Source of the DNA: Ruaniaceae bacterium KH17
GTDB taxonomy: Bacteria; Actinomycetota; Actinomycetes; Actinomycetales; Actinomycetaceae
Assembly (NCBI GenBank): GCA_900199505.1
Contig: FZQV01000026.1
Coordinates: forward strand, 1-36,048
DNA: 36,048 bases
Direction of reading: 5' to 3'
The position numbers were made by a program, and so were the translations under genes. Under the pieces are notes generated by a model that was not told the DNA's origin, made no database searches, and was given only the letters and a program-made list of their open reading frames with translations. Positions within the stretch are counted from its first letter, which is position 1. Every line of letters begins with the position of its first letter. Shown here piece by piece: positions 1 to 36,048 of the stretch.

Positions 1-2961
1 AATGAGTTCCTCCACCTCCGCAGGTTGAGTGAAGCGAGCGGAATCGACACCGCCGCCCGCCATGGTCTCGACTCCGGCTTCGCCTCCGCTCAACCGACGG
101 GGGCCCTCGATGCGCGCGGCGATCTCCCTGGCGGTGAGGGGGCCGAGGATTCTGAGGAGATCGGCGACGCCTTCGACGCCACGTAGCTGACGGTCCGGGG
201 CGAGGCGCTGCAGTTCCAACTCGGTGCGCTCGATGACCTCCGGATCGAGGATCTCCCGTAGCTTCCCACCGCCGAGCAGGTCCGCGAGGAGGACGGGATC
301 GAGGAGCATGGCGGCGTGGCGGTCGGCGAGGGGTGCGTCGAGGTCGTAGATGAACTGGCCCACGTATCCGAAAAGAAGCTGGCGCGCGAAGGGGCTTGGC
401 TTCTCGCTGCGCACCTCGGTGAGCCGGATCCGCCGCGCGCCGATCTCGCGAGCAATGCCTGTGAGCGCGGGCAGATCGTAGACGTCCTGGAGGCATTCGC
501 GGGCGGCCTCGAGCACGATCGGGAACTCGGGGTAGCGTTGCGCAACTTCCAGAAGCGAGCGGGCGCGCAGGCGCTGCTGCCACAGCGGGGCGCGCTCACC
601 GGGGCGTCGGTTCGGGAGGAGGAGCGCGCGAGCGGCGCATTCACGGAAGCGCGCGGCGAAGAGTGCCGAGCCGGAAATCTCGCGCCGCACGATCTCCTCG
701 AGTCCCTCCGGATCGAAGACGAACAGCTCGGCGCCGGGAGGCTCGGCGTCGCCGACCGGGAGTCGCAAGACGATTCCGTCGTCGGCCGCGACGGCGGAGC
801 ACTCAAGCCCGCTCCGCTCGCGAATCCGCGCGGCCACTGCGAGCGCCCACGGCGCGTGCACGGCCATGCCGTAGGGCGAATGCAGGACGATCCGCCACTC
901 CCCCAGATCGTCGATGAACTGCTCCACCACGAGTTCGCGATCCGAGGGCACGGTCCCGGTTGCCTCGCGCTGCTCGCGCACGTACGCGAGCGCATTCGCT
1001 TGGGCGTTCTCGTCAAGACCGATTGCGGCAAGTTGAGAATGTGCACCGGCTCGATCTTGCTCGCCCTGGTTTCGTCTCCGACCCTCCGTGTCTGCGCTCA
1101 ACCCACGAGAAGCGGCGAGGGAGCGTTGGAAGGCGCCAAGTTCGCGGCCGAGCTCGGCGGGACGGCCGAGTCCGTCGCCATGCCAGAACGGGAGCCGGCC
1201 CGGGTGCCCGAAGGCGGGGCTCACGAGCACCCGATCATGCGTGATCTCCTCGATCCGCCAGCTCGTGGCGCCGAGCGAAATGACGTCCCCCACGCGGGAT
1301 TCGTATACCATCTCCTCGTCCAGCTCGCCCACGCGCCGCCCGCCACGGGACATCTCCTCGGTCCCCACAATGAAGACGCCATACAGCCCGCGGTCCGGAA
1401 TCGTGCCGCCGGAGGTCACCGCGAGCCGTTGCGCGCCGGGACGCCCCGTGAGCGTGCCCGCCTCGCGGTCCCACACCACGCGCGGGCGCAGTTCAGCGAA
1501 GTCCGCCGAGGGATACTTCCCGGCGAGTAGATCGAGCACGGCGTCGAAGGCCGAGCGCGGCAGGTTCGCATACGGCGCGGCCCGCCGGACCAGCGCCCAC
1601 CACTCCTCCACCTTCACCGGTCCGAGCGCGCAGGCCGCCACGGTCTGCTGCGCAAGCACGTCCAGCGGGTTCGTTGGCACCGCGAGCGACTCGATCGCAC
1701 CCTCACGCATCCGCCGCACCGTCACCGCGGTGGCCAGCAGATCGCCCCGGTGCGCCGGGAAGAACACGCCCACCGACGGCGCCCCCACCTGGTGCCCCGC
1801 GCGACCCACCCGCTGCAGCGCCGAGGCCACCGAGAACGGCGCCTCGATCTGGATCACTTGGTCCACCAGCCCCATGTCGATCCCGAGTTCGAGCGAGGAC
1901 GTGGCCACCACACAACGCAACGCCCCGGACTTCAGATCCGCCTCGATCTGGGCACGATGCTCCTTCGAGACCGAGCCATGGTGCGCCCGCGCCAGCCCAC
2001 TCTCTGCCCCGTACGACATGCCCGACTGCCCCGGCATCATCGCCGGCTGTGCGCTGGGAAGGGGGGCAACGCCGTCGGCCAGCTCATTCAGCCGGGACGT
2101 GAGGCGCTCGGCCGTGCGCCGCGAGTTCGCAAACACGATCGTGGATCTCGCCTCGCTGACACGTTGGAACACCTCGCGCTCGATGTGCGGCCACATGGAG
2201 CCGTTGCGTTCGTCGTCCTCGGGCAGCGCGGCCATGTCCTCGACCGGCACCCGCACGCTCAGCTCCCACCGCTTGGCCGACGGCGGCGCCACCACCTCCA
2301 CAGGCCGGGCGCCACCCAGGAAGCGGGCCACCTCGGCGTGCGGCTCCACGGTGGCCGAGAGCCCGATCCGCTGGGCCGGGTGCGGAAGGAGCGCGTCGAG
2401 GCGTTCGAGGCTCAACGCGAGATGGGCGCCGCGCTTCTCCCCGGCGACGGCGTGCACCTCGTCTACGATCACGGTCTCCACCCCGGCGAGGGTCTCGGCC
2501 GCGCGCGAGGTGAGCATGAGATAGAGCGACTCGGGGGTGGTGATCAGGATGTCTGGCGGCTTCGCGAGGAGCCGGCGGCGCTCCGAGGGGAGCGTGTCGC
2601 CCGAACGAACCCCCACCGTGGGCGGGACGAAATCGCTCTCCTGCCCGACGGCGTCGGCGATACCTTCGAGTGGCAGCTTCAGGTTGCGCTCCACGTCCAC
2701 GCCGAGGGCTTTCAGCGGCGAGATATAGAGGACGCGGGTGGCACCGGTGGAGGGGCGTTGCACGAAGGAATCGAGCGCCGAGAGGAAGGCGGCGAGGGTC
2801 TTGCCGGAACCGGTGGGTGCGATGACGAGCGCGTTCTGGCCCGCGGCAATCGCGTCCCACGCGCCCAGTTGCGCAGGCGTGGGGCCGGCCGGGAAGGCGG
2901 ACGCGAACCAGGCGCGCGTGGGCGCCGAGAATCGCGTCATCGCGCCGCCGTGCTCAGCCAT
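1..2961 (-). CDS. lhr: Lhr-family DEAD/DEAH-box helicase, 5' part (cut by window edge)
   Basis: The frame is open from the ATG at 2961 to base 1 (987 codons) with no stop, so the C-terminal part lies outside the window; actinobacterial Lhr proteins are usually about 1500 residues. Motif I APTGSGKT is at residues 48-55 and motif II is DEVH at 167-170. A TTPESLYLML segment sits at about 141-150, a LSATVEP motif III follows, and the second RecA domain carries an HHGS block and a QRVGRAGHQ motif VI. These are Lhr (large helicase-related) hallmarks. The family unwinds DNA/RNA hybrids with 3'-5' polarity and acts in DNA repair. The ATG at 2961 follows a TAGCCT box by six bases, so a leaderless start is favoured; an in-frame ATG at 2940 is the alternative. 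Several long open frames lie opposite it but carry no motif. Confidence 0.93.
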   Translation of the reverse strand, partial: MAEHGGAMTRFSAPTRAWFASAFPAGPTPAQLGAWDAIAAGQNALVIAPTGSGKTLAAFLSALDSFVQRPSTGATRVLYISPLKALGVDVERNLKLPLEGIADAVGQESDFVPPTVGVRSGDTLPSERRRLLAKPPDILITTPESLYLMLTSRAAETLAGVETVIVDEVHAVAGEKRGAHLALSLERLDALLPHPAQRIGLSATVEPHAEVARFLGGARPVEVVAPPSAKRWELSVRVPVEDMAALPEDDERNGSMWPHIEREVFQRVSEARSTIVFANSRRTAERLTSRLNELADGVAPLPSAQPAMMPGQSGMSYGAESGLARAHHGSVSKEHRAQIEADLKSGALRCVVATSSLELGIDMGLVDQVIQIEAPFSVASALQRVGRAGHQVGAPSVGVFFPAHRGDLLATAVTVRRMREGAIESLAVPTNPLDVLAQQTVAACALGPVKVEEWWALVRRAAPYANLPRSAFDAVLDLLAGKYPSADFAELRPRVVWDREAGTLTGRPGAQRLAVTSGGTIPDRGLYGVFIVGTEEMSRGGRRVGELDEEMVYESRVGDVISLGATSWRIEEITHDRVLVSPAFGHPGRLPFWHGDGLGRPAELGRELGAFQRSLAASRGLSADTEGRRRNQGEQDRAGAHSQLAAIGLDENAQANALAYVREQREATGTVPSDRELVVEQFIDDLGEWRIVLHSPYGMAVHAPWALAVAARIRERSGLECSAVAADDGIVLRLPVGDAEPPGAELFVFDPEGLEEIVRREISGSALFAARFRECAARALLLPNRRPGERAPLWQQRLRARSLLEVAQRYPEFPIVLEAARECLQDVYDLPALTGIAREIGARRIRLTEVRSEKPSPFARQLLFGYVGQFIYDLDAPLADRHAAMLLDPVLLADLLGGGKLREILDPEVIERTELELQRLAPDRQLRGVEGVADLLRILGPLTAREIAARIEGPRRLSGGEAGVETMAGGGVDSARFTQPAEVEELI

Positions 2962-2967
2962 CCCCCT

Positions 2968-2973
2968 AGGCTA
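2968..2973 (-). promoter_or_regulatory. -10 box of lhr (leaderless)
   Basis: TAGCCT read on the minus strand ends six bases before the lhr ATG at 2961. This is the spacing expected when transcription starts at the A of the start codon. No clear -35 is seen. Confidence 0.5.
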
Positions 2974-3091
2974 TCCCCGCCCACCCACACGGCTGGGTGC
3001 CTGAAGCGTGGGACTGTTTGATGCGGCGCGGCGAGCACCGCCACTGCGCGTAGCGGCGACATACGGATGAGGCTGGGGACAGCCGAGAGCA

Positions 3092-3220
3092 TTATCGGGA
3101 AGCGATACGTTCAATCTGGACCGCCCCTCAGTTATCTGGAAGCGATACGTCCAAAAACTGAACGTGCGGGCTCCCGATAACTGAGTGAACCCCTGGATCG
3201 AACGTATGGACTCCCGATAT
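3092..3220. repeat. Nested inverted-repeat array, four copies of a 22-23 bp element
   Basis: Within the 378-base gap between lhr and the EamA-type gene there are four related elements. Two are forward (3092-3114, starting TTATCGGGAAGCGATACG, and 3132-3154). Two are inverted (3159-3180 and 3199-3220). The forward pair is offset by 40 bases and so is the inverted pair, so the whole 129-base block is symmetric around about 3156. The inner pair extends to a perfect 10-bp arm (CTCAGTTATC at 3127-3136 with GATAACTGAG at 3176-3185). No gene was recognised in the rest of 2962-3339. Function is unknown. Confidence 0.8.
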
Positions 3221-3339
3221 CTTCTTCGTGCCATCCCCGGCCGCGAACCGTACATCGGAAACGAGAGCAGTACCCGCGCATGGGGCGTCCGACCATCCCC
3301 AGCCGAAACGGTGCGCGACGGACACGCGCGGTGTGGCGT

Positions 3340-4338
3340 TCAGTCGGCGGGCGATGCGTCCGACGGGAGCGGTTCGAGGAGATCGGCGACTTCCTCGAGC
3401 GAGGCGTCCTTCGGCTCGCCGAGCTTCACGAGGAGCACGCCCGCGAGCACGAGCACGGCGCCACCGAGTTGGACCGGCCCCATCGACTGCCCCAGAAGCA
3501 CCCACGCGAACACGGCCGCCGCCACCACTTCCGAGAGCGCAACGAACGAGGCGAGCCGCGATCCGAGGAGTCGGGCGGCCACGATCCCGGTCGTGTAGGC
3601 GACCGCGGCGGCCACCACGCCGAGCAGCAGCACCGCCGCCCACCACGGCAACGCGAAGGGGACGAACTGAACGATTCCGGTGGCGAACGCCGTCGGGATG
3701 ATGCCGATGAGCGAGAGGAGTCCGAGTATCGCGGCCGCCACCAGGAGCCCACCAGCGGCGAGCGCCACCGGGGGCAGGCCCGTGTCCGGCTTGCCCGAGA
3801 GAATGAAGTACGCCGCAGCGCCCACCATTGCGAGGAGCGCGAAGAACACCCCTTGGGTGTCCGCGCCGCCGCCTCCGCCGAGCACGTCCAGGAGCAGGAT
3901 CAGCCCCAGGATCGCCACAGCACCGCCCGCGAAAGTGAGCGCGCTCGGCCGGTTGCCGTGCCGCAGCCACATCCACAGCACCACGATCAGCGGCGCGGTG
4001 TACTCGATCAGCAGCGCCACCGAGACCTCAAGGGTTCCGACGGCGAGGAAGTAGAAGAACTGTGCGAAGGCCACCGCGAAGATGCCGTAGGCGACGATCG
4101 TGGGCCACGCGCGGCGCAGCACTCCCCAGTTTCCACGGAGCGCGGCCGCAGCCGGGATCGAGAGGATCAGCCCCGCGATTGTGACACGGGCGAGGGTTGC
4201 CGATCCGGCGGTCCAGCCGATGTCCAACAGTCCGCGTGCGAGAGTGCCCGAGGTGCCGAAAGAGAGCGCCGAGAGCAGCGCGAAGATCAGCCCGGCGGCA
4301 GTGCCGGGGGTTCGCGCGCCACGCGCCGCAGTGTTCAT
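3340..4338 (-). CDS. EamA-family (drug/metabolite superfamily) transporter
   Basis: A 332-residue integral membrane protein made almost entirely of hydrophobic helices, about ten, arranged as two EamA repeats. The first repeat begins around residue 12 (AAGLIFALLSALSFGTSG) and the second around 160, after a Gly-rich loop (LGGGGGADT). The end of the second repeat (SEVVAAAVFAWVLLGQ) carries the typical EamA pattern. The family exports amino acids, nucleobases or other metabolites; the substrate cannot be read from sequence. The frame opens upstream, but the ATG at 4338 puts the first helix near the N terminus and follows a TAGCGT box by seven bases. It is transcribed away from the MatC-like gene. 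Confidence 0.9.
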   Translation of the reverse strand: MNTAARGARTPGTAAGLIFALLSALSFGTSGTLARGLLDIGWTAGSATLARVTIAGLILSIPAAAALRGNWGVLRRAWPTIVAYGIFAVAFAQFFYFLAVGTLEVSVALLIEYTAPLIVVLWMWLRHGNRPSALTFAGGAVAILGLILLLDVLGGGGGADTQGVFFALLAMVGAAAYFILSGKPDTGLPPVALAAGGLLVAAAILGLLSLIGIIPTAFATGIVQFVPFALPWWAAVLLLGVVAAAVAYTTGIVAARLLGSRLASFVALSEVVAAAVFAWVLLGQSMGPVQLGGAVLVLAGVLLVKLGEPKDASLEEVADLLEPLPSDASPAD

Positions 4339-4345
4339 GCGGATG

Positions 4346-4351
4346 ACGCTA
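4346..4351 (-). promoter_or_regulatory. -10 box of the EamA gene (leaderless candidate)
   Basis: TAGCGT on the minus strand, seven bases before the ATG at 4338. No Shine-Dalgarno sequence precedes that ATG. Confidence 0.4.
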
Positions 4352-4600
4352 GAGGTTGCCCGCAGCGCGCGCCAATCCGTCTCATCGGCCCCCACGGACT
4401 CGCGCTGTGGGGGCACTGCTGGCACGTGTCAGTTGTGCCTCGCTCGTGCACTTTCAGCGCAAGTTCGGGAGGGGCGGGATAGAGCGCGCGCTGGACGCTC
4501 GGGGAATGGACCGAAAGGCCCAGGAATTGCGCCCCCGCAAGACCTAGAGTCTTCAGTGTGAAACACCGAGGTTCGCACCTTTGCTCATCGGCGAGCATCC

Positions 4601-5911
4601 ATGCCTAGCGTCGATCCCACCATTGCTCTGATTGCCATTGGCGTGCTCGCCATCGTCTTCGTGATCGGGACCGCGAGCAAGCTCCAGATGGGTATCGCGG
4701 CGATCGTTGCCGCCACCATCGTCGGGCCCTTGCTCTTCGACGAGTCGATCCACACGATCCAGAGCGGGTTCCCGCTCAGCCTGTTCTTCACACTGCTCGG
4801 CGTGACCTACTTGTTCTCGCTGGCCGCCAACAACGGCACCGTGAACTGGATCGTGAAGCTCGGCCTGCGCCTCGTGGGCGGGCACGCCACCTGGTTCCCG
4901 TTCGTGATGTTCCTCGTCACGGCCCTCCTGACGGCGATCGGTGCGGCGACCCCCGCCGCCGCCGCCATCCTGATGCCGATCGCGCTCAGCTTCTCGCGCC
5001 GCAATCGGCTGAACCCACTGCCGATGGCGCAGGCGATCATCCAGGGCGCCACGGCCGGATCGTTCTCCCCCATGGGCGTCTATGGAGCGATCGTGAACTC
5101 CGTGGTGGATCGCTCCGGCGAGGAACTCGTAGCGCTCTACAACCCCACGGTCACCTGGATCATCGTGATGGCGGTGAGCCTGTGCATCGTCATCCTCACC
5201 TGGCTGATGCACCGCACGCCACCGCCTCCCAACGAGGACATCGAACTCGACGAGATCGAACACGAGCGTGATCCGCTCGGCGAGCTCCCGTGGCACCACC
5301 TGAACGCCGAGCGCGTGGTCACTGTGATCGGGATTCTCACTATGGCGGCACTTGTGCTGCTCTTCCAGTTCGACGTCGGCCTCACGGCTCTGGGAGTGGG
5401 GGCGGCACTCACGCTGCTCTTCCCCAAGTCGGCGAAGGGCTCGATCTCGCAGATCGCCTGGCCCACGATCCTCCTCGTGGGCGGAATCGTCACCTACGTC
5501 TCGATGCTGGAACGCAACGGCGTCATCCAGTGGATCGGCGATCAGGCCGCCGGTCTCGGCACGCCGAAACTCGCGGCGATCATCATCCTGTTCATCGGCG
5601 CCCTGGTCTCGGCATTCGCCTCGACCACGGGGATCCTCGGTGCACTCATCCCGCTCTCCGTGCCGTTCCTCGTACTCGCAGACGGCTCCCCAGCCATGCT
5701 CAGCGCAACGATGCTGATCGCGGCGCTGGCCGTTTCGTCGGCGGCCGTGGATGTCTCACCATTCTCAACAAACGGGGCGCTCGCCGTCGCGAATGCCGCC
5801 TACGAGAGCGAGTACGTGTACCGCAAGCTCTTCGTGTGGAGCTGGATCCTGATTGTGCTCACTCCAGTGCTCACCTGGGCGCTCATGATTCTGCCGCCCT
5901 GGGGCGGCTGA
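4601..5911 (+). CDS. MatC-like dicarboxylate carrier (IT superfamily permease)
   Basis: A 436-residue polytopic membrane protein of 10-12 hydrophobic segments. The N-terminal half (KLQMGIAAIVAATIVG, then LLGVTYLFSLAANNGT) resembles the MatC_N domain of malonate/dicarboxylate carriers. The segment GAATPAAAAILMPIALSFS near residue 110 and the matching SAFASTTGILGALIPLS segment in the second half are the two pseudo-symmetric substrate-site hairpins of the ion-transporter superfamily. A charged cytoplasmic loop (EDIELDEIEHERD, about 210-222) divides the halves. Likely role: uptake of a carboxylate; substrate not assignable. It converges on nhaA with 29 bases between stops. The ATG is preceded by only a weak GCGAG, so translation signals are modest. 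The 262-base upstream gap is shared with the divergent EamA gene. Confidence 0.85.
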   Translation: MPSVDPTIALIAIGVLAIVFVIGTASKLQMGIAAIVAATIVGPLLFDESIHTIQSGFPLSLFFTLLGVTYLFSLAANNGTVNWIVKLGLRLVGGHATWFPFVMFLVTALLTAIGAATPAAAAILMPIALSFSRRNRLNPLPMAQAIIQGATAGSFSPMGVYGAIVNSVVDRSGEELVALYNPTVTWIIVMAVSLCIVILTWLMHRTPPPPNEDIELDEIEHERDPLGELPWHHLNAERVVTVIGILTMAALVLLFQFDVGLTALGVGAALTLLFPKSAKGSISQIAWPTILLVGGIVTYVSMLERNGVIQWIGDQAAGLGTPKLAAIIILFIGALVSAFASTTGILGALIPLSVPFLVLADGSPAMLSATMLIAALAVSSAAVDVSPFSTNGALAVANAAYESEYVYRKLFVWSWILIVLTPVLTWALMILPPWGG

Positions 5912-5940
5912 CCCACCCACGCACTCTCCAACACCCGGTC

Positions 5941-7218
5941 TCAGTCCTGGGACCATGAACCGTCATCGTCGGGGCGGATAAGCTTCTGCGGCGTGTCCTC
6001 GATTCCATCCCGGTTCATATCGGATGAACGCTCCATGCGTGCCCATTTCCGTAGGAGCGCTGCGGCGATCGTCGCGGAGATCGCCGATCCCATGAGGACA
6101 GCAATCTTCGCACCCAGTGCGTGCTCGCTATCGGGGAACGACAGCTCGGCGATCAGGAGCGACACCGTGAAGCCAATCCCGGTGAGGAATCCGACCGGCA
6201 ACAGATCGCGGATTCCGATCGCGTCCGGCAGGCGAAGCGGCGTGAACCTCGTGACCAGCCACGTGGTCCCGAGGACTCCGACGAGCTTGCCAAGGACCAG
6301 GCCCGCAACGATCGCCGCCACCACCGGCTGCATGATCACTTCACGTGGGCCGTCGCCGTCGACCAGGGTCACACCTGCGGAGAAGAACGCGAATATCGGC
6401 AGCGCGATCGCAACCGAGTACGGGCGTACTGCCGCATCGAAGCGGTGGGTACGCGGCGCGGCTTCACCATGAACGAGCCGGGCGGGGACCATCAATCCCA
6501 TCAGCACGCCCGCGATGGTCGCGTGCACGCCGGCCTCGTGCATAAGCGCCCAGGCGGCCACCGCTGTGGGGATCAGAATCCACCAGTACGGGTGACGCGA
6601 TCGCACCACAAGCGCGAACACGGCGATTGCCGCGAGTGACCCCACAAGCGCGAGCATGGTCAGATCGCCCGTGTAGAAGACCGCGATGATGATGATGGCC
6701 ATCAGATCATCGACAACGGCGAGTGTGAGCAGGAAGACTCGTAAGGCGCGTGGCAGACCGCGCCCAAAGATCGCCAGCACGCCCAGCGCGAAGGCGATGT
6801 CCGTGGCCGTGGGAATCGCCCAGCCATGGAGCGCCCCACTCTCGCCCGTCGCCAGGATGACTCCGCTGTAGATCAGCGCGGGAAGAGCCATTCCGCCAAG
6901 CGCCGCGAGCACAGGCACCACCGCTTCGCGCGGTTTCGACAAGCTCCCGACGACAATCTCCTCCTTGAGCTCAACACCCACCGTGAAGAAGAAGATGGCC
7001 AGCAGGCCATCCGCCGCCCATGTGGCGAGCGAGAGATTCAGGTGAAGGGAGGTTGGCCCAATGATCACCTCGGAGAGCGCGTGATAGGACTCCCGCCAGG
7101 CCGAGTTCGCCCAGACGAGGGCGAGTGCCGCGGCAGCGAGCAGGAGAATGCCGCTCGTCGTTTCGCGTGAGAGCCAGCGCCGTAATCCCTGCGGCGCGTG
7201 GGTTGTGTCAGTGGTCAT
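5941..7218 (-). CDS. nhaA: Na+/H+ antiporter NhaA
   Basis: A 425-residue protein with the NhaA fold. The segment HGWAIPTATDIAFALGVLA holds Asp140, equivalent to E. coli Asp133. LTLAVVDDLMAI holds Asp170-Asp171, equivalent to the ion-binding pair Asp163-Asp164. The FFFTVGVELKEEI segment, also an NhaA signature, is at about 77-88. NhaA exchanges external protons for internal Na+ or Li+ and sets sodium and pH homeostasis. The C-terminal tail (DMNRDGIEDTPQKLIRPDDDG) is hydrophilic. The start is supported by GAGGAG four bases before the ATG. It lies between two carboxylate carriers, at least one of which (DASS) belongs to a sodium-coupled family, so it may help keep the sodium gradient they use (inference). 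Confidence 0.96.
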   Translation of the reverse strand: MTTDTTHAPQGLRRWLSRETTSGILLLAAAALALVWANSAWRESYHALSEVIIGPTSLHLNLSLATWAADGLLAIFFFTVGVELKEEIVVGSLSKPREAVVPVLAALGGMALPALIYSGVILATGESGALHGWAIPTATDIAFALGVLAIFGRGLPRALRVFLLTLAVVDDLMAIIIIAVFYTGDLTMLALVGSLAAIAVFALVVRSRHPYWWILIPTAVAAWALMHEAGVHATIAGVLMGLMVPARLVHGEAAPRTHRFDAAVRPYSVAIALPIFAFFSAGVTLVDGDGPREVIMQPVVAAIVAGLVLGKLVGVLGTTWLVTRFTPLRLPDAIGIRDLLPVGFLTGIGFTVSLLIAELSFPDSEHALGAKIAVLMGSAISATIAAALLRKWARMERSSDMNRDGIEDTPQKLIRPDDDGSWSQD

Positions 7219-7398
7219 GGTTCTCCTCGAACTTCGGGCTCGCGAACCATGGGGCCCGTTAAGCCGTCGACCAGACTTCCCGACACTCCGCGTACAAGAC
7301 TACAGAACTCGCCCCCGTCTGCGACGTCCACGGCGGCGTCGCGCTGATCACACACGCAACGGGAACCGGCGCTCGGCCGCCGCCGATTGTGGGGCTTG

Positions 7399-7460
7399 AG
7401 GTGGAAGCGGAAGGCGTCGGGGTCCTGGACCTCCTGCGCTGGAAGGCCACGAGGACGATC
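7399..7460. repeat. Partial, decayed copy of the 3' end of the ABC exporter gene
   Basis: Bases 7399-7460 match 9240 to about 9314, the last codons of the ABC exporter (the DSDAFRFHL end). Both begin AGGTGGAAGCGGAAGGCGTC, and they stay alike apart from a gap of about 13 bases and scattered substitutions. The stop codon of the exporter is not conserved in this copy. The gap is not a multiple of three, so the copy no longer reads in the exporter frame. Confidence 0.65.
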
Positions 7461-7579
7461 CCAACGAAACGCCGGCGCCTAACCAAAGGCAGGAGACGAG
7501 CGGCGACGATCCGCCAGCTTCGCTCCATTCCGGTGGCGAGCATCAGCGACTACCGATAGCCTCACCTGCATCGAAACCC

Positions 7580-7605
7580 TCTCGATATCGAGACATCGTC
7601 TCGAT
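7580..7605. promoter_or_regulatory. Overlapping palindromic operators in the DASS leader
   Basis: TCTCGATATCGAGA (7580-7593) is a perfect 14-base palindrome. ATCGAGAC-ATC-GTCTCGAT (7587-7605) has perfect 8-base arms. They overlap and lie 25-50 bases before the ATG at 7630, downstream of a possible -10 box at 7557-7562. A repressor binding here would act as a road-block in the leader; the regulator is unknown. Confidence 0.5.
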
Positions 7606-7629
7606 CAACCTCGACGGAGAGACAACAGG

Positions 7630-9186
7630 ATGAGTACACCTGAAATCAAACCCAGTACGTCGCATGCTGCCGGGGCAGACGACAAACCACTCCCCAAGAG
7701 ACGCCTTCACCGAAAAGTCTTCGGAATCTTCCTCGGACTTGCGCTGGGCGTGCTCGTCTACTTCCTGATGCCCAATGAACTCCCGGGTTCGCTGGCGAGC
7801 GTCCTCAATGATGCGGGCGATCCGAAGTTCACCGTCCACGGCCTGAAGGTCACGGCCGCCGCCGCTGTCTTGATGGGCACGTGGTGGATCACTGAGGCTA
7901 TTCCGCTCGCCGCCACCGCGCTCGTACCGCTCGTGATCTTCCCGCTCACGCAGGTACAGGCCTTCTCTGCGACGGCGTCACCCTATGCCTCCGGAACGAT
8001 CTTCCTATTCATGGGCGGCTTCTTCCTCGCGCTGGGAATCCAGAGATGGAACCTACACCGCCGTATCGCGCTCACCACGGTCAAGCTCGTGGGGACCAAA
8101 CCCAAGATGATCGTGCTCGGCTTCATGATCGCCACCGGATTCCTCTCGATGTGGGTCTCCAACACCGCGACGGCGGTCATGATGCTTCCGATCGGCCTCT
8201 CGGTGCTGGCGCTCGTGAACGAAGGAAAGAGCGGCACGGCGCTGCTCAAGTCAAATTTCGGCAAGTCGCTCATGCTCGGCATCGCCTATTCGGCGTCGAT
8301 CGCCTCGCTCTCCACCCTCATTGGAACCCCGCCGAATGCGCTGCTGCGGGCCTACCTCGCGGATAACCATGACATCGTGCTCGGCTTCGGCCAGTGGATG
8401 CTTTTCGCGGCGCCCACCGCGTGGATCTTCCTGTTTATCGGGTGGTGGCTCCTCACCAACGTCTTCTTCAAGCCGGAGATCGATGACATCCCTGGCGGCC
8501 GCCAGCTGATTGTGAGCGAACTCGAGGAAATGGGCCCGATGTCTCGCGGCGAGAAGATGGTCGGAGTCGTCTTCATCGTGGGTGCGCTCTCGTGGATCTT
8601 CCTTCCCACGCTGTTCAAGGACACCTTCTCGGACGAACTCATTGCCATGATCATCGCCCTCGCACTGTTCCTGATCCCGGTGCAGCCGAAGGACGGCATT
8701 GCGCTGCTGGACTGGAAGTCCGCGAAGGAGATCCCCTGGGACGTGCTCCTCCTGTTCGGCGGTGGACTCTCACTTTCGGCCGCGTTCACCAATAATGGTC
8801 TCTCGCAGTGGATCGGTGACATCTCCTCGGGACTCGGCGGCCTACCCGTGGTTCTGATCGTGCTCGGTGTCACGGCGATCATCATCTTCCTCACGGAGAT
8901 GACCTCGAACACCGCGACGGCGGCCGCTTTCCTGCCGATCATGGGTGGCGTGGCGGCTGGCATCAACCAGGACGTGATGCTCCTGGTGATCCCCGTGGCA
9001 CTCGCCGCCACCTGCGCGTTCATGCTCCCCGTAGCGACCCCGCCGAATGCGATCGCATTCGGTTCGGGCTACCTCGAGATCAAGGACATGGTGAAAGTCG
9101 GTATCTGGCTGAACTTGATCAGCATCGTACTCATTACGATCACCGTGATGACGCTCGGGCCCTTGGTGCTCGGCATCGCCATCTAG
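7630..9186 (+). CDS. DASS-family (SLC13) dicarboxylate:sodium symporter
   Basis: A 518-residue membrane transporter. Its N terminus is a basic cytoplasmic stretch (about 1-30), followed by the first helix. WWITEAIPLAATALVPLV (about 85-102) is the DASS family signature. The two SNT motifs that form the sodium and carboxylate sites are both present (MWVSNTATAVMMLPI, Ser177-Asn178-Thr179, and TEMTSNTATAAAFLPI in the second half). Each is followed by a helix-breaking PPNA segment (IGTPPNA at 231-237 and ATPPNAIAFGSG). The family imports succinate, malate or fumarate with Na+. The start is supported by a GGAGAG about ten bases upstream. Overlapping palindromes in the leader suggest regulation. It ends in a strong terminator shared with the convergent ABC gene. 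Confidence 0.95.
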   Translation: MSTPEIKPSTSHAAGADDKPLPKRRLHRKVFGIFLGLALGVLVYFLMPNELPGSLASVLNDAGDPKFTVHGLKVTAAAAVLMGTWWITEAIPLAATALVPLVIFPLTQVQAFSATASPYASGTIFLFMGGFFLALGIQRWNLHRRIALTTVKLVGTKPKMIVLGFMIATGFLSMWVSNTATAVMMLPIGLSVLALVNEGKSGTALLKSNFGKSLMLGIAYSASIASLSTLIGTPPNALLRAYLADNHDIVLGFGQWMLFAAPTAWIFLFIGWWLLTNVFFKPEIDDIPGGRQLIVSELEEMGPMSRGEKMVGVVFIVGALSWIFLPTLFKDTFSDELIAMIIALALFLIPVQPKDGIALLDWKSAKEIPWDVLLLFGGGLSLSAAFTNNGLSQWIGDISSGLGGLPVVLIVLGVTAIIIFLTEMTSNTATAAAFLPIMGGVAAGINQDVMLLVIPVALAATCAFMLPVATPPNAIAFGSGYLEIKDMVKVGIWLNLISIVLITITVMTLGPLVLGIAI

Positions 9187-9191
9187 CACCA

Positions 9192-9232
9192 GGCAGGAAG
9201 GGGGCCGCCAACGTGGCGGCCCCCTTCCTGCC
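9192..9232. terminator. Bidirectional intrinsic terminator, perfect 19-bp stem
   Basis: Bases 9192-9210 (starting GGCAGGAAGGGGGCC) are the exact reverse complement of 9214-9232, with a three-base loop. The hairpin sits between the stop of the DASS gene (9186) and the stop of the convergent ABC gene (9236). There is no long T-run, as is common in high-GC actinobacteria. Confidence 0.85.
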
Positions 9233-9235
9233 GAG

Positions 9236-11260
9236 CTACAGGTGGAAGCGGAAGGCGTCGGAGTCCGGGACATCCTGCGCGGGGACACCACCCAGGAAGG
9301 CCACGGGGACCATCGCGCCGGTCTCCGCCGGGGCCCGGTCCGGCCGGCGATCGCGCCGAATACGGGCCACAGCCGCGGCCTCGACTCCTTCAATCTTCGC
9401 CGCCGCCATCTGCTGTGCCGCGAGCTCGGAGTAGAGCCCACCACGCGCCAGGAGTTCCTGGTGCGTGCCGGATTCGACGATCTTCCCGGCCTCAAGCACG
9501 TGAATCGTATCCGCACCGATCACGGTGGAGAGCCGGTGCGCGATCGACAGCACGGTGCGGCCCTTCGCGGCCTCGTCCAGCGCCTGCTGCACGATCCGCT
9601 CGGAGACGGTGTCCAGCGCCGAGGTTGCCTCATCGAGCAGGAGCACCGGCGGGTCCTTCAGGAGCACCCGCGCGATCGCAATGCGCTGCTTCTCGCCGCC
9701 AGAAAGCCGATAGCCTCGCTCGCCCACCACGGTGTCGTAACCGTCCTCGAACCCGGAGATGATGTGGTGGATATTCGCCGCCGCACACGCCGCGATCAGC
9801 TCGGCCTCGGTGGCATCCGGCCGGGCGTACAGCAGGTTCTCGCGGATCGTGGCGTGGAAGAGATAGGTCTCTTGGGACACGATACCCACGTTGTCGATGA
9901 TCGACTCCTGCGTCAGCTCACGCACGTCCGCGCCACTGAAGAGCACGGCGCCCTCATCGGCTTCATACAGCCGCGGCGCGAGATAGAGCACGGTCGTCTT
10001 GCCCGCGCCAGATGGACCCACGAATGCTACGTGCTGGCCCGGCTCCGCAACGAACGAGATTCCCTGCAAGGTGGGGCGGGCATCCGCCGGCGAGTCCGGA
10101 TAGCGGAAAACCACGTCCCGGAACTCGATCTGACCTCGGGGCCCAGGGGCGCCGTCGGCCCGAATCGCATCGGGAGCGTCCTGGATCGCGGGAATCATGT
10201 CGAGGTACTCGAAGATGCGCGCAAAGAGCGCCTTCGAGGTCTGCAGATCGAGGGCCACCCGCATGAGGCCAAGGAGCGGCTGAAGGAGCCGCGCCTGCAC
10301 GGTCGTGAATGCCACGACCGTGCCCGCCGTGATGTCCGCACTACCGCCCGTGATCAGGTAACCCGAGACGAGATAGATCACCGCTGGCACCGACGACATC
10401 AGCACCTGCACGACGGCGAAGAAGCCCTGGCCGCTCATCGCCCGGCGTACCTGCAACCGGATCTGGTTGGCGTTCTCGTCCTGGTACCGCTGTGCCTCCG
10501 CACCCTGCCGGTTGAATGCCTTCGAGAGCAACACACCGGAGACGCTGAGGGTCTCCTGGGTGATCGAGGTCAACTCCGAGAGCGACTCTTGCGTCTCCCC
10601 CGCAATCCGCGCACGAACCTGACCCACGCGGCGCTGCACCACGATCAAGAACGGCATCAGCACGATCGCGATCAGCGTGAGCCGCCAATCGATCACAATC
10701 ATCGCCACCAGCGAGGCAATCACGGTGACCACGTTGCCGAGGATGCTCGTCACGGTATTGGAGAGCACGCCGGAGACTCCGCCGACGTCGTTCTGGAGCC
10801 GCGACTGGATCACTCCCGTCTTGGTGCGGGTGAAGAAGGCGAGATCCATCGCCTGCAGATGCTCGAAGAGCTTCACGCGGAGGTCCCCCGTGACCGAGTT
10901 GCCGACCGTTGAGGTGAGGTAGGTCTGGGACACATTGAGCGCGGCCGAGAACAGGAAGAGCCCCACCATGATCCCAACCAGCCGCCACAGCAACGGGATC
11001 TGAGCGCCACAGCCGTCGGCCGGGAACAGCGCGTCATCGAAGATCCGTTGCACGATCAGCGGCGGGACCACCGCGATTGCCGCGCTGACCACGACCAGCG
11101 CCGCCATCCCCGCAATGCGCCAGAGGTAGGGCTTGAAGAGCTCCGTGATCCGGGCACCCAGGTTCGGGATCTCCGGAGCCTGCGCGTTCGCTCTCCGCTG
11201 TGCCGCTTCATCGACCCCGCGAAATCCGCCGCGTCCGCCGCCGATGCCACCAATCGTCAT
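9236..11260 (-). CDS. ABC exporter, fused transmembrane and ATPase domains
   Basis: A 674-residue half-transporter. Residues 1-40 are a Gly-rich cytoplasmic leader, the six-helix transmembrane domain spans about 41-345 and the nucleotide-binding domain about 376-620. Walker A GPSGAGKT is at 415-422, the Q-loop at VSQETYLF, the signature LSGGEKQ at 519-525, and Walker B with D-loop VLLLDEATSALD at 539-550. The switch histidine is in SIAHRLST. This is the multidrug/lipid exporter type that works as a dimer; with no paired half-gene nearby it is probably a homodimer. A 50-residue tail (Ala/Arg-rich, ending DAFRFHL) follows the ATPase. The ATG follows a TAATCT box by seven bases. It lies 33 bases behind the oxidoreductase gene on the same strand. 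Confidence 0.95.
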   Translation of the reverse strand: MTIGGIGGGRGGFRGVDEAAQRRANAQAPEIPNLGARITELFKPYLWRIAGMAALVVVSAAIAVVPPLIVQRIFDDALFPADGCGAQIPLLWRLVGIMVGLFLFSAALNVSQTYLTSTVGNSVTGDLRVKLFEHLQAMDLAFFTRTKTGVIQSRLQNDVGGVSGVLSNTVTSILGNVVTVIASLVAMIVIDWRLTLIAIVLMPFLIVVQRRVGQVRARIAGETQESLSELTSITQETLSVSGVLLSKAFNRQGAEAQRYQDENANQIRLQVRRAMSGQGFFAVVQVLMSSVPAVIYLVSGYLITGGSADITAGTVVAFTTVQARLLQPLLGLMRVALDLQTSKALFARIFEYLDMIPAIQDAPDAIRADGAPGPRGQIEFRDVVFRYPDSPADARPTLQGISFVAEPGQHVAFVGPSGAGKTTVLYLAPRLYEADEGAVLFSGADVRELTQESIIDNVGIVSQETYLFHATIRENLLYARPDATEAELIAACAAANIHHIISGFEDGYDTVVGERGYRLSGGEKQRIAIARVLLKDPPVLLLDEATSALDTVSERIVQQALDEAAKGRTVLSIAHRLSTVIGADTIHVLEAGKIVESGTHQELLARGGLYSELAAQQMAAAKIEGVEAAAVARIRRDRRPDRAPAETGAMVPVAFLGGVPAQDVPDSDAFRFHL

Positions 11261-11267
11261 GTGAGCC

Positions 11268-11273
11268 AGATTA
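11268..11273 (-). promoter_or_regulatory. -10 box of the ABC exporter gene (leaderless candidate)
   Basis: TAATCT on the minus strand, seven bases before the ATG at 11260. It lies in the 33-base gap behind the oxidoreductase gene, so the exporter may have its own transcript. Confidence 0.45.
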
Positions 11274-11293
11274 CGTCACGACGCACATAGCGC

Positions 11294-12265
11294 TCAGGCG
11301 ATGTCCACGGCGGTACGGGCGAGGTGCTCGTCAATGATCTTGCGTGAGGCGATCGAGACATCCCGCCAGCGCGGGTTGATCGCGCCCTCCTCAACCTGAT
11401 CGGCGAAGGCGTTGAGCTCGTGGTGCATGGTCTCGGCCGGGCGCAGCCTCGGGTGATCGATGATGGCGGTCTCGCCCTCGCGCGTGCGGAGCGTGACGCG
11501 GGACGGCTCGGAGGGCGAATCGATCGCGAGCTCACCACGCTCGCCCACTATCACGCAGGGGCTATAGCCCTGAGCGATCTTGGAGTAGACGATGTCGGCC
11601 ACCATCGAACCGTAATCGAGCGTGAGGCTCCCCGCGGCGTCGAAGCCGTTGTCCAGGCGCACGCTCACACCCGTGTGGGCACGTGGCTCGCCGAAGAAAT
11701 CGAGCAGCGGCTGCAGGCCGTAGACGCCGATGTCCACGAGCGCCGAGTTCCCGAGAGTGGGATCGAAGGCGTTCACGTGCTCGCCCGCGCGGAAGCGATC
11801 GTACCGCGAGGAGTATTGCTGCTGTTCGAATCGCGCGTATCGAACGGTGCCGAGCCGCTCGATCGCGTCCCTGATCACCGCAAATTCGGGGATGTGCAGG
11901 TGCCGGGTGGCCTCCATAACAACCACGCCGGCCGCCTCTGCCGCAGTGAACAGCCGCACCGCCTGCTCGTGGTTCGCCGTGATGGTCTTCTCGACAAGCA
12001 CGTGCTTCCCCGCTTCGATCGCCGCCATTGCCTGGGGGAAATGCGCGCTGGTTGGGCTTGCGACGTAAACCAGGTCGACGACGTCGAGCAGCGCCGCGTA
12101 CTCAGAGACGTGCGTTGGGACGCCGTGGGCCGAGGCGAACTCCGCCGCCCGATCCGCCGAGCGCGAGTACACGGTGACGGGATCCACCCGGCCGTCGGTG
12201 TTGCGCGCGGCCTCGATGAACCACTCGCTGATGAAGTTCGTTCCAACGATCCCGGTCCGGAGCAT
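11294..12265 (-). CDS. Gfo/Idh/MocA-family NAD(P)-dependent oxidoreductase
   Basis: A 323-residue protein. The N-terminal Rossmann fold starts at residue 3 (RTGIVGTNFISEWF). It continues with DLVYVASPTSAHFPQAMAA and AGKHVLVEKTI at about 88-98, where family members carry the catalytic EKP; here Pro is replaced by Thr, common in the non-sugar branches. The C-terminal alpha/beta domain includes GNSALVDIGVYGLQPLLDFFG, the G-x-x-D-I-G-x-Y motif. Members oxidise or reduce sugars, inositols or related polyols, or make bile pigments; the substrate is unknown here. AAGGGG five bases before the ATG supports the start. It is 46 bases behind ppc and 33 bases ahead of the ABC gene, so co-transcription is possible. 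Confidence 0.9.
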   Translation of the reverse strand: MLRTGIVGTNFISEWFIEAARNTDGRVDPVTVYSRSADRAAEFASAHGVPTHVSEYAALLDVVDLVYVASPTSAHFPQAMAAIEAGKHVLVEKTITANHEQAVRLFTAAEAAGVVVMEATRHLHIPEFAVIRDAIERLGTVRYARFEQQQYSSRYDRFRAGEHVNAFDPTLGNSALVDIGVYGLQPLLDFFGEPRAHTGVSVRLDNGFDAAGSLTLDYGSMVADIVYSKIAQGYSPCVIVGERGELAIDSPSEPSRVTLRTREGETAIIDHPRLRPAETMHHELNAFADQVEEGAINPRWRDVSIASRKIIDEHLARTAVDIA

Positions 12266-12311
12266 GATTCCCCTTCAGTTGCAGGTGTCCCACCTTAACG
12301 TGGTGCACGCG

Positions 12312-14948
12312 CTATCCCGTGTTTTGAAGGCCAGCGGAGACTCCGGACACCGAGAGCAGCAGCAGGTGCTCCCACTCCTCGCCGCCACCATCGGCACGCA
12401 GCGCACGCAACGCGCGCAGTTGTAGTAGCGACAGCGCGTCCACGTAGGGGCTGCGGAGGTCGACGGCGGCATGGAGAGCCGGGCGGTTGGCGAGCAGTTC
12501 GTCTCCACCTACGATCCGGACGAGCCAGTCGCGCGTCAGCTCCATCTCGCCGAGCACCAGCTCGGTGAAGTCCGGCCGGTCGCCGAGTTCGAGATACTGC
12601 CGTGCGATCCGCGGATCGGCCTTGGCGAGGCTCATGCCGACGTTGTCGATCACCGTGCTAAACAGCGGCCATTCGGCGTACGCGCGCCGCAATAGTTCGA
12701 CATCGCCGACCGCCTCGAGCGCGCTTCCCAGCCCAAACCAGCCCGCGAGGTTGATCCGTGCCTGCGACCAGGCGAACACCCACGGGATCGCGCGCAGGTC
12801 CGTGAGTGACTCGACCGAGAGCCCACGGCGGGCCGGGCGCGAACCAAGCTGGAGCCGGCCAATCTCCTCCATGGGCGTCACCGTGGCGAACCACTGAGCG
12901 AACCCCTCCGCCTGTACGAGCGAGTCGAAGCGTTCGCGCGAGCTCACGGTGAGCGTCTCGGCAACCTCCGCGTATTTCTCGGCGGCGGCGTTGTTACGTT
13001 CTTCGATCGACGGCGCCACGGCCATCAGCGTTGCCGCGGCCACCTGGTCGATGTGGCGCATCGCGATCGTGGGATCGCCGTACCGTGCGAAGACCACCTC
13101 TCCCTGCTCGGTGAGCTTGAAGCGCCCATCCACCGAGTGCGGCGGCTGAGCGAGGATCGCGGTGTTGGTGGGGCCACCGCCGCGCCCCAGCGCGCCGCCG
13201 CGCCCGTGGAACAGGGTGAGAGTGAAGCCCTTCTCCTCAGCCCAACGCGCGATCTCACGTTGCGCATCATAGAGTGCGAGGTTCGCGGCGAGCGGACCCA
13301 CGTCCTTCGAAGAGTCCGAGTAGCCGAGCATCACTTCGAGCTGACCGCCGGTGGCAGCGAGCCGCTGCGCGAACGCCGGATGCGCCACGGCCTCGTCGAG
13401 GATCGTGGTGGCGCCGCGCAGGTCGTTGTATGTCTCGAATAGCGGGATCACATCGAGCACCGGCTTCGCACCCGAGTGCCTCGCGAGCTCGTACACATTC
13501 GCGAGATCCGCCGCAGACTGCGTGAACGAGACGATGTAGCGCCCCGCCGCATCCGGTCCGTAGCGGCGCTGCAACTGTGCCACTGCGCGGAACACCTCGA
13601 GCACTTCTTCGGTCTGTGGCGAGCGGGGACCGCCCGCCTCGCATTCGGCGAGAGCCTTCGCATGCACGGCGGAGTGCTGACGCACCTCGAGTTCGGCCAG
13701 GTGGAACCCGAAAGTCTGTACCTGCCACACAAGAGTCTGCAACGCTCCATACGCCTGGCGTGGAGCACCCGCGGCGCGCAGAGAATCCTGCACAATCTTC
13801 AGCTCATCGATCAGCTCGGACGGCTCGGCATAGGCGAGATCCGCATCGCGGGTACGTGTCGCGGCGATTCGCCGTGCAATGAGCGTGAGCACCTGCTTGT
13901 GGGGCTCGTTCGGTGCGCGCACCTGAGTCTCGGATGCCACTTCGCCGTCCACCAGCGCCAAGCGTTGCCAGAGCGCGGTGAGCCCAGCCGAGGGCGGGGT
14001 CTCGTCGGAATCGAGCGTCATCGCGCGGGCAATCCGCTCGGCGGTCTTCTCCATGCCGCGAAGCACGTGGTCCGCGGCGATCGCCGATGCCTTCATAGTG
14101 ACCGACGCCGTCACGAAGGGGTTACCATCCCGGTCGCCGCCCACCCAGGTACCCAAGCGTATGAAGGGCGAGACTACGGGGGCCGCCCGGCCGGCGTCGT
14201 CCTTCTGGAGGGCATCGTCCACGTAGCGGTACATCCGCGGGACCACGGTGTACAGCGTCTCATCGAAGATGGTCATCAGCGAGCGGACTTCGTCTTCGGG
14301 ACCCGGCTGGATCGAGCGCAATGGCGCGGTGCGCCAGAGGGTGTCGATCTCTTCGAGGATCTTGCGCAGGATGCGGCGTTCGGCGGCCTGATCCGCGCCG
14401 ACCAGGACCCGCTCTTCGAGAAGCCCGGAGAGTCGGCGCACGCTCGACGCCACGGCACGGCGCCGCGCCTCGGTGGGATGCGCGGTGAACACGGGGTGGA
14501 ACCTCAGGTTCTGCAGGTGCGTGCGCGCGGCCTCATCGCCGATCTCGGCACTGAGCTGAGCAATCGCCTTCGGGATCGTGTCGATCTCACCTTCGATCTC
14601 GGGGTGCCCCTCGCGCACGAGCCGCACACGCTGCAGTTCCTCCGCGAGATTCACGAGGTGGAAGTAGACCGTGAACGCCCGCGCCACCTCATCGGCGCGC
14701 TCCACCGTGAAGGACTCGGCGATCTCCATGGCCTGGACCATTGCCTCTTCCGAGTGATCACGATACGCGGCGATGGTCGCCTGCCGGAGCCGTTCGACGT
14801 CGTCGTACAAGCCGTCCGAACCACTCTCACGCAACACGTGGCCGAGCAGATTCCCGAGCAGGCGCACATCGGCACGGACCGGTTCCGGTAGCTCCTGCTG
14901 GGCGGGAGCGCCGCCCAGCGGCATCGGCGTGGTGTTGATATTTGGCAT
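12312..14948 (-). CDS. ppc: Phosphoenolpyruvate carboxylase
   Basis: An 878-residue protein of normal family length. It carries the catalytic histidine region HPVFTAHPTEARRR (His157), the lysine region MLGYSDSSKDVGPLA, and the Arg/Gly loop TLFHGRGGALGRGGGPTN. The C terminus ends in the conserved Asn-Thr-Gly (GLQNTG). The enzyme adds bicarbonate to PEP to give oxaloacetate plus phosphate, replenishing the TCA cycle, in the cytoplasm, usually as a tetramer controlled by acetyl-CoA and aspartate. An upstream in-frame ATG (15005) would add 19 poorly conserved residues. The ATG at 14948 (MPNINTTP) is preferred because it follows a TAAGGT box by seven bases. It is divergent from the cold-shock gene. 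Confidence 0.97.
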   Translation of the reverse strand: MPNINTTPMPLGGAPAQQELPEPVRADVRLLGNLLGHVLRESGSDGLYDDVERLRQATIAAYRDHSEEAMVQAMEIAESFTVERADEVARAFTVYFHLVNLAEELQRVRLVREGHPEIEGEIDTIPKAIAQLSAEIGDEAARTHLQNLRFHPVFTAHPTEARRRAVASSVRRLSGLLEERVLVGADQAAERRILRKILEEIDTLWRTAPLRSIQPGPEDEVRSLMTIFDETLYTVVPRMYRYVDDALQKDDAGRAAPVVSPFIRLGTWVGGDRDGNPFVTASVTMKASAIAADHVLRGMEKTAERIARAMTLDSDETPPSAGLTALWQRLALVDGEVASETQVRAPNEPHKQVLTLIARRIAATRTRDADLAYAEPSELIDELKIVQDSLRAAGAPRQAYGALQTLVWQVQTFGFHLAELEVRQHSAVHAKALAECEAGGPRSPQTEEVLEVFRAVAQLQRRYGPDAAGRYIVSFTQSAADLANVYELARHSGAKPVLDVIPLFETYNDLRGATTILDEAVAHPAFAQRLAATGGQLEVMLGYSDSSKDVGPLAANLALYDAQREIARWAEEKGFTLTLFHGRGGALGRGGGPTNTAILAQPPHSVDGRFKLTEQGEVVFARYGDPTIAMRHIDQVAAATLMAVAPSIEERNNAAAEKYAEVAETLTVSSRERFDSLVQAEGFAQWFATVTPMEEIGRLQLGSRPARRGLSVESLTDLRAIPWVFAWSQARINLAGWFGLGSALEAVGDVELLRRAYAEWPLFSTVIDNVGMSLAKADPRIARQYLELGDRPDFTELVLGEMELTRDWLVRIVGGDELLANRPALHAAVDLRSPYVDALSLLQLRALRALRADGGGEEWEHLLLLSVSGVSAGLQNTG

Positions 14949-14955
14949 GGTCTTT

Positions 14956-14961
14956 ACCTTA
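14956..14961 (-). promoter_or_regulatory. -10 box of ppc (leaderless candidate)
   Basis: TAAGGT on the minus strand, seven bases before the ATG at 14948. The embedded AAGG could instead serve as a weak Shine-Dalgarno sequence. Confidence 0.4.
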
Positions 14962-15098
14962 GTCCCACCTGGGCCAAAGGTCCCAAGCGACCAAATTCCG
15001 GCCAACGCATCGCCAGCGACCCCCTTCGTGTGGGAGAGTAGTTAGGCGGGCCTGCGAATATGGGTCCCGCACCCCTGAAGAAAGTAGTACACAGCAAC

Positions 15099-15302
15099 AT
15101 GGCACAAGGAACCGTCAAGTGGTTCAACAGCGAGAAGGGCTTCGGCTTCATCGCCCCCGACGATGGTAGCGACGACGTGTTCGTCCACCACACCTCGATC
15201 AACGCGCGCGGTTTCCGCAACCTCGAAGAGGCACAGCGGGTTGAGTTTGAGGTTGAGCAGGGCCAGAAGGGCCTGCAGGCAGTGAACGTCACCGCCCTGT
15301 AA
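15099..15302 (+). CDS. Cold-shock protein (CspA family)
   Basis: A 67-residue single cold-shock domain ([18 protein letters not shown]). RNP1 is KGFGFI at about 13-18 and RNP2 is DVFVHH at about 28-33. These single-strand RNA/DNA binders melt secondary structure in mRNA. The frame opens at 15060, but family alignment fixes the start at 15099. A GAAGAAAG sequence lies about 16 bases upstream, further than usual. The gene stands alone, divergent from ppc, and is followed by its own terminator. Confidence 0.97.
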
Positions 15303-15314
15303 AGCTTCACGCAA

Positions 15315-15345
15315 ACGCCCCCGGGAGAAATCTCCGGGGGCGTTC
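15315..15345 (+). terminator. Rho-independent terminator of the cold-shock gene
   Basis: AACGCCCCCGG (15315-15325) pairs with CCGGGGGCGTT (15335-15345), an 11-bp GC-rich stem, 12 bases after the stop codon. The following sequence is only mildly T-rich. It may also serve the convergent GNAT gene at 15370. Confidence 0.85.
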
Positions 15346-15369
15346 GTTGTGTCTGGGACCTGCCGGACT

Positions 15370-15909
15370 CTACCGCGTGAGTGAGGAGTGGCGCGGGTTG
15401 ATCAGCTGGAAGAGGACGTGGGTCTGCCACTGCCCATCGATCCGCAAGTAGTCCTCGGCGATGCCGTACTGCTCGAAGCCGCAGCGTTCGAGTACGGCCT
15501 GTGAAGGCGCGTTGTCGATCAGTGCCTCCGCCTGGATCCGGTGGAGATCGATGTCCCGGAACGCAAACGTGATGGTTTGGCGCAGCGCCTCAGTGGCGAC
15601 GCCTTGGCCGCCGAACTCCTTGCCGACGAGGAAGCCCACACTCGCCGACTGCAGTGCCCCACGCACCACGCTGTTCAGACTGATTCGCCCAGCAATCTCG
15701 TCACCCAAGCGGATGATCCAGAGGTAGCGCGTGTCATTTGAGCGCTCGCGGGCCCATGAAGCAATCGCATCGCGCTGGCCCTCCTCGGTGTAGTACGAGT
15801 CCATGCGGGCGGGCTCCCCGGAGGCGAAATGCTTCCGGTTGTGGGACATGAATCGGGCCAACTCGGCCGCGTGATGCGGCTCCGGTACAACCAGAGAAAC
15901 CTTGCTCAT
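15370..15909 (-). CDS. GNAT N-acetyltransferase, RimJ/RimL-like
   Basis: A 179-residue GNAT-fold protein. The N-terminal strand is followed by WIIRLGDEIAGRISLNSVVRGALQSASVGFLV. The acetyl-CoA loop is KEFGGQGVATEALRQTITFAF (Q/R-x-x-G-x-G/A type, about 103-123). The C-terminal block HRIQAEALIDNAPSQAVLERCGFEQYGIAEDYLRIDGQWQTHVLF is typical of RimJ/RimL enzymes, which acetylate the N-terminal alanine of ribosomal proteins S5 or L12. The true acceptor could be another protein or small amine. The start is supported by AAAGGA eight bases upstream. Confidence 0.88.
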   Translation of the reverse strand: MSKVSLVVPEPHHAAELARFMSHNRKHFASGEPARMDSYYTEEGQRDAIASWARERSNDTRYLWIIRLGDEIAGRISLNSVVRGALQSASVGFLVGKEFGGQGVATEALRQTITFAFRDIDLHRIQAEALIDNAPSQAVLERCGFEQYGIAEDYLRIDGQWQTHVLFQLINPRHSSLTR

Positions 15910-15942
15910 CGATCAGTTCCTTTCATCCACTACACACAGAGG

Positions 15943-16593
15943 CTATCCGCCTTCGCCGCTCGAAGCACCCCAAACTTCTCGCCAGAACTCTGCGAGCGAG
16001 TCCACATTGTGGTGTGCATTCAGCCCGCTCGGCTGTGGCACCACCCACAGCCCGACGGCGTCCGGCCAGTTCTCCAGGGCGCTCACGTCTTGCGGTCCAA
16101 GCCGGGCCTTCGGCTGCCCGAACGCGGTGCGAAACGCCGTGATACCGGCGATTGCCACCACGCGCGGACGAAGTGTGGCGGCGCGCTGTGCGAGGTGTGC
16201 GCCACCTTCGCGGAGTTCGGCCGCGGAGAGCTCGGCGGCGCGCACGGTGGCGCGGCCCACCAGGTTCGTGAGGCCGATCCCGCGGGCGAGAAACTGCTGT
16301 TCATCGGCATCGCTGAGGCCGGCCGCGGCGTCCACCACGTAATCGGTGAGGCCGGCACGGTAGAGCGAGGGCCAGAAGCGGTTGGCGGGATGCGCGAAGG
16401 GCGCGTTGACGGCGGCGGTCCACAGTCCCGGGTTGATGCCTACGATCAGGAGCCGGAGCGGCGTTCCGTCCGCGGGCAGGATGTCATCGATCGCGTTCGG
16501 GTCATCGGTGGCGAAATCTGCGAGTTCGGCGCGGGTGGGCCGCCGCCCGCCCATCGGTGAGGGCCGCCGCGGAATCCCCCGCACTCGCTCCAT
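15943..16593 (-). CDS. mug: Mismatch-specific uracil/thymine DNA glycosylase
   Basis: A 216-residue member of uracil-DNA glycosylase family 2 (Mug/TDG). The catalytic-pocket motif GINPG is at residues 52-56, followed by the NRFWP segment at 71-75. The second active-site motif PSGLNAHH is near the C terminus. Mug removes uracil, and ethenocytosine, from G mismatches and starts base-excision repair. The frame opens at 16617, but that start would overlap the ribosome-binding site. GGAGGT seven bases before the ATG at 16593 decides the start. The basic N terminus of about 45 residues before the core is longer than in E. coli Mug. Confidence 0.93.
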   Translation of the reverse strand: MERVRGIPRRPSPMGGRRPTRAELADFATDDPNAIDDILPADGTPLRLLIVGINPGLWTAAVNAPFAHPANRFWPSLYRAGLTDYVVDAAAGLSDADEQQFLARGIGLTNLVGRATVRAAELSAAELREGGAHLAQRAATLRPRVVAIAGITAFRTAFGQPKARLGPQDVSALENWPDAVGLWVVPQPSGLNAHHNVDSLAEFWREVWGASSGEGG

Positions 16594-16671
16594 CGCCCTC
16601 ACCTCCGACTGGACCAATGACTACTCGCCACGGTACCCCGAAACGTTGCACCAGCGGCGGGCGTTCGGAGG

Positions 16672-17094
16672 CTACGCGGCGCGGAGCACCATGAGTAGCG
16701 TGCCCGCCACGATCAGGGCGAGTCCCACGAGCGCGCGGGGTGATTGCCGTTCGCGGAAGAAGATGGCAGCAAGCACCACGGTGACCAGGATGCTCAGCTT
16801 GTCGATCGGCGCCACCACGCTTGCCGGTCCATCCTGCATCGCCCTCCAGTAGCAGAGCCAGGAGGCGCCCGTGGCGAGGCCCGAGAGGACGAGGAACAGC
16901 CAGGTTCGGCCGCTGAGTTCGGTGATCGTGCCCGCCGAGCCGACGATCAACACCATCACCCAGGCGCCAATCAGCACCACAATCGTACGGAGCGCGGTGG
17001 CGAGGCTGGAGGGCGTGGTCTGGACGCCCGCTTTGGCGAGGATCGCCGTCAGGCCGGCGAAGAATGCCGCCCCGAACGCAAATGCAGTCCACAC
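16672..17094 (-). CDS. Small EamA-type membrane protein (single repeat)
   Basis: About 140 residues, one EamA repeat with four to five helices. FAGLTAILAKAGV near the N terminus, LATALRTIVVLIGAWVMVL, and the segment DKLSILVTVVLAAIFFRERQSPRALVGLALIVAGTLL are the pattern of the short, stand-alone EamA proteins, thought to dimerise. The substrate is unknown. The frame extends to 17376 without any hydrophobic or conserved sequence, so the start is set by family length. GTG at 17094 has AGGTG six bases upstream; GTG at 17103 is the alternative. It lies 78 bases ahead of mug on the same strand. Confidence 0.8.
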   Translation of the reverse strand: MWTAFAFGAAFFAGLTAILAKAGVQTTPSSLATALRTIVVLIGAWVMVLIVGSAGTITELSGRTWLFLVLSGLATGASWLCYWRAMQDGPASVVAPIDKLSILVTVVLAAIFFRERQSPRALVGLALIVAGTLLMVLRAA

Positions 17095-17337
17095 GTGCTC
17101 CACCTTATGCGTGACGGACGTGCGGCGAGGCTGGGGACGCGTGCCTGTCACGTCACCGCTCCGGTCCGGGCCCTCAACGCGCACCGCCGAACGCGCAGGA
17201 ACCGCGTGTGTGACACCACTTCCACCCGTCCCCAGCCCTGCCGTGCGTCGCCGGCGCGTGCGGATGCGAACGCGCACGTGGTTTCGGGAGCCAGGCTCAG
17301 TGGGTGGAGGAGCATGCCACGCAGGATGCGGAGTCGA

Positions 17338-17343
17338 TACGAT
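17338..17343 (+). promoter_or_regulatory. -10 box before the carbohydrate-binding-like gene
   Basis: TACGAT 26 bases before the ATG at 17370, leaving a short leader that contains GGAGAG as ribosome-binding site. No -35 hexamer is clear. Confidence 0.4.
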
Positions 17344-17369
17344 CGGAGGGAGACTCACGAGGAGAGACA

Positions 17370-18164
17370 ATGCCACACGTCAGTTTGAAGATCGTCAGCG
17401 CCGATGGCTACACCATCACCACCACGGATTCCGGAGAGGTCGCAACCCTCGTCCACACCCGCGAGTACCAGGAGGGTGACCGCATCATCATCAGCGTCCC
17501 CGCGCCCGGCCAGCACGTCATTCTGCAGCTCGACGAGGCGATGCTCCCGGCGCTCGTGTACCTGACCGAGCGCGAGGTCGAGTACTTCATTCCGTTCGGC
17601 GAGAAGACGATCCCACTCTCTCCCAAGGCTTTTGCCGGCAACCGGCACGTGGTGACCGCGCGGGTACCGAGCGGTGACGAGATCAACGCCATCCGAAACC
17701 TCGCACTGAACCCCTACGACTCGCACGAGAACGAGCACATGTTCCCGCACTCCAGCGCGAACGTGGAGACCCGCGGCGAATCCGTGTTCGCCTCCCGCAA
17801 CGCGATCGACGGCGTCTACGCGAACCTCTCGCACGGCGCCTGGCCGTACCAGAGCTGGGGTATCAACCAGAACCCGAAGGCCGAGTTCACGGTGGACTTC
17901 GGCACGCCCTGCCAGGTGAGCCGCGTGGGCATCACGCTGCGTGCCGACTTCCCGCATGACAACTACTGGGTGAAGGCAACGCTCGTCTTCTCCGATGGCA
18001 GCGAGCACGTGGTGGACTTCGTCAAGACGCCACAGCCGCAGTTCTTCGACGTCGACGTTGTGACCAGTTCGATCACGCTCAAGGACATGATCACGTCCGA
18101 CGAGCCCTCGCCATTCCCGGCGCTCACGCAGCTCGAGGCATGGGGAACCGAGCTACGAGGTTAG
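17370..18164 (+). CDS. Conserved protein with F5/8 type C (discoidin)-like carbohydrate-binding domain
   Basis: 264 residues. Residues 1-110 form a beta-rich N-terminal part. The C-terminal 150 residues (NLALNPYDSHENEHMFPHSSANVETRGESVFASRNAIDG, then WPYQSWGINQNPKAEFTVDFG) follow the pattern of a galactose-binding/discoidin fold: the A-R-N-A-I-D-G core, a W in the first sheet, and a closing LTQLEAWGTE strand. No signal peptide or membrane helix is seen, so it is cytoplasmic or not secreted by Sec, and no catalytic domain is attached. This architecture is a conserved family of unknown function; binding of a sugar is inference. GAGGAGAG before the ATG fixes the start. The stop overlaps that of the convergent AI-2E-family gene by four bases. 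Confidence 0.85.
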   Translation: MPHVSLKIVSADGYTITTTDSGEVATLVHTREYQEGDRIIISVPAPGQHVILQLDEAMLPALVYLTEREVEYFIPFGEKTIPLSPKAFAGNRHVVTARVPSGDEINAIRNLALNPYDSHENEHMFPHSSANVETRGESVFASRNAIDGVYANLSHGAWPYQSWGINQNPKAEFTVDFGTPCQVSRVGITLRADFPHDNYWVKATLVFSDGSEHVVDFVKTPQPQFFDVDVVTSSITLKDMITSDEPSPFPALTQLEAWGTELRG

Positions 18165-19369
18165 TCCTTCGCCGCGAGTTCTACTGCGGTTGGCCGGGCC
18201 CAGCGCGCGGGCAGGTCCGGTCCGTCCCAGACCTTCACAATGCCCCACGCGGCCGCCGCGAGCGGTACCGCAAGCACCGCTCCTAGAATGCCAGCGAGCA
18301 CGGTCCCAATCGTCAACGCGAGCAGGATCACCAGCGCGTGCAGCTTCAACGCACGGCCCATCACCACGGGCTGCAAGAAGTTGCCCTCGAGCTGGTTCAC
18401 TAGCACCACGATGCCGACGACGATCAGTGCAGCAACCCAGCCCTGTGTCACAAGTGCAACAAGCGCGGCGAGAATTCCCGCAACCACCGCACCCACCAGC
18501 GGGATAAATGACAGCAGGAACACGACCACACCCAGCGGTAGTGCGAGCGGAACCTGCAGAATCACCAGACCGATGAAGATACCGATCGCATCCGCTGCAG
18601 CGACTGTTGCCGTGCCGCGCACGTAGCTGCCAAAGGTCACCACTGTTGTGCGCCCAATCCGCTCGGCACGCGCGCGCCCCTCACCATGGAACGGACGCAG
18701 CACGAACTGCCAGATCGCCGGGCCGTCCTTCAGGAAGAAGAACAGCACCACGATCAACAACACGAACCCGGTCAGAAAGTTCGCCACGGCGCTCACACCT
18801 GCAATCGCGCCGCTACCAAATTGCGAGCTCGTGAGGAACTCAGTGAGGAAACTGACGATGTTCGCTTGCCACTCCTGCAGCTGCTCAGCCGACGGCGCGA
18901 ACGGCAGCGTCTGCACCCACTCGGTCAGCTGTGTGAAGCCCGCGAGTGCCTGCTCGCGCAGTTCGTCCCACTGATCGTAAACCGCCCACGCAACGAGCCA
19001 TGCTACACCGGCGAATATCAGCAGGATCCCGAGGAGCACGATCACGGCAGCAAGAGCGGGTGGCACCCTTCGTCCCCGTAGCCAGCGCGTGACCGGAGCG
19101 AAAGTGCTCGCGAAGATCAATGCAAGCAAGATCGGGATGGCCACAGTCGTCAGCGCTCTCAGGCCAAAGACAAGCCCGGCCGCGAGCACCACAACGATAA
19201 TGATCTGCAGCGACCGAGTCGCCACGAGGCCGAAACCATCGGCCCACGCTCGGCTCGCAGAGGTGGAATCCGGTTCCACAGTCACGGCAGAGCTCGCCTC
19301 TGGCACGATGATTGCTACCGGCTCGCTCTCCGCCCGTCGCCGCGCTGCCCGCCTCGCTGATCGCGCCAT
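18161..19369 (-). CDS. AI-2E family (PF01594) membrane transporter
   Basis: 402 residues. A cytoplasmic basic N terminus (about 1-55) is followed by seven to eight helices. They start with a tandem hairpin (IIIVVVLAAGLVFGLRALTTVAIPILLALIFAS). The central soluble/amphipathic stretch (EWVQTLPFAPSAEQLQEWQ) and a glycine-proline-rich C-terminal half (LGVVVFLLSFIPLVGAVVAGILAAL; NQLEGNFLQPVVMGRALKLH) are the family signature. Members include TqsA-like putative autoinducer-2 exporters and sodium/proton antiporters, so the substrate is open. AAGGAG four bases before the ATG at 19369 supports this start over 19417. It shares a four-base overlap (TTAG) with the convergent gene, leaving no room for a terminator. 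Confidence 0.9.
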   Translation of the reverse strand: MARSARRAARRRAESEPVAIIVPEASSAVTVEPDSTSASRAWADGFGLVATRSLQIIIVVVLAAGLVFGLRALTTVAIPILLALIFASTFAPVTRWLRGRRVPPALAAVIVLLGILLIFAGVAWLVAWAVYDQWDELREQALAGFTQLTEWVQTLPFAPSAEQLQEWQANIVSFLTEFLTSSQFGSGAIAGVSAVANFLTGFVLLIVVLFFFLKDGPAIWQFVLRPFHGEGRARAERIGRTTVVTFGSYVRGTATVAAADAIGIFIGLVILQVPLALPLGVVVFLLSFIPLVGAVVAGILAALVALVTQGWVAALIVVGIVVLVNQLEGNFLQPVVMGRALKLHALVILLALTIGTVLAGILGAVLAVPLAAAAWGIVKVWDGPDLPARWARPTAVELAAKD

Positions 19370-19425
19370 GATTCTCCTTCGTGGCCTACCGTATTGTCCC
19401 CTCACACTACGCGACAACGGGCCTG

Positions 19426-19923
19426 CTAGCGGTTGGGCAGTAGCTCAGGGAGATGGAGCTTCATCAGTAGCCACACGTGCAGGTAGCAGATCACGCCCGG
19501 GATGAAGATCGCGAACTGCCAGAGCACGAGCACGATCGCGATGGCTGGCACACCAATACTCACGGCGAGTATCGCAACGGCGGCCAGCGGAGACTGCCGC
19601 ACAGTCTCTGCGACATCCCGGAGCCGGGGCGGCGCGCCCTGGTAGCCCCGTGCGTAGTGCAGGCCAACCAGTAGCAGGAAGAGCGAGAAGAACACCAGGG
19701 CAATCGCGGCGAGAAAAACCTGGACGATGCCCAGCGTGAGCGCGAGCCCGCTCGAATCCCGAGCACGAAATCGTTCGAGGTCCACTCGCGTTCTTCGACG
19801 ATCTCGTCTCCTTCTTGTTGACGATTCAGCATCGGCGCAGCTCATGCAGAAGTCCGGCAGCTCACTTGCTGTCGCAGATGGCCCGGGATGCTCCCTGCAC
19901 ACCGTGACGCGACTCTCATCCAA
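19426..19923 (-). CDS. Small membrane protein with N-terminal zinc-ribbon-like motif
   Basis: 165 residues, function not recognised. Cys9-x2-His12 and Cys26-x2-Cys29 could form a small zinc knuckle of the B-box-like type seen in actinobacterial membrane proteins. A strongly basic stretch (RRRRDRRRTR, about 36-45) follows, then three predicted helices at about 60-86, 112-136 and 138-158. The short tail ends at residue 165. The start is not certain: no Shine-Dalgarno sequence precedes the ATG at 19923, and a GTG seven codons later is possible. It is 56 bases ahead of the AI-2E-family gene on the same strand and may be co-transcribed with it. Confidence 0.65.
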   Translation of the reverse strand: MDESRVTVCREHPGPSATASELPDFCMSCADAESSTRRRRDRRRTRVDLERFRARDSSGLALTLGIVQVFLAAIALVFFSLFLLLVGLHYARGYQGAPPRLRDVAETVRQSPLAAVAILAVSIGVPAIAIVLVLWQFAIFIPGVICYLHVWLLMKLHLPELLPNR

Positions 19924-20050
19924 GAACGGGCCCGCGAAATTGAGTCCAGCCCGCCGAGGGGTAGGCTTGATGGGTCCGGCCTACGTGACCGAACTTCCCC
20001 CTCACCGATGAAACTACCCGGCGTTCACACGCCTTGAAACAGATGCGCAA

Positions 20051-21457
20051 ATGACGAAGACTCTGACGGCTGGCCGACCAATCCACGTGATTGTGCTGTT
20101 CGCAATTCCCCTCCTCCTCGGCAACGTTTTCCAGCAGGTGTACCACTTCACCGACGCCGTCGTCGTCGGCCGGCTCTTGGGCGTGAATGCCCTCGCCGCG
20201 GTGGGCTCCACCAGTAGCGTGCTGTTCCTCCTTCTGGGCTTCACGTTTGGCGCCGCGGGCGGTATGGCGATTCCGATCGCGCGCTCGTTCGGCTCGGGTG
20301 ACGTGGCGGCCACGCGGCGCTTCATCGCGATCGGGGTGAAGGTCTCGGTCGTTGTGGGACTCGCGGTGATGGTCATCGGCACTCTGGCCGCGGATCCGCT
20401 ACTCACCATGATGCGTACCCCCGCCGTACTCATGACCGACGCCCGTTCCTTCCTCATTGCCTCCTTCTGGGCGGCGCCCATCACGATGGCCTTCAACTAC
20501 GTGACCGCCGCGATCCGCGCGCTCGGTGACTCCAAGACGCCGCTCGTCTTCCTCGTCCTCTGCAGCGTCCTGAACGCCGCGCTCGTCTTCTTCTTCATCG
20601 GCGTCCTGGGCATGGGTGTGATTGGTGCGGCCGTTGCGACCGCGGTGGCCCAGGGTAGTTCGGTCATCGGCTGCATCTGGTGGGTGCTCCGCAAGAATCA
20701 GATGCTGCGCCTCGTGCGCCAGGACTGGATCGCAATGCATGGCGAGACCCAGGATTCGCTACGAATCGGCCTCGCCATGGGCTTCCAGATGTCCGTGATC
20801 GCGATCGGCGCCGTGGTGCTGCAGGGTGCGATCAACGGCCTCGGCGCGGACGCCGTGGCCGCGACCACCGCAGCCATGCGTATCGACCAGCTCGCCACCG
20901 CCGTGCTCTCATCCTTCGGCGTGGCAATCACAACCTTCGTGGCGCAGAACCACGGCGCCGCCCAGTGGCGGCGGATCCGCCAGGGCGTGCTCCACACGAG
21001 CATCCTGACCTGGATCATCGCGCTCATTCTCGGCGTCACACTCCTCGCGTTCGGCTCCTCGATTGCGCAGCTCTTCATCGGTGCTGGCGAGCCGGCAATC
21101 GTGAAGCTCGCTCACGACTACCTTCGGGTACAGGCCGTGTTCTATCCGATACTCGCCAGCATCTTCGTGCTGCGTAACTCGATCCAGGGCCTCGGCTCCA
21201 CATTCGTGCCCACGGTGGCCGGGTTCATGGAACTCCTGCTCCGCGCGGGCTCCGGCCTCCTGCTGGTTGGCCCGCTCGGCTACCTCGGTGTGGCACTCGC
21301 GGCCCCGCTGGCCTGGTTCGGCGCACTGATCCCGATCGTGTTCGCTTGGTTCGGGCAACGCCGGAGCCTTCGCGCCAAGGAGTCCGCAATGCCGATCGAG
21401 TCCGTCCCCGCGGTGGAGTTCGAGCTGGAGACCTCACCCCAGCTGGCTGCCGCCTAG
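20051..21457 (+). CDS. MATE-family efflux transporter
   Basis: 468 residues with 12 helices and the two MATE repeats. The N terminus (TLTAGRPIHVIVLFAIPLLLGNVFQQVYHFTDAVVVGRLLG) is the classical MATE signature. It is followed by LAAVGSTSSVLFLLLGFTFG and a matching second repeat beginning around residue 235 (SLRIGLAMGFQMSVIAIG). The family exports cationic drugs, dyes or metabolites in exchange for H+ or Na+. The C-terminal 40 residues are hydrophilic and poorly conserved. The ATG at 20051 fits the family N terminus, but neither a Shine-Dalgarno sequence nor a good -10 box stands before it. Confidence 0.94.
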   Translation: MTKTLTAGRPIHVIVLFAIPLLLGNVFQQVYHFTDAVVVGRLLGVNALAAVGSTSSVLFLLLGFTFGAAGGMAIPIARSFGSGDVAATRRFIAIGVKVSVVVGLAVMVIGTLAADPLLTMMRTPAVLMTDARSFLIASFWAAPITMAFNYVTAAIRALGDSKTPLVFLVLCSVLNAALVFFFIGVLGMGVIGAAVATAVAQGSSVIGCIWWVLRKNQMLRLVRQDWIAMHGETQDSLRIGLAMGFQMSVIAIGAVVLQGAINGLGADAVAATTAAMRIDQLATAVLSSFGVAITTFVAQNHGAAQWRRIRQGVLHTSILTWIIALILGVTLLAFGSSIAQLFIGAGEPAIVKLAHDYLRVQAVFYPILASIFVLRNSIQGLGSTFVPTVAGFMELLLRAGSGLLLVGPLGYLGVALAAPLAWFGALIPIVFAWFGQRRSLRAKESAMPIESVPAVEFELETSPQLAAA

Positions 21458-21601
21458 TCTCTGCCCGACGGCGTCGGGTTGGTTCACCCGCCTCAGCACG
21501 AGCACCGTGGCACCCACGAGCGCGGCCAGCGCGAGCGCGATCCGTCGGACGGGGTGCGCGGCACCCAACCGTCCGTGGTGCGCCGCACGCGGGAGGTTCA
21601 C
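21434..21601 (-). CDS. Possible small single-helix membrane protein
   Basis: A 55-codon frame, GTG to TGA, in the 192-base gap between the MATE and MFS genes, overlapping the MATE 3' end by 24 bases. It encodes one convincing helix (RIALALAALVGATVLVLRR) flanked by basic residues. There is no Shine-Dalgarno sequence and no recognised homologue, so it may be chance. Confidence 0.2.
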   Translation of the reverse strand: MNLPRAAHHGRLGAAHPVRRIALALAALVGATVLVLRRVNQPDAVGQRLGGSQLG

Positions 21602-21636
21602 GGTATATCGACGGCTCCCAGCTGCGCCGCGAGGCT

Positions 21637-21642
21637 TAGACT
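21637..21642 (+). promoter_or_regulatory. -10 box of the MFS gene (leaderless, decides the start)
   Basis: TAGACT lies seven bases before the GTG at 21650. This is the spacing seen at the other leaderless candidates here, so the GTG is favoured over the open frame that begins at 21479. Confidence 0.5.
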
Positions 21643-21649
21643 CGAACCC

Positions 21650-22930
21650 GTGTCCACCCCTCTCAAGGCTCTCGCCCTGCCGGTGTACATCCCGTCTCTG
21701 ATCTTCGCGATGGGGTACGGCGCGATCGCACCGGTGATGATCCTTGCGGCGCTCCAGATCGGCTTCAGCGAGGCGCAATCCTCGGCTGCGGTGGGCGTCG
21801 TCGGGCTGGTTGGGGTGATCGCGTCGCCGCCGCTTGGACGTTTGATCACGCGGATCGGTGATCGCGCGGCACTGGTCTCGGCGGGTCTACTCACGGCGGT
21901 CGCGCTACTGATCTCGATCGCCTCTATCGCCGTAGGGACGGCGCCGTTCGCGAGAACCGCCTTCGTTCTCGCGCTCACTTGCATCGCCATCGGATCGAGC
22001 GTGTGGCACTTGGGCAGGCAGGCGTACGTGGCCGAGTCCGTGCCGGTGGCCTGGCGAGCGCGTGGCCTCTCGACTCTGGGCGGGATGGGCCGGCTGGGCG
22101 ATCTGATCGGGCCGGCGCTCTCCACGATCCTGGTGGGAGTCTGGTTCCTCGGCTCCGCATTCTGGCTCGCCTTCGCCACCACCCTCCTCGCTACGCTCAT
22201 GGTGATCGTGTTCCTCGTGCCCACCACTCTGCCCGACGGCGGTGCGGCGCGTCCCGGGACCCAGCCAGCCACCGCTCGTGGTGGAGGTGGGAGCGGTGCG
22301 GAGGCGGCCGCCGTCGGGACGATCGATGAGCGCGTGATTCCCTCACCGTTCGCCACGGCGGTGATGGGGATTGGCCTCAATGCACTCTCGGTCTTGCGGG
22401 CGAACCGTGCGGTGATCGTGCCGCTGTGGGGCGCTTTTCTCGGCGTGGACGCACGCGTCATCACCGCCACGTTCGCGGCTTCAGCGCTCGTCGATTCGGT
22501 GATGTTCATCGCCTCGGGCGGGTTGATGGACCGCTACGGGCGGCTCGCGGCACTGCTTCCCGCCATGCTCGTGATGCCCGCCGGGATCGTGATCATGCTG
22601 CTGTGGCAGACCGTTCCAGGATTCGTTGTGGGTGCGATGGTCGTGGGCTTAGGGAACGGCTTCGGTGCGGGCGTGGTGATGACCACCGGGGCGGATCTCT
22701 CTCCCACGCATCGGCGCGCCGACTTCCTGGGAATCTGGGCCGCGATCGTCAAGACCGGCACCGCCGCCGGGCCGTTCATCGCGGCGGGGATGACGCACTG
22801 GGTGGGCGTCTCGGGCGCGCTCTGGGCCACGGCGGGAATCGGCGTGGCGGGCGCGGTGTGGCTGGCGGCGCTGATCAAGCCGGCATACGGCCGCCTCGGG
22901 ATCGACCTCAAGGGCCGCCCGCTCGGGTGA
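21650..22930 (+). CDS. MFS transporter
   Basis: 426 residues, about 12 helices. GRLITRIGDRAALVSAG between helices 2 and 3 is the MFS motif A (G-x-x-x-D-R), repeated in the second half as SGGLMDRYGRLAALL. A central loop of about 40 residues (LPDGGAARPGTQPATARGGGG, about 195-215) separates the halves. The protein is likely a proton-driven exporter; substrate unknown. The open frame begins at 21479, but the 57 residues before the GTG at 21650 are hydrophilic and unconserved, and the GTG is preceded by a TAGACT box. The gene is followed by the first of two identical hairpin repeats. Confidence 0.9.
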   Translation: MSTPLKALALPVYIPSLIFAMGYGAIAPVMILAALQIGFSEAQSSAAVGVVGLVGVIASPPLGRLITRIGDRAALVSAGLLTAVALLISIASIAVGTAPFARTAFVLALTCIAIGSSVWHLGRQAYVAESVPVAWRARGLSTLGGMGRLGDLIGPALSTILVGVWFLGSAFWLAFATTLLATLMVIVFLVPTTLPDGGAARPGTQPATARGGGGSGAEAAAVGTIDERVIPSPFATAVMGIGLNALSVLRANRAVIVPLWGAFLGVDARVITATFAASALVDSVMFIASGGLMDRYGRLAALLPAMLVMPAGIVIMLLWQTVPGFVVGAMVVGLGNGFGAGVVMTTGADLSPTHRRADFLGIWAAIVKTGTAAGPFIAAGMTHWVGVSGALWATAGIGVAGAVWLAALIKPAYGRLGIDLKGRPLG

Positions 22931-22968
22931 CGTTCTCGGCCCGACGCCGTCTGGCTGGGTCCGCGAGC

Positions 22969-23025
22969 GCCGTCGGCATCATCTTGGCACCCCACCTCAC
23001 TCTGGTGAGGTCCACTGCCAAGATC
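22969..23025. repeat. 57-bp hairpin repeat, copy 1
   Basis: Identical over all 57 bases to 23494-23550. It can fold: ATCTTGGCA (22981-22989) pairs with TGCCAAGAT (23016-23024), and CCTCAC (22995-23000) pairs with GTGAGG (23005-23010) around a TCTG loop. It lies 38 bases after the MFS stop and may act as that gene's terminator. Confidence 0.85.
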
Positions 23026-23056
23026 CCGCGAGTGCGGCTTCTGGGAGACTGGAGCC

Positions 23057-23488
23057 GTGGACGATTTACAGGTGCCACCCGGGCCGGGGCTGCCGAGCGG
23101 GGTGACGATTCCGGGCTCCGAGCTCAGCGAGCGGTTCTCGCACGCCTCGGGCCCCGGCGGGCAGGGTGTGAACACCTCGGATTCGCGCGTCCAACTGCGC
23201 CTCGATATCTCCACCACTACAGCATTGGACGAGGTCCAGCGCGAGCGCGCCTTGGCGCAGCTCGCCCCTCAGCTGTCCGACGGCGTCCTCACGGTCACCG
23301 CGTCCGAGCACCGGTCCCAGCTGCGCAACCGGGCGGAGGCGCGGGCGCGGCTGGCGGCCATCCTGCGCGAGGCGTTGGCGCCGGTCACGCCCCGCCGGCC
23401 CTCGCGGGCATCACGGCGGCGCAGGCTCGATGCGAAGCGGCACCGTTCCGCGATCAAGCAGGATCGCCGCCGGCCCCGCCCGGAGTAG
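23057..23488 (+). CDS. arfB: Peptidyl-tRNA hydrolase ArfB (RF-1 domain, ribosome rescue)
   Basis: 143 residues. The class I release-factor GGQ motif is at residues 34-36 in HASGPGGQGVNTSDSRVQL. The catalytic domain spans about 17-100, and the tail from about 108 is highly basic (RRPSRASRRRRLDAKRHRSAIKQ), which in ArfB occupies the empty mRNA channel. ArfB hydrolyses peptidyl-tRNA on ribosomes stalled without a stop codon, a back-up for tmRNA. The start is a GTG with GGAG just upstream. It sits exactly between two identical 57-bp hairpin repeats, 31 bases after the first and 5 before the second. Confidence 0.94.
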   Translation: MDDLQVPPGPGLPSGVTIPGSELSERFSHASGPGGQGVNTSDSRVQLRLDISTTTALDEVQRERALAQLAPQLSDGVLTVTASEHRSQLRNRAEARARLAAILREALAPVTPRRPSRASRRRRLDAKRHRSAIKQDRRRPRPE

Positions 23489-23493
23489 CCACC

Positions 23494-23550
23494 GCCGTCG
23501 GCATCATCTTGGCACCCCACCTCACTCTGGTGAGGTCCACTGCCAAGATC
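23494..23550. repeat. 57-bp hairpin repeat, copy 2
   Basis: Second exact copy of the 57-base element at 22969-23025, starting five bases after the arfB stop and ending 23 bases before the stop of the convergent PEP-mutase-like gene. The same nested stem (ATCTTGGCA with TGCCAAGAT) could terminate both genes. Confidence 0.85.
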
Positions 23551-23573
23551 GCGCAGAAGCTACACTCTGCCCG

Positions 23574-24338
23574 CTATGCCCAGTTCTTGAGCTGGGTGCT
23601 CGAGACCTCGCTGAGCCACTTCTGCCAGAGCGGCCCGAACGTGACGCGACGGACTCCGAGTTCTATGAGCGAGCGGAGATCACCCGCGCCGTGCCCATTC
23701 ACCGGATGCGCGGTGACGTTCACCGGCACCGAGACCGCCTGCACGAGCCGAGACACCTGATCGGCGGTGGTGAGCCCCACCGGGTAGACCGCGCGAGCGC
23801 CGGCCTGTTCCAGCAGCTGGATGCGTGCGATCGCCTCTCCCAGCGGGTCCTCGAACGCGTCCGTGCCGAGCTTGACGGCGTCGGTGCGGCCGTTGATGAC
23901 GAACTCGACTCCGGCGGCATCGGTAGCGTTACGGATGGCGGAAATGTAGTCGGCGTGCTCCTGCCGATCGCGCACACGCTTGCCCTCGCTGTGGACCACG
24001 TCTTCGATGTTCGCGCCCGCAGCGCCAGCATCGAGAAGGCGACCCACGAGTTCGTCGGCGGCTAGACCGTATCCGGACTCGACATCCACGCTGACCGGCA
24101 CCTCGACCGTACTCGTGATGCGCTTGACAACCTCGAGGTACGTCGAGAACTCCATGTTCTCGCCATCAGCACTGCCGATCGCGTCGGCAACGGGGTGACT
24201 GCCGATCGTCAGCGCGGCGAAGCCCGCTTCAGTGGCAACGGTGGCACTCCAGGTATCCCAGACGGTGGGGAGCACAAGGGTGTCTCCCGATTCGTGCTGC
24301 GCGGCGAGTGTGTGAGCGAGTTGGGTTACATCAGTCAT
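23574..24338 (-). CDS. Isocitrate lyase/PEP mutase-superfamily protein
   Basis: 254 residues, a full-length single-domain (beta/alpha)8 barrel. VDVESGYG (84-91) is the metal-binding motif, usually D-x-D-T-G-Y-G; Asp85 is kept and Glu87 replaces an Asp. ANIEDVVH (109-116) and FVINGRTDA (146-154) are further superfamily blocks. The KKCGH active-site motif of isocitrate and methylisocitrate lyases is absent (SEGKRVRDRQ instead), so a C-C or C-P lyase other than those is likely; the substrate is unknown. GAGGAGG five bases before the ATG at 24338 decides the start. It lies 73 bases behind the YchJ-like gene on the same strand, likely one operon. Confidence 0.88.
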   Translation of the reverse strand: MTDVTQLAHTLAAQHESGDTLVLPTVWDTWSATVATEAGFAALTIGSHPVADAIGSADGENMEFSTYLEVVKRITSTVEVPVSVDVESGYGLAADELVGRLLDAGAAGANIEDVVHSEGKRVRDRQEHADYISAIRNATDAAGVEFVINGRTDAVKLGTDAFEDPLGEAIARIQLLEQAGARAVYPVGLTTADQVSRLVQAVSVPVNVTAHPVNGHGAGDLRSLIELGVRRVTFGPLWQKWLSEVSSTQLKNWA

Positions 24339-24411
24339 GACTTCCTCCTCATAGATTCTTTCGAGCATATCGAGTTGCCCCCGGCTCGTGAACCGCTGGC
24401 AAGAGGTCCGG

Positions 24412-24753
24412 TCAGTGGCCGGCGTCGTGAAGCTCGCCATCGAGGTAGAACCAGCGGCCGTCCTCGCGTACGAACCGGGACCGCTCGTGGAGCACGCCCA
24501 ACTCGCCGTTCTCGATGTAGGTGGCTCGGAACTCGACGACGCCGTCCGTGTCTCCGACTCCTCCGGCCACTCGATCGACGATCTGCAAGCCTCGCCACCG
24601 GGGGTTATCCGACAGGTCGAGCGTCTCCGGCCGCGTGGACGGATGCCACGTTCGTTCGAGCCATGCGGCATCGGCGCGCTTGAACGCCTCGAAGCGCGAT
24701 CGCATGAGCTCTTCGGCGGTAGCCGGCTCGGGGATCTCACTCACGCGAGCCAT
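24412..24753 (-). CDS. YchJ-like (UPF0225) NTF2-fold protein
   Basis: 113 residues. The sequence TAEELMRSRFEAFKRADAAWLERTWHPSTRPETLDL, then WRGLQIVDRVAGGVGDTDGVVEFRATY and HERSRFVREDGRWFYLDGEL, is the NTF2-like middle domain of YchJ. The N- and C-terminal Cys-rich SEC-C motifs of full-length YchJ are missing, as in many actinobacterial members. Function is unknown. The ATG at 24753 and a GTG at 24762 are both possible starts; neither has a clear ribosome-binding site. It is probably transcribed with the PEP-mutase-like gene. Confidence 0.85.
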   Translation of the reverse strand: MARVSEIPEPATAEELMRSRFEAFKRADAAWLERTWHPSTRPETLDLSDNPRWRGLQIVDRVAGGVGDTDGVVEFRATYIENGELGVLHERSRFVREDGRWFYLDGELHDAGH

Positions 24754-24849
24754 CCTAACCACGAGGCCGAGCGGGCATGCTCAGTTGCCCCCGCCAGTAG
24801 CATCCGCAGGCCCCGCACCGGTTCAATAGCACCGCTCACTGCCCCTCGC

Positions 24850-24855
24850 TACACT
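24850..24855 (+). promoter_or_regulatory. -10 box of the ABM-like gene (leaderless)
   Basis: TACACT ends exactly six bases before the ATG at 24862, the canonical -12 to -7 position for a transcript starting at the A of the start codon. Confidence 0.55.
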
Positions 24856-24861
24856 GTCGAG

Positions 24862-25155
24862 ATGTTTGTGCGACTGTCGATCTTCACGCCTCACGCTGAG
24901 TACCGGGACGCCCAGGCCGATTCGATGCGCCGATTCGGCGCCGCCATCGCCGGCCGCGAAGGGGTGATCAGCATCCGCACGATGCTGGACGAGGCGAGCG
25001 GTCGACTCGTTGGGATCGCAATCTTCGAATCCGAAGAAGCGGCAAATGCCCTGCTCCCGCTGGCCCAAGCCGCTGTCGCCGACGACGACTTCGACACCTG
25101 GGCGGCCAGCGAAACCGACGGGCTCCGACTCGTTGACATCACGCACCCGCGTTAG
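24862..25155 (+). CDS. Small ABM-like (dimeric alpha-beta barrel) protein
   Basis: 97 residues. The order strand-helix-strand-strand-helix-strand can be followed in MFVRLSIFTPHAEYRDA, SMRRFGAAIAGREGVISIRTMLDE, RLVGIAIFESEEAANALLP and the closing strand DGLRLVDITH. This is the pattern of antibiotic biosynthesis monooxygenase-like proteins, but no catalytic residue can be named. The enzymatic role is therefore uncertain. The start is fixed by a leaderless -10 box. The last 17 bases overlap the 3' end of the truncated antitoxin-like frame on the other strand. Confidence 0.65.
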   Translation: MFVRLSIFTPHAEYRDAQADSMRRFGAAIAGREGVISIRTMLDEASGRLVGIAIFESEEAANALLPLAQAAVADDDFDTWAASETDGLRLVDITHPR

Positions 25156-25321
25156 GGATCTCGGCGACCTGGGCCTGTGCGAGCCCGGCCTGCTCCCGCA
25201 GTTCGCGTGGCCGATACGCGCGAACCTCCGCTAACATCAGCTCCGTCAGCGCGTCGATTTCGGCGCGATCGGAGGGACTCACCGAGTGCTTGGCGCGGTA
25301 CTCCTCGTAGCTCAGTGCCAT
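25139..25321 (-). pseudogene. Truncated XRE-type antitoxin/regulator
   Basis: A 60-codon frame, MALSYEEYRAKHSVSPSD, then YRPRELREQAGLAQAQVAE. The second part is the first helix and turn of an XRE helix-turn-helix domain, which in intact homologues continues with the recognition helix and a basic C-terminal end. Here it ends in six unrelated residues (IPNAGA) and a stop, inside the end of the neighbouring plus-strand gene. The DNA-recognition helix is lost, so the protein cannot bind as a normal regulator. It looks like the remnant of a toxin-antitoxin antitoxin; no toxin reading frame remains beside it. Confidence 0.65.
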
Positions 25322-25393
25322 GTCAACACCCGCTTCACCTGCCGGTCACCTTCACATCGAACCATTCACTCTAAGTTGATAGTTGCTTCTGTC

Positions 25394-25508
25394 ACTTCAG
25401 ATGAGCCACCACGCGAGCTATCGTCTGCTGAACGCTCAGCGTTGATGGCGTATACAGTTGTGCAATCTCAGCCTGCGTCAACCAAACATGACCTCCCGAG
25501 ACTTCACG
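25394..25508 (-). pseudogene. Possible RhuM-like gene fragment
   Basis: A stop-to-stop stretch of 37 codons includes HVWLTQAEIAQLYTP, close to the V-W-L-T-Q-x-x-I-A-x-L-F motif that opens virulence protein RhuM (a helix-turn-helix-like start of Fic/RhuM-type accessory proteins). The similarity ends after about 15 residues and a stop follows. It lies in a 379-base stretch (25156-25534) that has no intact gene except the neighbouring truncated antitoxin. Confidence 0.3.
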
Positions 25509-25534
25509 TCAGAGCGGAACCGCACCACGTCTCG

Positions 25535-26785
25535 CTACGCCCCGAGCAGCGCTAGCGGAATGACCGCCACGCCGTCGGTACGCCGGTAGGCTGCGGCACC
25601 TGTGGTAATGACCGCGAGGTCAACAACACGATCTGGGAGTTGATCTCGGAGCCACAACAGATGGCGCACTTCACGATCAGTCACGGCAGGGTTCAACTTC
25701 ACTTCCAGCCCCACAACTTGCCCCTCATGGCCCTCAACAATCAGGTCGACTTCGTGCCGACCCGCGCCAGTTCGCAAATGGTGGACGCGTGCCTCATTTG
25801 CCTGCGCCATTGACCGCACACCAAGAGTCACGAGTGACTCAAACAGCGGTCCGAGCATGTGGGTGCCGCGTGGTCGAAGGAGATTCTCTCCCGTCAGACC
25901 AAGAAGGTGCGCGGCAAGGGCAGGATCTGCCAGTTGGTGCTTGGGCGCTTGTCGGAGTTGCGTAAATGGGCTATTGATTGGGAGCCAGCCTGGAACCGGG
26001 TCAAGTAGCCAGAGTTGACTGAGATGATCGCGGTACCCGATTGTCGTCGTCTTGGCGGGTTGCGTGCCATCACCCGCGGTTGTGAGATCGAGGAGCCTGG
26101 AATATGCCGTCGTCGATGATGACGCCGCCGCATAGGCACGCAACCACCTCTCTAGCGTCTCCGGTCGGCGAACCTCATAACCCTGATCGGGCAAGTCGCG
26201 ATCGACAACTCGTTGCAGGTACGAATCGAGGAAACTCCTTTGAACTCGCTTCGGCGCGTCAACTATGGCCGGGAAGCCGCTGCCCGCAATCGCGTCCGCA
26301 TAGTCACCCAGAGCGAAGCTAGAAGTGCCTGAGATTGGCGATTCCCGGCCCGCAAGCAGTCCCCCCAAAGAGACGGACGGCTGGACCACCCCACGTTCAT
26401 GGAGGCCCATAGGACGCATCCGCAACGAGAGTATCCGCGCCGCCCCACTGTGGGTCCCCGACGCGTCGACCGGAGTTGCCGAACCTGTCAACAAGAAGCG
26501 TCCCGGTGCCGCGCCATCGTCAACCTGACGCCGGACCGAGTCCCAGACCTGAGGAAGCTTCTGCCACTCGTCTAGTAGGACCGAACCCTCGGGAAGTGAG
26601 GCGAGCCCAAAGTCGGCACGGATCTGTTCTCGCTGGAAGGGGTCATCCAGACGCCAGACCGACGAGACTCGACGAGAGGCCGTCTCTGTCTTCCCGACGC
26701 CCCTTGGTCCGTCGATCGCGATCGCCGGGGCGTATGGAAGGAGTTCATCGAGCTCTATGTCGAGACTCCGCCGCAAGTACGTCAC
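25535..26785 (-). CDS. AAA ATPase with DUF4143 domain
   Basis: 416 residues. Walker A GPRGVGKT is at about 25-32 and Walker B SVLLDEWQ at about 68-75, followed by the sensor-like GRFLLTGSATPVD. The middle is a helical DUF4143 region (DYADAIAGSGFPAIVDAP, SFLDSYLQRVVDRDL). The C-terminal third has a restriction-endonuclease-like core (RHEVDLIVEGHEGQVVGLEVKLN), with Asp, Glu and Lys in PD-(D/E)xK order. The family is widespread, many copies per genome, with no established role; defence or mobile-element links have been proposed. The start is a GTG seven bases after a TAGCGT box. Four 23-bp direct repeats lie immediately upstream, one of them containing that box. Confidence 0.92.
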   Translation of the reverse strand: MTYLRRSLDIELDELLPYAPAIAIDGPRGVGKTETASRRVSSVWRLDDPFQREQIRADFGLASLPEGSVLLDEWQKLPQVWDSVRRQVDDGAAPGRFLLTGSATPVDASGTHSGAARILSLRMRPMGLHERGVVQPSVSLGGLLAGRESPISGTSSFALGDYADAIAGSGFPAIVDAPKRVQRSFLDSYLQRVVDRDLPDQGYEVRRPETLERWLRAYAAASSSTTAYSRLLDLTTAGDGTQPAKTTTIGYRDHLSQLWLLDPVPGWLPINSPFTQLRQAPKHQLADPALAAHLLGLTGENLLRPRGTHMLGPLFESLVTLGVRSMAQANEARVHHLRTGAGRHEVDLIVEGHEGQVVGLEVKLNPAVTDREVRHLLWLRDQLPDRVVDLAVITTGAAAYRRTDGVAVIPLALLGA

Positions 26786-26792
26786 GTTCGTA

Positions 26793-26798
26793 ACGCTA
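26793..26798 (-). promoter_or_regulatory. -10 box of the DUF4143 ATPase gene, inside iteron 1
   Basis: TAGCGT on the minus strand, seven bases before the GTG at 26785. It overlaps the first of four 23-bp repeats, so a protein binding the repeats would block or recruit polymerase here. Confidence 0.5.
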
Positions 26799-26885
26799 CC
26801 TCTTGTGCACCATCTGCGCTACCTTTTGTGAAGGTTCTACGCTACCTTCTGTGCGCATTCCGCGCTACCTCGTGATGCCCCACCT
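26794..26885. repeat. Four tandem 23-bp iterons upstream of the DUF4143 ATPase
   Basis: Units start at 26794, 26817, 26840 and 26863, exactly 23 bases apart. Each begins CGCTACCT and continues with a YTTGTG-like block (CTTGTG, TTTGTG, TCTGTG, CGTGAT in the last, most divergent unit); the remaining nine or so bases differ. On the ATPase strand this reads CACAA-n-AGGTAGCG, ending at the gene's -10 box. The 23-base period is not a multiple of three, so it is not a coding repeat. The rest of the gap to 27004 shows nothing further. Confidence 0.85.
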
Positions 26886-27004
26886 GCGTGTCGACCCGCC
26901 CTCTGCCTTTCAGCACCTATCACGAGCTAGCTCAGGACTACACGTTGAAGCGGAGCTCCACAGGGTTGCGTCACAGGCCAGCATCTCCGATCAGGTCACC
27001 CCGT

Positions 27005-27490
27005 TCAAGACTGGAGCTCGACAGAGAGCGGCTTCACCATGATCAGGCACGGGGTTCCTGCACCCCAGAGGTCAGTCTCCTCCAGCGCCAGGAACCCACA
27101 CTTCTCGTAGAAATGCCGGGTCCGGGCATAGCCCTCATCGGGATGAGAAGGGCCGAGCGTCTTGACCTCCAGCAAGCGGACGCCTCGTTGAACGGCGTCC
27201 TCTTCAATGGCGCTCAACATTGCCGTACCAACACCGGATCCGTGAAGCTCTCGATCAACCACGGTGAGGTGCACCTCGGCGACGTGTGGGAAGTGGCGAT
27301 CGATCAGCGTCACGCCGGCTACACGACCAGGGCCATCACGTACCGTCCATGTTTCTTTCGTTCGCGAAGCCTCAATGTACTCCGCATTGGACTCCGGTTG
27401 CCCAAACCACTCCGGGACCGTACTGAGTAACCGAGCGACATCATCTGGGACGCAATCGTCGCGTCGAGCGTGCCACACGACGCCTCTCAC
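27005..27490 (-). CDS. GNAT N-acetyltransferase coupled to higA
   Basis: 161 residues. GNAT motif A is HGSGVGTAMLSAIEEDAV (R/Q-x-x-G-x-G/A loop with His and Ser in place of Arg/Gln). The block SHPDEGYARTRHFYEKCGFLALEE and the closing CLIMVKPL strand are typical of small-molecule or resistance-type GNATs. The acceptor is unknown. The frame is open to 27820, but the part upstream of 27490 lies over higA and is unlike GNATs. The GTG at 27490 overlaps the higA TGA in GTGA, so translational coupling is expected. It forms the third gene of the higB-higA cassette. Confidence 0.85.
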   Translation of the reverse strand: MRGVVWHARRDDCVPDDVARLLSTVPEWFGQPESNAEYIEASRTKETWTVRDGPGRVAGVTLIDRHFPHVAEVHLTVVDRELHGSGVGTAMLSAIEEDAVQRGVRLLEVKTLGPSHPDEGYARTRHFYEKCGFLALEETDLWGAGTPCLIMVKPLSVELQS

Positions 27491-27786
27491 GCGACCCGCA
27501 GAGGCGTTATCGCGTCGATCTGCTCGGCGGCGCGGTCTGCCGCCAGTTCCAAGTCGTACCGTGTCTGCAGATTGAGCCAGAACTGTGGGTCCATACTGAA
27601 GTACTTGCCAAGCCGTAGTGCCGTATCGGCCGTGATTGAACGCTTTCCGTGCACGATTTCGTTGATCCTGCGCGGCGGCACATCGATCTCGATCGCGAGC
27701 CTGTGCTGCGTGATCCCAAAGTCCACAATGAAATCTTCCATGAGGACCTCGCCGGGGTGAACTGGCGGGTATAGCTTCTCGTCCAT
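27487..27786 (-). CDS. higA: HigA-family antitoxin
   Basis: 99 residues. PPVHPGEVLMEDFIVDFGITQHRLA opens the family, and the helix-turn-helix follows at about 24-51 (GITQHRLAIEIDVPPRRINEI, then VHGKRSITADTALRLGKYF). The C-terminal FWLNLQTRYDLELA segment is also diagnostic. HigA neutralises HigB and represses the operon. It starts 11 bases after the end of the higB frame and overlaps the GNAT start by four bases. Candidate operators lie in front of higB. Confidence 0.95.
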   Translation of the reverse strand: MDEKLYPPVHPGEVLMEDFIVDFGITQHRLAIEIDVPPRRINEIVHGKRSITADTALRLGKYFSMDPQFWLNLQTRYDLELAADRAAEQIDAITPLRVA

Positions 27787-27797
27787 ATCGCTTCTCT

Positions 27798-28079
27798 TTA
27801 GTGATAGTCCGTAATCTCAACGTCCTCGGGACCGGCTTCGGTCCACCGGAAGCAGATCCTCCACTGCTTGTTGATCCGGATGCTGTGCTGACCTACTCAA
27901 TCCCGGTGGAGCGCCTCGAGATAATTTCCTGGCGGCACCCGCAACGAGTTCAAGCTCGTCGCAGCATCGAGTTGAAGTAGCTTCCGATGCGCTGTCCTGT
28001 GCATCCGTGGATCGATCCGTCGCGACCGCTCGCGGAGCCACACACGCTCCGTCTCACGGTCGGCAAACGATCGAATCAT
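27798..28079 (-). pseudogene. higB: HigB-family toxin with in-frame TGA
   Basis: A 94-codon frame including the final stop, the usual HigB length. It reads MIRSFADRETERVWLRERSR, then RIDPRMHRTAHRKLLQLD and LRVPPGNYLEALHRD, then a TGA at 27897-27899. The same frame continues with [32 protein letters not shown] and a TAA. Both halves match HigB/RelE-superfamily mRNA interferases closely. At the stop, HigB homologues have Arg; CGA to TGA is a single transition. The truncated 60-residue product lacks the C-terminal strands and catalytic residues, so the toxin is probably inactive. A sequencing error is the other possibility. It lies directly behind ychF. Confidence 0.85.
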
Positions 28080-28084
28080 GCCCC

Positions 28085-28120
28085 ACTATATAACGGGAAA
28101 CGTTAATAACGCTATACGTT
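28085..28120 (-). promoter_or_regulatory. higBA promoter with two AACG-N5-CGTT operators
   Basis: AACG-GGAAA-CGTT (28092-28104) and AACG-CTATA-CGTT (28108-28120) are two 13-base dyads whose centres are 16 bases apart. On the minus strand a TATAGT -10 box (28085-28090) lies next to them and ends five bases before the higB ATG. This layout fits autorepression by HigA. The outer dyad overlaps the ychF stop codon. Confidence 0.6.
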
Positions 28121-29197
28121 AAACCGGAACTCCACCACGTCGCCGTCCTGCATGACGTAGTCCTTACCCTCCATGCGGGCCTTGCCGCGCGCACGCACCT
28201 CAGCCATGGATCCAGCATCGAGCAGGTCCTGGAAGCCCACCACCTCGGCTTTGATGAAGCCCTTCTGGAAGTCCGTGTGGATCACGCCGGCGGCCTGAGG
28301 CGCGGTCCAACCCTTGCGGATCGTCCACGCGCGGGCCTCCTTGGGGCCGGCAGTGAGGTAGGTCTGCAGGCCGAGCGTGTCGAAGCCAACGCGGGCCAGC
28401 TTGTCGAGACCCGCCTCGTCCTGACCGGAGTCGGCAAGCATCTCGCGCGCCTCGTCCTCATCCAACTCCACGAGCTCGGACTCGAACTTCGCGTCCAAGA
28501 AGATCGCCTCTGCCGGGGCGACCAACGCCGAAAGCTCCGCCTGCATGGCCGAATCGGCCAGGCCGTCGTCGTCCGTGTTGAACACAAAAATGAACGGCTT
28601 GGAGGTCATCAACTGGAACGACGCGAGGTGGTCGCGATCAAGCCCGGCCTTGTCCGCCGCGGCGGAGAGCAACTCCCCACGCTCGAGCACCTCGATGGCA
28701 CCCTTGGCGGTGGCGAGCAGCTCGGCGTCGCCCCGCTTGATGCGCACCTCCTTCTCGATGCGCGGCACGGCCTTCTCAAGAGTTTGAAGATCGGCGAGGA
28801 TCAGCTCGGTGGTGATGGTCTCGATGTCCGAGGCGGCATCCACGCGCCCGTCCACGTGCACCACGTCCGGATCGGCGAATGCGCGCGTGACCACGCAGAT
28901 CGCGTCCGCCTCACGGATATTCGCGAGGAACTGGTTGCCGAGTCCCTCCCCCTCGGACGCACCGCGCACGATCCCCGCGATATCCACGAAGGACACCGTG
29001 GCGGGCACGAGCTTCTGCGAGCCGAAGACCTCCGCGAGCTGCGCGAGGCGCGGATCCGGCAGCGGCACGATGCCGATATTCGGCTCGATCGTGGCGAACG
29101 GGTAGTTCGCGGCGAGGACGGTCGCGCGAGTCAGCGCGTTGAACAGGGTGGACTTGCCGACGTTCGGGAGTCCAGCGATACCAATGGTGAGAGCCAC
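28112..29197 (-). CDS. ychF: Redox-regulated ATPase YchF (Obg-family)
   Basis: 361 residues, the normal length. G1 GLPNVGKST is at residues 9-17, the switch region DIAGIVRGASEGEGLGNQFLANIREADA follows, and G4 is FVFNTDDD, in place of NKxD, which fits the ATP preference of YchF. A coiled-coil stretch (about 130-200) and the C-terminal TGS domain (GWTAPQAAGVIHTDFQKGFIKAEV) complete it. YchF binds ribosomes and modulates translation and stress responses. The start is a GTG, eight bases after a TAGACT box. The open frame continues upstream to 29446, but this part is not conserved. The higBA cassette follows without a terminator. Confidence 0.95.
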   Translation of the reverse strand: MALTIGIAGLPNVGKSTLFNALTRATVLAANYPFATIEPNIGIVPLPDPRLAQLAEVFGSQKLVPATVSFVDIAGIVRGASEGEGLGNQFLANIREADAICVVTRAFADPDVVHVDGRVDAASDIETITTELILADLQTLEKAVPRIEKEVRIKRGDAELLATAKGAIEVLERGELLSAAADKAGLDRDHLASFQLMTSKPFIFVFNTDDDGLADSAMQAELSALVAPAEAIFLDAKFESELVELDEDEAREMLADSGQDEAGLDKLARVGFDTLGLQTYLTAGPKEARAWTIRKGWTAPQAAGVIHTDFQKGFIKAEVVGFQDLLDAGSMAEVRARGKARMEGKDYVMQDGDVVEFRFNV

Positions 29198-29205
29198 GAG
29201 AGTCG

Positions 29206-29211
29206 AGTCTA
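29206..29211 (-). promoter_or_regulatory. -10 box of ychF (leaderless candidate)
   Basis: TAGACT on the minus strand, eight bases before the GTG at 29197; no Shine-Dalgarno sequence is seen. Confidence 0.4.
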
Positions 29212-29339
29212 CCGGCCCACTCCCACGCCACCCACGGCAAGGCGGGTTCTGTGAGCGAGATGACCTCTTCGTTGGCACCAGCCTCTGCCCGACGGCGGCC
29301 GCGAACCTTCGTGTCAGTGGCCAGTGGGAAGGTGGAGAC

Positions 29340-30659
29340 ATGGCAGATATCGTCCTCGTTTTGATCGGGCTCCTGGTGGGGGCCGGGCTCGGCGTCGCCG
29401 TCGGGATCTTCTTCGCGCGCGGCCAGGCGGCCACTTTGAGGTCCACGGATCAACAGGTCATTGCGGGTCTCGAGGCACAGCTTCAGAGCCAAGAGCGGGC
29501 CTTTGCCGAGCGCGAGGACCTGATCCGCTCGAATGCCGAGGAGGCGCAGGAGCGCCTTCGTGCTGACCAGGCGGCGCTACGGGAACAGTTCGAGGCCCTG
29601 GCGAGCGAAGCTCTCGCACGCAACAATCAGCGCTTCCTCGACGTGGCCGATGAGCGATTCAAGCGCTCGCAGCACGAATCCGCCGCCGAGCTCGAGAAGC
29701 GCGAGCAGGCGTTCCGGAACCTCGTTGAGCCGATGAAGGAGACGCTCGGCAAGGTCGAGGCACAGACCACGGAGGCGGAGCGACTTCGCACCGAAACCCA
29801 AGCCGCCCTCAGCGAGCAGATCAAGCAGATGATGGCGCGCTCCGAAGAGCTCGGCAAGACAACCGAATCGCTCCGTTCCGCGTTGCGCCGGCCGGAGGTG
29901 CGCGGGCGCTGGGGCGAACTTCACCTCCGGCGCGTGGTCGAGTTGGCCGGGCTGCGCAACGGCGTGGACTTCGTGGAACAGAGTTCCGACACCACCGAGG
30001 ACGGCGCCCGCCTGCGCCCGGACATGATCGTCACGCTCTCGGGAGGGCGCAAGATCGTGGTGGACGCCAAGGCACCGCTCGATGCCATTCTTGACATAGA
30101 TACGGATCCGGAGAACGCCGAGCACCACGCTCAGCGACACGTGAAGAACGTACGCAATCGCGTGAAGGAGTTGAGCACCAAGAAGTATCGGGAACAGTTC
30201 GGCTCGTCACTCGACTTCTCCGTGCTGTTTCTGCCCGCCGAATCGTTCCTTCAGGTTGCAACCGAGCAGGATCCGCAGCTCCTCACGGACGCCTACGAAT
30301 CCGGCGTCGTGATCGCAACCCCCACCGTGCTCGTGGCGATGCTCCGGACGGTTGCGCACACCTGGAAAGCGGAGGCCCTCGCCGAGAACGCTGAGAAGGT
30401 ATTGGCCAGCGGGAAAGAGCTCTATTCTCGGCTCAGCACGATGGGTGCGCATATCGCCAGCCTCGGCAAGGCGATCGATCGCGCCAGCGATGCCTACAAC
30501 AAGACCGTCGGATCGCTTGAGCGGAACGTACTGCCCGAGGCGCGCCGCTTCGCCGCGCTACAGCAAATCGACAACGAGATCGCGCCACCCGTCGCCAGCG
30601 GCACCGTCCGGGAACTCACCGCGCCCGAACTCGCCACCCCGGACGAACTCGCCGGGTAA
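29340..30659 (+). CDS. rmuC: DNA recombination protein RmuC
   Basis: 439 residues. A single N-terminal membrane helix (DIVLVLIGLLVGAGLGVAVGIFF, about 3-25) anchors the protein. A long coiled coil of about 150 residues follows (GLEAQLQSQERAFAEREDLI and onward). The RmuC core begins at about 190: RRPEVRGRWGELHLRRVVELAG, then RLRPDMIVTLSGGRKIVVDAKAPLDA, whose Asp-x-Lys resembles the PD-(D/E)xK nuclease core. RmuC limits inversions and illegitimate recombination. GGTGGAG before the ATG at 29340 fixes the start; the open frame begins 67 codons earlier without conservation. It is divergent from ychF and convergent with ispH. Confidence 0.94.
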   Translation: MADIVLVLIGLLVGAGLGVAVGIFFARGQAATLRSTDQQVIAGLEAQLQSQERAFAEREDLIRSNAEEAQERLRADQAALREQFEALASEALARNNQRFLDVADERFKRSQHESAAELEKREQAFRNLVEPMKETLGKVEAQTTEAERLRTETQAALSEQIKQMMARSEELGKTTESLRSALRRPEVRGRWGELHLRRVVELAGLRNGVDFVEQSSDTTEDGARLRPDMIVTLSGGRKIVVDAKAPLDAILDIDTDPENAEHHAQRHVKNVRNRVKELSTKKYREQFGSSLDFSVLFLPAESFLQVATEQDPQLLTDAYESGVVIATPTVLVAMLRTVAHTWKAEALAENAEKVLASGKELYSRLSTMGAHIASLGKAIDRASDAYNKTVGSLERNVLPEARRFAALQQIDNEIAPPVASGTVRELTAPELATPDELAG

Positions 30660-30740
30660 CGACTTCATCATCCTGCGTGGAGGACGAAGCCGGGAACCGC
30701 TGGATCTTGGAATGTGCGCAGGAATCGCATCGCCATCTGG

Positions 30741-30762
30741 ATTCTGCGGCTCCGCGCAGAAT
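30741..30762. terminator. Hairpin between rmuC and ispH
   Basis: ATTCTGCG (30741-30748) pairs with CGCAGAAT (30755-30762) around six bases, in the 139-base gap between the convergent stops. It lacks a T-run, so it is a weak terminator or a repeat-like element. Confidence 0.4.
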
Positions 30763-30798
30763 GACGACGTCTCCAATCACCCCTCAGATGGCGCAGAA

Positions 30799-31878
30799 CT
30801 AGCGGCTCTCGCGGACACGGTGGGGGCGGTCCGGAGTCTGACCGGCAGCCTTGAGGTCCGCGCGCAAGTTCTTCGGCAACGAGAACATGATGTCCTCAGT
30901 CGCCGTGCGCACCTCTTCGACTTCACCGAAGCCGAACTCGCCAAGCCGCGCGATCACATCGCGAACCAGGATCTCGGGCACCGAAGCTCCCGATGACAGG
31001 CCAACCGTTGCGGCGCCGTCGAGCCATTCGGGCTGCACTTCGTCCGCCTTGTCCACGCGATACGCGGCACCGGCACCCGCCTCAAGTGCCACCTCCACGA
31101 GCCGCACCGAGTTCGAGGAGTTAGCCGAGCCCACCACGATCACCACGTCCGCACGCGGCGCCAACTTCTTGATGGCCACCTGCCGGTTCTGCGTGGCGTA
31201 GCAGATGTCGTCACTCGGCGGATCCTGCAGGTTCGGGAAACGCTCGCGCAGCAACTGCACGGTCTCCATCGCCTCGTCCACCGACAGCGTGGTCTGCGAG
31301 ATCCAGATCACCTTGTCCGGATCGCGAACCTCCACCTGGTCCACCTCGTGCGGGCCATTGACGACCTGAATGTGATCCGGAGCTTCGCCCTGCGTTCCCT
31401 CGACCTCCTCGTGGCCCGTGTGGCCGATCAGCAGGATGTCGTAATCGCTGGACGCGAAGCGCACCGCCTCCTTGTGAACCTTGGTGACGAGCGGGCACGT
31501 CGCATCGATCGTTGCGAGGTTCCGCCGTGCGGCCTGCGCGTGCACTTCGGGCGACACGCCATGTGCCGAGAACACCACACGCGCACCCTCGGGGACCTCG
31601 TCCGTCTCCTGCACGAAGATCGCGCCGCGCTTGGAGAGCGTCTCGACGACGAACTTGTTGTGCACAATCTCCTTGCGCACATAGACGGGGGCGCCGTAGT
31701 GCTCCAGAGCCTTCTCGACGGCGTCGACCGCCCGATCCACTCCCGCGCAGTACCCGCGTGGTGCCGCCAGCAGAATCTTCTTTCCCGGCACGGCAGTCAC
31801 ACCGGGGGTCAGAGTTGGCACGGCATCCGGAAACGCGGAAGCGCCGGCCAGCGAGGCGGGTGCGGAATCGATACTCAC
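30799..31878 (-). CDS. ispH: 4-hydroxy-3-methylbut-2-enyl diphosphate reductase (LytB)
   Basis: 359 residues. The three cluster-binding cysteines are Cys44 ([19 protein letters not shown]), Cys128 ([13 protein letters not shown]) and Cys226 ([11 protein letters not shown]). The catalytic segment [11 protein letters not shown] and the [15 protein letters not shown] block are also present. IspH makes IPP and DMAPP in the last step of the MEP pathway, with an Fe4S4 cluster. The N terminus is about 30 residues longer than in E. coli. The start is a GTG that follows a TACCCT box by six bases. It is convergent with rmuC; upstream lies a 265-base gap before the divergent deacylase gene. Confidence 0.97.
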
Positions 31879-31884
31879 CCTTCA

Positions 31885-31890
31885 AGGGTA
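31885..31890 (-). promoter_or_regulatory. -10 box of ispH (leaderless candidate)
   Basis: TACCCT on the minus strand, six bases before the GTG at 31878. Confidence 0.45.
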
Positions 31891-31999
31891 ACCGGCGGGC
31901 GGGCGCCACCCCAGCGTCTGTGGCCAACCCAACCCACCCGCTCCGTGACGCACGCCTCGAGAAAAACACCCGCCCCGCATCCCACAACCCAGCGAAGAG

Positions 32000-32047
32000 G
32001 TAGCTGTGTTGGCGTCTCACGGCTCTGGCGCACCAATACAGCTACCA
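32000..32047. repeat. Long imperfect hairpin between ispH and the deacylase gene
   Basis: GGTAGCTGTGTTGG (from 32000) pairs with CCAATACAGCTACC (to 32047), 14 pairs with one G-T wobble, around a 20-base loop. It lies between two divergent genes, 122 bases before ispH and 97 before the deacylase gene, with no T-run, so it is not a terminator. It may be an operator, an RNA hairpin or the inverted ends of a small element. Confidence 0.7.
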
Positions 32048-32143
32048 CTTCGCGCGGGAGGGAGCGGAGTCGGGACGACGGCGTAAGCGCGCAGCGACAT
32101 GACCCGTACCTGGGAGAATGGCCGACAGGAAGGCAGGCACCCC

Positions 32144-32614
32144 ATGACAGATCCGCTCGAACGAGTCCGCAACGATGCGGCCGCGCGCGGCCTAGAGATC
32201 GAAATCCGTGAGCGCCCACGAGCGCGTTCACTGCACGAGGCCGCCACGATGCTGGGAGTTCCCGCCTCCAGCCTGGTCAAGACACTCGTGGTGAAGCGCT
32301 CGGATGACACGTACCTCTTCGCCCTCATCCCCGGTGGCCGCTCGATCGCCTGGCCCAAGCTACGCGCCGTCGTGGGCGTGAATCGACTGCAACTCCCGGA
32401 CGCCGCGCTCGCCTTCGCCGCAACCGGCTACGAGCGTGGGACCATCACACCGTTCGGGAGTACGACGGCGTGGCCCGTCTTTGCCGACGAGTCAATCCGC
32501 GGGCAGCGGATCTCGTTGGGCGCTGGTTCGCACGGTCACAGCCTCATCGTGGACGCCGATGCGCTCATCCGCGCATTCGGCGCAACGGTTGCGGATATCT
32601 CCGTGCCCGAGTAG
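32144..32614 (+). CDS. YbaK/ProX-family aminoacyl-tRNA deacylase
   Basis: 156 residues, one YbaK-associated domain. RARSLHEAATMLGVPASSLVKTLVVK opens it, with the invariant Lys (VKTLVVK, about 43-49). YLFALIPGGRSIAWPKLRAVVG and the closing RGTITPFGSTTAWPVFADESI, LGAGSHGHSLIVDADAL blocks follow the YbaK core (P-F-G and G-x-G/S-x-x). These enzymes remove mischarged amino acids from tRNA (Cys-tRNAPro in YbaK); the exact substrate is not readable. The ATG at 32144 is preferred over 32099 for its AGGAAGGCAGG region upstream and for family length. It precedes xseA by 30 bases. Confidence 0.88.
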   Translation: MTDPLERVRNDAAARGLEIEIRERPRARSLHEAATMLGVPASSLVKTLVVKRSDDTYLFALIPGGRSIAWPKLRAVVGVNRLQLPDAALAFAATGYERGTITPFGSTTAWPVFADESIRGQRISLGAGSHGHSLIVDADALIRAFGATVADISVPE

Positions 32615-32644
32615 ACGTCAGTGGGGCATGGCAAGATCGAAACC

Positions 32645-33886
32645 ATGAGTGAGCCAGCGAAGCAGATCCCGACGAAAGCCGGAGACACCACGGCCGAGAA
32701 CCCGTGGCCGCTGCGCCTACTCAACAAGAACATCGGCGATTACATCGATCGGTTGCCCGGCCTCTGGGTCGAGGGTCAGCTCGTCCAGATCAACCGCCGC
32801 CCAGGTGCCGGAATGGCGTTCATGACGCTCCGGGACACGGATGTGGACATGTCCATCAACCTCTCGATCTACGCGCGGCAGCTCGGGGACCAAGAACTGC
32901 GCGACGGCGCGCGCGTCGTTGTGCACGCAAAGCCCACCTTCTGGGCCAAGCGCGGAACGCTCCAGCTGCAAGCCTCTGAGATTCGCCCGGTGGGGCTCGG
33001 TGATCTGCTCGCGCGGATCGAGCAGCTGAAGAAGATGCTCGCGGCGGAGGGCCTGTTTGCGGACGAACTTAAGCGGCCGCTGCCTTTCCTGCCCGGCGTA
33101 GTGGGACTGATCTGTGGCCGAGAGTCGAAGGCCGAGCACGACGTCGTCGTCAACGCTCGTGATCGCTGGCCACAGGTGCGGTTTGAGATCCGCGAGGTGG
33201 CGGTGCAGGGCGCGAACGCCGTCGCGGAGGTCTCCGAAGCGCTGGCCGAACTCGACGCGAAGCCCGAAATCGACGTGATCGTTGTGGCGCGCGGTGGCGG
33301 CTCGGTGGAGGATCTTCTGCCGTTCTCGAACGAGCACCTGATTCGGGTGGTCGCGGCGTGCACCACGCCGATCATCTCGGCGATCGGGCACGAGACGGAT
33401 TACCCGCTGATAGATCTCGTGGCGGACTACCGCGCCTCCACTCCCACCGACGCCGCTAAGCGGATCGTACCGTCCATGGCGGATGAGCTGACCGGGCTCG
33501 CGAACGCTCGCTCCCGCGGCCGTGCCGCAATTACCGCCCGGCTCAACCAGGAGTCTGCCAACCTCGCCGCGCTCCGCTCACGCCCAGTGATCGCCGAACC
33601 CCAGGCGCTCCTGCGGCCGCACGCCGAGCGCCTCGCCCGCGCCACCGACGATCTGCGCCGCGCGTGGGACCGCCGCCTCACCGGAGCTCGCGCCGAACTG
33701 GACCGGCTCCGCGCCGCCGTGGTGGCGCTCTCACCGCAGTCCACACTCGAGCGCGGCTATGCCGTCGTCCGCGATGCCGAAGGCCGCGTGTTGACTGATG
33801 CGAGCGCCGTCGGCGATCAGACCGAACTCGACATCCGCCTCGCGGCGGGATCCCTATCCGCCACCGTCACCGGGAGGACACCATGA
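32645..33886 (+). CDS. xseA: Exonuclease VII large subunit
   Basis: 413 residues. The N-terminal OB-fold (about 30-120) is LWVEGQLVQINRRPGAGMAFMTLRD. The nuclease core follows with KRPLPFLPGVVGLICGRESKAEHDVV, VIVVARGGGSVEDLLPFSNE and AIGHETDYPLIDLVADYRASTPTDAA, the classical XseA blocks. The C-terminal coiled-coil (RARSRGRAAITARLNQE onward) and the end region LERGYAVVRDAEG match the family. Exonuclease VII degrades single-stranded DNA from both ends in repair. The ATG at 32645 is preferred over the earlier in-frame 32621. It overlaps xseB by four bases. Confidence 0.96.
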   Translation: MSEPAKQIPTKAGDTTAENPWPLRLLNKNIGDYIDRLPGLWVEGQLVQINRRPGAGMAFMTLRDTDVDMSINLSIYARQLGDQELRDGARVVVHAKPTFWAKRGTLQLQASEIRPVGLGDLLARIEQLKKMLAAEGLFADELKRPLPFLPGVVGLICGRESKAEHDVVVNARDRWPQVRFEIREVAVQGANAVAEVSEALAELDAKPEIDVIVVARGGGSVEDLLPFSNEHLIRVVAACTTPIISAIGHETDYPLIDLVADYRASTPTDAAKRIVPSMADELTGLANARSRGRAAITARLNQESANLAALRSRPVIAEPQALLRPHAERLARATDDLRRAWDRRLTGARAELDRLRAAVVALSPQSTLERGYAVVRDAEGRVLTDASAVGDQTELDIRLAAGSLSATVTGRTP

Positions 33887-34107
33887 GCAAGCCGGAATTC
33901 GCAGACATCGAGAAGCTCTCCTATGAGGAGGCGCGCGATCAGCTCATCGAGGTGGTCCGCACACTGGAGCAAGGAAACGCTCCGCTGGAACAGTCCATGA
34001 AGCTCTGGGAGCGTGGGGAGGCGCTAGCGGCCCACTGCCAAAAATGGCTAGACGGCGCGCGCACGCGCCTCGACGAAGCCGGGAAGGCCGCCGCGTCCGA
34101 GGACTGA
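33883..34107 (+). CDS. xseB: Exonuclease VII small subunit
   Basis: 74 residues, all helical: IEKLSYEEARDQLIEVVRTLEQGNAPLEQSMKLWERGEALAAHCQKWLDGARTRLDEA. The L-E-x-G segment, the K-L-W-E-R-G-E segment and the helix end are the XseB signature. Several small subunits bind each XseA to form active exonuclease VII. The ATG shares its bases with the xseA stop (ATGA), so translation is coupled. A 76-bp repeat follows 24 bases after the stop. Confidence 0.96.
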   Translation: MSKPEFADIEKLSYEEARDQLIEVVRTLEQGNAPLEQSMKLWERGEALAAHCQKWLDGARTRLDEAGKAAASED

Positions 34108-34131
34108 CCTGCGGGCCAGACGATCGAGGCA

Positions 34132-34207
34132 CGGGCGGCTCGGGAGTCTTCGCGGGACCGTCAGAGCGTCCACCGCCAGGTGAGCGCTGGTCCACGAAGA
34201 GCTCGCG
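34132..34207. repeat. 76-bp dispersed repeat, copy 1
   Basis: Starts CGGGCGGCTCGG and differs from 35968-36043 at about seven of 76 positions without any gap. It lies between the convergent xseB and phoH-type stops. The minus-strand translation (RSDGPAKTPEPPV) is kept only partly between copies; no gene is recognised. Confidence 0.85.
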
Positions 34208-34275
34208 CAGCACCCGCGCCTGGTGCGCGACGCACGATGGTTTCGTCTCCGCCTACGGCTCCGCTCAACCCACGG

Positions 34276-35619
34276 CTAGTCGAGGAGGCTCGTCACCAGG
34301 GCGGCGATCGCCGAGCGCTCGGAGCGGGTGAGGGTCACGTGCGCGAAGAGTTCGTTGTCCTTCAGCTTCTCGATCACGGCGACGACGCCGTCGTGGCGGC
34401 CCACGCGGAGGTTGTCCCGCTGGGCGACGTCGTGGGTGAGGACAACCTTCGAGTTCTGACCCACACGCGAGAGCACCGTGAGTAGCGTGTTCCGCTCCAG
34501 CGACTGCGCCTCGTCCACAATCACGAACGCGTCGTGGAGCGAGCGCCCGCGGATATGAGTGAGTGGCAGTACCTCAAGCTGACCTGAGGCGAGCACGTGA
34601 TCCACCACCTCGGGCGAGACCAACGCTCCGAGCGTGTCGAACACGGCCTCGGCCCACGGGTTCATCTTCTCGGCTTCGGTCCCCGGCAAGTACCCAAGCT
34701 CCTGCCCTCCGACGGCGTACAGCGGCCGGAACACAACCACCTTTCGGTGCTCCTGCCGCTCGATCACGGCGTCCAGCCCGGCACAGATCGCCAGCGCCGA
34801 CTTCCCGGTTCCCGCGCGCCCACCGAGTGAGACAATCCCGATCCCCGGATCCAATAGGTGCTCGATCGCCACCCGTTGCTCCGCCGAACGCCCGCGCACG
34901 CCAAAAACCTCACGGTCCCCGCGCACCAGTGCGATCCGGCCATCCCGGGTCACACGCCCCAGTGCCGAGCCGCGCGGCGAGTGCAGGATCACGCCGGTAT
35001 GCACCGGCTGCCCGGCCAGAGCGCCAGGTGTCGCCACATCCTCAATCAGCAGACCTCCGTCGGCAAAGAACTGCGCCATCTCACTCTCGGTAAGCTCCCC
35101 GTTCGTCATGCCCGTCCAGCCGGACTCGATCACCTGCTGCGCGCGGTACTCCTCCGCCTGAATGCCAAGCGACGCGGCCTTCACGCGCATCGGCAGGTCC
35201 TTTGAGACCACTGTGACGTGCTCGCCCTCCGCCGAGAGATTCGCCGCGACCGCGAGAATGCGCGTGTCGTTGTCACCCAGCCGCAGCCCGCTCGGCAGCA
35301 CCGAATCGCTGGTGTGGTTGAGCTCCACACGCACGCTTCCGCCGTCGGGCCCCACAGGAATTGGCGCATCCAGCCGGCCGTGCATCATCCGCAGATCGTC
35401 CAGCATCCGCAGCGCCGTGCGCGCGTAGTAGCCGAGTTCCGGGTGATGGCGCTTCGCCTCCAGTTCCGTCACCACCACGACCGGCAGAACGACGTTGTGC
35501 TCAGCGAAGCGCAGAATCGCGTTCGGATCGGACAGCAGAACTGACGTATCCAGGACGTAGGTGCGCAGCGCGGTGGGCGCGAGCTCCTCGATCAGTTCCG
35601 TTTCAATGAGCTCGGTCAC
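34276..35619 (-). CDS. PIN-PhoH fusion ATPase (PhoH2/YlaK type)
   Basis: 447 residues. The N-terminal PIN nuclease domain has its acidic residues in YVLDTSVLL (Asp24), VVTELEAKR (Glu52), LGDNDTRIL (Asp117 and Asp119) and VVSKDLPMR (Asp141). The PhoH P-loop ATPase follows, with [10 protein letters not shown] (266-275, Walker A), [12 protein letters not shown] (Walker B, about 370) and [13 protein letters not shown]. Mycobacterial PhoH2 of this layout unwinds and cleaves RNA. The start is a GTG with GGAGGT five bases upstream. It is convergent with xseB. The 429 bases upstream have no gene but hold two repeat families. Confidence 0.94.
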
Positions 35620-35804
35620 CGGGTACCTCCGTGCCGTCTAGGGGTCTGGTACTGCCGACGCTACGGCACCACCCACCTCACTCCACTCGCGACACACCCG
35701 GGAACGTGACCCCGTTCACATTCCCGAAACCTTCCCGACGGCGCCCGCTCACCCGCGCGGACCCGCTTCGGCCCCCAGTCCACTCCTCCCCGGCACCGCC
35801 CGTG
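35620..35804. other. Upstream region of the phoH-type gene
   Basis: Together with the arrays below this is a 429-base gene-free stretch to the window end. These first 185 bases show the GGAGGT ribosome-binding site of the phoH-type gene, and nothing else recognised. Confidence 0.5.
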
Positions 35805-35936
35805 CGTTTGCCACTCACGTGAGTGGCAAACGTCCGACAAGAGGAGCGTGAGCGGGCTTTTCGCACTCACGTGAGTGGCAAACGCTCGGATCGGGGCGCA
35901 TGAGCGACCTTTTCGCACTCACGTGAGTGGCAAACG
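35805..35936. repeat. Palindromic array with 52-bp period
   Basis: A 21-base block (first 20 bases CACTCACGTGAGTGGCAAAC) is repeated exactly at 35812, 35864 and 35916, 52 bases apart. Each contains the 14-base palindrome CACTCACGTGAGTG. Copy 1 is extended to a perfect 28-base palindrome (35805-35832: CGTTTGCCACTCAC plus its reverse complement). The 31-base spacers end alike (TTTTCG) and share TGAGCG, so the unit is a diverged tandem repeat. Function is unknown; it may be an array of binding sites. Confidence 0.85.
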
Positions 35937-35967
35937 TCCGCGAGCTCGCGGCAGGGAGCGCACGAGG

Positions 35968-36043
35968 CGGGCGGCTCGGAAGTCTTCGCGGGACCGTCAG
36001 AGCGTCCACCGTCAGGTGGGCGCAGGTCCAAGTAGAGCTCGCG
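35968..36043. repeat. 76-bp dispersed repeat, copy 2
   Basis: Second copy of the element at 34132-34207, about 90% identical, same orientation, same length, just before the window end. The copies bracket the phoH-type gene. Confidence 0.85.
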
Positions 36044-36048
36044 AGGTG

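Follow-up and report, generated by a model that had tools for sequence, protein, structure and literature searches.

Dispersed palindrome arrays with a fixed 52-bp pitch: a probable, previously undescribed type of spreading repeat associated with a bacterial nuclease family

Arrays of palindromic sites in the genome of Ruaniaceae bacterium KH17 appear to belong to a type of bacterial spreading repeat that has not been described before. The arrays are dispersed and keep a constant pitch, sites stand on both sides of an orthologous nuclease gene in two bacterial families, and a common pitch extends over a clade of that nuclease. The association of the repeat arrays with the nuclease family is well supported. 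The reading that we favour, with some reserve, is that of a dispersed repeat resembling REP/REPIN elements but served by a nuclease with AbiEi-like and Vsr-like parts instead of a RAYT, in which the geometry of the bound protein would set the pitch and cutting would spread the units. The window (the whole stretch of DNA analysed, 36,048 nucleotides) lies on contig C55 of a 2.72-Mb assembly of 72 contigs. The initial observation made in a preliminary description of this window is sound, and its meaning is larger than first proposed.

The array in the window spans positions 35801-35940 and consists of three 36-bp dyad sites at a 52-bp pitch, as delimited by their positions, the identity of the units and the 73-site profile described below. 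Three copies of a 21-base block, CACTCACGTGAGTGGCAAACG, follow one another in exact 52-bp steps, with their first bases at 35812, 35864 and 35916. Site 1, placed by the profile at 35801-35836, is a perfect palindrome over 28 bp (35805-35832), as the preliminary description had reported together with the exact spacing. The palindrome is perfect over 14 bp only in sites 2 (35853-35888, core 35864-35877) and 3 (35905-35940, core 35916-35929), both of which were located by core scan and profile. Two 16-bp spacers separate the sites (35837-35852 and 35889-35904), and these are unconserved across arrays in the profile. The earlier contrast of a constant block with diverged spacers held for the block; the spacers differ yet are related, and a comparison with the first 52-bp unit gave identities of 75% for the second and 69% for the third. 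In the window alone, a search with up to 3 mismatches was not decisive, yielding 4 matches compared with a mean of 2.1 in shuffled windows.

The preliminary description had proposed a genome-wide search for copies of the palindrome and their neighbours. This search recovered 51 exact copies of the 14-mer core CACTCACGTGAGTG, well beyond a chance result when compared with 0 for the reversed pattern, and 30 non-redundant arrays with many unrelated neighbours. Four of the 51 cores were contig-end duplicates; 46 of the remaining 47 lie in arrays, and 1 stands alone beside the nuclease gene. With an array defined as at least two sites at 52 bp, leaving the centre of the core free and allowing one mismatch, the 30 arrays hold 73 sites, distributed as 21 pairs, 7 triplets, one array of four and one of six. 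The spacing hardly varies: 43 of the 44 gaps below 400 bp between core-like sites measure 52 bp, and the other measures 209 bp. The overlap of these 30 arrays with called genes nowhere exceeds 80 bp. Loci L040, L041 and L082 at contig ends were dropped as duplicates (42, 1401 and 560 bases common to other contigs), as were L185 and L186, which repeat L084 and L085. Selection or recent spread had been offered as the explanation for the block, and in outline this agrees with a dispersed family in which core and spacing are fixed. The opposing possibility, a simple dispersed repeat present in hundreds of neutral copies, was correct as to dispersal; the sites, however, number 73, are arranged in fixed-pitch arrays and are accompanied by one nuclease gene.

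Many contigs end in or near arrays (at L020, L024, L030, L040, L041, L079, L081, L082 and L083 and at the end of the window), and the count of sites may for this reason be too low. The final 47 bases of the window are identical to the initial 47 bases of contig C18. If the two contigs join, the following site (L018:71) lies 156 bp further on, exactly three pitches; the two 52-bp positions within the gap hold no recognisable site (8 and 11 mismatches of 12), and the array falls between phoH and a gene of the EPSP synthase family (PF00275).

A 52-column profile of the 73 sites gave the 36-bp dyad consensus CG..C.TTTSSCACTCA-NN-TGAGTGSSAAA.G..CG. Counted from the dyad centre, the conserved positions are CG (18, 17), C (14), TTT (12-10) and CACTCA (7-2), while the central dinucleotide is variable (CG in 52 of 73 sites) and the 16 bp between dyads show little conservation. 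Spacer identity averages 78% within arrays and is 31% between arrays (highest pair, 94%), a distribution that fits tandem duplication after an old dispersal. A CRISPR array was rejected because the arms vary between sites and the spacers are alike within an array (0.78, compared with 0.31 between arrays). The parS site of ParB-parS systems is likewise a palindrome with a TCACGTGA centre. Identity with parS was rejected on the grounds that the two central bases vary, that 52-bp arrays occur on many contigs and that the arms are unlike those of parS.

Among 213 genomes of the family, the paired motif with up to 2 mismatches was found in one, namely the KH17 genome itself. An exact scan of one genome per species over 84,980 species, a collection from which the KH17 records may be absent, returned 17 loci in four Ornithinimicrobium species only. 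These loci retain the core, the CG and the C, with other bases in place of TTT. The gaps below 400 bp at the 17 loci and at two orthologue loci measure 52 bp in 31 cases and 51, 53 and 166 bp in one case each; the 53-bp gap spans undetermined bases, and L136, which repeats L053, was left out of the count. One array locus among the 17 is common to two Ornithinimicrobium species, and the exact pattern may miss others. A plasmid- or phage-borne repeat was rejected: the exact pair motif had 0 matches in IMG/VR, and a protein search of plasmids gave 4 records, all below 31% identity.

The arms of the sites were examined for pairing across the dyad and between facing arms. No variable arm position among the 73 sites paired significantly above expectation, and several paired below it (position 13, 13 of 73 compared with 22.8); the p-values are rough, since sites within one array are not independent. 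Only the central dinucleotide paired above expectation (56 of 73 compared with 49.6). The lack of compensatory pairing in the arms speaks for recognition of half-sites in double-stranded DNA over a hairpin. An RNA or cruciform hairpin, serving as terminator or mRNA stabiliser, was therefore rejected as very improbable, even though the palindromes are intergenic, the central dinucleotide pairs in excess and arrays in Ornithinimicrobium lie at 3' gene ends. Such hairpins also account poorly for the constant distance between separate palindromes and for the placement of arrays at 5' ends in the KH17 genome, and a comparison of window positions 34000-36048 with Rfam, at a limit of E 0.1, gave no match. 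By the same anatomy, namely conserved dyad positions, constant pitch and arms without compensatory pairing, the sites would suit a DNA-binding protein, as had been anticipated.

Arrays adjoin many unrelated genes. In the window, the neighbour is a PIN_4-PhoH gene on the minus strand (34276-35619, assigned by domain match), which is not part of the proposed system; counted from its longest start, the array begins ~180 bp upstream. This position had been put at ~190 bp, which is close to the measured value; given the variety of genes beside other arrays, the place beside PhoH carries no special meaning, and regulation specific to phoH was rejected. Rough GC-based gene calls showed that, of the gene ends adjacent to arrays, 33 of 50 in the KH17 genome are 5' ends and 27 of 35 in Ornithinimicrobium are 3' ends.

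When the proteins encoded beside arrays were compared between the KH17 genome and Ornithinimicrobium, three matches were obtained. Only one was strong (59% over 328 residues), and this was the nuclease; the weak matches reached 39% over 71 residues and 27% over 349. These results bear on an alternative that we regard as unlikely while giving it real weight, in which the AbiEi-like protein is chiefly DNA-binding and the arrays are operators or chromosome-organising sites with a host function and no mobilising activity. Operators would suit a dyad with conserved half-site positions and unpaired arms, as well as the constant phasing of sites, and the array locus common to two Ornithinimicrobium species could be read as such a site. 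The 5' excess in the KH17 genome points the same way, but the 3' excess in Ornithinimicrobium points the other, and a host role would not predict that the nuclease alone matches strongly between the two lineages. Further, 73 copies of a 36-bp motif in a single family lineage are hard to explain without copying.

The nuclease gene of the proposed system lies outside the window, on the minus strand of contig C49 (G000:C49:11665-12570), and was assigned by the sites on both of its flanks, an arrangement found in both the KH17 genome and Ornithinimicrobium. In the KH17 genome, two sites follow its 3' end and one lies at its 5' end, before the start used yet inside the longest open frame. Its neighbours match DnaB and an AAA_18 domain, and the interval from DnaB to the nuclease contains a frame of 88 residues for which no match was obtained. 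Orthologues 58-62% identical were present in all three Ornithinimicrobium genomes searched, and each is flanked on either side by arrays with a pitch of 51-52 bp. In a tree of 65 homologues, from which stretches with stops or of fewer than 180 residues had been dropped, the KH17 protein nests within Ornithinimicrobium with support of 100/97. This placement suggests horizontal transfer of the nuclease gene into the KH17 lineage. Although the nuclease nests in this way, the placement of arrays differs between the two.

The N-terminal part of the nuclease is AbiEi-like, with a best PADLOC AbiEi match of 7.7e-14 and a Pfam AbiEi_1 match of only 0.085, below the cut-off, and it probably binds DNA. 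The protein thus resembles AbiE toxin-antitoxin systems in this part, but differs from them in its fused C-terminal nuclease and in having no AbiEii toxin gene adjoining it in the KH17 genome. The C-terminal part is Vsr-like, matching REase_MTES_1575 at 7.3e-9, just under the curated cut-off (the copy in genome G052 is above it), and the protein also matches DUF559. REase_MTES_1575 is a Vsr-type restriction endonuclease domain according to excerpts of PMC3710099. In-frame stops interrupt the matched stretch in 11 of 56 homologues, which suggests turnover. These 11 were left out of the alignment, and among the 45 aligned homologues the E-x-D-G and H columns are conserved in 40 to 45 sequences. 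A profile built from 15 homologues matched two PDB entries, 3hrl (2.1e-5) and 3r3p (0.0043, 'Mobile intron protein'), the second of which we take to be I-Bth0305I.

These matches and the conserved acidic and histidine residues relate the nuclease domain to the EDxHD homing endonucleases, among which I-Bth0305I is the nearest enzyme with described behaviour. In contrast to a homing endonuclease, the nuclease gene lies between whole copies of its presumed site and does not interrupt one, and that site occurs in numerous dispersed copies. According to part of PMC3943268, I-Bth0305I acts on a target of nearly 60 bp, on which it forms a dimer. A dimer of this kind would explain a pitch set by the size of the protein.

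To extend the comparison to other genes, homologues of the nuclease were sought and found in 32 of 59 genomes, including KH17; when 396 genomes of the order were searched, 22 of them, KH17 again included, gave a match at 1e-40 or better. An initial listing of palindrome pairs was too noisy, and a flank test was used instead, in which the repeat common to both flanks of a gene was scored against the 99th percentile of swapped flanks. The sample comprised 50 of the 85 listed homologues (30 including the KH17 gene and 20 of the next best), and the controls, taken from the same 20 regions of the same genomes, were 27 non-nuclease genes for this test and 66 flanks for the test of tandem shifts described below. 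A shared repeat above the 99% null was detected at 29 of 50 nuclease genes compared with 1 of 27 controls (Fisher p 1e-6), under a null whose two highest scores are two congeneric locus pairs. The other 21 homologues had no shared flank repeat above this null. The KH17 gene is among them; its single 5' site lies in the stretch taken as gene. In most rows inspected, the flank repeats differ from gene to gene, and some congeners share theirs. With seed counting in the flanks, observed scores could not be told apart from those of the null, and this approach only suggested the pitch that was later tested.

This pitch recurred among the close homologues. At 24 such loci, leaving out the KH17 gene and L186, the best tandem shift was 50-52 bp in 21 of 48 flanks, whereas among the 66 flanks of control genes it fell in this range once (p 8e-9). 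Any tandem signal was present in 27 of the 48 flanks (6 of the 27 at a shift other than 50-52 bp), in 13 of 66 control flanks (one at 51 bp) and in 7 of 200 shuffled flanks. The unit sequences differed among ten inspected loci of the close clade, with the exception of L201 and L205, which are near-copies on the tree and have the same unit. When the 50-52-bp label was mapped on the tree, 4 changes were required compared with 12.8 in shuffles, and 18 of the 19 proteins with this pitch fell in one clade of 28 rows (support 99/93), in which the remaining rows comprise 3 at a different shift and 7 lacking any signal. Distant homologues showed many other tandem shifts, perhaps with one pitch per clade; L104, L105, L114, L117, L118 and L122 have flank tandem pitches of 31-32, 36-38 and 40 bp.

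The same results make it quite unlikely that the repeat is a non-autonomous element, a MITE or REP moved by another enzyme, with the nuclease gene as bystander or passenger. In favour of this alternative, REPs of the CGTC type without a dedicated transposase have been described in sections of PMC3733652. A bystander gene would not, however, be expected to carry shared flank repeats so much more often than control genes, to have a pitch in common with one nuclease clade or to occur jointly with the motif in two families. A MITE is recognised by terminal inverted repeats and target-site duplication; here the inverted half-sites span 50 bp, and no empty site was found.

The favoured reading, a repeat served by the nuclease, places the arrays closest to REP/REPIN elements. 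GTAG-type REPs are tied to one transposase family. In excerpts of PMC3116915 and PMC3733652, REPs and REPINs are dispersed extragenic palindromes for which a doublet with preferred spacings is the proposed unit, and the RAYT gene is a single copy near its own repeats, with distinct repeats for each enzyme. The KH17 repeats are likewise dispersed and extragenic, 21 of the 30 arrays are pairs, and doublets stand at a preferred spacing with a variable spacer and enzyme-specific sequences. As with RAYTs, a single-copy enzyme gene is flanked by its own repeats (at the KH17 gene, its 3 orthologues and 29 of 50 homologues). The differences are that the array-flanked gene encodes a Vsr-like endonuclease with an AbiEi-like part and not an HUH/Y1 tyrosine transposase, that the 52-column profile of the 73 sites contains no GTAG or CGTC tag, and that the arms of the sites do not covary, whereas compensatory changes are described for REPINs in part of PMC3116915. 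Since the array-flanked gene does not encode an HUH transposase and the sites have no tag, the system was not classed with RAYT/REP.

The most likely mechanism is mobility of the repeat. We infer binding, cleavage and cleavage-driven spread by the nuclease from the arrangement of genes and sites. The cognate enzyme would be the product of the single-copy chromosomal gene, in which the AbiEi-like part is fused to the Vsr-like endonuclease (REase_MTES_1575/DUF559). A dimer of this enzyme may recognise half-sites CG..C.TTTSSCACTCA in a fixed geometry, giving the pitch of ~52 bp. Repair or copying after a nick or cut would then duplicate units in tandem, and units could occasionally be seeded elsewhere in the genome, a role also ascribed to RAYTs in the case of REPINs. 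An enzyme that cuts its sites would cut beside its own gene, and nicking, regulation or binding without cutting must therefore be assumed.

A wider claim is advanced tentatively, as one slightly more apt to fail than to hold: the arrays may represent a categorically new and widespread class of repeats in Actinomycetota that spread themselves, in which the geometry of the AbiEi-Vsr enzyme fixes the pitch (50-52 bp in one clade, other lengths elsewhere), the recognised sequence is rewritten in each lineage, each enzyme seeds its own palindromes, and enzyme and repeats move together between families. Should a repeat population similar to that of REPINs be maintained by a nuclease with a different fold, such a lifestyle would have arisen more than once. 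The large actinobacterial gene families annotated as 'DUF559/AbiEi' would, if this is true, gain a testable job, and a fixed pitch with a changing sequence would permit direct matching of enzymes to sites and offer a route to the evolution of specificity. A literature search, with subscription journals and preprints mostly outside its scope, found no published link of palindrome arrays to AbiEi/DUF559 nucleases; by title and abstract, the publications on DUF559 and palindromes concern other subjects.

Finally, the units of other nucleases were sought away from their genes. The unit flanking one nuclease of genome G040 is present there as 16 + 16 half-sites (up to 3 mismatches), whereas 7 other genomes, one of them from a congener, have none; its half-sites form 15 inverted pairs, spanning 57 bp in 14 cases and 56 bp in one. 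Dispersal was weak in G052, with 13 matches at up to 3 mismatches compared with 4 for the reversed pattern; of the 13, 4 lie at the nuclease gene. For the unit of L208, a 400-kb sample of G413 contained no array, and 19 weak matches compared with 9 for the reversed pattern. The unit of G039 has 25 half-sites in that genome, 14 in its congener G057 and 0 or 1 in five other genomes, with 8 inverted pairs of 46 bp in G039 and 4 in G057. A 400-kb sample of G342 contained two arrays of three units at a 51-bp pitch, away from the nuclease gene. Additional Ornithinimicrobium homologues at L137, L138 and L140, 43-48% identical to the KH17 protein and in two cases bearing an in-frame stop, have different flank repeats (at L137, for example, CCCACTTCGG...CCGAAGTGGG), and one genome may thus hold several nuclease-repeat pairs.
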